A stretch of DNA of 42,771 nt, from positions 1 through 42,771 of IMG/VR virus record IMGVR_UViG_3300020472_000057. One strand, written 5' to 3'. This stretch comes from a virus. The notes under the pieces are model-generated. The model saw only the letters and a program-made list of their open reading frames with translations, was not told the origin of the DNA and made no database searches. The position numbers and the translations under genes are program-made. This document shows positions 1 to 42,771 of the stretch, one piece after another. How positions within the stretch are numbered: position 1 is the first letter of the stretch; each line of letters starts with the position of its first letter.

Positions 1-2564
1 CCACCAGGAACATCAGTTAATCCAGAACCATCTCCAACAAAATTCGTTGCAGTTATAATTCCAGCAGTTATATTACCATTAGCATATATGGTAGCAGCAG
101 TACCTACATTAGTTTGAGCAGCTAGAGTTATTGCTCCATCTGCGAGAGTCATTAAGTCTGTATCACTTGTATGACCAATAGTAGTTCCATTGATTATTAC
201 ATTATCAACTGTAAGTGTAGTAAGTGTCCCTAACGATGTAACATTTGCTTGTGCAGCCGTTTGTAATGTACCTGTTAAATCACCATTAATATTACCAGTT
301 ACATTACCAGTTAAGGCTCCAGTAAATGTAGTTGCTGTAAGGTTACCATCTGAAGGATTATATGTAAGACCCGTATCAGATTCTGCTCCTTGAGTTCCAG
401 TTGCACCATCTACAAATATTGGATATACAGTTTCATCAGCACTATTATTAGCAGTAACTGTAACATTAGTAGCTAATGTGGCAGTATCAGCAGTACCTGT
501 TACATCTCCAGTTACATCACCAGTTAGATCACCTACAAATCCACCATTAGCAGTTACTATTCCTGCAGCAGCAATATTACCATTGGTGAATATAGTACCA
601 CCAGTACTAACAGAGAATTTAGTACCATCATAAGTTAATGTTGATTCTCCATTTAATGTATTGGCACTATCCGATCCCGTTATAATTCTATTATCTGCAT
701 TAGTGTTTATTGTTACTCCAGATGGAAGTCCAGTTAAATTAGAACCATCACCAACATAAGATGAAGCAGTTACAATACCAGCAAATGATGCATTACCATT
801 AGAATATATCGTTGCAGCAGAACCTACACGAAGCCCATCAGTAAGTGTTGCAACACCCGCTGCAATATTTAAACCAAGGGTTGTAATCTGTATTCCTTTG
901 GTTGCAGTAATAATACCTGTCGAATATATATCTGTTACAACATCATAATTAAGTGAAGCAGCTGTTAAAATACCACTAAAGTATCCACTAGTAGCAGTAA
1001 TAACTCCAACACTCATTCCAATACCAGACACATTACCATTGTCTAATACATCATCTAATGTTGTTGATGGTGATAATAATGTACTTCCAATTCCTACCCA
1101 ATGAGTACCAGAAGTTCCACCACCATATATTAATAAATCACCTGTTGTAATTCCAGCAATATTAACATCATCCAGATCTCTTACATAAGCAGCACCGCCA
1201 CCACCGATGGTATATAACTGCTGCTCAACCCTATTAACAAATAATCTATAATTAGCTGCTAAATCTTTTAATGTTGCAAACTTTTCACCTGTTGGAGTAA
1301 GAGGATCTTGACCTTGCTTCTCTGAAGGATCGGGAGTAATGGGTCTACCAGGATCTGTATCACCATACTTAACATTCTCTGTAAGAACTTCTTGTTGTCC
1401 TTTTAACTCATCAACAATTCTATAGAGTTCAGCAATGTTAGTTCCTTTATCTTCAACCTTTTCAGTTAATCTAGAAATATTTTCTTTTAATTCATCAATA
1501 TTTTCATCATAATATTTAACTTCAGGAAGTTCTGAAATCTCTTTTTGTAATTGCTCAAAATAAACTCTAAGAGATGTATTAACAGTTTGTTGTGCTTCTA
1601 CATTCTTATTATTAAATTCTTCAATCTGTTCATTAACATTCTTCTTTAATACCTGATATTCGCCAAGTATTTGTTTCTTTAATTTACGATCATCATCTTT
1701 AAATGCTTTTTGATAGTCCCAAATTTTTAAAGCAGATTCTCTTAATTCAGCATAAATTTTATCAGTAGTTTTCTTTATACTTTCCTTTAATTCTTCCTTA
1801 GTATCCTCTAGATTTTCCTGTACAGACTTAACATCTACACCTCTTTCAAAATCCTTTGTTTCTAATGATTCTGTAAGTTCTTTTACTTCAAAGGTAATCT
1901 TATCCCTAACTGTCTGTATTTGGTCTTTTACCTTAACAAAATCATCATCAATTACACTAAAAGTTCTACCTACCCAAGAAAGATCGGGAAGACTATCCTC
2001 ATTAACCCACTCTGGTAAATTTGGAATCTCAGATCTAACTTTATCAATCTGCTCACAGATTGCTTCTATTTCTAGATCATAAGATTTTTGTTCTGGAATC
2101 TCAGGAATTGATTCCCTAAGAATATCAATTCTATCATCAAGATCAGAAATTTCCTGATCATACTCCTTTGCTTCTGGAAGATCTTGCAGCCCTGCTTCTA
2201 AATGTGCAACTTGCTCCGAAAGTTTATTTAATACTTCGTCGTAATCTTTAGGTTCAGGAACTTCTGCAACACTTCTCTTAACTTCCCAAATATGTTCAGA
2301 TAATTCTTTTAATTCTTTGTCGTAATACTTAATTTCAGGAATATTAGGTATGTCCTTCCTAACATCACTGATAAGACGTAATATCTCTCCAAGACTTTCT
2401 ACAGATATTTTATCATCTATGGTTTCTTCTTCAAAACCTTCTTCTGCTATAATTTCTTCTACTTCATCCTTTTCCTTTTCAATAAAATCTTCAACAGATG
2501 GTAATTCAGAACCTTCTATGAGATCTTCTATTGAAGGTAGGTTTTCAAGATTGTCGTCAGACAT
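1..2564 (-). CDS. Coiled-coil and fibre-repeat virion protein, 3' end beyond window
   Basis: Open frame from ATG at 2562-2564 to the left edge: 854 codons with no stop. Residues 1-75 are acidic. Residues 76-183 are four 27-residue units, each starting P-E-x-K-x-Y-D. A long Lys/Glu-rich coiled coil follows to about residue 390. Then comes a Gly/Thr/Ala-rich fibre region with recurrent NGN-AGIITA and FVGDGS-LTGLP modules and several 'TGDVTGD/TGNVTGN' triplets. FVGDGS modules are common in tail-fibre and structural proteins of cyanomyophages, so a tail fibre or other appendage is likely; the long coiled coil would form the shaft. It lies 46 bp after gp16, and no clear Shine-Dalgarno (SD) precedes the ATG. 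The receptor-binding end is not visible, so host specificity cannot be judged. Confidence 0.8.
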   Translation of the reverse strand, partial: MSDDNLENLPSIEDLIEGSELPSVEDFIEKEKDEVEEIIAEEGFEEETIDDKISVESLGEILRLISDVRKDIPNIPEIKYYDKELKELSEHIWEVKRSVAEVPEPKDYDEVLNKLSEQVAHLEAGLQDLPEAKEYDQEISDLDDRIDILRESIPEIPEQKSYDLEIEAICEQIDKVRSEIPNLPEWVNEDSLPDLSWVGRTFSVIDDDFVKVKDQIQTVRDKITFEVKELTESLETKDFERGVDVKSVQENLEDTKEELKESIKKTTDKIYAELRESALKIWDYQKAFKDDDRKLKKQILGEYQVLKKNVNEQIEEFNNKNVEAQQTVNTSLRVYFEQLQKEISELPEVKYYDENIDELKENISRLTEKVEDKGTNIAELYRIVDELKGQQEVLTENVKYGDTDPGRPITPDPSEKQGQDPLTPTGEKFATLKDLAANYRLFVNRVEQQLYTIGGGGAAYVRDLDDVNIAGITTGDLLIYGGGTSGTHWVGIGSTLLSPSTTLDDVLDNGNVSGIGMSVGVITATSGYFSGILTAASLNYDVVTDIYSTGIITATKGIQITTLGLNIAAGVATLTDGLRVGSAATIYSNGNASFAGIVTASSYVGDGSNLTGLPSGVTINTNADNRIITGSDSANTLNGESTLTYDGTKFSVSTGGTIFTNGNIAAAGIVTANGGFVGDLTGDVTGDVTGTADTATLATNVTVTANNSADETVYPIFVDGATGTQGAESDTGLTYNPSDGNLTATTFTGALTGNVTGNINGDLTGTLQTAAQANVTSLGTLTTLTVDNVIINGTTIGHTSDTDLMTLADGAITLAAQTNVGTAATIYANGNITAGIITATNFVGDGSGLTDVPG
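2016..2339 (-). repeat. Four tandem 81-bp (27-residue) coding repeats
   Basis: Unit boundaries fall at 2339, 2258, 2177 and 2096, exactly 81 bp apart. The units start PEIKYYD, PEPKDYD, PEAKEYD and PEQKSYD. The DNA has diverged while the spacing and the P-E-x-K-x-Y-D signature are kept, pointing to selection on the protein. A further PEVKYYD occurs later in the same coiled coil, outside the strict register. Confidence 0.85.
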
Positions 2565-2610
2565 TGTTAAAGACTATTAGTATTGATACTTTGGGATTTT
2601 TCTCCCTGAT

Positions 2611-3060
2611 TTATTTAGATTTCTCGCTGAGTCCAGATTTTAATAACTTCTGCAATTCTGCAGTTGACCCAACAAATAATGCATTGTTGACAGTATTTGG
2701 CCCTTTCTGTTGTTCTTCATTAACATCTTTCAATTTTTTCTGAAGATCCATCAATTTATCAGTTGCATCAGAAACACTCTTAATCAATTGACCAGCAACT
2801 TCATATGCTCTAGGCATCTGACTATCTTCAGCAAGTTCAAGAATACCATTAATTGCTTCCTGACCTTTCTCTATAATACTATAAAGATTACCACGAGTAT
2901 ACTCATAGTCCTTAGTAATATCAGTCTGAGTAAGTCTATCAGGTTTTGTTAAACCACCAGGAGTAACATTAGTAAGTTGATCCTTTCTAGTAGCACAACC
3001 ACCTTCAGGAGTTTCAGAAACTTCTACATTAAAAGCATCATCTAGATTAGTCATCTTCAT
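2611..3060 (-). CDS. gp16: Terminase small subunit (gp16-like)
   Basis: 149 aa, near the length of T4 gp16 (164 aa). The small terminase recognises phage DNA and stimulates the gp17 packaging motor. The central segment (about residues 47-105), with D-Y-E-Y-x-R-x-N-x-Y and IEKGQEAI followed by a helical E/L/A-rich stretch, matches the conserved centre of T4-like gp16. The flanks are polar and variable. It follows gp15 as in T4, and its ATG overlaps the gp15 stop by four bases (ATGA), implying translational coupling. In T4 gp17 comes next; here a fibre-like gene follows, so gp17 is not visible in this window. Confidence 0.85.
   Translation of the reverse strand: MKMTNLDDAFNVEVSETPEGGCATRKDQLTNVTPGGLTKPDRLTQTDITKDYEYTRGNLYSIIEKGQEAINGILELAEDSQMPRAYEVAGQLIKSVSDATDKLMDLQKKLKDVNEEQQKGPNTVNNALFVGSTAELQKLLKSGLSEKSK
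2612..2618 (-). promoter_or_regulatory. Late-promoter-like CTAAATA before the fibre gene
   Basis: CTAAATA overlaps the gp16 stop codon, about 50 bp before the fibre-gene ATG. It resembles the T4 late promoter TATAAATA and recurs at other gene junctions here. Assignment is by motif and position only. Confidence 0.35.
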
Positions 3061-4052
3061 GAGTACTCACCACTAAATCCAAAGTCATCACCCATCTCTA
3101 TTAAAGCATCGTCAGCAGCTGTAATACCCTTGAGTGGTGTACCTCTAACATGTGCAGTTGCAACTCTTCCATCTTTTCCTCTCTCAACAGTAATCTTATT
3201 ACCATTAATTGCGGTAATATACATCTCTTCAGTATCAACATCAATATAGGTACTAACGGTAACCTTAGTACCATCATCTACATTAATTGCAGTATCTGTC
3301 TCTGTAATATCTTCCGCAAGATTAGTAAGAACATCATCAGTATAATCCTTAGTTGCTCTTGGAGTAACTGAGTAAGTAACATCTCTCTCTGTACTCTTAG
3401 ATCCACCAGCAAGATATCTAACAGAAACAGACTTGACGATATCGGAAGTAGCAGAAGAAACAGGTCCGAATAGGTATGTCTTAGCAGTAAATCTTAATGT
3501 ATAGTACAAGACTCTACGACTATTAAAATCACCCTCATAGTCATCTTGGAAAGTAACATTTTCTAATATAATAGGAACATCTTTCTTTTCGTTCAATGTC
3601 TCGACAAGTTTAATTGTCAAATTATAGGAAGGTTGAAAATATGGTAATATCTGTTCTACAATCTGAAGTGCGTCATCATTTAATTTACACATAATACCAA
3701 CTTCAAATTGCATATTATATGGAACTGGCATAAATGCCTTATTTGTATTTTTTCCAGTAGTCTGATCTTTTACAGTAAATTTCTGAGTAGTAGTAACCTT
3801 TCTAGAAGGATCATAGGTAAGTCCAACAAACTCAAATGACATTCTTGGCAATGTCATTGCTACAGACTTATTTAAATTTGGAGATTGTTCTAGTCTAGCT
3901 AAAAACTTTTGAATAGGTCCATATGCAAGAGGAACCTTTGTTGTTGTTTTATTCCCATCAGAATCTGTGTGCTTAATGGACAAGTCATTAAACAGGCTAC
4001 CAAACCCAATAATTGTCTTTCTAAAGATCTCGTGATAAAAATACTCAAACAT
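3057..4052 (-). CDS. gp15: Proximal tail sheath stabiliser (gp15-like)
   Basis: 331 aa against 272 for T4 gp15, which caps the contracted and extended sheath and joins tail to neck. The N-terminus MFEYFYHEIFR and the central QIVEQILPYFQP (about residues 133-144) are near-identical to T4 gp15. The extra length is a C-terminal extension (about residues 240-331) with a module of the type T-x-I-x-V ... Y-I-x-V-D-x-E-E-M-Y-I ... V-E-R-G-K-D-G-x-x-A-x-x-H. Related modules occur in the gp7-like protein. The start follows gp14 by 24 bp, with an AGAGG SD (AAGAGGTGTG) and a CTAAATA motif between. Confidence 0.9.
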   Translation of the reverse strand: MFEYFYHEIFRKTIIGFGSLFNDLSIKHTDSDGNKTTTKVPLAYGPIQKFLARLEQSPNLNKSVAMTLPRMSFEFVGLTYDPSRKVTTTQKFTVKDQTTGKNTNKAFMPVPYNMQFEVGIMCKLNDDALQIVEQILPYFQPSYNLTIKLVETLNEKKDVPIILENVTFQDDYEGDFNSRRVLYYTLRFTAKTYLFGPVSSATSDIVKSVSVRYLAGGSKSTERDVTYSVTPRATKDYTDDVLTNLAEDITETDTAINVDDGTKVTVSTYIDVDTEEMYITAINGNKITVERGKDGRVATAHVRGTPLKGITAADDALIEMGDDFGFSGEYS

Positions 4053-4073
4053 AATTACACACCTCTTATATTA

Positions 4074-4080
4074 TATTTAG
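4074..4080 (-). promoter_or_regulatory. Late-promoter-like CTAAATA before gp15
   Basis: CTAAATATAATATA spans the gp14 stop and the short gap before gp15. The position and motif match the other late-promoter-like sites in this window. No transcript evidence. Confidence 0.4.
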
Positions 4081-5522
4081 GGTTGTCCGAACGGATTACC
4101 TTCAGAGAAGTCTAAAATATTATCTGCTTGTGTTTCAAACTCATCATTCTCTCCATATCCATCATCAAAATTAGTTAAATCTATTGTCCTTATAGACTGA
4201 GTTGCACCAGATGATGCACCTGTAACAATTTCTCCATTAACAAATCCAGAACCTTCAACAGTCGATACATCCAATTCATTTGTAACAGCATTCCATTTTC
4301 TTACCCTAGCAGTAGTACCACTTGTACCACCTGTAACAACCTCATTAAATGCGAAGTTACCTGATGCATCACTTGTCGCAGGAGGAGCAATAAAGACTGT
4401 TGGTGCGACGGTATAACCAGCACCAGCATTAGATATGTAAACTGCAGATATAGTACCAGCAGCACTAACTACAGCAGTTGCAGCAGCACCTGTAGTGGAT
4501 ATACCATTCTGTGCTTCAAATGTAATAACAGGACTTGTAGTATATCCAGAACCACCACCAGTAACGGTAACAATACCAATACCACCATTTGACATACCAG
4601 CAGTAGCAGCCGCACCTGTTCCTCCGTCCCCATTAGAATAGAATTCAATATCAGGCCCTGTGGTATATCCAGCACCAGGATTGACTAGATATACATTTTG
4701 AACCACACTTGCTTTCTGATTATCTGGATCACCAGCACCAGCACATACAACTATTCCACTACGTAGATAAGCAGTTGCTACACCAGTAACACCACCAGCT
4801 GGTGCAGAACTAATACCAATTCTAGGTGCATAAAGATAACTATTACCTCTATTACTTATATCAACATATTGAATACCACCATTAACAATCATTGTTGCAG
4901 CAGTTGCACTTGATGCAGTACCAACCATAGTCAATACTTGTGTTCCACCAATGATGAAATCACCACCATCAACACCTTCTGTAGACTCTAGAGTATCATC
5001 AATTTCATCAACACCAGTATCAATAACCTCATCCTCATACTGGAAGAGTTCACATCTTAATGTATAAACATAAGTGTTTCTAAGTTGGTAAAATGGTTTC
5101 TCATGCTCTACATATTTAATTTCAAATAAACGATCCCCTAATGGAAAATATATCAAATCTCCTTCTTTAGGTCTAGTTGCTAATTTTATACCATCTTCAT
5201 TCTTCATCAAAGGAGAAACATAAGTCTCAAATCTCTCTTTTGAAATTGTTAATGTTAATTCGTTAGTTTGTTGAATTCCAAACTTTGAAAGAAGAGTAGG
5301 ATTTTCACCATAACCTTCAATATCTTCTACGTATGCTTCTATAGGATAAGCATCATCAAACTTCGACTCTACTACTTCTTTAATAATAGTATTAGTCGTC
5401 ATATATTTTCTGGGCATGTAATGGACATTAACTCCATACATTCTCAGCTGCTCATTAATCAAAGATTGAACTAAACTTTGCTCATTCTTTGCTCCTTGTT
5501 GAAAATAAGGATTAAGTGCCAT
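4077..5522 (-). CDS. gp14: Neck protein (gp14-like) with inserted repeats
   Basis: 481 aa, almost twice T4 gp14 (256 aa). gp13 and gp14 close the head after packaging and connect it to the tail. The N-terminal 170 residues (MALNPYFQQGAKNEQSLVQSL ... YEVNVHYMPR-like start, TLRCELFQYEDEVIDTG end) are the conserved neck-protein part. Residues about 190-420 are inserted: Gly/Ala/Thr-rich units of the GxGYTxxP type (GAGYTTGP, GSGYTTSP, GAGYTVAP) alternating with GAAATA segments. The tail returns to an acidic conserved end. The gene lies between gp13 (4-bp gap) and gp15, matching T4 order. Confidence 0.88.
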   Translation of the reverse strand: MALNPYFQQGAKNEQSLVQSLINEQLRMYGVNVHYMPRKYMTTNTIIKEVVESKFDDAYPIEAYVEDIEGYGENPTLLSKFGIQQTNELTLTISKERFETYVSPLMKNEDGIKLATRPKEGDLIYFPLGDRLFEIKYVEHEKPFYQLRNTYVYTLRCELFQYEDEVIDTGVDEIDDTLESTEGVDGGDFIIGGTQVLTMVGTASSATAATMIVNGGIQYVDISNRGNSYLYAPRIGISSAPAGGVTGVATAYLRSGIVVCAGAGDPDNQKASVVQNVYLVNPGAGYTTGPDIEFYSNGDGGTGAAATAGMSNGGIGIVTVTGGGSGYTTSPVITFEAQNGISTTGAAATAVVSAAGTISAVYISNAGAGYTVAPTVFIAPPATSDASGNFAFNEVVTGGTSGTTARVRKWNAVTNELDVSTVEGSGFVNGEIVTGASSGATQSIRTIDLTNFDDGYGENDEFETQADNILDFSEGNPFGQP

Positions 5523-5526
5523 ATTA

Positions 5527-6369
5527 TTAACCTATCATATCCAATGGCGGAACTTCATAAGTATTAGACATCATTTCCTGAATCTTATCAAGTTCAGTTT
5601 GTGCATCATCATAAATTTGTCTACCATTAAGTTCTATCCCACCAGGTAATTTAACTCCTTGAAATTTGATTAAATTTTGACCCCACTGCCTCTTCATAAT
5701 GGCAGTCAAATAACGCTTTAAGAATGGATCATTCCACACTCTAGTATAATCACTTGGATCTAATGCCCTAAAGCAATCCATTATTATAATATCTCCTTTT
5801 GATACACCACCCCAATCAATATCCAAATATAATCTATCTTGTCTTTGATTAAATCTTATTTGTTTTTCTGTATTTAATGCAAAATCTAGATCAGATAGAA
5901 ATGTCTTTACCATAGCATATGTCAATATTTCAGTAGATCCCCAATAATAAATATCATTCAAAAACATCTGATACTTAACACTAAACATATTATTAGTCAT
6001 AGTGTTAGAACCATCAAAACGCAGTACCTTATTGACCCCAATAATTGCAGGAGGTACTTGTATATAATTACTACTCTCTTGCCAATTAAAAGTTACACTA
6101 GATCCAGCAATATCTGCTGTAGCTGATGTTGTTGTTATTCCTGGCCCACCATCTATTTTTGCCTGTCCCCTTTTAATATCATCTTCAGTCAATTTATATT
6201 TTAGATACATCCTAGCGATGCCATCATAATGCCTTTCTTGAAAATGCTGAACAGCATCATCAATTAAATCTTGACATTGCTCATCAGCCAGATTAATTTC
6301 CAGCACAGGAGCTCCCAATTGCCGTAAACAATATTCTTTAAGTTCGTTTCTAGATGCTGGTTGTGCCAT
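5527..6369 (-). CDS. gp13: Neck protein (gp13-like)
   Basis: 280 aa; T4 gp13 is 309 aa. The N-terminus ELKEYCLRQLGAPVLEINLADEQCQDLIDDAVQ and HYDG (about residues 10-50) is the typical T4-like gp13 start. The C-terminal part, with KRYLTAIMKRQWGQNLIKFQGVKLPGG and YDDAQTELDKI, is also family-typical. It works with gp14 at the head-tail junction. The ATG is preceded by AGGAGG ten bases upstream, one of the strongest SD sequences in the structural block. A CTAAATA motif sits about 20 bp upstream at the end of the preceding gene. Confidence 0.9.
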   Translation of the reverse strand: MAQPASRNELKEYCLRQLGAPVLEINLADEQCQDLIDDAVQHFQERHYDGIARMYLKYKLTEDDIKRGQAKIDGGPGITTTSATADIAGSSVTFNWQESSNYIQVPPAIIGVNKVLRFDGSNTMTNNMFSVKYQMFLNDIYYWGSTEILTYAMVKTFLSDLDFALNTEKQIRFNQRQDRLYLDIDWGGVSKGDIIIMDCFRALDPSDYTRVWNDPFLKRYLTAIMKRQWGQNLIKFQGVKLPGGIELNGRQIYDDAQTELDKIQEMMSNTYEVPPLDMIG

Positions 6370-6389
6370 TTATACAATACCTCCTTCAG

Positions 6390-6396
6390 TATTTAG
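6390..6396 (-). promoter_or_regulatory. Late-promoter-like CTAAATA before gp13
   Basis: CTAAATA overlaps the stop of the 141-aa gene and lies just ahead of the AGGAGG site of gp13. This would give the neck genes their own late start. Motif-based. Confidence 0.4.
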
Positions 6397-6818
6397 GGTG
6401 CAGAGGACACGCCGCCTCTTACTAAGATGTCTCCATCTACAATTCTATAAATTGTAGCACCTGAACTTACGAGAACATCATAGACATATCTTCCTTCTGC
6501 TATATTTCTTGTTGCAGTTGATCCTAGAGAAATTGTAAATTTACCTGCAGTAGCACTGGTAGTATCAATACCAACAACAAATGTTGCTGTAGCAGTAGTA
6601 CCAGATCCAACAGCAACACTCTTTCTCATCTGAGATGAACCTGTCCATCCTGTAGTTGTAGCAATACCAACCGAATTTGTTGTTGAAAAATTATATCCTG
6701 TATTTGAAGTATCTACTACTTCAAAAGTACCTGTAAAATCTGCACCTGTATTAAGAGTTAGATCAGCAGAATATGCTACACCTGCTTCTGGATCGAAAGT
6801 AAGTTTCTTAGTTGCCAT
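6393..6818 (-). CDS. Small beta-rich virion-associated protein, function unknown
   Basis: 141 aa, Thr/Ser/Gly/Ala-rich with alternating hydrophobic pattern, ending YVYDVLVSSGATIYRIVDGDILVRGGV. The pattern suggests a beta-sandwich similar to baseplate/fibre accessory modules with an 'x-G-x-Y-x-Y-D-V' strand and 'I-x-x-G-x-I' closing strand. It sits in the slot where T4 carries gp10-12 and wac, between the large DUF4815-type protein and gp13, so a structural role is likely. It starts inside the end of the preceding 74-aa gene (11-base overlap). No enzymatic motif seen. Confidence 0.65.
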   Translation of the reverse strand: MATKKLTFDPEAGVAYSADLTLNTGADFTGTFEVVDTSNTGYNFSTTNSVGIATTTGWTGSSQMRKSVAVGSGTTATATFVVGIDTTSATAGKFTISLGSTATRNIAEGRYVYDVLVSSGATIYRIVDGDILVRGGVSSAP

Positions 6819-7032
6819 TGGCCAGATTCCTCAGAAGGTCTTTGATTTCAGTAATCTCACTTTTTAAAACAGCAAGATCTTTTTCCATAGTATCCACCTT
6901 GTCTTGCTCTTCATTTTTTAAATTTCTACGAGCTATATATTGCTCATATTGGGATTTATTAGTATTAACAATACAGTTAGTTGTGGGATTTCTAACTATA
7001 TCATCACGATCCTTTACCTTTAAATATGACAT
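6808..7032 (-). CDS. Small coiled-coil protein in structural operon
   Basis: 74 aa from the ATG at 7030-7032 (MSYLKVKDRDDIVRN). The frame stays open 15 codons further upstream, but those would lie inside the preceding gene, whose stop is at 7034-7036, so the short form is chosen. The first half is polar with a conserved-looking V-R-N-x-x-T-N-x-I-x-N-T. The second half (residues 45-72) is a heptad coiled coil (MEKDLAVLKSEITEIKDLL). Similar small proteins occur at this position in other cyanomyophages. Probably a virion or assembly accessory; no function known to me. Confidence 0.7.
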   Translation of the reverse strand: MSYLKVKDRDDIVRNPTTNCIVNTNKSQYEQYIARRNLKNEEQDKVDTMEKDLAVLKSEITEIKDLLRNLANGN

Positions 7033-7033
7033 A

Positions 7034-10000
7034 TTAGGCAAGTGTAAGAACTCGTAAATTTTTGATTCTTGGAACAAATGCTTGATTAGTAGATGTCATA
7101 TCAAGTTTAATTCTAAATGATTTAAATGAAGGTATATTTTCAAGAGTGAATGTATATTCAATAAATTCAAGATTCTTAGGAATCAAAGTATCAGATTTTC
7201 CATCATTTTCAGCTGGATCAATAACTTGTCCGTGTCCATCTAAGTTACTATATCCTGGGAATGGATTAAATACTGGATCAAATCCTACATCCTCACTGAT
7301 AGCATAGAATGCTCTAATATCAGCAGTTTCGGGAACAGAAGCATCTACAATAATCTTAATTGAAGTTGCAGAAGTTTCTAACACATTTTCCTTAGAAATA
7401 TACTGACAAGAGTTAGGATCTTCACTAATAAGATCGACCCTACTATCAGTAATATAATTTGAAACCATATTGTCAACACGATTGGAAGTTAAAATCGCAC
7501 TAATTCTTTCCATATCAATGACAGGAGATAGGAAGGAATCTTGACTAGTAAGATTGATATTCATATTAAATGATCTATCACCAGGAAGAACAGTAATACC
7601 AGCATTATTAGTTTCATTAACTCTAGAAGCAATAATACGTGGAGAAGTTAAAGTGTTGTTTGCATTTAACGTAACATTCTCAACTTCTTGCTCTTCAAAT
7701 GGCGAATCAGTTCCATCTCCTGATCCATCATTAATACTTGTTCCACTAATTGTTTTAATTTTAGCACTGATACCAGTTCCAGGAACTGTAAGATTATGAA
7801 CATTTGGATAAATTGTTTCAAATGGCATGTTCTGAGTGGCATGAATATTAAATCCACCACTAGACTTAGTATCATTCATATAAAGTATTGGGAAACTTTC
7901 CGCACTACTTCTTCCAATACCTGCTTGTCCCATATTCAATTTAATATTATAAGAATCAAGAGTAAGTGGATTTGAAGTACTAACATCACTTAAGATATGA
8001 GTAGTATTAAATCTTCTCAAAGAAACTCCACCTAGTTCGTATTTGGTGGCATATTCACCCTTAATATAATCTCTAGATTCAGAAGAATCTATATTTCTTG
8101 TAATTCCTGTTAAACTATTTCCAGAAGTTCCTGTATAACTAATAATTTCATCGCCAATCTTAGCATATCCAGGATTGGACGAAGCAACAGAAACATTTTC
8201 AAAACTAGAGAAATTGCTACTATCATCAATTGATATTGCAGCTGTAGAACTAGTATTATATGGTAAAGATAATTTTGTTGGAATAATATCTGAATTTATC
8301 TTAGAAAGTGTTACTCTATTAGTCTCATGATGCATACCATGATTTTTATGATTAACAACGAAGTGTAATCCATCAGTAACAGCAGCAATTCCGCCACTAG
8401 CAACTCCAATACCTGGTTGACCAGAATTGTTTGCACCCCAATTCATTTCACTAGTAATACCAGTAATAGTATTAGTGTAAAGTATTGTATTAGCAACACC
8501 AACAGCAAAATCTCCCTGAACATTATCAAGAATCAATTGATTGGTAGATCCAAGAGATACCACAGATACTCTTCCATGCATACCAATACTTGTAGTAAAT
8601 CCAAGTACATCACCAACTTGATAACCAGTTCCTGATGTAGTAACAGTTGCAGAAGCCACTACATTACTAGAGACAACAACAGTTGCTTCCATTCCAGAAC
8701 CACTACCCGTTATATTAGTTAACCCTATACCAGTAAATGTACCATCAGTGTAACCAAATCCAGCATTTACAACTCCCATAGCTGCTATAGCACAACTACC
8801 TGCATATCCTACTAAATTACCTGTTGCATTGGATCCAGTTTGACTAATTGTAGTACCATTATTTAAACCAATATTGGCACTACTTAAAATCGATGACAAT
8901 CCAACTCTAATCTTTCTTGACTGAAGACTAATAGAATTTGGTTGTAATTGTGGAATCTGAGCATTTCCTTCACCAAGAATTGGACTATAAACTTCCACAC
9001 TACCTGAAGGTTCAAAGTCTGCTCTATTTAAAATAAACTTAAGATCTTCCCATTGACTAGGATTCCATGTAGAACCATTCTGAGATTTAAATAAAGATCC
9101 TAAAGATGGTTGCTGAGAAACAAATTCATCAGTTATAGTATCATTTTCACCAACTCTTGAAATCCAAACCTTATATTTAACTGAAGAAGATCTTAATACA
9201 ATGGCATAATCCGTATCACCTTGTAAGTAAACAGGTGATTTAAAAATAAACCTTGTTGCAACACTACCATCAGTAGAAGTTGTAATCTCATCAGCATCTT
9301 TATAAATCTGCGAGAACGGTAAAACAGTTGTTGTAGGCATTCCCGTTTGCATTGAACGAATTTCAAAAATAACAGGAATATTATTAGGATCTACATCAGA
9401 GAAATAAATATCACAACTAGTAACAAAGACACCTGTTGAGTCTGTTACAAAGAATGATTGTGCGAGTGGATCTCCACCTCTTCCTCTTCTTCCTCTTGCT
9501 CTTCTTCTATTTCTTCTATTGACCCTGTTATGAACACGACCTCGCCTTCTTCTCGCTGTTCTAGAAATTTCTACTTCTCTAGATGTAGTAGTAGTTTGAG
9601 TTGAAAGTGTTTCAGTATTTGTATCACGTCCAAGGAATTCTTCAGCATCCCTTCTTTCAATAGTATTAACATTCTCAACCTTAGCATTCCTTATAGAAAT
9701 GATTTGTTCTTGAACTGTTTTAAGAGTTCCTTTTGCTTCATAATTATCTTGCCCTATAGTATCTGCATCTTCAAGTTCATTAATATCACTATCAATAAAA
9801 GTAAATGTTTTTGTTCCTGTTGCCCATTTTGGATTATTACCAATATTTGGATTTGGAATAAAGAAACTTGCTAAAGCAGAAGAAGCATAATCAGAAATTA
9901 CTCTTTTATTAACAATCTTAGCCTCTGCACCAGAAGTTCCTCCTTTAAGGATCATTCCAGTTTTAATCCAACCGTAGAAATCACCTTGTGGTTGATTATC

Positions 10001-13000
10001 TAAAGATTCTAAATCTACATTTAATGTTGTAGAAGTTGATGAATATGATGCTGGAACTATAGCACCGCCAGTCGTACCCTGAAGTTGAGTAGTTCCTGGA
10101 TTTCCAGCATAAGTTTCTAAAGTTAAAGTTGGATTTGCACTCTCTGCATCATATGGATTAACTTGATATATTCTTGTAGGATTATTATATGGACCTTCTT
10201 TATGATTAGAAACAGCAACCCTAAACTTAATATAAGGGCTTCCAATAACACTACGGAATTGTTTCTCCATCTCACCAGTTATAGTCTCTCCAACTTGGAA
10301 AGTACCTGAAACCATTTCAATTTCTAATAATTTTGGAGTAATATACTTATTAACATCCACATCATCAAAGAATGAATATAATCTTGTCTGTGGTTTAAAT
10401 CCCTTACCCTGTATTGATATATTTCTAGAACGCATAAATGGTTGGAGTTCTTCACTTATAGTTCTATCACCCATAGATTGGCGATCAAAATCTTCAGTTA
10501 TGAGTTGTCTAGAACCACTTCTTTGATCAAATCCAGTTCTGAAATTATCTCTAAAAGTATCTCTTAATGTACTATTAGTAGTTGAAGTAAACCTTCTTTC
10601 CATTACAGCGATCATATTTCCAGGAGTCCATGTTCGTCTTCCACCATTCCAATTTCTTGTAGTAGATACATTTCTTGTTCTAGTACTGACATCAGTACGA
10701 GTCCCAGTCCATGTAGTTTCCCATCCATTCCATATGGTATTTGTTAATCCCGTCTGAGGATCAAATCCACCAAATCTCTTCTCTGCTGCAGCTACAGTTT
10801 CTGCATAGTTCCCTTCAGCTTCAATTACTTTAGCATCAAGTCTAACTGTATCAACCCAAGTATCAGATGCAGGACGTAAATCAATATCACCCCTCCAAAA
10901 AGATGATAAAAATGGAGTAACAGATTCTTTTCTAGTAGCAAAAGGTTGCTCTAACCAGTTAAGTTCTTCATATTTTAAAGTAATGATATTTCCAGTTTTT
11001 TGAATATTCGTACCTTCTGGATCAGCACCATTAAATATATTATTATCACCTTCAACAGGTCCAACCTGAAGATCAATAGAATTTGTATAATGAGTTGGTC
11101 TTGCTTCTTTTCCTACCCTATCAATACTATTTTTGATTCTAACACCATCTTCCTGTGTTTGGAAATTGACAAAATTATCAACAAAGAAACCTGATTTAAA
11201 TTTATTTAAACCATTTGCATCTGGAATGAATAAATTTTCAGTAGCAGTCTCAAGTAGAGATAAAGAAGTATAATATTCAAGATTCTGAATTCTCTTTTCA
11301 AGATTTCGAATATCTTGCATCCGATATCCCTTATGCTTTAAGAAAGATAATACTGCATTTGAAGGATCAAAAAGATATGGAGGTAAAGTCGCTGTACCAA
11401 GTTCTAATGCATCATCTATACCTACTGGTGGTTCTGGAATATCCGATGGAGATCCTTGCTGAACTGTTACTTCTCCACCCTGAGTTAAATAGATTCTATC
11501 AATTCTACCCAAATAATATCCATAATTTGTAGTAATAGCTTCATCTGATGCTAAAATATTAGCAGCAGAATTTCCTGATCCATTAAAGGATCTACCCAAA
11601 AATTCTAATGGCGATCTTGCATTAGCAGCATCTACACTATATTCCGAAACTCTTGGTCTAATATCAATTATATCAGTGTTCCGTATATTATCAATATCTG
11701 AGATATCATAACTGTAATCAAAGGAATCATAAGAATTTTTAGTAGTAATATCACCTTCATCAGATGCTTCATAATATCCACTAGCAAAATAAATTTTTAT
11801 TGATTTCTTTGGTTCTTTAGCATCATTGTTCCTAGTAATAAATCCATAATTATAGAATGTTCCTTTTTGTCCCGTATTAAAGGTATAGTTACTACCAATA
11901 CTATCACTTGGTTCATCTAATGCTGTTATAACTGCTTGAATTTTTGACTCATTAAAAGTAACAGTTTCTCCTTCTTGGAAAGCAGATTCATTTCTTGCGA
12001 TAAAGGATATTTGCGAACCACTTATTTCCTCACTATAAACTGCAAGAGTACCTGAATCAGATCCAGTAATAGTTTCTCCTATAATTAGATCACGAGTTGT
12101 TCCTGTCGTACCAGTAATAGATACCAAAGTCATCTTTGGAGGAGATGGATTTCCAGTATCTACAGACTCATAGATACCAAGTATTCTAATTACATCAGGA
12201 GTATTTAAACAAATTTTCTCATCTTGAACTCTAGTTCCATAAGCATAAGAACCATATGTTAATCCATCATTTAAAGTAGTAGTACCAGTTCCTGATGCAG
12301 ATACAGTTGATTTATCAACAACTACAGAATTAACTCTCTTAAGTCGTTTAATCTTTGCTGTTGGTTTAAGTTTAGTAAGAGTTGTAATTAAAGTTGCTTC
12401 TTGATTTGCACTTAAATCAGTTCCTACATTATTAATTGTAAGTTGAGTATTTCCTGCAGCATAAGTAAATTTATCAGTAGTAAGTGTTTCCGTTGTACCG
12501 TCTGCTCTAAGTAAAGCATATCTTTCTTCATCAAATGGTAAAAAAGTCTGATTGTCTCCAGCCTCTACTGCTGCACTTATAGCATTAGTGGCAGCATTTA
12601 TAACAACAGAATAGGATTTTCTAATCTTCAAACTAGCATCAAGAAGATCTACATTAGAAATATTTTCTTCTGGGAAAGGTGTATATAAAGAACTGTCTAA
12701 AGATTTAGCAAATGGAGATGTAATAAGTGTTAAATCTGGAATTTCCAAAGTAGTACCAGCAGTACCCTTATACAAAGCACCTTCAGCAACACCACTTACT
12801 GTAGTAATACCAGTTATAACAACATCATTAGTATTAACTTCAGTAATTCTTCCATATGAGAAATCATTATTTCCAAGTCCACCATATCTAAGAAGATTGC
12901 CAACTTTTAATTTTCCTGGGAATAAAGGATCTCCACTAGTTACAGTACTAATAGAAACCGCACCAGAACCTGTTGCAGATTCTAAATTAGCATTACCAAA

Positions 13001-14743
13001 TATATATTCGGGTTTTTGTATAATATCTGCAGTAAATGTTCTAGCAAAACCAACAGTTCCTATACCAGGTCCACCATAAAGAGACTTAACATCAGCCATT
13101 CCATAAGAAGTAACTGCTACAGCAACACGAGAATCTTCAATACCATTAAAGTAAAATGGTTCATTCTTAACAAATTCTCCAGTCTTTTCATATACTACAA
13201 CATTAGTACCAGTTGTACTTGATCTTAAGAAACCAGTAGCACCACTATATTTTCCTTTTATGAATGTTGGAGTATTTAAAGTAGCATTTGCATTAAGAGT
13301 TATTTTTGTATATGGTTGAATATCATATAGAGAAATATCCCATTCATTAAGTACTGCATTTGTTGTACTATAAGATCCAGACTCTAAAGCAGAATCATAA
13401 ACTCTTGCAAGTCCAATTTCTTCACCAGGAGCAGATACAATATTTGCTGCACTTGCTGCACCTTGTCTTTGATTTCTTAAACTAATAATATAAGTATTAC
13501 CAACTCCAATTTGAGCTGCACCTTGTACGTTATTAAGTTGCAGTGCGGCACCTGTATTATATTCTATTGCCTGCGATTTTAAAGTTTTTGTAGTTCTTGG
13601 TTTTTGAACATCTACAAATTTAGTAGAAATTCTATCAACTTCATAACCTTTTACGAAAGCCTTTCCAGGAGAAATCTCATAAAGAGCAAGATCATCACTA
13701 ACTACAGTTCCTTGTTCCGTAGTTTGTCCTGGTTGATATACGCCATTATTTGCAATTCCATTATCTAAAGAATCTCTAACAGAAATTCTAAATGGACTGA
13801 CAGTATAATCTCCTGATTCTGAATATGTCCTACGAGCAAGTTCATCTGCTAAGAAAGAATAATCAGTAGTTACTTTCTGAGATATCAATGCTCCTTCTTT
13901 AACAGATGCTAACTCAACAAAATTATCATCATTATAATCATCAGATTCTTTAAACTGTAATGAACAAGTTATCTTAAGTCTATCTGCACCAGGAGCAGAA
14001 TAGTTATTGAATCCTTTTGAATTATCAGTTAATAATGGATCTTCATCTGAATTAATAGTTTCTTCAATTACCCTAAGTCCAATCCTTCCCGTAGGATCAT
14101 TTGTATATTGACTTATAATAAGAGTTTCTGTACTTACATTTACAAAAGTACCTCTTACAAAATAGACACCCTCTGATACTGAAAAAGCAGCACCAATTGC
14201 AGATGCATTATCCGAAATTGCTGATGCAAATGATTCTCCTGAAGGAATATATGTATTACTATCTACATCAGAAACAATATCAATATCAGCAGCTAAAAGT
14301 TCTCCATCTTCAAATTCTCCACCAAGATTATCTATAATATTTGATGATTGATATTGGACATATAATGTTAAATTTCCTTTCTCTGAATTCTCTGATTTTA
14401 AAACCTTATTAACAATAGCAGTTACACCAGAAGTTAATCCAACTATTTTACTATCTAATAACTGTTCAATATAATATTCTACAGGAATTCCTAAGTGAGT
14501 CTTATTAATCTGTATTGCAAAATATTCACCATCATAGTTAGTATTACCAGGGATTACTTTAGATCCCTCTTTAAACATATGTTGACCAAATTTTGCAATC
14601 TGATTCTGCAATATTGATTGCAGACCAGTTAATTCTCTTGCTTGAACAGGATAACCTGGCTTGAAAAGAACTTTATAGTAGTCCTTATCTGCGCTAAAAT
14701 CGTCAAAATATGGCGATACATTAAGATTGGTTGATTGAGCCAT
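7034..14743 (-). CDS. Giant DUF4815-type virion structural protein
   Basis: 2569 aa. The N-terminus MAQSTNLNVSPYFDDFSADK followed by VLFKPGYPVQARELTGLQS and LQNQIAKFGQHMFKEGS matches the DUF4815 signature of T4-like marine phages. Further on: a 'YRMQDIRNLEKRIQNLEYYTSLSLLE' helical segment near residue 1145, a Trp/Arg/Asn-rich zone near 1350, an Arg-rich tract near 1735-1755, a conserved-type DPLAQSFFV just after it, GxGYT modules near 2000-2040, and an 'IGDEIISYTG ... LTGITR' module near 2200. It occupies the position of T4 gp9/gp10, so it may replace the T4 baseplate proteins that anchor long tail fibres. The start is 6 bp after gp8. Confidence 0.85.
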   Translation of the reverse strand: MAQSTNLNVSPYFDDFSADKDYYKVLFKPGYPVQARELTGLQSILQNQIAKFGQHMFKEGSKVIPGNTNYDGEYFAIQINKTHLGIPVEYYIEQLLDSKIVGLTSGVTAIVNKVLKSENSEKGNLTLYVQYQSSNIIDNLGGEFEDGELLAADIDIVSDVDSNTYIPSGESFASAISDNASAIGAAFSVSEGVYFVRGTFVNVSTETLIISQYTNDPTGRIGLRVIEETINSDEDPLLTDNSKGFNNYSAPGADRLKITCSLQFKESDDYNDDNFVELASVKEGALISQKVTTDYSFLADELARRTYSESGDYTVSPFRISVRDSLDNGIANNGVYQPGQTTEQGTVVSDDLALYEISPGKAFVKGYEVDRISTKFVDVQKPRTTKTLKSQAIEYNTGAALQLNNVQGAAQIGVGNTYIISLRNQRQGAASAANIVSAPGEEIGLARVYDSALESGSYSTTNAVLNEWDISLYDIQPYTKITLNANATLNTPTFIKGKYSGATGFLRSSTTGTNVVVYEKTGEFVKNEPFYFNGIEDSRVAVAVTSYGMADVKSLYGGPGIGTVGFARTFTADIIQKPEYIFGNANLESATGSGAVSISTVTSGDPLFPGKLKVGNLLRYGGLGNNDFSYGRITEVNTNDVVITGITTVSGVAEGALYKGTAGTTLEIPDLTLITSPFAKSLDSSLYTPFPEENISNVDLLDASLKIRKSYSVVINAATNAISAAVEAGDNQTFLPFDEERYALLRADGTTETLTTDKFTYAAGNTQLTINNVGTDLSANQEATLITTLTKLKPTAKIKRLKRVNSVVVDKSTVSASGTGTTTLNDGLTYGSYAYGTRVQDEKICLNTPDVIRILGIYESVDTGNPSPPKMTLVSITGTTGTTRDLIIGETITGSDSGTLAVYSEEISGSQISFIARNESAFQEGETVTFNESKIQAVITALDEPSDSIGSNYTFNTGQKGTFYNYGFITRNNDAKEPKKSIKIYFASGYYEASDEGDITTKNSYDSFDYSYDISDIDNIRNTDIIDIRPRVSEYSVDAANARSPLEFLGRSFNGSGNSAANILASDEAITTNYGYYLGRIDRIYLTQGGEVTVQQGSPSDIPEPPVGIDDALELGTATLPPYLFDPSNAVLSFLKHKGYRMQDIRNLEKRIQNLEYYTSLSLLETATENLFIPDANGLNKFKSGFFVDNFVNFQTQEDGVRIKNSIDRVGKEARPTHYTNSIDLQVGPVEGDNNIFNGADPEGTNIQKTGNIITLKYEELNWLEQPFATRKESVTPFLSSFWRGDIDLRPASDTWVDTVRLDAKVIEAEGNYAETVAAAEKRFGGFDPQTGLTNTIWNGWETTWTGTRTDVSTRTRNVSTTRNWNGGRRTWTPGNMIAVMERRFTSTTNSTLRDTFRDNFRTGFDQRSGSRQLITEDFDRQSMGDRTISEELQPFMRSRNISIQGKGFKPQTRLYSFFDDVDVNKYITPKLLEIEMVSGTFQVGETITGEMEKQFRSVIGSPYIKFRVAVSNHKEGPYNNPTRIYQVNPYDAESANPTLTLETYAGNPGTTQLQGTTGGAIVPASYSSTSTTLNVDLESLDNQPQGDFYGWIKTGMILKGGTSGAEAKIVNKRVISDYASSALASFFIPNPNIGNNPKWATGTKTFTFIDSDINELEDADTIGQDNYEAKGTLKTVQEQIISIRNAKVENVNTIERRDAEEFLGRDTNTETLSTQTTTTSREVEISRTARRRRGRVHNRVNRRNRRRARGRRGRGGDPLAQSFFVTDSTGVFVTSCDIYFSDVDPNNIPVIFEIRSMQTGMPTTTVLPFSQIYKDADEITTSTDGSVATRFIFKSPVYLQGDTDYAIVLRSSSVKYKVWISRVGENDTITDEFVSQQPSLGSLFKSQNGSTWNPSQWEDLKFILNRADFEPSGSVEVYSPILGEGNAQIPQLQPNSISLQSRKIRVGLSSILSSANIGLNNGTTISQTGSNATGNLVGYAGSCAIAAMGVVNAGFGYTDGTFTGIGLTNITGSGSGMEATVVVSSNVVASATVTTSGTGYQVGDVLGFTTSIGMHGRVSVVSLGSTNQLILDNVQGDFAVGVANTILYTNTITGITSEMNWGANNSGQPGIGVASGGIAAVTDGLHFVVNHKNHGMHHETNRVTLSKINSDIIPTKLSLPYNTSSTAAISIDDSSNFSSFENVSVASSNPGYAKIGDEIISYTGTSGNSLTGITRNIDSSESRDYIKGEYATKYELGGVSLRRFNTTHILSDVSTSNPLTLDSYNIKLNMGQAGIGRSSAESFPILYMNDTKSSGGFNIHATQNMPFETIYPNVHNLTVPGTGISAKIKTISGTSINDGSGDGTDSPFEEQEVENVTLNANNTLTSPRIIASRVNETNNAGITVLPGDRSFNMNINLTSQDSFLSPVIDMERISAILTSNRVDNMVSNYITDSRVDLISEDPNSCQYISKENVLETSATSIKIIVDASVPETADIRAFYAISEDVGFDPVFNPFPGYSNLDGHGQVIDPAENDGKSDTLIPKNLEFIEYTFTLENIPSFKSFRIKLDMTSTNQAFVPRIKNLRVLTLA

Positions 14744-14749
14744 GGGTTA

Positions 14750-16300
14750 TCAGAACTGCAATATGACTTTAATATCTTCTTTTTGGTTAGAAGAACGAGT
14801 AATCGCTGGTCTATTGTCAATGTAAATCATATCGCCAGAATATCTTTTGACTTCTGGATTTGATACGCCATTTGTAAACGTTTGACCAAGGTAATATGTT
14901 TTATTATTTATTGAGGTTGAGAGACCACTAAATGCAGTGGCAATTGCTAAAGTAGCACTACCACCGTTAATTGTCAGACTCCCACCAGATGCAATATCAT
15001 CAGTGAATCTTTCTGCTTTAAATCCATAAATTGGAGTAGTAGTCCCAACTCCAACCGTGGTAAATCCTGCCATAGTTCTATCTTGCCAATATTTCAAAAC
15101 TCCAGTTGTTTGATCATAACTAACAACTTTACCAATTGCAGTTGTACCAGATCCTGTAGTTTGTGAAATAATAGAATCACCTGTAAAAGTAGCACTACTG
15201 TAACCAGTACCAACTAAACGTAATGCATAAGTTGCACTTGCTTTATCAAGTTCAAGATTTTCAGAAGAACCATATGCTTTAGGATTTTCAATAATACCTA
15301 TTCTAGCAATTTGATTTCCAGTAATAAAATCTGGGTTTTCTGCATCATTTTCAATACGAGAATAAAGTAGAGTATTGGTTGCTCCCAATTCTCTATAAAT
15401 GTTCTTTCCATGACCCCCTTCAGGAGGAATAACAACATCTAATTGAGGCCAAGAATCAGGTCTACTAATTCCTCCAGCAACAAGATCAACAGTACCGAAA
15501 GTATATCCAGATCCTTGATTTGAAATATCTACAGTTCCAACTTTCTCATCAGCATTAACTACAACTGTACATTCTGCACCAGAACCATCACCTTTAATAG
15601 GAACTCTTGTATAAGTTCTATTAGCAGTTCCTAAACCAACTCCACGATCTTTAATAACAACTATTTTAACTCCACCATCTACTGCATTATCTCTAACAGC
15701 AGCATTATCATTACTTGTAGACCAATCACCAGGAACTGGCATATACTCAGTAGAATCAAACTTAATTAATTCAGAAGGTTTAATAGTATAAAGATACTTC
15801 CAAATATATCCATCACCACTTGAACCTGCTGCTTTTGGTTCTAAATCGGTAAATGTTGGTTCATCTAAAGAAGGTTTTCCATCAGGATTTTCTGGGGTAG
15901 TCCCATTTTGCAAACAAACATAAACTCGATAATCACTATTTAAAACAAAATAATTCGCAGAATATAAGGTAGTTCCCTGTGCATGTTTTGGTGTATTTGT
16001 AATACTGTAATCGGATCTATAGTAATCATATGATACTCCAGATGCCCAAGCATTCTTTCTTACAACCTGTTTTACGTCACTAGCAGTTATCTTTTTAAGC
16101 GCAATTATAGTATCCCAATAATCATTTTCCGACTGAAAATTATCAGTAGGAGCTGGGGGATCATCATCCCAATCAGATTGAACTTCTGTAGCATTAGGAA
16201 GACCTACAAAAGTATAATAAGAATTTGTAGAGGTAGTAACACCAGCAACAAAATTCGTCGCATTTAATATTCTGATCTGATCAGTTATAATGGCTGACAT
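14750..16300 (-). CDS. gp8: Baseplate wedge subunit (gp8-like)
   Basis: 516 aa against 334 in T4. The C-terminus SGDMIYIDNRPAITRSS ... IKVILQF closely matches the T4 gp8 end (SGEMIYMENRPPI ... INILFTF). The N-terminal half has the 'GDGYIWKYLYTI' and 'YVCLQNG' strands that T4 gp8 also shows. The surplus is a central insertion (about residues 235-460) with GSGYTFGTVDLVAGG-type modules. gp8 dimers link gp7 to the wedge periphery. The gene follows the gp7-like gene by 28 bp that contain CTAAATA; no strong SD is visible. Confidence 0.92.
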   Translation of the reverse strand: MSAIITDQIRILNATNFVAGVTTSTNSYYTFVGLPNATEVQSDWDDDPPAPTDNFQSENDYWDTIIALKKITASDVKQVVRKNAWASGVSYDYYRSDYSITNTPKHAQGTTLYSANYFVLNSDYRVYVCLQNGTTPENPDGKPSLDEPTFTDLEPKAAGSSGDGYIWKYLYTIKPSELIKFDSTEYMPVPGDWSTSNDNAAVRDNAVDGGVKIVVIKDRGVGLGTANRTYTRVPIKGDGSGAECTVVVNADEKVGTVDISNQGSGYTFGTVDLVAGGISRPDSWPQLDVVIPPEGGHGKNIYRELGATNTLLYSRIENDAENPDFITGNQIARIGIIENPKAYGSSENLELDKASATYALRLVGTGYSSATFTGDSIISQTTGSGTTAIGKVVSYDQTTGVLKYWQDRTMAGFTTVGVGTTTPIYGFKAERFTDDIASGGSLTINGGSATLAIATAFSGLSTSINNKTYYLGQTFTNGVSNPEVKRYSGDMIYIDNRPAITRSSNQKEDIKVILQF

Positions 16301-16317
16301 TTTTATAATTTTTTAGT

Positions 16318-16324
16318 TATTTAG
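16318..16324 (-). promoter_or_regulatory. Late-promoter-like CTAAATA before gp8
   Basis: CTAAATAAC lies in the gp7-gp8 gap, 18 bp ahead of the gp8 ATG. This is short for a -10 element plus leader but comparable with other sites in this window. Confidence 0.35.
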
Positions 16325-16328
16325 TTGA

Positions 16329-19300
16329 TTAAATGTTAAAGTCAGTAGAATAACTTCCTACTTTTAGAGATTTAACTCTCTTGAGTATTGGTCCTGTTTC
16401 AATTCCAGTAACACCATTTGAAGTATTAACTGTATATGCACGAGATACACTTCGATCATTAAGAAGAAGTTTACCCCAACTATATTCACCAAAGAACACG
16501 CTATAACCTAAACCAGTTAGTCCGTTAAGACTATTAACACTTACTACTACTTGAGTTAAAGTGGTTGAACCGTATCCTATTGCATCAGTACCAACACCAG
16601 TTGTATAATGAGCAACTCTATAGACATTATCTATGTAAGTAGTACCAACGCCTACAGCACCATTAATAGTATTTAGAGACGTTAATCCATGACCAACATT
16701 TGAATTGCGAACTAGGAAGAAATCACCAGTAGTTAATCCACATACTGCAGCTGCGGCAGGTTGTGTAACTGCAGATTCTTTTAACCAAGAATCAGAAGGA
16801 ATAACCATATCAAATACAAGACCCGTAGGAATACCAGCTAAAGTCGGTCTCCAATTGGTAGCGAGAGATGTAGTTCCTATTCCAGTAATAAGACCTTGAT
16901 CCCCTGCAAATGTAACTACAGTATTTGTCTCAGTCAAAGCAACAGGTGGTCCAATTAAAATAGGAGGTTCAGATCCGTGGAAATATCCAGTTGTACCAGC
17001 AGATGTAAGTGCTATTGAATTAACAGATCCATTAGCAATTGTAGCTGTTGCAGTTGCACTTTGAGTAGCTCCAAGTCCAGCCCGAGTTCCTACACCAACA
17101 GGAGTTCCAATTGTTACAGTAGGAGCACTTGTATATCCTTTACCACCACTCGTTATAGAAATAGTTGAAATTCCTCCACCTGTATTATCAGTTGGGATGT
17201 ACTGTGAAAGAACTATAGCAGTTGCATATGCTCCTACTCTTTCTGCGTTATTTACAATAATAATATCTTTCTGGAATTCTGTAGAAACCTTATTTTCTCT
17301 CTTATCATTAAAGAATGGTCTAGCATTATCAACATATGCAATAGTTGTTCCAATACCAACAGTTTGAGTTAGATATGCAGATGGGAAAAGAGTCGCTTTA
17401 TAAAGATCACGATCTTTAGTAACAATCTTTCCTTCAACAAATTTATCTTCAGTCTGTCTAGTCCATACAACTGGTCTATATTCGGTAGTCTCTTCCCATA
17501 CACCTGGTCCATCATATGAATCAGTATCAACAGCATTTGCAGAAGCAACTTCTACAACTGTTCTATCCTCTTCTTGTAACCAAGATTTTTGATCTAAACC
17601 TCTATTATATCCAAGTGTTAGTTCATCACCAATTTTAACTGTTTCAATAATATCTCTATCAACAACATCTGCTCCACCAGTTCCTCTATAGAATAAGAAC
17701 TTAATACTATCTTCTGCTTTAGGTGCTTCTGTAAATGATATTTTAGATCCACCACCAAATGTATATGATTCACCAGGAATCTGTAGAATATCATTAACAA
17801 AGATGAACAAACAATCTTGAACAGTTACAAGTGATCCTGGTTTGGATTGAATTGATAATGCTTCACCACCATTTGAAATTGGGAAAGTCTTTCTTTCACC
17901 ATCAAACAAACTGGAGAAATCATCAAGAACTTGAATTTGTCCCACAGACCATGCAGTAAATTCATCACTATCTACTTGAGTAACTGTAACTTGATATTCC
18001 TTAGTATCCACATAACTTGCTGTTGTTGGAATTCCAATAGATCCAGTTATAGGAAGAGTTAATATATGATTAACTCCATAACCATATCCCAAATTAGTAA
18101 GTTTAAAGTCTACTACAGTAGATCCTTGACTTACCACTACATCAGCCTTTGCACCTGAACCACCAGTACTAGGAGAATCTGAACTATATGAAAGAGGAAT
18201 ATTCTCATAAGAGAATGGTTCGTCAAATACAACCTTCATTCTTTGATCTATTCTTCCACCTCTTGCATAATTATGAGGTCTAGTTGAAATACCTGTATTA
18301 ACTTCAAATTCAGTAGGACTTAATACTCTTATAACTGTTGATCCAGGGAATGCCTTATCCTGACCACTTCCAGAGTTATTATTTCCTCTAGGAGCAATAA
18401 TTGCAGGTTGGGCGTATCCACCTGAAATATAATTGGTAGCAACTGTTGAAGTTCCAACATTAACTGTAAATTGAGTAGCACTAGCAACTCCAGCAACTAC
18501 CATTCCATCATACTTAGGATCACCCTTTCTAGGATATCTGTGTTGAGTAGCGTAACTATCTTTAGAACATGTAAATCTTAAAGAATCTGTTTGTATCTTA
18601 ATACTAGCAGCATCAGTTAATGTATGAGTACCTATCGATAACTTCATATCACCAGTGGTCTCATAATACGTAGCAGCAGAAACATCATGGAAACCAGTAA
18701 CTGATGCACCAACTTGAACAGTAATTGTACTACTTGTAGTAGCAGTAACAACCGTATTAATACCAGCTACAGGATCACTTGGACGAGGATATGCATGGTT
18801 ACTACCATACTGATCCATTTCACAAGCAAAGACGATAGAACTTGTTGCGATAGAAACAAGTTGATTTGCTTTCTGTATACCACCAGTTGTAGCACTTTGG
18901 AATGTATGAGCAGTTGTATTAGTAGAAGGTACTGTATTTAAAACTTGAATAGCAAATGTATTAGTACTTGTAGAAGCAATTCCCACCCAAGTACCACTTA
19001 ATGGGTCTGAAGATCTAGGATATGTCTTATTACCTGCACCATGTGTACAACTGAAAGTTACTGAATCGTCAGCAAGTTTAACAAAATCTCCAACTAAGAA
19101 TCCATGACCTGAAACAGTCAATGTCATAATACCAACTACTGGATCGTAAGTACCAGCAGTAGCAGTAGCAGTAGTTGGTGCTAATAATCCATGAGTTGTT
19201 CCTGCGCCACTAGTGCTAACACCAGCAATTGATAAAACTAGATTACCAGTAGTTGGATCATAAGTTGCATCAGTTGGAGTAAACTTAGTTCCACTAACTG

Positions 19301-22300
19301 CAGCAGTAACAGCATCATCATCGGCACGAACATATGCGTGAGAATAACCACCCCCTGTAACAAGAGCACTACCAGCAGCACCTACAAATCTATGAATATA
19401 TTGATCTCTAGCATATGCAGCACCTACATTAAGAGTTATTGTAGTAGAACTAGTTGAAGCAATTCCTACTGCTGTCTGATAATATGGATCAGTTGAACGA
19501 GGATATGCATGGTTAGTTGCATTATCATCTTTATTACATGTAAAGGTTATAGACTCATCAGCAAGTCTAACAGATTTACCAACCTGTAATCCATGTGTTC
19601 CAATTGTAAGAACCATATCACCTGTCTGATCATCATAAGATGCGTTAGTAGGTGTGTAATTAACAAGAGGTGATGCACCAACATTAACTGTAATTGTATT
19701 AGCTGTTTTAGCCGTAATAGCAGTTGCAATTCCTGCTACAGGATCACCAGCACGAGGATAAGCATGAGTAGTAGTACCACCATCCATTGCACAAGTAAAT
19801 GTGATAGCACCAGTAGCGAATGAAACTGTTTGAGATGTATTATATGAATGTCCAGCAATGGTCAATACCATATTACCTGTTGAAGGCGTATATGTAGCCG
19901 CAGTAGGTGTGAATGCTCCTACACCAGTTACAGTTACACCATTTGTAGTAGCACTATCAAACGTGTGTGCATAATTACCACCACTAACTACAGCATTAGA
20001 ATCAGCACTTACAAAAGTATGTTCATAACGATCACTTGGACCTCTAGCAGCAGTTACATTAACAGTTACTGTACCATCGTTATGAATCAATCCAGCTGTA
20101 GTTGCACTTACAAAGGTATGATCACTTGTATTTGTAGATGGTGCTGCAGAAGCAGTTCCTGTAGTACCAACACCCAAAACATTAACTTGGAATGTATTGG
20201 CAGTTACATTTGTAATTGGTAACCATTGTCCATAAACAACATCAGTAGTTCTTGGATAGGAATGATCAGTAGCATTTTCATCTTTAGCACATGTAAAGGT
20301 TAATGACTCTGGTTCAAATTTAACATTATCTAAATTGGAGAATCCATGACTGGCAACAGTAATTGTGGTTAAACCAGTTAATGGACTGTATAATGCATTT
20401 GTTACCGTATATGGTGTACCATCACTCTTAATACCAACCGAAGTATCATATACTTGGTCTCTATTTCTTGGATAAATGTGATTAATTGTAGCACCCAATC
20501 CACAAGTCATTGCAAGACCAGTTAATATAACATTGCTAGCCTTACCACTTGTCGATAGACCATGACCAACTGAAGTGGTAACGGTCATAATACCTGTGGT
20601 ATGAGTATAAACAGCACTCTGAATACCAACTGCTGCCGCATAATCACAAGTAAATGCGATTCCAGACATTACTACTTCATTACCGACTGATAAATCATGA
20701 GGTGTTGCAGTAGTAACAGTAGTTAATCCAGTTATAGAAGTATATCCAACGTTTCTAATATCTCTTGGTTTGTAGAAGAATTGTGGATTTGTAATTGTTA
20801 CTCCACTTACATGTCCATCAGAAACAGTAGCAGTACCAATACTAGTAATACCTGCTGGTCCGAAAGTTTCTGTATGAATACCAACAAAGACTGTTTGAAT
20901 TCCAGACCTATATCCAGACCCAGTATTTCCAATACTAATAGAATTAATTGTTCCTGCTAAAGATACAACTGCTGTACCACCTGCAGCAACTAATGGTTGA
21001 TAACCAAATCCTCTAGTAGATCCAACTGAAACAATAACACCACCAACAGGAATTGACGCAGTATTAACATCATATGAAACTGATGCTGCTGTTCCTGTAA
21101 ATGAAATTGAAGAAGCAGAACCAACTGTAGCCATAGTATAATCATAATTTGCACCTGGTCCTTGGAATACTCCATTAATTAAGACTATACCATTATTTGT
21201 AGCAATACCCGTTACATTTGCTTTATCAACTGTTAATGGGAATGTATCTCTATATCCATTAAATTGCTGAGTTATATCATCATAAAGATAATTTAATGAA
21301 TACGTTTCAGACGTTCCTCCAGTAACACCAGAACGAGTAAATACTCTTCCTTGGAAACTAGATGATGTTGTTATTCCAACCCAATCTCTGTCGTCAGGAG
21401 CAGCAGTAGATGTAGATAGTGGAGTCTTTCCATAAGGTGCTTCAATAAAGTGAATTCTATTATTGATAATATTATAATTTCCTCTAATCTTCTCAACATT
21501 TGTCCCTGCAGAATGGACTCCTAAATTTGTTCCTAACCAAGGTCTATTAACTTTAATTGCATTTGTAGAACCAATACCAACAGAAAGTACCTTCATAATT
21601 TCAGATGTACTTCCAGCAGCAACCCGAATATAATCAGCACCAAAGAATGATGTAATTCCTGCGAAATAAATTATATCTTCACCAAGAGGAACATGTTTAG
21701 CAAGAGTAGTTGTAACTGATGTACCAGCAATTGGTGATTGAATCATATTATCAATCCCAACCATTACTTTTGTATTTGCATCTTTAGCAATGAAAGTATG
21801 TGAGGTTCCAATTCCAACATGAGTAAGATCTAGTGGAACAGCAATTTCTTTTAATGCATCCTCTGCAGTTCTTGCAAGTTGAACTTTATCTTCTCCTTTC
21901 TTAATAATAAAGACAGAAGATGGCAAATAAGTTGTCGTGATTCCTAGAGCTGGGAATGAAGTTGATGCAATTCCAATAGCAGAAGAAATTCCAGTTCTTG
22001 CATCAGTATGACCATACGAAACTTCTTGTCCAGTAACAAAGAAATGATTTGATAATCTAATAGTATCAGCACTAACATCTATTATAGTTGCAGATGATCC
22101 ATCATATGGTTTTTCAAAGATTGGTTCTGTCTTATGCTGAAGATCAAAGTTTCTCTTAATTGCTACTTCAGTTCCTTCATATTCTGCATATCCACTTTCA
22201 ATAGAAGCATTACCCAAATCTTTAACTTGTTCTCCACCAACTTCTCTAGTTGCAGCAGCTGGTAATAGTTCAGTATTTTCTTCAACTCTAAGAACATTTA

Positions 22301-25300
22301 AGAATGTTGTAATTGAGACCCCAATTCCTGCATGAGGAACAAAAGTAAGTTCTGTTTGATTATCAGTAGTACGTCTTGCACTAATAGTACCTAATCCAGC
22401 AGTTGGGAATGCACCAGTACCAAGACCAGCAGGTCCAGTAGATGTATGTACATTTCCATACTCAGTCAACATTACATTACTTGCATCCGTATAGTCATCT
22501 ATAAAGATAACCTCTGCAAGTTCATAATGACCATTGATCTTATCTGCAATCTGAACCATGCAATATCCAGCATCATAAGCATCACTATAACTTGCAATAC
22601 CAACAGCAATTGGAGTAGCACTAGAACTAATACCAGTACTTTGAGCAGACATCTCACCGTGCTGCATATCATAAGAACCAATACCAATATATCCTTCAGT
22701 TGCTATACCAATAGCAATAGAATTAACATATGCAGTAGTAAGTCCAGCCTCAGGTGTATAAGTAACAATTAGATCGTTACCTGACATATAAGGCCAGAAG
22801 GTTCCAATATTTCCTACAGAAGAAGCAGCATCCTGAGAATGAATTGTTAATTGTCCATATTCTTGCCAACCAACATTAGTTCCATCATGAATTAGATTTA
22901 CCTGATCATATTCAACACTTCCATCACTACCCTCAACACTAACTAAAAGTTTAGCAGATCTTGTACCTGATGTTGTAGTTCCGATTCCTGCTAACGTATG
23001 AATGACCTTTGCTGCTCCTCCAGCGATTTCAACGTTAGTTGTAGCGATACTAACTAAAGACCCATTAAGACCATCTGTAGGGTTATATGGAGCACCTGGG
23101 ATGGTAGTACTACCAATACCTGCGGATCCTGTACCTGCTATAGAAGTAGTAAGTCCAAGTTGATTTGTATCAATATGATAAGACCATAATACAACGTTAT
23201 AATTGTTTAACTTATATTTGTGTGGATAAAAACGAAGAATAGATTCTGCACCATCAATTGCATAATCAAATTGTCCAAGATCAAGAACAGTATCAATAGC
23301 ACCATACTGATTAATCATAGTAAGTCCACGACCAGTATCATGCAATGTATTAACAAACATTACTTGTCGTTCACCCGTATATAATCTATCCTGAATATAT
23401 GCAAGGAACATCTGAGATCTACCATCAGCCAGACGTTGCCTATAAACATCTGCAAATGGAGTCGATCTTGGATTACTATTAAAGAGATTGCTAAAATCGT
23501 CAATAGTTACAACTCTATTAGAAACAGATTCTGCATAATCAGTTATAAGACGAGTTTTAAAATTAATCTCATCAGAATATCTACTTGACTCCAATCTTAA
23601 ATAATTCTCAGATGCTAAATCATAATTATTAACAGAATTTAAATTCTGAAGAGAAGTTATTTCTATTGTAGTATCGGTAGCAGTTGTAATTCCTGGACGA
23701 AGTGTATTAGATTTTGCTGAAGGAAGTTTTGATTCTACTTGAAGATCACTAAACTTTCTAAATCCAGCTGTATGATTCAAAGATCCTACAATATCTTTCC
23801 ATTCATCATATTGAACATGTGATTTAATAGCATAAGAGAAAGCATGATAGTATTCATTATCATGAACTCTCTGCAACTCATTATTTAATATTCCTGTATT
23901 ATATTCCCATCCATTTTCTACAACAGAATAATAATCAAAATTATACTTAGTTTCAAAACTAATTTGTTCCTTAATTAAACCCTTTGCTCCAGTAGGAGAT
24001 GAATACTGATTATCGGGCATTTTATTGCCACGGAATCTTACCTGTTCAATAACATCATCAACAACAAATTTATCAGCTGATTCTACTGTCAGATATTTAC
24101 TTGATTCATCCCATGAGAATACAGTTCCTTTTGCTCCCCCACTACTCTTTATATCATCACCTGGTCTAAATCTACTTGATTGTAATTTTACATCAAATTT
24201 AGGGAACCATTTTTCTGGTACCAATGAAGGAACAGAATTGATCGCATCCATTATACCTGGATATTCTACATTCTTGGCAAGATAATTTGCCATACTATAG
24301 GTTACAATTCCAAGACCACCATAATTTGGAGATACTTCAGATACAGTAAATAAAGCGTAATCATATTGAGATGAATTATATCCAAGAGCAGTAGAAGCAA
24401 TTCCAACACTTACATTCTCGACTAAGAATTTACTACCAACCTCAAATGGGAATGGATCGATATATGTCCCAGATTGGCCAACAACTCCACTAAATCCTTT
24501 CTTAAGAGTTACCGTTACTTCTTGAGTTGCATTATCATATGTAATATTTGAAGCCCTAACTCCATTAGGATTTCCAACAGGAATAATTGATGGTGTTGTA
24601 TTGTTTAAAGATTCTGAATTTTCAAGAACATCAACAACCTGTTCATCTGGATTATATCTCAAATCAACATCAGTAACTGGTTTATTAGTAACTCCATCAA
24701 GAACTACTAAACTTGGATCGGTATTATAACCTTGTCCAAAAGATGTAATACCAATATATTTAAATCCCGTGAGAGGTTCAATTCTTAATACTTGAGGTAA
24801 TACTGCAGTTGGTTCTAAAGTTTTATCAGAAGGATAATCAAATCCAATATTTTCAATAGTAACTCTTGAAACTTTTCCTATTGATTTACTAAAAGGTTCT
24901 ATTACAGCACCTGATCCTACTGCAGAATTAATAGTAGTAATTCCTGGTAAACTTAAATATCCTGAACCACCATCAAGAACTGTAATATCTTCAATTCTAC
25001 CATAAGCACTGGTAGAAATAGTTGCATATTGCAATTTGGAATCTGCACCAAGAGTATATGAAGATGCTTCTGGATACTCTTCTATATCATAAGTAAATGT
25101 TGTTGTTCCCGTTGAAATAATATTAAATTCGCCATTATACAAACTATCAGTAAATAATAATTGATTATTCAAATCAACATTATCATCTATAACAATCTCT
25201 TTATTAACCGTTAAATTTTCTTCTGTTGGAACTGGAGTTAACTTATAATAAAGAATATCTGGAGTATTCTCATTAACAGTTAGAGTTACCTTGGCATCTC

Positions 25301-28300
25301 CAGATACACCAATTGTACCAGTATTAGTAACATCAAATGTATCTGTTAATCCATTCGTAATATATTTTTGAGAAAAATTAGAATCTCTATAAAAATCTAA
25401 AGTAAATCCAGCAAAACTAGTTGAACTTTGTTCATATGATAAAGTTGAATCTGAAACATCAAATTCCACCTTCGAATTTCTATAGAATGTTAATGGAGGA
25501 TTAACTGGAGAAATAGTTCCTGCACCAGAAGAAGCAAGACTAACAAACTTAGGAAGTGGTCTAGTAGTCTCATACAGATTGTCAGTAAGTCTAAATTTAT
25601 TATTATCAATAACATACACATAATATTGCTGCTGATCTACCAAAGATGATACTGGATTATCACCAGATAAATGTATAACTGTTTGTCCTGTAGTTAACCT
25701 ATGATCATCAATTTGAATTGTATTCTGAAGACCTGAAGTAGAAGTATCAGTTTTAATTCCAGAAGTGGAGAATCCTAAAGGATTAGCAACTAATTTCCTA
25801 TTTGCTTTATTATACTTAATTGCTACACTAGTAGTAAGTCCTGGACTAACCTCAACAAATACCTTATCTTTAGTAGTCAATCCATGTGTGGCTACTCCAA
25901 CAACACTAACTATATTTTTATCTACAGATCCTTTTATAACTTCAGAATAATTAGTCTTAAGACTATGATATGATCCAATACCAGATCCTAAGAAATGAAG
26001 TAATCCAGAAGTAGATACACTAGAAGCAGCACCAATATAAGTTCCTGTAGAACCTAAACCAACTCTAACACTAGATAGACCAACAAAATCGTCAGTTAAT
26101 TTTGTTGCCCATAATTTTTGATATACAGAAAGAAGAGTTGTAGTTGGGGATGTAGCACCAATACCATGTTGATTATCGTTTGCTATACCTATAGATGCAC
26201 CATTTGTTTGGTTTATATGATATGTAATTTCGTCACCAGTCTGTAAGTTATGACTTGGAAGATAAATTGCTTGAGTTGGAATAAAGACTTGCGTAGCACC
26301 AGCACCTGGATTTGAAATTGGTACTGTTGTACCCAATCCAACTACAGTAGTACTACTATTAGCAAGACCAACAGCTTCTGATGGATTAAAATAATATTCA
26401 GTATTTGTTCTAGAGTTAAATGTAGTATTAATACCAACGTCAACAACAAATGATCTCGGTAGATCTTCTATACGAGTTGTTGAAGTATGCGATAAACCTA
26501 TAGGAGCAGTTACTCCAATATTATGAGTTCTTAAGACTCTTAATCTACTTGACTGTTTATCAATACTTAAAACCTTAACATTCTCTTCACTATTACCATA
26601 TCCAACCATTAAAATATCATTTGGTCGAATAAAGTTTATATTACCAGCTACTGGGAAGTAAGTAACAACACCTGTTGCTCCATCTGTAGATATTCCTTGA
26701 GTTAGAACTAATCTATTAGTACCAATTCCAATATTGTATTTTCCTTGAATTAAAGATGATGTAGTTGTTAAACCAGAAACCGTTACTAAAGCATTATTTA
26801 CATATCCAAAATTAGTTGTTGCAATTCCGACAAAACTATTACCTGTAGGATAAAATTCTACATTATCAAACTTTTGATTCGTTACACTTATTTCTGCTAT
26901 TCCTGGTCCAGATAGTTTAGTAACTTTAGCAGATACATTAGAAGTATTAATTATTTCATCATCAAAAACAAGTTTATCATTAATTTTATAAGAAACTCCA
27001 CCAGTAATAATTCCAACAGAATCTACTGATCCCTTTTCAGCATAATCAATAATAGAATCTTGTTTGACATAATCATAGGATTGCATAACATAATCATAAC
27101 CACTATAATCCTTGGCAAATCCATATGGATAACTATTTCGTCTCCAATTTGTTCTATTTAAATCATAATCTACTTGATTTGATAATCTACTAAAATTAAA
27201 ACTATTAGGTTTAGTATGATAAGAGTTTCCAATCAAATATGGGAAAACTGGTTGCTTATAATTTTTAAATACTCCTGCAGAAGATGGTGCTCCATCATAT
27301 GTTGCAAAATAAGCATATGTTCCCTTTGGAAATTCTGGAGTTACACAAAATCTTCCATTATTCTCATCAAGATATGATTCATCCGTTGATGATGTCCAAT
27401 TAAAATCTTCTACAAAAAATTCTGGCGGGAAGACTGATGTAGGTGGTCTATTTGCTCTACTAGTAGCTTGTTCAACATATCCAGATTTCATTTGAACTAC
27501 TGGACCACCAGTTTTATTCACATATCCATATGGACCATAAATTGGGTGTCCATCATAGGACCATCCAATAATAGGAGAATGAGAACCTGAACTTTGTTCT
27601 ACACCATTTATCAGACTTAAATCTTTCTTACCATATAAAACATTACCATCTCCATCAGTCTGATATAAAATCTTTCTTAAATTTCTTGGCGCATAAACAT
27701 ATGAACATTGAAGACCAAAATCCCTATTAACTGGCACAGAAATAAATGCATCATCTTCATTCAATATTGTTAAATTCTTTTTAAACTCATTGACTCTCCA
27801 AGATTGTATAGATGGTCTGAATTTAACTCCAGATCCTGATTCTACTACTTTAATAAAGGTATCTGAAGTTCCATAACCAATACCACTTTGCTGAATATTT
27901 ACAGAAATAATTGTACCTGCAGAATTCATCTGAGGAACTAATTTTGCATCAGAACCTATTCCAGAAACACTCAATAAAGGTGGAGAATTATAATCAGTAC
28001 CACCATAAGCAACACTAACATCAACAATTTTTCCTTTAGAAACAACTGGAGTTAGTACAGCATCTCTACCAGAATTTACACTAACATCAGGTGTCCTATG
28101 GAAGTTAAGAACCTCTGAGGCTCCATATCCAACTCCAGTTCTGGTAATATCAACACCTGTTATTTCACCCCTTACAATCGGTTGTAGAGTCGCCTCAAAG
28201 GTGTTTCCTGATATAGATGATATTCCAACAGTTCCATTAATTTCTACCGAAATAGAAGGATAGTTAAAAGTATGAGTTCCTACACCAATCGATCTCAAAT

Positions 28301-31300
28301 CTTGGAATTGGTTTGTCTTTAAATAAAAATCCTTTACAGTTGTTCCAACTCCTACAGTTGCTAATTTAAAAGAATCTTGATTTACAACGGAAATATAATA
28401 ATCTAACGAAGTTGAAAGACCATCAATTTCTGTTCCATCTACAGAATAACTAATAATCTCACCAGTCTCATATCCATGACTAGAAATTTCTATAGTATTA
28501 GATGCAGTATTAATTCCAGTTGTAGGACATGACTTTTGCCTATTTTCATATCCAGAACCTTTATTTGTTACTACAACAGAACTTACAACAGCTTTTCCTT
28601 TTAAGGATTTAAATGCTTGAACACCTGTACCAAAATTAGTTATTGATATTGTATTAAGACCAACAACAGCATCATTAAAATTCTCATGCAATTTTATAGT
28701 ATATTCAGTTTGTTTAGAAGCATAATATATTGCATCAGTGGATAACCCAACCAAAGGATTTCCTCCAGCATTATCATATACAACTCTTTCACCATCTCTA
28801 AATTTGTGGTAAGTAGTAAATCCAATAGAAGATGTATTAACACCAGCATTTGAATCTGTTACAGTTCCAATAGCTACTGTACCCAGACCAACTCCAGTAG
28901 CATTAAATCGAACCTCATGAGGAACAGTATTTAATTTAGCAACCGCAGTAGCATCTTTTCCATTACCACCACTAATTTTTATAGTAGGAACATCTAAATA
29001 ATCGAATCCAGAATCTATAATTCTAATATCCTCTATAGATCCATTAACTGAACAAGTTCCCGTTGCTCCAGTACCAACAGAATCATTAATAGACAAAACA
29101 GGTGGATTGATCACATCATAATTTTTTCCACCACTAATAACATCAATAGAATTTAAATTTCCATAATATACAAAATCTTTAGACTTATAATTTAAAACTT
29201 CTACACCATCTATCAGAATTCCATTATATCCAGGAAGTGTTTCATGTTTTTTCCCATCATGTACTGGTTTATAAACTTGCCTAAAAAGTTTTTGTGGTTC
29301 TATCTTTTTCTTATCAAAATTATACTTCTGAATATCATTAGAAGTAATAGTAACATCATTTAATCCATCAGATACTGATACTTGTGCAAAAATACCTGAA
29401 TATAAATCAGATGTACTTTTTGCAAATTTTACTATGTTTCCATTTACCCTTTTTACAAAATAAAGTCCTTCACCCCGATAATCTATTTGATTACCAAAGA
29501 GAGAACTCTCAATAACTTCCTGATTAACAATAGTACCGTCTGGAAGAGGTGTAACTATAACACTTTTCTGTGGTGTGTAATAAACAGCATCTCCAGTATA
29601 AAAATTATGATCAACTCCTGTTGTTATTTGTATTTCTTCAGTACCTGCAGCATAAGTTCCACTAAAAGTGTATTTTTGCAACCTTGGATCTAATTTAGTA
29701 AGTCCTGTATATGGTAATGATGATGATGCAACTAAAACCTTATCATTTTCAGTATAGATGTTCTGAATATTAGCTGTAATCTTATTTAAATTGTCATGGA
29801 TATTAGAATCTGCTTTAGAAATTGTTTTAGTTACTTTAGTAACTTGATTTGGGTCTCCGATACCCGTTCCTGTTATCAAACAAGTGCTTTTATCAAAAAC
29901 ATCAGTAACAGTATAATATTTTTTGGAAATTGGTCCAAAATCTGATGTTATAAGAGATCCCCATTGAGTTCCACTTATAACAGTCTCATGTGTCGTAACT
30001 TTATCACCAATTCTAAGAATATTACTATCTTCGGTAATTAATTTATAAGTATTATTAATAGAATCAACTAAAACTAAAGATTTTACAACATAACTTTGTG
30101 CAGTATTAAATAACCAATTATTTGCATTGACGGTATTACCAATTTCACCCAAAGATTTAATTTTTACCTTTGATCCCTTCCTTTGGTAGTAATTATTCTT
30201 AGGAAGTTCTAAATCATGTAAAACAGATCTTATTTTTACTCTTATTGGATTTGTAGATCCAACACCAACTGCATAAGCAAAAGTATCCTGATCTATGCTT
30301 GTTTTATCGCTAATTATATCATCAATTCCAGTTGTATTAATTCCTAAAAATTGATTTACAGTTTTATCAGCATATGTACATACTCCAGCCGTTCCATTCT
30401 CATAAGTAAAGGAAAGTGTTCCAGAATTAGGAAATCCTAAAGTGGAATCTACATCCATATAGGTTTGAGCAATACCGACTTGACCAATTACTCTAGTTTC
30501 CGCATTTACTGCAAACTTACCATATATTAATTCGGTAGATCCATCATTTTGGTTAAAAGAAGCATCAAGACTAAGTTTATAATATCTATTTGTTAAAACA
30601 CCAACATTAACTTGTTCTACAGCTGATATAGGAGCATATGCTTTTGATATATTTTCAAATTCATCTTGAAAAAGAGTCAAATTTTCCAAATCTTCGGGGT
30701 TTCCAAGGACTGGTTCTACAATAACATCTCTAGTTTTCTTAAAATTTGCATTGGAAGGTGAAATTACATTATCAATAGGACGAACAACACTAACCTGCTC
30801 TCCATATAGTGCTCCAAAGAGGATTTTGAAGGATTCTTCAGTTCCTCTAGTGGAGTAAAAGTCTTTAGATTGACGAATAAACTGTTTTTCGTTGATTTTT
30901 GGATCTAAGTCTTTTTGAAATCCATATAAAAACTGCCTTTTAATCTTTTTAAGAAATTCTTCTAAAAATAAGATACTTAAATTCTCTACAACAGATTCTT
31001 TTTCATGAATAGCTCTTTCAGAATTCGTAAAAACAAGATTTTCTGGATTAGAAGAGTTTGTAAAGGACGTAATACCACTAAATCCTCTAATACAGTCAAC
31101 AAAACTGATAGATGTCTTACTTGCATATGTAATAACCTCATCATTAATTTTTATTAGTCCCCAATTATCAGGAAACCCTTCAGTATTCTCAACAGCAATA
31201 GTCGTTTGATACTGATCTAACCAAGTATCATCTGCATTATCATCTACTTCATTTAATATTGTACTTTTTGTTATATCTCCACATTCACTTAATTTTATAT

Positions 31301-31460
31301 ATTGATCAATGTTCTGAATTAGATCTAAAGGACCACCTTTATACTCTTGTCCCAAATAATATTGAGATAAGAAATCACCAAGCAAAGGAAATTCATTCTG
31401 CACATACTCTGGCAGTTGATTCTTTACAATCTGATTAAATTGAACTCTCTTTTCTGTCAT
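16329..31460 (-). CDS. gp7: Giant baseplate wedge protein (gp7-like), 5043 aa
   Basis: 5043 aa, about five times T4 gp7 (1032 aa), in the gp7 slot between gp6 and gp8. Residues ~190-225 (KDFYSTRGTEESFKILFGAL then YGEQVSV) match the T4 gp7 segment DFYSTKGIEASYKFLFKVLY. Residues ~2515-2560 (YYHAFSYAIKS ... EWKDIVGSLNHTAGFRKF) match the T4 segment YYVMKIKS ... WKSDVIRFVHPVGFGF. In T4 these are under 200 residues apart. Between and after them lie expansions: GxGY repeats, a YHYH domain (~1298-1420), many VGIGTT segments, and seven units with the H-x-Y-P-R motif (~3660-4310). The C-terminus resumes cyanophage-type structural sequence. Likely the central wedge scaffold with surface decorations. Confidence 0.85.
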   Translation of the reverse strand: MTEKRVQFNQIVKNQLPEYVQNEFPLLGDFLSQYYLGQEYKGGPLDLIQNIDQYIKLSECGDITKSTILNEVDDNADDTWLDQYQTTIAVENTEGFPDNWGLIKINDEVITYASKTSISFVDCIRGFSGITSFTNSSNPENLVFTNSERAIHEKESVVENLSILFLEEFLKKIKRQFLYGFQKDLDPKINEKQFIRQSKDFYSTRGTEESFKILFGALYGEQVSVVRPIDNVISPSNANFKKTRDVIVEPVLGNPEDLENLTLFQDEFENISKAYAPISAVEQVNVGVLTNRYYKLSLDASFNQNDGSTELIYGKFAVNAETRVIGQVGIAQTYMDVDSTLGFPNSGTLSFTYENGTAGVCTYADKTVNQFLGINTTGIDDIISDKTSIDQDTFAYAVGVGSTNPIRVKIRSVLHDLELPKNNYYQRKGSKVKIKSLGEIGNTVNANNWLFNTAQSYVVKSLVLVDSINNTYKLITEDSNILRIGDKVTTHETVISGTQWGSLITSDFGPISKKYYTVTDVFDKSTCLITGTGIGDPNQVTKVTKTISKADSNIHDNLNKITANIQNIYTENDKVLVASSSLPYTGLTKLDPRLQKYTFSGTYAAGTEEIQITTGVDHNFYTGDAVYYTPQKSVIVTPLPDGTIVNQEVIESSLFGNQIDYRGEGLYFVKRVNGNIVKFAKSTSDLYSGIFAQVSVSDGLNDVTITSNDIQKYNFDKKKIEPQKLFRQVYKPVHDGKKHETLPGYNGILIDGVEVLNYKSKDFVYYGNLNSIDVISGGKNYDVINPPVLSINDSVGTGATGTCSVNGSIEDIRIIDSGFDYLDVPTIKISGGNGKDATAVAKLNTVPHEVRFNATGVGLGTVAIGTVTDSNAGVNTSSIGFTTYHKFRDGERVVYDNAGGNPLVGLSTDAIYYASKQTEYTIKLHENFNDAVVGLNTISITNFGTGVQAFKSLKGKAVVSSVVVTNKGSGYENRQKSCPTTGINTASNTIEISSHGYETGEIISYSVDGTEIDGLSTSLDYYISVVNQDSFKLATVGVGTTVKDFYLKTNQFQDLRSIGVGTHTFNYPSISVEINGTVGISSISGNTFEATLQPIVRGEITGVDITRTGVGYGASEVLNFHRTPDVSVNSGRDAVLTPVVSKGKIVDVSVAYGGTDYNSPPLLSVSGIGSDAKLVPQMNSAGTIISVNIQQSGIGYGTSDTFIKVVESGSGVKFRPSIQSWRVNEFKKNLTILNEDDAFISVPVNRDFGLQCSYVYAPRNLRKILYQTDGDGNVLYGKKDLSLINGVEQSSGSHSPIIGWSYDGHPIYGPYGYVNKTGGPVVQMKSGYVEQATSRANRPPTSVFPPEFFVEDFNWTSSTDESYLDENNGRFCVTPEFPKGTYAYFATYDGAPSSAGVFKNYKQPVFPYLIGNSYHTKPNSFNFSRLSNQVDYDLNRTNWRRNSYPYGFAKDYSGYDYVMQSYDYVKQDSIIDYAEKGSVDSVGIITGGVSYKINDKLVFDDEIINTSNVSAKVTKLSGPGIAEISVTNQKFDNVEFYPTGNSFVGIATTNFGYVNNALVTVSGLTTTSSLIQGKYNIGIGTNRLVLTQGISTDGATGVVTYFPVAGNINFIRPNDILMVGYGNSEENVKVLSIDKQSSRLRVLRTHNIGVTAPIGLSHTSTTRIEDLPRSFVVDVGINTTFNSRTNTEYYFNPSEAVGLANSSTTVVGLGTTVPISNPGAGATQVFIPTQAIYLPSHNLQTGDEITYHINQTNGASIGIANDNQHGIGATSPTTTLLSVYQKLWATKLTDDFVGLSSVRVGLGSTGTYIGAASSVSTSGLLHFLGSGIGSYHSLKTNYSEVIKGSVDKNIVSVVGVATHGLTTKDKVFVEVSPGLTTSVAIKYNKANRKLVANPLGFSTSGIKTDTSTSGLQNTIQIDDHRLTTGQTVIHLSGDNPVSSLVDQQQYYVYVIDNNKFRLTDNLYETTRPLPKFVSLASSGAGTISPVNPPLTFYRNSKVEFDVSDSTLSYEQSSTSFAGFTLDFYRDSNFSQKYITNGLTDTFDVTNTGTIGVSGDAKVTLTVNENTPDILYYKLTPVPTEENLTVNKEIVIDDNVDLNNQLLFTDSLYNGEFNIISTGTTTFTYDIEEYPEASSYTLGADSKLQYATISTSAYGRIEDITVLDGGSGYLSLPGITTINSAVGSGAVIEPFSKSIGKVSRVTIENIGFDYPSDKTLEPTAVLPQVLRIEPLTGFKYIGITSFGQGYNTDPSLVVLDGVTNKPVTDVDLRYNPDEQVVDVLENSESLNNTTPSIIPVGNPNGVRASNITYDNATQEVTVTLKKGFSGVVGQSGTYIDPFPFEVGSKFLVENVSVGIASTALGYNSSQYDYALFTVSEVSPNYGGLGIVTYSMANYLAKNVEYPGIMDAINSVPSLVPEKWFPKFDVKLQSSRFRPGDDIKSSGGAKGTVFSWDESSKYLTVESADKFVVDDVIEQVRFRGNKMPDNQYSSPTGAKGLIKEQISFETKYNFDYYSVVENGWEYNTGILNNELQRVHDNEYYHAFSYAIKSHVQYDEWKDIVGSLNHTAGFRKFSDLQVESKLPSAKSNTLRPGITTATDTTIEITSLQNLNSVNNYDLASENYLRLESSRYSDEINFKTRLITDYAESVSNRVVTIDDFSNLFNSNPRSTPFADVYRQRLADGRSQMFLAYIQDRLYTGERQVMFVNTLHDTGRGLTMINQYGAIDTVLDLGQFDYAIDGAESILRFYPHKYKLNNYNVVLWSYHIDTNQLGLTTSIAGTGSAGIGSTTIPGAPYNPTDGLNGSLVSIATTNVEIAGGAAKVIHTLAGIGTTTSGTRSAKLLVSVEGSDGSVEYDQVNLIHDGTNVGWQEYGQLTIHSQDAASSVGNIGTFWPYMSGNDLIVTYTPEAGLTTAYVNSIAIGIATEGYIGIGSYDMQHGEMSAQSTGISSSATPIAVGIASYSDAYDAGYCMVQIADKINGHYELAEVIFIDDYTDASNVMLTEYGNVHTSTGPAGLGTGAFPTAGLGTISARRTTDNQTELTFVPHAGIGVSITTFLNVLRVEENTELLPAAATREVGGEQVKDLGNASIESGYAEYEGTEVAIKRNFDLQHKTEPIFEKPYDGSSATIIDVSADTIRLSNHFFVTGQEVSYGHTDARTGISSAIGIASTSFPALGITTTYLPSSVFIIKKGEDKVQLARTAEDALKEIAVPLDLTHVGIGTSHTFIAKDANTKVMVGIDNMIQSPIAGTSVTTTLAKHVPLGEDIIYFAGITSFFGADYIRVAAGSTSEIMKVLSVGIGSTNAIKVNRPWLGTNLGVHSAGTNVEKIRGNYNIINNRIHFIEAPYGKTPLSTSTAAPDDRDWVGITTSSSFQGRVFTRSGVTGGTSETYSLNYLYDDITQQFNGYRDTFPLTVDKANVTGIATNNGIVLINGVFQGPGANYDYTMATVGSASSISFTGTAASVSYDVNTASIPVGGVIVSVGSTRGFGYQPLVAAGGTAVVSLAGTINSISIGNTGSGYRSGIQTVFVGIHTETFGPAGITSIGTATVSDGHVSGVTITNPQFFYKPRDIRNVGYTSITGLTTVTTATPHDLSVGNEVVMSGIAFTCDYAAAVGIQSAVYTHTTGIMTVTTSVGHGLSTSGKASNVILTGLAMTCGLGATINHIYPRNRDQVYDTSVGIKSDGTPYTVTNALYSPLTGLTTITVASHGFSNLDNVKFEPESLTFTCAKDENATDHSYPRTTDVVYGQWLPITNVTANTFQVNVLGVGTTGTASAAPSTNTSDHTFVSATTAGLIHNDGTVTVNVTAARGPSDRYEHTFVSADSNAVVSGGNYAHTFDSATTNGVTVTGVGAFTPTAATYTPSTGNMVLTIAGHSYNTSQTVSFATGAITFTCAMDGGTTTHAYPRAGDPVAGIATAITAKTANTITVNVGASPLVNYTPTNASYDDQTGDMVLTIGTHGLQVGKSVRLADESITFTCNKDDNATNHAYPRSTDPYYQTAVGIASTSSTTITLNVGAAYARDQYIHRFVGAAGSALVTGGGYSHAYVRADDDAVTAAVSGTKFTPTDATYDPTTGNLVLSIAGVSTSGAGTTHGLLAPTTATATAGTYDPVVGIMTLTVSGHGFLVGDFVKLADDSVTFSCTHGAGNKTYPRSSDPLSGTWVGIASTSTNTFAIQVLNTVPSTNTTAHTFQSATTGGIQKANQLVSIATSSIVFACEMDQYGSNHAYPRPSDPVAGINTVVTATTSSTITVQVGASVTGFHDVSAATYYETTGDMKLSIGTHTLTDAASIKIQTDSLRFTCSKDSYATQHRYPRKGDPKYDGMVVAGVASATQFTVNVGTSTVATNYISGGYAQPAIIAPRGNNNSGSGQDKAFPGSTVIRVLSPTEFEVNTGISTRPHNYARGGRIDQRMKVVFDEPFSYENIPLSYSSDSPSTGGSGAKADVVVSQGSTVVDFKLTNLGYGYGVNHILTLPITGSIGIPTTASYVDTKEYQVTVTQVDSDEFTAWSVGQIQVLDDFSSLFDGERKTFPISNGGEALSIQSKPGSLVTVQDCLFIFVNDILQIPGESYTFGGGSKISFTEAPKAEDSIKFLFYRGTGGADVVDRDIIETVKIGDELTLGYNRGLDQKSWLQEEDRTVVEVASANAVDTDSYDGPGVWEETTEYRPVVWTRQTEDKFVEGKIVTKDRDLYKATLFPSAYLTQTVGIGTTIAYVDNARPFFNDKRENKVSTEFQKDIIIVNNAERVGAYATAIVLSQYIPTDNTGGGISTISITSGGKGYTSAPTVTIGTPVGVGTRAGLGATQSATATATIANGSVNSIALTSAGTTGYFHGSEPPILIGPPVALTETNTVVTFAGDQGLITGIGTTSLATNWRPTLAGIPTGLVFDMVIPSDSWLKESAVTQPAAAAVCGLTTGDFFLVRNSNVGHGLTSLNTINGAVGVGTTYIDNVYRVAHYTTGVGTDAIGYGSTTLTQVVVSVNSLNGLTGLGYSVFFGEYSWGKLLLNDRSVSRAYTVNTSNGVTGIETGPILKRVKSLKVGSYSTDFNI
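18531..20475 (-). repeat. Seven-copy C...H-x-Y-P-R coding repeat array in gp7-like protein
   Basis: YPR triplets lie near 18531, 18783, 19013, 19499, 19752, 20253 and 20464, giving units of about 210-250 bp or their double. Typical units read F-T-C-x-K-D-(7-9 residues)-H-x-Y-P-R-x-x-D-P, preceded by a strand such as 'GDMVLTIGTHGL' and followed by 'TITVNVG'. A second recurrent unit, H-T-F-x-S-A-T-T, alternates with them. The single Cys and His per unit are kept in most copies; in the copy reading HGAGNKTYPR the His before Y is replaced. Confidence 0.8.
27215..27575 (-). other. YHYH domain within the gp7-like protein
   Basis: The protein here reads GWSYDGHPIYGPYGY, then LDENNGR and TPEFPKGTYAYFATYDG, then FPYLIGNSY. 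This order matches the YHYH domain (WSYDGxPIYGP; LDExNGR; TPExPxGTYxYFxT). The family is found in secreted bacterial and eukaryotic proteins and as a module of phage structural proteins; its activity is not established. The YHYF/YHYH core appears here as YAYF, so the family's namesake His residues are not conserved. Confidence 0.75.
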
Positions 31461-31463
31461 TTT

Positions 31464-33395
31464 TTATCTTACAATGCTGCCAGAAGTGTAACTTGGGGTA
31501 ACAACATAATTGGATCCTGATGGGTCGATTCCTGAACTAATTTCGTCAACAATCATGTCAACATTACTACTATCTAGTTGCAAATAAAGATCCTGTAATC
31601 CGATAATATCGTTTGATTCGGGAATTGCAGAAATTTCTAAAATTTGAACACTGTCTTTAGTTTTTCCTGATACTATATTTATCGGATCTAATGTAACCCG
31701 ACCTGTTTTATAGTTTATAGTACCAGCCTTCTTTCTTTGAACAACTGGACTAGTAGATCCTTCATTTAATGAGAATAATGAAATACTTCCAGTCTTTTTA
31801 TTAGGATCTGGAATATCAGTAAGATAAACATCTTCATTAATATCCAATACTTTAAAAGTACTTGATCTAATATTATATCCATCCATTGAATTAATATGAA
31901 TTTCATTACCAAAATCAATTGCATATTCAGCAAATTGATCTAGTGCTATTCTTAAGTCTCTTCTCATCTCAACAGTAGTAATATTGGATGTAACAGACTC
32001 ATGACTCTGATCTATGACCTTCAAAAATTTACTATATTTAAATCTTGCACCATACTTATTTAATTCTGAAGATTCAGAATATTTTGTGATATCTTGTTGC
32101 ACTCTTGTAGAAACAAAAGCTGCATTTGGTGCTGCATTCGTATTATAATATACATTGCTATTAGTTTCAATAAAGAGATACTTCAAATCTAATATTTCAG
32201 GGATAATTCCAGCAACAGCATATTTCTTCAAATCCCTTTTAATATTTTGCTTAATCATATTAGGTACAAAATCACCAGTTCTTGGTTTTATACTAATAAA
32301 CACCTTTCCATATTGTGGTGGAACTAACTCTTCACCACCATATACAGAGATTGATTCAGTTTCGGGATAAATTTTATTTGGAATTAGAATTTCATAATCA
32401 TTTGCAGTTAATGCTCTATTCTGAGTGGTATAAACTTGTGGTGCGTACTTTTTAACGGAGTCAGTACTTTCGATGCTCTCACCGCCACTAGAGGGGGTAT
32501 TAACAGTGATTAAAGAGATACCACTGGTTACATTGATATCAACCGAGTTTCTAGTATATGTCAATCTACCTGCGAATGTAAGATTACTCACACCATTAGC
32601 ACTATCACCACTCGCTACGATATAAGAAGCTTCAACAATATTACCATCTTCTAGTGCTTTACCAAAGACTCCATCACCAAAAATTATTTCATATTGCTCA
32701 CTTTCTACTTCATTAATAAAATATATGTTAGAAGTACCGTCAATTGTAGTCCCAGTCGTCTCATTAAAGAGATTATCTTGTCTTACATACTTAACACTAA
32801 CGGTAGAACCTGATGTTGGTTTAACTTTAATGATTAAAGTGTCAAGATCTATACCAGTATTAGGTAAAATGAACCTTTGATTGGGATTTCTAGACGAATA
32901 TGTAAAAGTTTTGTCAAGAAGAGTCCCTTCATAGGTTTCTAATTCCAGAAAAGTTGCTTCACCATCAACAACTGATACTGTTTTATCTTCAGGAAGGTTA
33001 AAAACAAAGGATTGACCACCAAATTGGTTCCCTGTACTAGCAGCTGGACCTTTTGCAAGGGTTAAATTTGCAGGTGCAGGAGTAACACTACTTAAATCTA
33101 CAAAAAATCTTATTTGTGCTCTTGAACATTTCTTTGATCTTGGTAAATATCCTATATTTCTTGCTAATGATACTACATTTTCTCTCAGAGTAGCAGAATC
33201 TATGAATACCTCATTAGATACCATGTTGGCATTGTAAGAGGTTATGTAAGTATTGTATGATAGTACATCAAGAATGGTTGACAGATTAGATCCCTCGAAG
33301 TCATAATCCGTAAAATTGGAATTATTCCTTATATAATCTTTAAGTAAGTCTTTAATCTGGTCAAAATCCAGATTAGTAAAATTTTGAAGAGGCAT
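31464..33395 (-). CDS. gp6: Baseplate wedge subunit (gp6-like)
   Basis: 643 aa; T4 gp6 is 660 aa. gp6 forms the inner baseplate ring that holds the wedges together. Features: N-terminal 'LDVLSYNTYITSYNANMVSNE' and VVSLARNIGYLPRSKKCSRA (residues ~45-100) typical of T4-like gp6; a baseplate-J-like core 'YEIIFGDGVFGKALEDGNIV' near 235-255; and a C-terminal 'SSSFKVLDINEDVYL'-type beta region. The stop is 3 bp from the next gene and the start abuts gp25, so gp25-gp6-gp7 are one tight unit as expected for co-assembled baseplate parts. Confidence 0.93.
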   Translation of the reverse strand: MPLQNFTNLDFDQIKDLLKDYIRNNSNFTDYDFEGSNLSTILDVLSYNTYITSYNANMVSNEVFIDSATLRENVVSLARNIGYLPRSKKCSRAQIRFFVDLSSVTPAPANLTLAKGPAASTGNQFGGQSFVFNLPEDKTVSVVDGEATFLELETYEGTLLDKTFTYSSRNPNQRFILPNTGIDLDTLIIKVKPTSGSTVSVKYVRQDNLFNETTGTTIDGTSNIYFINEVESEQYEIIFGDGVFGKALEDGNIVEASYIVASGDSANGVSNLTFAGRLTYTRNSVDINVTSGISLITVNTPSSGGESIESTDSVKKYAPQVYTTQNRALTANDYEILIPNKIYPETESISVYGGEELVPPQYGKVFISIKPRTGDFVPNMIKQNIKRDLKKYAVAGIIPEILDLKYLFIETNSNVYYNTNAAPNAAFVSTRVQQDITKYSESSELNKYGARFKYSKFLKVIDQSHESVTSNITTVEMRRDLRIALDQFAEYAIDFGNEIHINSMDGYNIRSSTFKVLDINEDVYLTDIPDPNKKTGSISLFSLNEGSTSPVVQRKKAGTINYKTGRVTLDPINIVSGKTKDSVQILEISAIPESNDIIGLQDLYLQLDSSNVDMIVDEISSGIDPSGSNYVVTPSYTSGSIVR

Positions 33396-33797
33396 TTATC
33401 TAGTTGGCTGTAACACAAATTCTAATGATTGAGGTGGGGCATCGATTCCCACTATTTCATATACGATTGTTGCTTCAAAATTGTTATTATCATAATCAGG
33501 AAATACTGCAACATCTCTCAATATAACCCTAGGTTCATAGATTTCTATAGATTCTCTAATTTCATCCTTAATATTAACTGCAGTTACTTCATCAATACTC
33601 TCAAATAGTAAGGAACTGATGTTTGAACCGAAGTCTGGTTGAAAAGGTTTCTCTCCAGGGATAGTAAAGACAATATTTCTTATAGAACGAGCAATTGCTT
33701 GCTCATTTTTTAGTGGAACTAGGTCATCATTAAGAGGATTAATCTTAAATGAAGCACTAATATCCCTAAATCCTTGACTTACCCTTTCTAAAGGCAT
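33396..33797 (-). CDS. gp25: Baseplate wedge subunit, lysozyme-like fold (gp25)
   Basis: 133 aa, matching T4 gp25 (132 aa). The core signature is present: ARSIRNIVFTIPGEKPFQPD followed by FGSNISSLLFE (residues ~36-68), then IEIYEPRVILRDV, the usual gp25 'YEPRV' strand. gp25 helps gp6 close the wedge around the tail tube; despite the family label it is not expected to be a lysozyme. First gene of the structural block, with an AATAAATA late-promoter-like motif about 22 bp upstream of the ATG. Confidence 0.95.
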   Translation of the reverse strand: MPLERVSQGFRDISASFKINPLNDDLVPLKNEQAIARSIRNIVFTIPGEKPFQPDFGSNISSLLFESIDEVTAVNIKDEIRESIEIYEPRVILRDVAVFPDYDNNNFEATIVYEIVGIDAPPQSLEFVLQPTR

Positions 33798-33818
33798 AAA
33801 AATTACCTAGACCTATAT

Positions 33819-33826
33819 TATTTATT
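33819..33826 (-). promoter_or_regulatory. Late-promoter-like AATAAATA before gp25
   Basis: AATAAATA differs from the T4 late consensus TATAAATA by one base and sits in the 37-bp gap ahead of gp25, the head of the structural block. The gap holds little else. Confidence 0.45.
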
Positions 33827-33834
33827 AAGGTTTA

Positions 33835-33996
33835 TTACCTGTATTCAGTAATTACCTCATAACTTTCGATTTCATAGTCTAAACCATCATCAGGATCGTC
33901 AAGACGTTCATAAAAGTCCTGAGATTTCTCCATTTTGTCGCTTTTCTTAGGTGTTAGATCGTCTTCCATGATCTCTCTAAGCATTTTAGGTGCCAT
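33835..33996 (-). CDS. Small acidic protein upstream of gp25
   Basis: 53 aa from MAPKMLREIMEDDL. This start is chosen over an ATG 17 codons earlier because GGAG lies eight bases before it (GGAGATCACA-ATG), while the longer form has no SD. The product is highly charged (EDDL, DDPDDGLDYEIESYE), predicted helical at the N-terminus, with no membrane segment. It is separated from the upstream pair of tiny genes by a gap carrying CTAAATA. Not recognised; an assembly cofactor is possible from position alone. Confidence 0.65.
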   Translation of the reverse strand: MAPKMLREIMEDDLTPKKSDKMEKSQDFYERLDDPDDGLDYEIESYEVITEYR

Positions 33997-34054
33997 TGTG
34001 ATCTCCAATACGATGGTGTGCATTAAAAAAGTGCCTAAAAGAGACAATTTAGTC

Positions 34055-34061
34055 TATTTAG
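34055..34061 (-). promoter_or_regulatory. Late-promoter-like CTAAATA before the 53-aa gene
   Basis: CTAAATAGACTAAATT lies in the 77-bp gap after the 47-aa gene. It could start a late transcript reading into gp25 and the baseplate genes. Confidence 0.4.
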
Positions 34062-34073
34062 ACACTATATGTG

Positions 34074-34217
34074 TTATTTGCCCTGGCCTCTATATCGCTT
34101 TGGTGCTTTGTTACGAGAGGAGGCAGCATATTTCGTATGTTTTCCTGTTCCTTGCCGAGTTTTTTTCGGTTTCGTTTCGATAAACGTTTCAGGATTCCAT
34201 GCTACTGATTTAGCCAT
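34074..34217 (-). CDS. Small basic cyanophage protein, 47 aa
   Basis: 47 aa. The C-terminal two thirds are strongly basic: KPKKTRQGTGKHTKYAASSR then APKRYRGQGK. The 'TRQG-x(3)-TKYAASSRN-x(4)-KRYRGQG' pattern is one I recall from a small protein common in T4-like cyanophages, so the gene is real despite its size. No function is known to me; the charge would suit nucleic acid or ribosome binding. It starts two bases after the stop of the 28-aa gene, so the two are probably translated together. Confidence 0.75.
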   Translation of the reverse strand: MAKSVAWNPETFIETKPKKTRQGTGKHTKYAASSRNKAPKRYRGQGK

Positions 34218-34219
34218 AT

Positions 34220-34306
34220 TTAATGTGGGTTAAATGATTTAAGATAAAGGGCAAATCCAGTTATACCAAGTACGAGGAAAAGCCCGAGACACGACGCAAA
34301 TTGCAT
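34220..34306 (-). CDS. Single-pass membrane microprotein, 28 aa
   Basis: 28 aa. A hydrophobic stretch (CLGLFLVLGITGFALYL, residues 6-22) forms one predicted transmembrane helix, followed by a short polar tail (KSFNPH). The ATG is 3 bp after the glycosyltransferase stop and the stop is 2 bp before the next ATG, so it is embedded in a tight three-gene run, which supports it as a gene. Tiny membrane proteins with similar 'GFALYLK' ends occur in other cyanomyophages as I remember them. Role unknown. Confidence 0.6.
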   Translation of the reverse strand: MQFASCLGLFLVLGITGFALYLKSFNPH

Positions 34307-34309
34307 AAT

Positions 34310-35092
34310 TTAGATAATACGAGTTTTTTCGTGACCGACACGAATACGAGGATCCGCCCAGATCTTATAACCTGCTTCAATGCAGTCTAAACAGAAACTA
34401 ACGTCCTCTCCACACATATCCTGAACCTCACCAGATTCAAAGACTTGCATCTTAGGAGCAAACCAAGGATACTCAAGGTTTTCAAATACACCTTTCTTAA
34501 TAAGCACCCAACCAAAACCAGTGTAATCACAAGTGAATGGTTTCTTACGCTTACCCATTGTCTCAACGGTTTCGTGATTCATAACACCACCGTTCTTACG
34601 GAAGTCATCCTCTTCAAGCCAGTGTGCAACGGAAGTAGTAGTACCATCTTCAGTGGCATACCATCCTGCTGCTACTTCTGCTTCTTCTGTCTCCTTCCCT
34701 TCAACTTCTGCGGGTAATGCTAAATCGCATAACTGCCAGAACTTAGAAGTGTCAAAGACTATATCACTATCAATCCAGAGTTGGTAATCATATTCTAACT
34801 TACCATCCCAAGGAATTTGTTTTGAACCACGTAGTACATTAGCACCAAGTACCTTACAACGTGCAAAGTTTACCATTGATGAGTAATCTTGTGATATCTG
34901 AATACTCATATTGTTCTGTACCATATCAAAGCACAGTTGAACAAAATTCTTTAAAAAGATATAAGAACATCCTCTACCTGGTAAGCAAAAGACAATCTTC
35001 TTTCCTCTCATTCGTTCTTTAATTGCATCTATGTCCCATTCAGGGCCTTTTGCTTTAGGTGCAACTGTTTTTACCTTAAATCCTTTAGCCAT
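34310..35092 (-). CDS. GT-A-type glycosyltransferase
   Basis: 260 aa. A DSD metal-binding motif (residues 108-110, in YQLWIDSDIVF) is preceded by a nucleotide-binding-type start (KKIVFCLPGRGCSYIF). A C-terminal CGEDVSFCLDCIEAGYKIWA (residues ~227-246) provides the acidic catalytic-type ED, followed by VGHE (His ~254). This arrangement is that of family-2-like GT-A glycosyltransferases. In phages such enzymes can modify virion proteins, phage DNA or host surface sugars; the substrate here is not readable. Upstream is a sigma-70-type promoter (TTGACA-17-TAAAAT) and a CTAAATA motif in its spacer, so early and late expression are both possible. Confidence 0.75.
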   Translation of the reverse strand: MAKGFKVKTVAPKAKGPEWDIDAIKERMRGKKIVFCLPGRGCSYIFLKNFVQLCFDMVQNNMSIQISQDYSSMVNFARCKVLGANVLRGSKQIPWDGKLEYDYQLWIDSDIVFDTSKFWQLCDLALPAEVEGKETEEAEVAAGWYATEDGTTTSVAHWLEEDDFRKNGGVMNHETVETMGKRKKPFTCDYTGFGWVLIKKGVFENLEYPWFAPKMQVFESGEVQDMCGEDVSFCLDCIEAGYKIWADPRIRVGHEKTRII

Positions 35093-35115
35093 AAAAGTTA
35101 ACTCACTTCAATGTT

Positions 35116-35144
35116 ATTTTAACAGTTTATTTAGTAATTGTCAA
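35116..35144 (-). promoter_or_regulatory. Sigma-70-type promoter for the glycosyltransferase
   Basis: TTGACA at 35139-35144, a 17-bp spacer, TAAAAT at 35116-35121, about 25 bp upstream of the gene start. The -35 overlaps the stop codon of the 82-aa gene. Confidence 0.7.
35128..35134 (-). promoter_or_regulatory. Late-promoter-like CTAAATA inside a sigma-70 promoter spacer
   Basis: CTAAATAAA sits within the 17-bp spacer of the adjacent sigma-70-type promoter. If both work, the gene would switch from host to phage control. Confidence 0.35.
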
Positions 35145-35389
35145 TAAGAATCTTCGTCTATAGGTGTGGTATATACTACTCTTCCAGGACCACCATATCC
35201 TACCTTACCTTGTAACTTAGTATATGATAGATCTTCCTTTTCATAATCAGTTGTTATTAAATCTATCATTACATGTAACATCTGCCATTTCTCATCAAAA
35301 TCTTCCTCATCTAAATTCCAATATATTGGTTTGTCCTTTAAATAAATGTGATACGTAATATCATCAATGTTTTGCATCATCCTCAACAT
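35141..35389 (-). CDS. Conserved small cyanophage protein, 82 aa
   Basis: 82 aa, acidic, with 'DITYHIYLKDKPIYWNLDEEDFDEKWQMLHVMI' near the N-terminus and 'EDLSYTKLQGK-GYGGPG' toward the end. I recall similar small proteins with 'DITYHIY ... EMLHIMVD ... EDLSYE' in other cyanomyophages, where they have no assigned function. The start is ambiguous: the first ATG gives MLRMMQNI, but GAGG lies only a few bases before the fourth and fifth codons, so MMQNI or MQNI may be used. It starts 8 bp after the desaturase stop and is probably cotranscribed with it. Confidence 0.75.
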   Translation of the reverse strand: MLRMMQNIDDITYHIYLKDKPIYWNLDEEDFDEKWQMLHVMIDLITTDYEKEDLSYTKLQGKVGYGGPGRVVYTTPIDEDSY

Positions 35390-35397
35390 AAACTGAT

Positions 35398-36180
35398 TTA
35401 TATATTACTTGGTAGCCGTACATTCTTTGCTAACCCAAGTTTCTTTAATAATACTATATGATACCATGTTATGTCAAATTCATTCTTCAAATAACTTAAT
35501 TTTGCAGACTCTGGATATTCGTGATGATTATTATGCCATCCCTCACCAAATGAAATTAAAGAAATTAAAGGGTTATTTAATCCAGGTACTTCACTAAATG
35601 TTTGATATCCCCATTTATGAGTAACAGAATTAACAATAACAGTAGCATGAAAGGTATATACTAATCTTACAGGTATACCCCATAATACAAATGACCATCC
35701 TCCCAAACTATACAGAAGAACTCCAAGGGGGATTTGTAATGTCCAAAACCATTTGTCTAGCCATCTATAATAAGTATCATCTATTATATCACTTACATAC
35801 TCTCTATTAGCATACGGAGGATTCTTGAATAACCATCCCATATGACTCCACCAAAAACCTTCTTCACTATTATGCGGATCTAACTCAGTATCTGAATGCT
35901 TATGATGTTGTCGATGTATACTAACCCAACGTAGAGGACCAAACTGATAAGACAATGCTCCAAGTGTGGCAATGACTCTCTCAAACCATAGAGGTACTTC
36001 AAATGATCTATGTGCTAGTAGACGATGATATCCTAATGTCAACCCAAAACAACCAGTCAACCAGAAGGAAAAAATAAACACTAAAAAACTTCCCCAACTA
36101 CAAAACTGAGGAAGTAATGCAACTATTGCTAATACATGTACTATTACCTGAAACGTAATAGATGTAAAACCCTTATTCAT
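35398..36180 (-). CDS. Acyl-lipid (delta-9 type) fatty acid desaturase
   Basis: 260 aa integral membrane di-iron desaturase. All three histidine boxes are intact: HRLLAH (52-57), HRQHH (89-93) and HNNHH (216-220). 'GLTLGYHRLLAHRSFEVP' and FGEGWHNNHHEYPESA are typical of cyanobacterial DesC-type enzymes, which introduce a double bond at C9 of glycerolipid acyl chains using ferredoxin. Hydrophobic segments (about 10-48 and 150-185) fit the four-helix topology. Desaturases of this class are known auxiliary metabolic genes of cyanophages; the likely effect is altered thylakoid or membrane fluidity during infection. A near-consensus sigma-70 promoter lies 226 bp upstream with a long leader. AGGG lies four bases before the ATG. 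Confidence 0.93.
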   Translation of the reverse strand: MNKGFTSITFQVIVHVLAIVALLPQFCSWGSFLVFIFSFWLTGCFGLTLGYHRLLAHRSFEVPLWFERVIATLGALSYQFGPLRWVSIHRQHHKHSDTELDPHNSEEGFWWSHMGWLFKNPPYANREYVSDIIDDTYYRWLDKWFWTLQIPLGVLLYSLGGWSFVLWGIPVRLVYTFHATVIVNSVTHKWGYQTFSEVPGLNNPLISLISFGEGWHNNHHEYPESAKLSYLKNEFDITWYHIVLLKKLGLAKNVRLPSNI

Positions 36181-36399
36181 GAAACCCTATACGGCGAAAA
36201 ATTTCTGGCCGATATTTTTTATATATTAATATCTCTCTCTCGATTTGTCACCTCTGTAGGTTAGCTACTTCGATTTTTCTAACAACGCCCCACCGCCCAA
36301 CATCAACAACGCCGCCCTAATACTGCGAATCACGGTATTACATAGACTGTCAAATACGCATAATCAAACTATCATAAACTGTGCAGCCACTATGTGTTA
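36181..36399 (-). other. Long desaturase leader with GC-rich direct repeat
   Basis: About 220 bp between the sigma-70 promoter and the desaturase ATG, with no convincing ORF. At about 36287-36326 (minus strand) GGGCGGCGTTGTT is followed by GGGCGGTGGGGCGTTGTT, a GC-rich direct repeat in an otherwise AT-rich region. Nearer the ATG, CGGC and GCCG flank AGAAATTTTT and can form a short stem. A structured or regulatory leader is possible; no known riboswitch consensus was recognised. Confidence 0.4.
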
Positions 36400-36405
36400 C
36401 TTATC

Positions 36406-36434
36406 ATTATAACATATATGCAGGAGAGTGTCAA
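36406..36434 (-). promoter_or_regulatory. Consensus sigma-70 promoter upstream of desaturase, inside dyads
   Basis: TTGACA (36429-36434), a 17-bp spacer, TATAAT (36406-36411). The -35 falls in the loop of a 10-bp dyad (TGCAGGGGAG with CTCTCCTGCA, 36419-36428 and 36438-36447, one G-T pair). A wider pair, AACTGTGCAG (36377-36386) and CTGCACAGTT (36443-36452), flanks the whole promoter. Such nesting suggests an operator, though no repressor is identifiable. Confidence 0.8.
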
Positions 36435-36460
36435 TAACTCCCCTGCACAGTTGTTGTTAC

Positions 36461-36565
36461 TTATAGTGCTGTAGTTTGTACCTCGCTGATGTCATCCAAG
36501 ACGGCAAGGATTTCATTTCCATTGTTTGCATTTTCAAGAAGGAAGATTGCAAAGGTTTTAGACAT
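36461..36565 (-). CDS. Small protein of 34 aa, unknown function
   Basis: 34 aa (MSKTFAIFLLENANNGNEIL ... VLDDISEVQTTAL). It starts with a beta-alpha pattern, is acidic overall, and has no membrane segment. It follows the 57-aa gene and would be read from the consensus promoter at 36843-36871. No SD is apparent. Its plausible amino acid composition and position in a small-gene run argue for a gene, but size makes this uncertain. Confidence 0.45.
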   Translation of the reverse strand: MSKTFAIFLLENANNGNEILAVLDDISEVQTTAL

Positions 36566-36632
36566 AATAAGGCAGGTAATAAGGTGTTCAATTTGTGTAA
36601 CTTTAGGGCTAACACATTCCCATGCTTAAGTG

Positions 36633-36806
36633 TTAATAACGGTCAGGAATACTTAGCGACTCAGTGTAACTAACTACTGACTCATTATCCTGCAAATCTA
36701 AGACTTTCCGCCAGTCAATTTGTTGCGGATTAAAGTCATCTTCCACACAGACTTCTAGGGTTATTCTATACTTTTCGGATGTACGGTTGTTGATAGAAAC
36801 TGCCAT
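36633..36806 (-). CDS. Small acidic protein of 57 aa behind an early promoter
   Basis: 57 aa from MAVSINNRTSEKYRITLEV. A longer GTG-initiated reading (to 36890) is rejected because it would include the -35 and -10 boxes at 36843-36871; the ATG chosen lies about 30 bases after the expected transcription start. The sequence alternates hydrophobic and polar residues (YRITLEVCVEDD; DWRKVLDLQDNESVVSY), suggesting a small beta-rich fold. As the first gene behind a perfect host-type promoter it could be an immediate-early product. Family not recognised. Confidence 0.6.
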   Translation of the reverse strand: MAVSINNRTSEKYRITLEVCVEDDFNPQQIDWRKVLDLQDNESVVSYTESLSIPDRY

Positions 36807-36842
36807 GAGATTAGAGTTTGGTTGGAGTAACTTATATAAGAC

Positions 36843-36871
36843 ATTATAGGATAGATTCCTTATACTGTCAA
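36843..36871 (-). promoter_or_regulatory. Consensus sigma-70 promoter, minus strand
   Basis: TTGACA (36866-36871), exactly 17 bp, TATAAT (36843-36848): a perfect match to the bacterial housekeeping consensus. It drives the 57-aa and 34-aa genes. It is divergent to the plus-strand promoter whose -35 starts 37 bp away. ACCCCC (36883-36888) and GGGGGT (36904-36909) form a 6-bp dyad between the two. Confidence 0.85.
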
Positions 36872-36908
36872 GTTTTATGTTCACCCCCACAAAATATAAC
36901 TGAGGGGG

Positions 36909-36938
36909 TTGACATTAACAGCGAGATTGTGATATAAT
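36909..36938 (+). promoter_or_regulatory. Consensus sigma-70 promoter, plus strand, no gene downstream
   Basis: TTGACA (36909-36914), an 18-bp spacer, TATAAT (36933-36938). It is the only promoter I found that reads rightward in a window whose genes all read leftward. It points into the iteron and TTTTCCACA region and then antisense to the tiny genes beyond. A non-coding or origin-priming transcript is the best guess. Confidence 0.75.
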
Positions 36939-36970
36939 GCTCGCTAAGATAACAACACTGAGAGACATTA

Positions 36971-37036
36971 ATTCCACAGATTACAATGTCTTTATTAACA
37001 TTTATTCCACTGATTAACTCTCCTTTATTAACACCC
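36971..37036. repeat. Two tandem 33-bp iterons
   Basis: Units 36971-37003 and 37004-37036 align without gaps: both begin ATTCCAC-w-GATTA, and both contain C then TTTATTAACA at the same offset (23 of 33 positions identical). They lie between the rightward promoter and the TTTTCCACA boxes. The arrangement resembles replication-origin iterons; the initiator is unknown. Confidence 0.65.
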
Positions 37037-37037
37037 T

Positions 37038-37144
37038 TGTGGAAAAGTATAAAACACGTGGGTATATTTATAAGGGCATTTTGAAAGGCATTTAATATAC
37101 TTTTCCACAGATTTACCCCTATAACTAACAATAACTGTGGAAAA
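37038..37144. other. Cluster of three TTTTCCACA (DnaA-box-like) sites with inverted repeat
   Basis: Exact TTTTCCACA at 37038-37046 (minus), 37101-37109 (plus) and 37136-37144 (minus). The first two lie in a perfect 13-bp inverted repeat, GTGGAAAAGTATA (37039-37051) with TATACTTTTCCAC (37096-37108), 44 bp apart across an AT-rich centre. TTTTCCACA is the DnaA-box form described for cyanobacterial origins. No credible gene covers 36807-37164, so this is read as a candidate replication origin or control site. Confidence 0.55.
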
Positions 37145-37164
37145 CTTAGATAATACATAAGCAC

Positions 37165-37341
37165 TTAATCTACCCCCAGAATACTATCAATATACTCATT
37201 CAATTCGCCTACTTCTTTATCATTTAGGTAATAGATGTAAGTATCACATAGTTCCTCTAATATACTCTTATCCAATGATACTACATCCATCAAATCCTTT
37301 GTCAATTGTTGTGCTTTTTCTGATGTTAATGTGTTAGGCAT
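37165..37341 (-). CDS. Small acidic helical protein, 58 aa
   Basis: 58 aa from MPNTLTSEKAQQL. The frame is open a further 40 codons, but the chosen ATG is directly preceded by AAACTAACAACA, a leader sequence seen before other genes here, and lies inside the end of the previous gene (ATGCCTAA overlap). The product is helical and acidic (DVVSLDKSILEELCDTYIYYL; ELNEYIDSIL). It is the last gene of a tightly overlapping run of five. Not recognised. Confidence 0.6.
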   Translation of the reverse strand: MPNTLTSEKAQQLTKDLMDVVSLDKSILEELCDTYIYYLNDKEVGELNEYIDSILGVD

Positions 37342-37480
37342 TGTTGTTAGTTTCATCCTGAATAATTGGTTTGAGTGGATAAGGAATAGGGTGGAACTTA
37401 GGGAATCTATAGTTATAATCAATGAGTATTTCTTTGTACAAATCTTTATACTCAGGGCCACTATAATCGTTCATTTCCAT
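37334..37480 (-). CDS. Small Pro/Tyr-rich protein, 48 aa
   Basis: 48 aa (MEMNDYSGPEYKDLYKEILI start; FPKFHPIPYPLKPII segment; QDETNNNA end). GAGGA precedes the ATG by ten bases. The final codons ETNNNA are encoded by AAACTAACAACAA, which also serves as leader of the next gene. The reading frame ends eight bases inside that gene. No family recognised; the unusually aromatic and proline-rich centre suggests a peptide that binds a partner rather than an enzyme. Confidence 0.5.
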   Translation of the reverse strand: MEMNDYSGPEYKDLYKEILIDYNYRFPKFHPIPYPLKPIIQDETNNNA

Positions 37481-37482
37481 TG

Positions 37483-37602
37483 TTAATAATTCCTCAAAGT
37501 GCGGTACGGTTTATAACAATATTTACGCTCTCTTTCATCTTCATCCTTATACTTTTCTACATCTTTAGTATCAAGTATTGGGGGTAATTCAGGTCTGTTC
37601 AT
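37483..37602 (-). CDS. Small charged protein, 39 aa
   Basis: 39 aa, charged (DVEKYKDEDERERKYCYKPY). Its ATG overlaps the stop of the preceding membrane peptide (ATGA) and its stop lies two bases before the next ATG, so translation is probably coupled through the run. No SD of its own, consistent with re-initiation. Function unknown. Confidence 0.5.
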   Translation of the reverse strand: MNRPELPPILDTKDVEKYKDEDERERKYCYKPYRTLRNY

Positions 37603-37742
37603 TGATAAGGAATAACGCTAATTGGTATTGGATTGTTGTTAGTTTGTGAAAGTCCCTTGCTATCTCTTATTGCTGCAAATATGTTCAATCCAGTTAACAT
37701 AATTGCAAAGACAGTTAGGAACATATAGTGCTTATAATTCAT
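37599..37742 (-). CDS. Small membrane protein, 47 aa
   Basis: 47 aa with one predicted transmembrane helix (YMFLTVFAIMLTGLNIFAAI, residues 6-25) after a short basic start (MNYKH), and a polar tail rich in Asn, Pro and Ile. Both ends overlap neighbours by ATGA. The QTNNN codons near the C-terminus come from the AAACTAACAACAA motif. Possibly an early inner-membrane effector; not recognised. Confidence 0.5.
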   Translation of the reverse strand: MNYKHYMFLTVFAIMLTGLNIFAAIRDSKGLSQTNNNPIPISVIPYQ

Positions 37743-37858
37743 TCTTCTAATATCCAATATAGTGGGTTATACCATGTACTAATAGTCTCAAAATCTTGAT
37801 ACTCATTATAATACTCATCCTTCAAGATTTCGTTGTAATTAACAGTTAGTGGAGTCAT
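37739..37858 (-). CDS. Small acidic aromatic protein, 39 aa
   Basis: 39 aa, rich in Tyr, Glu and Asp (EILKDEYYNEYQDFETISTW). Its stop overlaps the next ATG (ATGA). It is the first gene after the hairpin and T-run at 37882-37931, so it either escapes that terminator or has a weak promoter of its own in the short gap. No function assigned. Confidence 0.45.
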   Translation of the reverse strand: MTPLTVNYNEILKDEYYNEYQDFETISTWYNPLYWILEE

Positions 37859-37881
37859 AGTTGATGATAATTAATGGGGTT

Positions 37882-37931
37882 AAAAAAATCGCTTTCGCAT
37901 CTCGTTCTGAGAGATTTCAAAGAACTGAGAT
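37882..37931 (-). terminator. Possible terminator or attenuator, hairpin plus T7
   Basis: On the minus strand ATCTC-A-GTTCT pairs with AGAACGAGAT (10 bp, one bulged A; arms 37921-37931 and 37899-37908). GCGAAAGCGA follows, then seven T (37882-37888). The hairpin is ten bases from the T-run, longer than usual, unless the small GC-GAAA-GC hairpin completes it. Confidence 0.45.
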
Positions 37932-37935
37932 ACAA

Positions 37936-38076
37936 TTAACAGGGGTAATATGGATGATGTTCTGATACCTCAACTGCTACTATTTCACCTGTATTGTTAA
38001 ACCATTCCTCTGCAATTTGATATGCTTCAGTATAAGTCTTTGTGAACTGATTAGGGGATGTGAATACAATAAACAT
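37936..38076 (-). CDS. Small protein, 46 aa, unknown
   Basis: 46 aa (MFIVFTSPNQFTKTYTEAYQ; AEEWFNNTGEIVAVEVSE; HHPYYPC). The beta-alpha-beta pattern with an alpha helix carrying Ala-Glu-Trp resembles small cyanophage proteins that I remember as uncharacterised. It lies alone between two terminator-like hairpins, with only 28 bp upstream and no clear promoter there. The Cys at the very end and the HHPYYPC tail are unusual. Confidence 0.55.
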   Translation of the reverse strand: MFIVFTSPNQFTKTYTEAYQIAEEWFNNTGEIVAVEVSEHHPYYPC

Positions 38077-38104
38077 AGCGGGCTAGTTAATAATTAAGAG
38101 CAGT

Positions 38105-38133
38105 AAAAAGAGGTTGGGTGTTATGCAACCTCT
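38105..38133 (-). terminator. Intrinsic terminator spanning a stop codon
   Basis: AGAGGTTG (38126-38133, minus) pairs perfectly with CAACCTCT (38109-38116) around a 9-base loop that contains the stop codon of the 115-aa gene; T5 follows (38105-38109). A textbook intrinsic terminator. Confidence 0.8.
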
Positions 38134-38468
38134 AAGGAATGTGTATCTAATAGTATCATTCCATCAATGAAATCTGTAGTGGTTCCATGATAACTAACGA
38201 ACCATTCAAATTTCTTTTGGAATACTTTGCAACCATACTTAACCTCTTCTAAAATTGCATTTAAGCGAGATTTTGTAGTGTTTGTTTCATAACCACATGA
38301 GTCTAATTTGACTGCGTTGGTGTTATGATCAAGGGTTGCAATTTGATGACCATGTAGATAAACAGAAGAGCAATTTGTTGAATCATTGTAAGAAACAGAG
38401 GTGTTAGATCCTGCCCAGTTGCCCTTATTGGAAAGAGCGAAATTCATTTGCTTTTCAAGTTTTCTCAT
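38121..38468 (-). CDS. Conserved cyanophage protein of unknown function, 115 aa
   Basis: 115 aa. Core pattern: RKLEKQMNFAL, then 'VYLHGHQIATLD', then 'DSCGYETNTTKSRLNAILEEV', then VFQKKFEWFV. I recall the combination 'LHGHxIA ... CGWxTxTTKSRLNAIL ... VFQKxxxW' from small proteins of many T4-like cyanophages, where function is unassigned. The TTKSRLN helix with neighbouring His and Cys could bind nucleic acid, but this is inference. It lies behind a copy of the 34-bp element and ends in a terminator that overlaps its stop, making a self-contained cassette. Confidence 0.8.
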   Translation of the reverse strand: MRKLEKQMNFALSNKGNWAGSNTSVSYNDSTNCSSVYLHGHQIATLDHNTNAVKLDSCGYETNTTKSRLNAILEEVKYGCKVFQKKFEWFVSYHGTTTDFIDGMILLDTHSLEVA

Positions 38469-38488
38469 TTAGATCAAATCAATGCTTA

Positions 38489-38522
38489 CACTATAGGGAC
38501 ACTTTAGGGGGACCAGTTTCTA
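38489..38522 (-). promoter_or_regulatory. 34-bp intergenic element, copy 1
   Basis: On the plus strand it reads CACTATAGGGACAC followed by TTTAGGGGGACCAGTTTCTA. It starts 4 bp after the stop of the 51-aa gene and ends 20 bp before the ATG of the 115-aa gene. On the minus strand it ends CCCTATAGTG, so a -10-like TATAGT lies at the right distance for a short leader. Confidence 0.7.
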
Positions 38523-38526
38523 TAAC

Positions 38527-38682
38527 TTAGGGCTGGCTCACTATGTTATTAACTAGTGGATTATCTTTATCATCATCATTAACACTCTCTTCACCTAAAT
38601 CAGGTTGCTTATGTGTTATAATGATTTTAGCATCTAACTCGCTATTTGTTGCATTTGGGTTTGCAGTTCCTGTGTAAATCAT
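38527..38682 (-). CDS. Small protein of 51 aa, unknown
   Basis: 51 aa. The N-terminal half (MIYTGTANPNATNSELDAKI; IITHKQPDL) is mixed, and the C-terminal half is acidic and probably disordered (GEESVNDDDKDNPLVNN). Its ATG overlaps the stop of the 57-aa gene upstream (ATGA). Its own stop is followed four bases later by the 34-bp element. Unrecognised. Confidence 0.5.
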   Translation of the reverse strand: MIYTGTANPNATNSELDAKIIITHKQPDLGEESVNDDDKDNPLVNNIVSQP

Positions 38683-38852
38683 AAGTAAGAAGTGAGTGAA
38701 TTTAAGGTGTTATGTGTAAATGAACAATGTGTAATCTCTTGCTGAAAAGTATTACTTACCTTATCAATTAGAGTACTGTAACTATTACAATACCACAAAC
38801 CAATTGCATCCTTTATGTTACAATCAGTGATGAGAATCATTCTTTCTTTCAT
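38679..38852 (-). CDS. Small protein of 57 aa, unknown
   Basis: 57 aa (MKERMILITDCNIKDAIGLW start; HCSFTHNTLNSLTSYL end), with three Cys and a Ser/Thr-rich end. GGAGG lies eight bases before the ATG within the tail of the preceding gene (GGAGGTTAACA), so the SD doubles as that gene's last codons. Coupled at both ends by overlaps. No family recognised. Confidence 0.55.
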   Translation of the reverse strand: MKERMILITDCNIKDAIGLWYCNSYSTLIDKVSNTFQQEITHCSFTHNTLNSLTSYL

Positions 38853-38854
38853 TG

Positions 38855-39112
38855 TTAACCTCCGAGTGAGAATTGTGGTTGCTCAAGTATAATATCTCTG
38901 ACTCTTTCTCTATCTAATGTATCACCTCCACCCCATTCATATGTAACATTAAACCAGCGTCCATTATTACTTTCTGCCTCTTGTATTCTCTTTCGATATA
39001 CTTTAAAGGCAAGCATTATGTCATTCATTGTTAAACCTTTAATAGGATAAAGATCACTATCAGGGTTATAGAAATCATAGACATAATTGTAGAATTCATT
39101 TAAACTGTTCAT
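38855..39112 (-). CDS. Conserved small cyanophage protein, 85 aa
   Basis: 85 aa with 'LTMNDIMLAFKVYRKRIQEAE' (helical) and 'WGGGDTLDRERVRDIILEQ' near the C-terminus. The pattern TMNDIMxAFxxY ... WGGGDxxDREWVRDIIL is one I recall from small T4-like cyanophage proteins of unknown function, so this is a confident gene call. GGAGG nine bases before the ATG. Its Gly-Gly end is encoded by the SD of the next gene. The conserved DREWVRD-like helix could be a protein-protein contact; function not assigned. Confidence 0.8.
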   Translation of the reverse strand: MNSLNEFYNYVYDFYNPDSDLYPIKGLTMNDIMLAFKVYRKRIQEAESNNGRWFNVTYEWGGGDTLDRERVRDIILEQPQFSLGG

Positions 39113-39117
39113 GGTAA

Positions 39118-39339
39118 TTAGCCTCCGATTGTTGTTAGTTTGGTTAGTGAAATAAGGATTAAGAATGATAACATTATTACTACATCATGTGCCTTAGTTC
39201 TTATAAAGAATGGTATGCTTATTATGTTAGCAATTAGATGCATAAATGCCCCTAATGTTGCTGATACATGTAACACAATAAAATAGGCAGTAACTATCAG
39301 GAATGATCCGATAATTCTGCCTGTTGTTAATAGTTTCAT
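39118..39339 (-). CDS. Small integral membrane protein, 73 aa
   Basis: 73 aa with two to three predicted transmembrane helices (about 8-25, 27-46 and 50-66) separated by a basic loop (FIRTKAHD). Overlaps the previous gene by ATGA. The end KLTTIGG is encoded by AAACTAACAACAATCGGAGG, which supplies the SD of the next gene. Similar small membrane proteins occur in cyanomyophages. It may act in the host membrane during takeover; no motif defines its role, and no holin-type signature is evident. Confidence 0.7.
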   Translation of the reverse strand: MKLLTTGRIIGSFLIVTAYFIVLHVSATLGAFMHLIANIISIPFFIRTKAHDVVIMLSFLILISLTKLTTIGG

Positions 39340-39464
39340 TGTGAAAGATCTTCAAAACGTTGATAACAGATTTTCTCTCTATCTTCAGGACTAAGTGTTG
39401 GAAACTCTTCGCAAACTTCATCCCATAGATTCTCAAGAATGATCTCATTGTTTAGTGAACTCAT
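39336..39464 (-). CDS. Small acidic helical protein, 42 aa
   Basis: 42 aa (MSSLNNEIILENLWDEVCEE; FPTLSPEDREKICYQRFEDL). Two predicted helices separated by F-P-T-L-S-P, a helix-turn-helix-like layout but too short and too acidic to call DNA-binding. GGAGA lies eight bases before the ATG. Its stop overlaps the next ATG. The 'EEFPxLxxEDRxKxxxxRFEDLS' pattern resembles other small cyanophage proteins. Confidence 0.6.
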   Translation of the reverse strand: MSSLNNEIILENLWDEVCEEFPTLSPEDREKICYQRFEDLSQ

Positions 39465-39475
39465 TGTTAGTCTCC

Positions 39476-39670
39476 TTAGTAAGATGAACGGAATAGTTGA
39501 TAGATAACATCAAGGGTATCTTTACATTCAGATGTGTAATCGTCATGGTCTTGATACTCACTTAAGGCACGATCTATGAGATCCCATTGATCATCAGTGA
39601 AGAAATCTCTAACAGTGTTAAGATCTTTGTGGGCAATTTGCTTGCCGTTGACTTCAAATTTGAGTGACAT
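39476..39670 (-). CDS. Small acidic protein of 64 aa
   Basis: 64 aa. A beta hairpin start (MSLKFEVNGKQIAHKDLNTV) precedes a helix-rich acidic part (FFTDDQWDLIDRALSEYQDH). It ends YQLFRSSY. It is the first gene after the second copy of the 34-bp element and its long hairpin, so its leader is about 80 bases and structured. Function unknown; the length and composition fit small cyanophage early proteins. Confidence 0.65.
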   Translation of the reverse strand: MSLKFEVNGKQIAHKDLNTVRDFFTDDQWDLIDRALSEYQDHDDYTSECKDTLDVIYQLFRSSY

Positions 39671-39698
39671 AATATAGTGAATTAAAAAACTGTTTGTC

Positions 39699-39749
39699 GG
39701 GACTGTTGAGGAGTCGAACTCTGCTTAGGGCAGCATCCTCAACAGTCCC
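39699..39749 (-). other. 14-bp perfect hairpin with tRNA-like loop, after element copy 2
   Basis: GGGACTGTTGAGGA (39736-39749, minus) pairs perfectly with TCCTCAACAGTCCC (39699-39712). The 23-base loop contains CTGC-CCTAA-GCAG and GAGTTCGACTC, the latter like a tRNA T-arm. It begins 2 bp from the 34-bp element, whose GTCCC could instead pair with the hairpin's GGGAC. No T-run follows, so it is not an intrinsic terminator. Confidence 0.7.
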
Positions 39750-39751
39750 TT

Positions 39752-39785
39752 CACTATAGGGACACTTTAGGGGGACCAGTTACTA
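39752..39785 (-). promoter_or_regulatory. 34-bp intergenic element, copy 2
   Basis: Identical to copy 1 except for one base (GTTACTA for GTTTCTA, plus strand). It begins 16 bp after the stop of the 46-aa gene and is followed at once by the 14-bp hairpin. It precedes a six-gene run rather than a single gene. Confidence 0.7.
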
Positions 39786-39801
39786 TAACCTAGCAGGCTA
39801 A

Positions 39802-39942
39802 TTAAAACTTAGCATTAACACTAATTACCCTTGCATTTGGATTACGTGCTAATGCAACTTCTCTTGCTTCTTGATAATTAACAGCATGAACTTCTTCAGT
39901 AAAAACTTGACCTCCAACATACAATTTGACTTCAATTAACAT
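39802..39942 (-). CDS. Small beta-rich protein, 46 aa
   Basis: 46 aa (MLIEVKLYVGGQVFTEEVHA; VNYQEAREVALARNPNARVI). Strand-strand-helix-strand pattern, as in very small ferredoxin-like folds. GGAGG lies seven bases before the ATG. The ATG overlaps the preceding stop by one base (TAATG). The 'A-x-x-x-A-L-A-R-N-P-x-A-x-V' helix-strand motif resembles small phage proteins with no assigned role. Confidence 0.65.
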   Translation of the reverse strand: MLIEVKLYVGGQVFTEEVHAVNYQEAREVALARNPNARVISVNAKF

Positions 39943-40115
39943 TAGTTTGCCTCCGAAAGATTCCAGTTTTGTTTGTTAATGGACTTGCCACAATATTGGC
40001 AGGTTAATGCACTCCAACTAAAGTGAAATACAGTAGCAGGTGCAGTACAATAGGGACAAACTATTGCTTTCCCATTATTACCTGCCCTTGTGCGATTGTT
40101 GACCTTAGTTATCAT
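39942..40115 (-). CDS. Zinc-ribbon protein, 57 aa
   Basis: 57 aa. Two CxxC knuckles, CPYC (about 20-23) and CQYC (about 39-42), separated by 'TVFHFSWSALT', with a basic N-terminus (MITKVNNRTRAGNNGKAIV). The pattern 'KV-NNKxRxGxxGKxIVCPxC ... HFSWSALTCQxC' recalls a zinc-ribbon protein widespread in T4-like cyanophages. Zinc ribbons of this size usually bind nucleic acid or a polymerase subunit; a transcription role is plausible but unproven. It starts at the base before the upstream stop and ends overlapping the next start. Confidence 0.8.
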   Translation of the reverse strand: MITKVNNRTRAGNNGKAIVCPYCTAPATVFHFSWSALTCQYCGKSINKQNWNLSEAN

Positions 40116-40376
40116 TTAGTCCTCCCATTCTGGTTCAGGTTGTTTACTCTGAGCAGCTTCAACTTTAGAATAGAAGTTATCAACTGCTCCTTCTAATGTT
40201 TCAAAGATACTATCAACATCTTTCTGAAATTGATCCTCTTCATTGTATTCATCATTACCTTGCATTGCACCTTCTAAAATGTAAAGAATAGTTGCAATTT
40301 GTCCCTCAGTTAGTGTTACATCATAAGGACGATTAAGATCTTCTGCTATACTTGGGTTGAATGATTGTTTAGTCAT
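40116..40376 (-). CDS. Small acidic protein, 86 aa
   Basis: 86 aa, strongly acidic, mostly helical (YDVTLTEGQIATILYILEGA; FQKDVDSIFETLEGAVDNFY), ending in a Pro/Glu/Trp tail (QPEPEWED). AGGAGG lies upstream of the ATG (spacing about 11). Acidic helical early proteins can mimic DNA or bind host factors, but nothing in the sequence proves this. The stop abuts the next ATG. Confidence 0.65.
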   Translation of the reverse strand: MTKQSFNPSIAEDLNRPYDVTLTEGQIATILYILEGAMQGNDEYNEEDQFQKDVDSIFETLEGAVDNFYSKVEAAQSKQPEPEWED

Positions 40377-40380
40377 TGTG

Positions 40381-40581
40381 TTAATTAACCTCCTGAATTG
40401 TGTCCCATACTTTAATATAGCATGATAACCAATCTTCTTGCTCCGATGTTAATTTCTCATAACAATCCATGTCTTGATGATTGATACTTTCATGGAGCAA
40501 TTCATCAGCAGAGATATGTTCTAGGTCATGTAATGTGCAGTAATCTCTTAACACATTAGAAAGAAAATCAATTTTGTTCAT
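40381..40581 (-). CDS. Small acidic protein, 66 aa
   Basis: 66 aa. Helical, acidic, with 'RDYCTLHDLEHISADELLHE' followed by 'LTSEQEDWLSCYIKVWDTIQ'. The LTxEQxDWLSxxIxxW segment resembles a recurrent pattern in small cyanophage proteins. GGAGG precedes the ATG by ten bases (GGAGGCAAACTAACA). Part of the five-gene run 40993-39802. Function unknown. Confidence 0.65.
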   Translation of the reverse strand: MNKIDFLSNVLRDYCTLHDLEHISADELLHESINHQDMDCYEKLTSEQEDWLSCYIKVWDTIQEVN

Positions 40582-40600
40582 TGTTAGTTTGCCTCCTTAA

Positions 40601-40993
40601 TTAGCGTAAGTAAAGATAACCGCCAGCCCAATCTGTAAAGTTTGGGTTATGCAATCTTTGTCTATCTGATATAATCCTTAGATCATATCTAACAATCTTT
40701 GCAGGTGATTTCCATGATGCAGGTTTATAAACTTCACCTGTTTTCTTATCAATGAAAGCATGAACACCTTGACTCCATTCTTTACCATTAGAGTCAATAT
40801 CTGTGCCAACTATCTTAATATATTTCCTACCAAATTCCATCTTAAATGTTTTATCACTAGATGAATTAGGATAGGATTGTTGATAGTTTTCCTCAAGAGT
40901 TCTGCATAATTGCCACACCCACTTTTCAATCTTTTGATCTAAAGTGAGTTTTTCTTCTGGAAATACTGCGATGGTTGGGATTGCTGTTGTCAT
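40601..40993 (-). CDS. Conserved cyanophage protein, 130 aa
   Basis: 130 aa. N-terminal helix (DQKIEKWVWQLCRTLEENYQ), then a beta sheet with 'YIKIVGTDIDSNGKEWSQGVHAFID', then 'KKTGEVYKPASWKSPAKIVRYDLR', ending 'DWAGGYLYLR'. The 'VHAFVDKKTGDVYKPASWKxPAKxVRYxL ... DWAGGYLY' core is familiar from many T4-like cyanophages, where it is uncharacterised. The fold looks small alpha/beta, non-enzymatic. First gene after the terminator at 41019-41041, so it needs its own promoter, which I could not find in the 25-bp gap. Confidence 0.8.
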   Translation of the reverse strand: MTTAIPTIAVFPEEKLTLDQKIEKWVWQLCRTLEENYQQSYPNSSSDKTFKMEFGRKYIKIVGTDIDSNGKEWSQGVHAFIDKKTGEVYKPASWKSPAKIVRYDLRIISDRQRLHNPNFTDWAGGYLYLR

Positions 40994-41018
40994 AATGAAT
41001 TAGGGGTGAATTGTTAAT

Positions 41019-41041
41019 AAAAAGGACAGTAATTACTGTCC
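41019..41041 (-). terminator. Intrinsic terminator, palindrome over a stop codon
   Basis: An 18-bp perfect palindrome (41024-41041: GGACAG, TAATTA, CTGTCC) followed on the minus strand by T5. It overlaps the last codons and stop of the 53-aa gene. The G+C-rich arms with a 6-base loop and T-run make a strong intrinsic terminator. Confidence 0.8.
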
Positions 41042-41194
41042 GTTGGTGTATGAACCCATCACACATTCTCCGTAACGAACTTCGGCATAACCGTATTCTT
41101 CAGAGAGATCTAAACATAAACCCCAACACTCATCAAGGTTAACAAATGAGGAGTTCTCATAAGGTGCGGATGGACAATGAACTGAATATCTCAT
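41033..41194 (-). CDS. Small Cys-containing protein, 53 aa
   Basis: 53 aa (MRYSVHCPSAPYENSSFVNL; DECWGLCLDLSEEYGYAEVR; YGECVMGSYTNGQ). Four Cys (positions 7, 23, 27 and 44) could bind a metal, but spacing fits no zinc motif I know. A helix with strand-forming ends; 'Y-A-E-V-R-Y-G' precedes the C-terminus. Single-gene cassette: element copy 3 lies 20 bp upstream of the ATG, and the terminator overlaps its stop. Confidence 0.6.
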   Translation of the reverse strand: MRYSVHCPSAPYENSSFVNLDECWGLCLDLSEEYGYAEVRYGECVMGSYTNGQ

Positions 41195-41214
41195 TTTATT
41201 TTAAATCGTGATTA

Positions 41215-41248
41215 CACTATAGGGACACTTTAGGGGGACCAGTTTCTA
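41215..41248 (-). promoter_or_regulatory. 34-bp intergenic element, copy 3
   Basis: Identical to copy 1 over the whole 34 bp. Its first bases on the minus strand (TAG) are the stop codon of the 299-aa gene, so the element begins exactly at the gene's end. The next ATG is 20 bp beyond. Confidence 0.75.
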
Positions 41249-42145
41249 ATACCTAGCACGATTAAAGTTATGATAAGAAAATGTTCTTCTATCTACTATC
41301 TTAAATGTACCAAACTTATTAGACATTACATAACCTTCATGGTCAACATTACGTCCCTCTATTGTACATTCTAAATCATCATCTGGATGGAGATAGCAAA
41401 ACATATCCATCTTAATTGTCTCTACTAATTTCCACAAACGTAACACATTTATGTCGATAGAGTTATAGTGGGCCAGTGAATCTAAAGTAAGATCATCAAC
41501 TTCTAATCCTTCACGAATACAAGTATTAATTTGCTTTTTGAGTTTATTAACTATACTTTGCTCAGGAAATTCGCACATTGTTGCAATTTGTTTCGCAAAA
41601 TTGCATATGTCTTGAATATCATCTAAGTGAGGTGATATTCTTACTTTAGGTTGAATGAATACAACATCAAGTGTATCATTTAACCGAGATTGTATAGGTT
41701 GAGATACTGCATCCCTCAAATCTTTAGCTGCAAAGTATTCAGTATGAGGTGCAATTATAATCTCAGTATCAATAATCTCAGGAAACTTATACGTTATGGT
41801 ATTAGCGCAGTAAGTAGAATCGCCACCAAAACCGATGAAATCACCTTGGTAGATGTTATCAGTACGAGGTAAGTAATCAAGGCAATGATGAAGAATCTCT
41901 GCCACTTTTCCCTGATGATTGTTATCAATTTGCTGATGGGATTCGTTGATCTTAATTTTGATTTTGTTGAAGACACTTTTAGTTCCTACGAAGAAATTAC
42001 CAGTTGAAGGATTACGTCCCCAAACTATTGCTGGAGAACCATCAATTTTGACTGATACATTACCATCTGAAGTGAACCAATTAAGCACACTTAAATCACC
42101 ATTAAGGACTGAATCTTCAGGATGTTCGAGATGCAAATTTTTCAT
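41246..42145 (-). CDS. Putative nucleotidyltransferase/ligase-like protein, 299 aa
   Basis: 299 aa. K33-x-D-G36 in NVSVKIDGSPAIVWGRNP looks like motif I of the DNA/RNA ligase and capping-enzyme superfamily. 'NIYQGDFIGFGG' (~97-108) looks like motif III with Asp for Glu. 'DHEGYVMSNKFGTFKIVD' (~268-285) looks like motifs IV (EGYV) and V (FKIV). Order and spacing fit. I associate the family with a cyanophage protein of unknown function (possibly DUF6267; not verified). If active it would bind a nucleotide covalently through Lys33; joining or repairing RNA or DNA is an inference. The last Lys of motif V (KxK) is missing, so activity may be lost or altered. The stop is inside element copy 3. Confidence 0.6.
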   Translation of the reverse strand: MKNLHLEHPEDSVLNGDLSVLNWFTSDGNVSVKIDGSPAIVWGRNPSTGNFFVGTKSVFNKIKIKINESHQQIDNNHQGKVAEILHHCLDYLPRTDNIYQGDFIGFGGDSTYCANTITYKFPEIIDTEIIIAPHTEYFAAKDLRDAVSQPIQSRLNDTLDVVFIQPKVRISPHLDDIQDICNFAKQIATMCEFPEQSIVNKLKKQINTCIREGLEVDDLTLDSLAHYNSIDINVLRLWKLVETIKMDMFCYLHPDDDLECTIEGRNVDHEGYVMSNKFGTFKIVDRRTFSYHNFNRARY

Positions 42146-42174
42146 AATAAATCAATCAATGTGTATAATAGCAT

Positions 42175-42198
42175 AAAAAATCCCCATGAAAGGGGATT
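42175..42198 (-). terminator. Intrinsic terminator after the 95-aa gene
   Basis: AATCCCC (42192-42198, minus) pairs perfectly with GGGGATT around TTTCAT; T-run at 42175-42180. It ends the transcript of the 95-aa gene and lies 30 bp ahead of the ligase-like gene. Confidence 0.85.
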
Positions 42199-42207
42199 AA
42201 TGTGCAG

Positions 42208-42495
42208 TTATTTAATTGCCACTCTTTCAGGTACATTAAGACTTAAATTCTGTAGAATGTTTACTACAAATGCCTCAAGATAGATGAGTGGAAGAATAAC
42301 AAAGTCAAGTCCTCTTAATTCAGTGAATTTAGGATTTGCTTTAGTTTCTGTTACTTCGGGCATAACTTTTGCAGAACGAGTAACTTTATTTACTCTTTTT
42401 GCTGGAGTTGTAGACACTTTTGTAACAGATGTTGGCGACTTTTTAATAGTTGCGGTTGCAGATTTGGTTGCTGATGAACGTCTGCGAGTTGCCAT
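42208..42495 (-). CDS. Basic Ser/Thr/Lys-rich tail protein with hydrophobic C-terminus, 95 aa
   Basis: 95 aa from MATRRRSSATKSATATIKKS. An earlier in-frame ATG (to 42552) would lie inside the structured element and is rejected. Residues 1-50 are disordered and strongly basic, histone-tail-like (Lys/Arg/Ser/Thr/Pro). Residues 58-95 contain a conserved-looking 'LDFVILPLIYLEAFVVNILQ', possibly a membrane-associated helix. Basic low-complexity plus hydrophobic helix could link nucleic acid to the membrane, but no family is recognised. It forms a cassette with element copy 4 upstream and a terminator downstream. Confidence 0.6.
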   Translation of the reverse strand: MATRRRSSATKSATATIKKSPTSVTKVSTTPAKRVNKVTRSAKVMPEVTETKANPKFTELRGLDFVILPLIYLEAFVVNILQNLSLNVPERVAIK

Positions 42496-42520
42496 ATTTG
42501 TTAAAAAGTAAAGTGAAAAG

Positions 42521-42611
42521 GTGAGGGACTCAAATCCCAGATGTCTGACCATATCTTAGTAGGATAACCCCACAAATGGTCTCAGGGATGGGCATTTGAC
42601 TTGACCCTCAC
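42521..42611 (-). other. Structured RNA-like element after element copy 4
   Basis: Nested pairings on the minus strand: GTGAGGG with CCCTCAC (42605-42611 and 42521-42527); TCAAAT-G-CCC with GGGATTTGA; GACCAT with ATGGTC (42576-42581 and 42547-42552); GTGGG with CCTAC (42569-42573 and 42559-42563, one G-T). The outer stem starts in the last bases of the 34-bp element. The 7-bp outer stem resembles a tRNA acceptor, but the T-arm is not canonical. Confidence 0.6.
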
Positions 42612-42642
42612 TATAAGGACACTTTAGGGGGACCAGTTTCTA
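42609..42642 (-). promoter_or_regulatory. 34-bp intergenic element, copy 4
   Basis: One base differs from copy 1 (CACTATAAGGAC for CACTATAGGGAC, plus strand). It begins directly after the TGA of the 36-aa gene. It leads into the structured element and then the 95-aa gene. Confidence 0.75.
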
Positions 42643-42753
42643 TCATTTACCCTTTTTATGCTTTTTAATAAAATTCCTTGCAGATTCTTCATTACGACAT
42701 ACTTTAAGCTGCAATCCTTCATGGATTATCATTAACTTTGTCTTGCTATTCAT
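42643..42753 (-). CDS. Small basic protein at right edge, 36 aa or longer
   Basis: 36 aa from the first clear ATG (MNSKTKLMIIHEGLQLKVCR; NEESARNFIKKHKKGK). The frame stays open upstream to the window edge (Y-Y-A-V-P-V before the Met), so the true start may lie outside and the protein may be longer. Strand-strand-helix pattern with a basic tail. Its TGA is immediately followed by element copy 4. Unrecognised. Confidence 0.5.
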   Translation of the reverse strand: MNSKTKLMIIHEGLQLKVCRNEESARNFIKKHKKGK

Positions 42754-42771
42754 CACTGGTACTGCATAGTA

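Follow-up and report, generated by a model that had tools for sequence, protein, structure and literature searches.

T4-like cyanophages are very abundant, and for the start of their replication a single prediction is available, for Syn9. The current study asks whether a short element carried by one such phage could be a replication origin, as a first-pass annotation had proposed from its sequence. The element lies within a 42.8-kb fragment (hereafter the window, i.e., the whole stretch of DNA that was analyzed) from a T4-like cyanophage (Kyanoviridae). This assignment was already made in the annotation and proved correct: the gp6 of the window is 65% identical to that of Synechococcus phage S-SM2 and 62-64% identical to those of SynMITS9220M01, Bellamy, and the single-cell virus AG-345-E15, while tail, baseplate, connector, and terminase PHROGs are found in the left 34 kb. 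Since many related viruses share the element's arrangement of promoter, boxes, and AT-rich DNA, it is probably a site at which the virus begins to copy its DNA, with the help of the host initiator protein.

Promoter, leader, and AT-rich block

The element occupies a gene-poor gap, with a phrog_12516 gene to its left and a Kyano_Gp96 gene (phrog_554, 38121-38468) to its right. The former borders the element and is leftward, with a divergent, perfect sigma70-like promoter (36843-36871, minus strand) that is visible in S-SM2 and SynMITS9220M01 as well. A rightward sigma70-like promoter, TTGACA-18-TATAAT with an extended -10 (TG), is located at 36909-36938 (plus strand). It had been described as a consensus promoter with no gene behind it, and this is accurate: it matches the consensus at 12 of 12 positions and no plus-strand ORF of at least 60 aa begins behind it. 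On the minus strand, ORF 36868-37164 was rejected as a gene because, in 33 of the 35 element sequences, every one of the six frames is broken by stops; the window is one of the two exceptions. This ORF has no Pfam match, and no coding frame is conserved in the element across the 35 sequences. None of the scanned neighboring genes matched a Rep family, no Rfam family reached its gathering score in the window, and no tRNA was found.

The surroundings have peculiarities of their own. A fatty acid desaturase gene (PF00487; 35398-36177, minus strand) adjoins the element, with relatives in one Pelagibacter phage and two Acinetobacter phage records and copies of about 50% identity in two IMG/VR contigs. 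A third perfect promoter, TTGACA-17-TATAAT, is found at 36406-36449 (minus strand) inside and after a strong terminator-like hairpin, an arrangement resembling the fusion of a terminator with the next promoter. Directly after gp6 lies a giant ORF of 5043 aa (16329-31460, minus strand), in the position held in SynMITS9220M01 by a 12.2-kb 'baseplate wedge initiator' gene.

Promoter and leader are widely shared. In the homologous gap of S-SM2, SynMITS9220M01, and Bellamy, the same rightward promoter is followed by the leader CGCTWAGATMACWACNC......ACATT and, further on, by an AT-rich block. In the window, alignment and a box-free pattern search place the conserved start of the putative non-coding transcript, CGCTAAGATAACAACACTGAGAGACATTAA, at 36942-36971 (plus strand). 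The box-free leader pattern alone matched 61 viral contigs, which are not phylogenetically independent events and which formed 35 clusters once near duplicates were grouped by shared 8-mers rather than by tree. The rightward promoter is conserved in these 35 clusters and in named phages, and the arrangement of promoter, box, and AT block is kept far beyond the window's phage. No recognizable element was found in six of 20 named phages (P-SSM4, P-HM1, RN05-S, B23, S-RSM4, and S-SKS1); P-SSM4 and S-SKS1 gave only weak, unconvincing model matches, and nothing convincing as an element lies beside Kyano_Gp96 in S-SKS1, RN05-S, or S-RSM4. P-SSM2 has a diverged copy, seen by eye only.

An inverted repeat, GCGAG-N14-CTCGC, spans the -10 of the rightward promoter at 36921-36944 and is kept in the alignment of many relatives. 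It is operator-like and a possible candidate site for a phage or host regulator. At the predicted transcript start, the composition of the 35 relatives switches sharply, with G dropping from 27% to 12% and A/C rising for about 150 nt. As the most stable R-loops are G-rich and the predicted transcript is A/C-rich, a G-rich, R-loop-favoring RNA was ruled out.

The AT-rich block, GTATAAAACACGTGGGTATATTTATAAGGGCATTTTGAAAGGCATTTAATATAC, is a candidate unwinding element at 37047-37100, and a homologous block is kept in relatives. In S-SM2, Bellamy, and SynMITS9220M01, this homologous block falls within the top 0.03-0.06% of 60-mers by AT content; it is far more extreme there than in the window, where the block is only moderately unstable. 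The earlier proposal of an AT-rich core between two repeat arms holds as to composition; this core is, however, not exceptional in the window, where the least stable 40-mer near the element (top 2%) starts at 37120, outside the arms. A promoter with an AT-rich candidate unwinding element downstream, the layout of a T4-type origin, is present in any case, with a moderate block in the window itself. Inside the block at 37065-37072 (minus strand) is a leftward motif, TATAAATA, which we take to be a candidate T4-type late promoter from the T4 late promoter consensus. Just to the right of the block, a GC-rich hairpin fronted by an A-run can be seen in S-SM2 (L006, about 7940-7975), L030, L043, L024, and others, but not in the window itself. 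On the opposite strand, this hairpin reads as a terminator-like structure that would halt leftward early transcription before the element.

Boxes of the cyanobacterial DnaA type

Three exact copies of the DnaA-type box TTTTCCACA are located at 37038-37046 (minus strand; the inner box, adjoining the AT block), 37101-37109 (plus strand), and 37136-37144 (minus strand; the outer box, with equivalents in L016, L047, L056, and L186). As reported previously, these sites are real; they are the only ones in the 42.8 kb and all fall within 107 bp, whereas 0.76 would be expected per window and 3 of 100 shuffles reach three window-wide. The first two form the left and right arms of a perfect inverted repeat (37038-37051/37096-37109, arms 44 bp apart), which is 14 bp in length instead of the 13 bp given earlier. 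This arm length occurred in 0 of 200 shuffles of the 236-bp region. The two 33-bp tandem repeats reported alongside the boxes also exist (36965-36997 and 36998-37030, plus strand), with 76% identity, a value not reached in 200 shuffles, and each has a degenerate DnaA box (AATTCCACA at 36970-36978 and TATTCCACT at 37003-37011). To call them iterons was generous, since there are only two copies, whereas iteron plasmid origins have at least three regularly spaced direct repeats. No such repeat is seen in the aligned relatives, and it was dropped as a conserved feature.

Among the relatives, no other 9-mer is as widespread in the 260 bp downstream of the leader as TTTTCCACA, which is present in 17 of the 35 clusters, with at least two copies in 15 of them. 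A first-order Markov model yields a mean of 0.22 clusters and a maximum of 2, while control stretches of the same contigs contain the box in 4 of 964 cases. One-mismatch boxes are likewise in excess in the box-bearing clusters (18 vs. about 3 expected), and their mismatches fall at positions 1-3 (16) or 6 (2) and never at 4, 5, or 7-9, which leaves the CCACA core otherwise intact. The aligned consensus of the box class reads TTTTCCACA..TTTTTCAACAACATTGTGGAAAACGTATAAA..ATATATTTATAA.ACCATTT and exhibits a nearly fixed distance from inner box to AT block, much like that of a bacterial oriC. When box-bearing elements are compared pairwise, 74 of the 114 boxes that align are kept, as against 15% of other 9-mers, although this figure is biased because both members of each pair were chosen for having a box.

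The same is evident among 20 named Kyanoviridae, seven of which have a tight pair or triplet of boxes (S-SM2, P-TIM68, Syn9, S-PM2, Syn33, S-SSM5, and S-SM1), with one cluster in each genome. When the nine letters are permuted, 0.2-0.6% of the resulting 9-mers pair up in this way in a given genome, and T4 has no tight pair. In six of the seven (S-SM2, Syn9, S-PM2, Syn33, S-SSM5, and S-SM1), the cluster follows a recognizable GCTAAG...AC(A/C)(C/T)T leader. In P-TIM68, the inverted box pair shares the gene-free gap with the promoter but lies upstream of it (L189, about 2645-2667). Many relatives lack boxes, as might be expected of chance or neutral sequence. However, the numbers of clusters and controls, the retention of aligned boxes (subject to the bias just mentioned), and the single tight cluster found in each of several distant genera make this explanation very unlikely on present data, and we give it next to no weight. 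Host-type DnaA boxes had been considered unusual for a T4-like phage. Within this group, they are not, since seven of the 20 named genomes have paired boxes and 17 of the 35 environmental clusters have boxes.

The element group splits into two classes, with and without boxes. The 18 box-less clusters have no exact box and one near box in total. At the same place, TTCTCAA is present in 8 of the 18 and AGTWACTC in 10 of the 18, and neither occurs in any of the 17 box clusters. The first-pass annotation had regarded conservation in related phages as a check on the boxes, and the result is divided: the distant Syn9 and S-PM2 have boxes, whereas SynMITS9220M01 and Bellamy keep the flanks without any box in the element. 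The boxes consequently look like a replaceable cassette instead of an invariant part. The alternate motifs could also be taken as a sign that several binding proteins exist, in which case the boxes might be read by a phage-encoded protein that shares the DnaA-box sequence by chance. We consider this improbable, as the boxes are exactly identical to the host DnaA box, their variants follow the DnaA-box pattern, and the phages encode no DnaA-like domain, at least within a search that covered the DnaA C-terminal domain.

Host DnaA is a more natural candidate. The identification of TTTTCCACA as the cyanobacterial form of the DnaA box is well founded, as it matches the published box of most cyanobacteria, which has experimental support in Cyanothece and Anabaena (PMC4674748), and as the phage variants spare the CCACA core. 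The DnaA C-terminal domain was detected in control genomes and in none of the 20 Kyanoviridae genomes, which makes host DnaA the natural reader of the boxes and the presumed protein bound there. Of 244 genomes from the cyanobacterial phylum, 35 have triple direct TTTTCCACA clusters; none of the smallest genomes do, so host boxes were examined upstream of dnaN instead. Among nine picocyanobacterium-like genomes, picked by small size and a match to phage psbA, one has three exact boxes at this location, two have one, and six have variants or none. With this mixed result, the box fits the phylum and some, though not all, of the likely hosts. The phage element has a box cluster matching the host consensus, as in DnaA-type origins, with the consensus taken from the published one (PMC4674748) and the host genomes giving a mixed picture; its AT-rich candidate unwinding element adjoins the boxes as in such origins as well. 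DnaA dependence also varies among cyanobacteria, with DnaA being dispensable in some (PMC7198777).

Two further explanations retain the host protein or the promoter while dispensing with an origin. In one, the promoter would yield an early leader or non-coding RNA, and DnaA would regulate its transcription as a roadblock or repressor. The strongly conserved transcript start, the operator-like repeat over the -10, and the boxes downstream of the start site are all compatible with this, and folding of the first 110 nt is slightly better than that of shuffled sequence (mean -10.0 vs. -8.1; 25 of 35). However, the boxes occur in both orientations, which argues for DNA sites rather than RNA motifs, the downstream region is otherwise not conserved as RNA and matches no Rfam family, and the extreme AT block beside the box would be left unexplained. 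We regard this as a minor and rather unlikely contender. In the other, the boxes would be a decoy that soaks up or traps host DnaA and thereby stops initiation of the host chromosome, the promoter and AT block belonging to something else. DnaA titration sites such as datA are known in E. coli, and a decoy would suit phages that lack their own DnaA and gather their boxes in one place per genome. Even so, 2-4 boxes per genome would absorb little DnaA before phage replication, a decoy has no need of a fixed box position relative to the conserved leader and AT block, and box-less relatives retain the leader and AT frame. A decoy is therefore an unlikely explanation.

A candidate origin with a proposed role for host DnaA

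T4 replication begins without a host initiator. At T4 oriF (ori uvsY) and oriG (ori 34), a promoter precedes a downstream unwinding element, and the transcript persists as an R-loop that primes leading-strand synthesis (PMC3016281, PMC4412123). Like these origins, the element of the cyanophages combines a promoter with an AT-rich candidate unwinding element downstream, spans about 100-200 bp, and belongs to a T4-type phage whose replisome is also T4-type (PMC3016281, PMC2984593); the replisome genes are conserved in the cyanophage group (PMC2984593). It differs in that T4 uses a MotA middle promoter and has no DnaA boxes, whereas the cyanophages have a host-type -35/-10 promoter, with TTGACA standing where T4 origins use the MotA box, together with host DnaA boxes; an R-loop would have to be supposed by analogy. 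T4 oriE also has repeated short sites (12-nt iterons) in its origin region, retained at syntenic positions in close relatives (PMC3016281). These iterons are evenly spaced direct repeats without a known reader, whereas the cyanophage sites point both ways and are identical to the host DnaA box.

The boxes find their closest parallel in the oriC beside dnaN of Synechococcus elongatus, Anabaena, and Cyanothece, where several TTTTCCACA boxes adjoin an AT-rich stretch (PMC4674748). Unlike oriC, the phage element is found on a lytic phage, has its own promoter, adjoins neither dnaN nor dnaA, and contains few boxes. The origins of P1 (oriR), pSC101, and F combine host DnaA boxes with iterons that serve a Rep protein of their own. 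Like the phage element, they belong to extrachromosomal replicons and place host DnaA boxes beside an AT-rich region, whereas the cyanophage element has no known Rep. Searches of the open-access literature turned up no account of DnaA boxes in cyanophages. The origin site itself may already be suspected, as the account in PMC2984593 cites Weigele et al. (2007) for a single predicted theta origin in Syn9. One origin per genome is thus predicted for a phage that has the present element at about 52.6 kb, and the two might be the same site. The element lies at 19.2 kb in S-PM2 and at 49.3 kb in S-SSM5.

GC skew had been suggested as another check, and it does not mark the site. The skew shifts at 36-37 kb in the window, but five complete genomes (S-SM2, Bellamy, SynMITS9220M01, Syn9, and S-PM2) have no extreme at the element. 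As the shift was not reproduced, it was dropped as evidence and rejected as an origin marker, although GC skew is a weak criterion for circularly permuted phages that replicate by recombination.

From the observed sequence, conservation, clustering, and position of the element, we infer the following scheme. Early in infection, host RNA polymerase would transcribe rightward from the conserved promoter through the short conserved leader into the region of boxes and AT-rich DNA. Host DnaA would bind the TTTTCCACA boxes that adjoin and surround the AT block, as happens at a bacterial oriC, and help the block to open. By analogy with T4 oriF and oriG, the opened and transcribed block would expose single strands and an RNA 3' end, where the T4-type replisome of the phage could start. 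Later, late-mode transcription, including that directed leftward from TATAAATA within the block, might shut the site off. The initiator-site cassette would be exchangeable, given that about half of the relatives keep the promoter, leader, and AT block without a box. Several findings count against an origin: the absence of boxes from several named phages and from 18 of the 35 clusters, the GC skew, the moderate AT core of the window, the A/C-rich predicted transcript, exact dnaN boxes in only some picocyanobacterium-like genomes, and the dispensability of DnaA in some cyanobacteria (PMC7198777). Nevertheless, the most economical reading appears to be an origin that is assisted by transcription, opens with the help of host DnaA, and serves the phage replisome. 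We assign a probability of roughly 0.55 to the element being a replication-initiation site common to many T4-like cyanophages, one that would combine the promoter and unwinding element logic of T4 with an oriC-like cassette of DnaA boxes recruiting host DnaA.

A broader suggestion, which we offer only tentatively, is that the origin of these lytic phages is modular. The promoter-leader and the AT-rich unwinding block would be constant, and the initiator-site cassettes combined with them would be interchangeable, consisting of host DnaA boxes in roughly half the lineages and of other motifs (TTCTCAA or AGTWACTC) in others, and possibly tracking the initiator of the host or its DnaA dependence. 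In the cultured phages Syn9, S-PM2, S-SSM5, and S-SM2, the element is one precise site per genome that is open to direct tests. If host DnaA is indeed recruited to a transcription-coupled phage origin, then these phages would depend for their DNA synthesis on a host factor that is more important in some cyanobacteria than in others.

Follow-up and report, generated by a model that had tools for sequence, protein, structure and literature searches.

The promoter-early stem-loop (PeSL) cassettes of T4-type phages, reportedly described by Arbiol in 2010 and by Comeau in 2014, are among the closest described counterparts of the repeated element analysed here. We know of no internal protein of a phage particle that binds a phage-specific promoter code. 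A PeSL consists of a terminator stem-loop together with a sigma-70 early promoter (PMC4503421). Cyanomyoviruses lack alt, modA, modB, motA and asiA, and it is acknowledged that the way in which T4-like cyanophages control early and middle genes in the absence of Alt, MotA and AsiA is still an open question (PMC2984593). Anti-restriction proteins are among the known internal proteins (PMC3012670).

Here, we analysed a window of 42,771 nucleotides, positions 1 to 42,771 of the virus record IMGVR_UViG_3300020472_000057, with a short element that recurs in its last part and looks like a previously undescribed gene switch of marine cyanophages. The four near-identical copies in one orientation that the initial annotation had listed are real, and so is their placement just past the upstream gene's stop codon. 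They lie at 38489..38522 (copy 1, with AACTGGTCCCCCTAAAGTGTCCCTATAGT at 38490-38518), 39752..39785 (copy 2), 41215..41248 (copy 3) and 42609..42642 (copy 4, carrying the TTATAGTG variant), all on the minus strand, in the sense of the genes. Copies 1–3 contain the 30-mer CACTATAGGGACACTTTAGGGGGACCAGTT unchanged and copy 4 differs from it at a single position; dinucleotide shuffles yield no match, and the gap between the upstream stop and AACTGG amounts to 8, 20, 1 and 4 nt, respectively. The list was nevertheless incomplete: record IMGVR_UViG_3300020472_000677 (L005) from the same sample shares the final 77 bp of the window without a difference, extends beyond it and brings three more copies, whose gaps to the stop measure 1, 1 and 7 nt, giving 7 copies in 9 kb. 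Copy 1 is followed by a 115-aa gene (38121-38468), with 23 nt from the G of TATAG to the ATG, and the same distance separates copy 3, directly past the stop of a DUF6267 gene, from the ATG of a 53-aa ORF. Behind copy 2 lie, on the minus strand, a hairpin RNA and a 64-aa gene, and behind copy 4 a structured RNA and a 114-aa gene.

The initial annotation had suggested a cyanophage counterpart of the PeSLs, which stands for the job and fails for the membership. Both are short regulatory units repeated many times per genome between the accessory genes of hyperplastic regions, but the element has no terminator stem-loop within its unit and no sigma-70 early promoter (TATAAT, alone or joined to TTGACA). 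Its -35-like region, correctly noted before as differing from TTGACA, is a variable barcode; its inferred 5' end falls upstream of the sigma-70 expectation, and it has a phage-specific code and a co-varying protein. The element consensus likewise does not match the T4 late promoter TATAAATA (NATAAATA in cyanophages, PMC2984593). A phage protein acting on a short box that replaces the -35 would follow the same logic as T4 middle promoters under MotA/AsiA, although the consensus contains no MotA box (centred near -30), the box varies between phages, and the candidate protein has a capsid-targeting-like N-terminus. Joint divergence of a site and its protein, with a conserved and a variable part, is shared with lambdoid N/nut, the polymerase/promoter pairs of T7, T3 and SP6, and repressor/operator immunity, from which the element differs in its protein, its site layout, its many dispersed copies and a factor that is likely particle-borne.

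Read on the minus strand, the unit of 29–33 nt combines a contig-specific 5' part, a barcode of about 8 nt plus C (AACTGGTCC in the window), with a widely conserved 3' core (TAAAGTGTCCYTATAGTR). The conserved part reads C-NNN-[TC]AAAGTGTCC[CT][TA][AG]TAGT[AG]T[AG]A and follows the barcode immediately, its 3' end being TATAGTRTRA in one consensus and WRTAGTRTRA in another. As judged from the sequences, the barcode is constant inside a contig or genome and different between them: mismatch is 0.10 within contigs vs 0.62 between contigs, compared with 0.61/0.68 and 0.67/0.70 within/between contigs for flanking sequence. Natural barcodes include GGGGGGTC, AACTGGTCC and GTTAGTTAC. The TATA of the core is frequently AGTA or TGTA, and in S-SM2 the base that would be read as the -7 T of a -10 box is often C. 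No consistent RNA hairpin within the element was found among barcode types, and copies 1 and 3 folded alone were no better than shuffles.

A scan of IMG/VR placed the core in at least 119 marine stretches, and it also occurs in the isolates S-SM2 (12 copies, with 30 kb examined), SynMITS9220M01 (12 copies and a further match at chance level) and P-TIM68 (13 copies with a diverged core). In all three isolates, the copies occupy one strand of one accessory region upstream of gp25/gp6; those of SynMITS9220M01 all fall within 36.3–50.0 kb of its 190 kb, with none on the opposite strand, and 474 of 476 core-selected sites lie on the majority strand of their contig. The element is not general to T4-like cyanophages, as the compared regions of Bellamy, S-SRM01, S-SKS1, P-SSM2, ACG-2014f and AG-345-F15 carry either different repeated cassettes or none at all, and S-B05 has a divergent homologue of the candidate protein, yet no element in the 32 kb examined. 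The core strings had no match in the literature that was searched, whose coverage was incomplete enough that an earlier mention is possible.

Location relative to genes is strongly biased rather than indifferent to coding regions: for 601 of 852 barcode-selected sites, an ORF stop lies at most 36 nt upstream, with a median gap of 4 nt. On the 3' side, the start codon immediately follows TAGT (TAGT|ATG) in 43 of the 58 DUF6267 genes of element-bearing contigs, and the abutting genes share a conserved N-terminus (MKN-H-EHPED). At sites followed by RNAs, the downstream helices begin inside or just past TATAG, with a helix start at index 14–17 in 31/55 vs 29/162 shuffled controls. Because of these start codons and helices, the RNA should start at or before the TATAG box, and on the best reading of the sequences its 5' end would fall inside that box. 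At the equivalent gene junction, relatives have terminator-plus-TATAAT cassettes, which also occur elsewhere in the window.

Two such RNAs adjoin the window copies on the minus strand, both downstream of the element and unlike each other in sequence. A strong hairpin at 39699..39749 (GGGACTGTTGAGGA...TCCTCAACAGTCCC; -30.1 kcal/mol, z = -6.5) starts 2 nt past the TATAGTG of copy 2 and is a candidate non-coding RNA or leader. The long imperfect hairpin at 42521..42611 (-32.6 kcal/mol, with a z of about -1.8 that is weak alone) has a terminal helix, GTGAGGG/CCCTCAC, that starts at the G of the copy 4 TATAG, and this placement recurs in RNAs of other phages. ARAGORN found no tRNA genes past copies 2 and 4, and an Rfam search of 15 related loci outside the window, L005 included, returned no known RNA family.

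One gene of the accessory region belongs to a family of small basic proteins with a T4-like capsid-targeting N-terminus, with members in S-SM2 (SSM2_065), SynMITS9220M01 (SynMITS9220M01_053), P-TIM68 (AIR93418) and, in the continuation of the window phage, L005 (2392-2943, minus strand). The family N-terminus, MK[TS]FxxFxxEA with the consensus MKTFQQFIxEAYD, resembles the capsid-targeting sequence of T4 ipII and ipIII, which both start MKTYQEFIAEA. This likeness to IPII, IPIII and the injected Alt (MKTYQEFIAEA vs MKSFQQFIAEAYD) predicts packaging in the virion and delivery. Searches of the protein against Pfam, PHROG, PDB sequences (no match at E<=1) and Foldseek returned nothing significant. 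It is small, basic and predicted to be mostly disordered; whole-protein models were poor (pTM 0.24–0.26), only the last ~40 residues being well predicted, as helices.

These C-terminal 40 residues, the tail, co-vary with the barcode (n = 96, Mantel/Spearman 0.58, 0/300 permutations; partial correlation given the body 0.587), as expected of the specificity region of a transcription factor and its site, with the caveat that permutation counts overstate certainty because the loci are phylogenetically non-independent. The rest of the protein, or body, gives 0.01. In 51 additional loci, prediction from the nearest tail misses at most 2 nt of the 9-nt barcode in 73%, vs 27% by body. The correlation persists in two linkage controls, with sites more than 1.5 kb away (0.565, 0/500 permutations) and with no element adjoining the gene (0.752, 0/500 permutations), in an analysis whose tail-class groups were set after looking at the data. 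P-TIM68, with its diverged core, also conforms: its barcode belongs to the GTTAGT group, and its protein has that group's tail type. The rule is broken in L033 and in L022/L204/L206, the latter being partly one contig or near relatives. Other element-adjoining genes show little or no correlation with the barcode, and no other gene tested at more than 12 loci approaches that of the tail; a C-terminal correlation as high as 0.57 is seen in a different small family (97 aa, n = 12). DUF6267, the helicase and other conserved neighbours were rejected as the factor, as none correlates with the barcode.

We consider it probable from these sequence patterns that the elements are phage-specific promoters for the host polymerase and a virion-carried specificity factor, in keeping with the separate class of minus-strand phage promoters, probably needing a phage factor, that had been proposed initially. 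Promoter activity, barcode binding and virion packaging are what we infer here. Each copy would be the promoter of the gene or small RNA right behind it. The candidate protein would be packaged and delivered into the cell alongside the DNA, use its helical C-terminal region to bind the barcode, and recruit the host RNA polymerase, thereby filling the role of T4 MotA/AsiA and Alt, absent from cyanomyoviruses. With [TC]AAA-N-T serving as -10, the first RNA base would lie within the TATAG box, the purine of [TA][AG]TAG being its probable position, which would leave mRNA leaders of only ~2–30 nt and small RNAs with a closing helix at the 5' end. More tentatively, and at somewhat less than even chance, the virion-borne factor may read a password repeated before the phage's own accessory genes, password and key changing together, sometimes by a C-terminal domain swap (L023). 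If so, phages infecting the same cell would leave one another's genes off, and genes captured from another phage would stay silent until their password was rewritten. Such an unusual virion-carried, phage-specific transcription key would bear on co-infection and gene exchange in abundant marine viruses. The analysis supplies a concrete site, a candidate protein and a sequence-to-sequence code that is predictive across dozens of phages, and the control question is therefore directly testable in three cultured phages, S-SM2 (on Synechococcus WH8017), SynMITS9220M01 (on MIT S9220) and P-TIM68 (on Prochlorococcus MIT9515).

Among the alternatives, a site acting in RNA is unlikely but survives best: upstream transcripts would be cut at TATA|G, freeing genes and small RNAs, and the basic protein would bind the RNA barcode as a processing or antitermination factor (cf. 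lambda N/boxB). The helices and start codons immediately past TATA, the position between tightly packed same-strand genes and the small, basic, mostly disordered protein all fit, but a cutting site would not be expected to take the place of the terminators plus TATAAT promoters that fill this slot in relatives, the two window copies folded alone lack structure better than chance, and a capsid-targeting N-terminus better suits a protein that meets incoming DNA. That N-terminus, and the clustering of sites in one hypervariable region as for recombination cassettes, would also suit a DNA landmark to which a packaged protein binds in order to organise or protect the genome or to recombine cassettes; we regard this as improbable given the exact spacing between the element and start codons or RNA helices, the fixed orientation and the promoters in its place in relatives. 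The initial annotation had instead read TATAGT as a -10 with RNA starting 5–9 nt later. TATAGT does resemble a -10, and a conserved A at index 23 is a possible start, but a plain host sigma-70 promoter of this kind is very improbable: it would strip the start codon from DUF6267 and many other genes, cut the RNA helices and leave the barcode unexplained, and the A at -11 is replaced by G in 33% of 283 sites. Least probable of all is that the element serves a single-subunit RNA polymerase of the T7 type encoded by the phage, with G as +1. In its favour, the core AGTGTCCCTATAG resembles the SP6 sequence GGTGACACTATAG, the first bases transcribed would be conserved and the placement is TATA|G; against it, TATA is frequently AGTA or TGTA, the annotations of two complete genomes list no RNA polymerase, and a PF00940 search of SynMITS9220M01 and ten other records gave no match, as did its control search. 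An apparent plus-strand T7 promoter (CACTATAGGGA) is a product of the palindrome CTATAG, the sequence before CACTATA varying among copies and no genes running in that direction.

Within the window, both kinds of unit stand side by side around the DUF6267/T4-GC71 gene (41246..42145, minus strand, 299 aa), which is common to 465 phage records. In contigs with the element, the start of most orthologues coincides exactly with the element end, whereas the window's own gene is led instead by a PeSL-like sigma-70 cassette, a terminator hairpin (AATCCCC...GGGGATTTTTT) followed by TATTAT at 42160..42200 on the minus strand.

The four element copies of the window (38489-38522, 39752-39785, 41215-41248 and 42609-42642), which the initial annotation had described as near-identical, proved genuine and non-random, all lying in one orientation. 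By size and order, the minus-strand ORFs comprise a gp7-like giant, gp6, gp25 and then small accessory genes including DUF6267 (T4-GC71; 41246-42145, minus strand), an order that agrees with S-SM2, SynMITS9220M01 and Bellamy, and the window, one entire IMG/VR record, evidently represents a fragment of the genome of a T4-like cyanophage. The last 77 bp of the window recur exactly in a contig from the same sample (L005, IMGVR_UViG_3300020472_000677), which adds three copies; this exact overlap, although short of proof, makes it likely that both come from one genome, and counting L005 the window phage appears to carry at least seven copies in 9 kb.

An IMG/VR search with only the core of the element (TAAAGTGTCCYTATAGT) matched at least 119 stretches, with up to seven copies in 10 kb. 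Sequence alignment of the sites shows a bipartite element with a homogeneous code: all share the 3' part, and the preceding ~8 nt (the barcode) are constant throughout a contig and differ between contigs, as GGGGGG(A/T)C, ACTGAAGC, GTTACTCAC, GTTAGT(A/T)AC, ACTGAGCC, CTCTGGGGC and others. For sites picked by the core only, barcode mismatch was 0.10 within and 0.62 between contigs, compared with 0.61 and 0.68 for neighbouring upstream sequence and 0.67 and 0.70 further downstream. The majority strand of a contig held 474 of these 476 sites. Picking sites by barcode instead gave the core consensus without circularity, C-NNN-[TC]AAAGTGTCC[CT][TA][AG]TAGT[AG]T[AG]A, numbered here with the T of TAAAG as index 0. 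The proposed placement at stop codons was borne out, as an ORF stop lies at most 36 nt upstream in 601 of 852 barcode-picked sites (median gap 4 nt). The complete 190-kb genome of SynMITS9220M01 has 12 copies on a single strand, all within 36.3-50.0 kb, and the opposite strand has none; one more weak match, at 14.9 kb, is at chance level. S-SM2 has 12 copies within the examined 40-70 kb stretch, AG-345-O18 nine, and P-TIM68 13, whose sequence has diverged (GTTAGTTACCTC-TAAATTGANNTATTAATG).

A candidate factor emerged from screening the S-SM2 singletons of the 2010 T4-GC clustering against SynMITS9220M01, six element-free accessory regions and the element-bearing contigs. Homologues of SSM2_065 (193 aa) occur in SynMITS9220M01 and at 49 element loci but in none of the six element-free phage regions; among phage records its family is confined to S-SM2, AG-345-O18, P-TIM68, SynMITS9220M01 and AG-345-E15, half-matches aside. 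In the window phage the gene lies at L005:2392-2943 (minus strand; tail KPASAYDPKL, barcode AACTGGTCC). Three S-B05-like phages half-match SSM2_065, the homologue in the S-B05 region 138660-170923 (L144) having a divergent tail; no recognisable element was found in the examined region of this group despite the homologue, and a diverged one may lie elsewhere in the S-B05 genome.

For all gene families represented by 12 or more loci, the N-terminal, middle and C-terminal 25 residues were compared with the barcode. The C-terminus of the SSM2_065 family gave a correlation of 0.58 (n=46), against 0.07 for its N-terminus; families adjoining the element equally often gave 0.00-0.10, and one 0.25. A second small family (12 loci, median 97 aa) reached 0.57 at its C-terminus; its members include a 95-aa frame at L018:6374 and an unannotated 69-aa frame at about 40017 in SynMITS9220M01. 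A new search yielded 80 loci, of which 51 previously unused ones, several on contigs already seen and with identical proteins dropped, formed a test set; here the barcode predicted from the nearest tail had 1.67 mismatches of 9, versus 4.27 from the nearest body and 5.1 by chance. Over the combined 96 loci, which come from partly related fragments and are not independent events, the tail/barcode correlation was 0.584 (0.587 given the body; 0/300 permutations) and that of the body 0.012. This sequence covariation is not due to physical linkage, since it holds when barcodes are taken solely from sites over 1.5 kb distant (0.565; 0/500 permutations) and at loci whose gene has no adjoining element (0.752; 0/500). 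In tail classes drawn after inspection, SEKELK/ESELK tails occur mostly with GGGG-type barcodes, PxSxY tails with ACTG/TGG types, and TGxxPDxKG..GRVxxRM and GLAHK tails only with GTTA/AGCTCAC types. L023, an element-bearing locus, combines a GGGG-type body with a GTTAGT-type tail and barcodes GTTAGTAAC, and P-TIM68, found via the body, has both tail and barcode of GTTAGT type.

The candidate protein is basic and mostly without predicted fold, its C-terminal ~45 residues being helical (pLDDT about 90 in one model), and it had no significant match in Pfam, PHROG, PDB or Foldseek. Its N-terminus, MK[TS]FxxFxxEAYD, resembles the MKTYQEFIAEA of T4 ipII and ipIII as read from the T4 record; such a sequence packages T4 proteins into the head (PMC10229621, PMC3012670), and by analogy the candidate is predicted to be packaged in the virion. 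Most likely it would enter the cell along with the DNA, bind the barcodes via its tail and bring in host polymerase; we infer packaging, binding and activation alike. A search for a phage RNA polymerase (PF00940) in SynMITS9220M01 and ten other records gave no match, and neither did its control.

The initial annotation had suggested TATAGT as a possible -10 box, with RNA that would start 5-9 nt beyond it. Position -11 would then be G in a third of the sites, and DUF6267 mRNA would lose its start codon: of 58 cases in the retrieved contigs, 43 have the ATG directly after TAGT, and the N-terminus (MKN-H-EHPED) is the same whether or not a phage carries the element. At sites without a close downstream ORF, an RNA helix starts in or just after TATAG, with varying paired sequences (GTGTGAGGG/CCCTCACAC, GTGAAGGG/CCCTTCAC, GTGTAAGGA/TCCTTACAT); it begins at index 14-17 in 31/55 sites versus 29/162 shuffled controls. 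Helix starts and start codons together place the RNA 5' end at index ~12-15 or upstream. A fitting alternative would be a -10 of [TC]AAA-N-T (index 0-5) with a putative start at the purine of index 12 and the barcode immediately preceding the -10; S-SM2 fits poorly, as roughly half of its sites have C at index 5. Relatives without the element often have a terminator or a TATAAT-like box at the same junction (CTATAATAAGAGT followed directly by ATG in P-SSM2 and AG-345-F15), and the DUF6267 junction of the window has both. The window's DUF6267 protein, for which Pfam gives no match other than DUF6267, contains KIDGSPAIVWG followed further on by GYVMS and KIVDR; by eye these look like motifs of ATP-dependent RNA/DNA ligases.

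Structured RNAs of ~50-240 nt and several families lie directly behind the element (L005:4630-4855, L012:9337-9530, window 42521-42611, and the related loci L042, L045, L056, L058 and L011), one recurring type being GTGAGAAACAGTTACxGG..CCxGTAATGTTTCTCCCAC; no Rfam family matched in 15 such loci. In the corresponding region, four other cyanophages each carry a repeated intergenic cassette of their own: GCTATACTATATTCATACC x26 with TGTGACAGTTGRGGAAGTGGCACA x17 in ACG-2014f (L132), ACCTCAAAATCGTGTATTGTAG x6 and TAAGTAACACTTACTCA x8 in S-SKS1 (L130), TGTATATTAAAAGAGTCA x5 in Bellamy (L128), and a terminator plus TATAATAA x7 in AG-345-F15 (L133).
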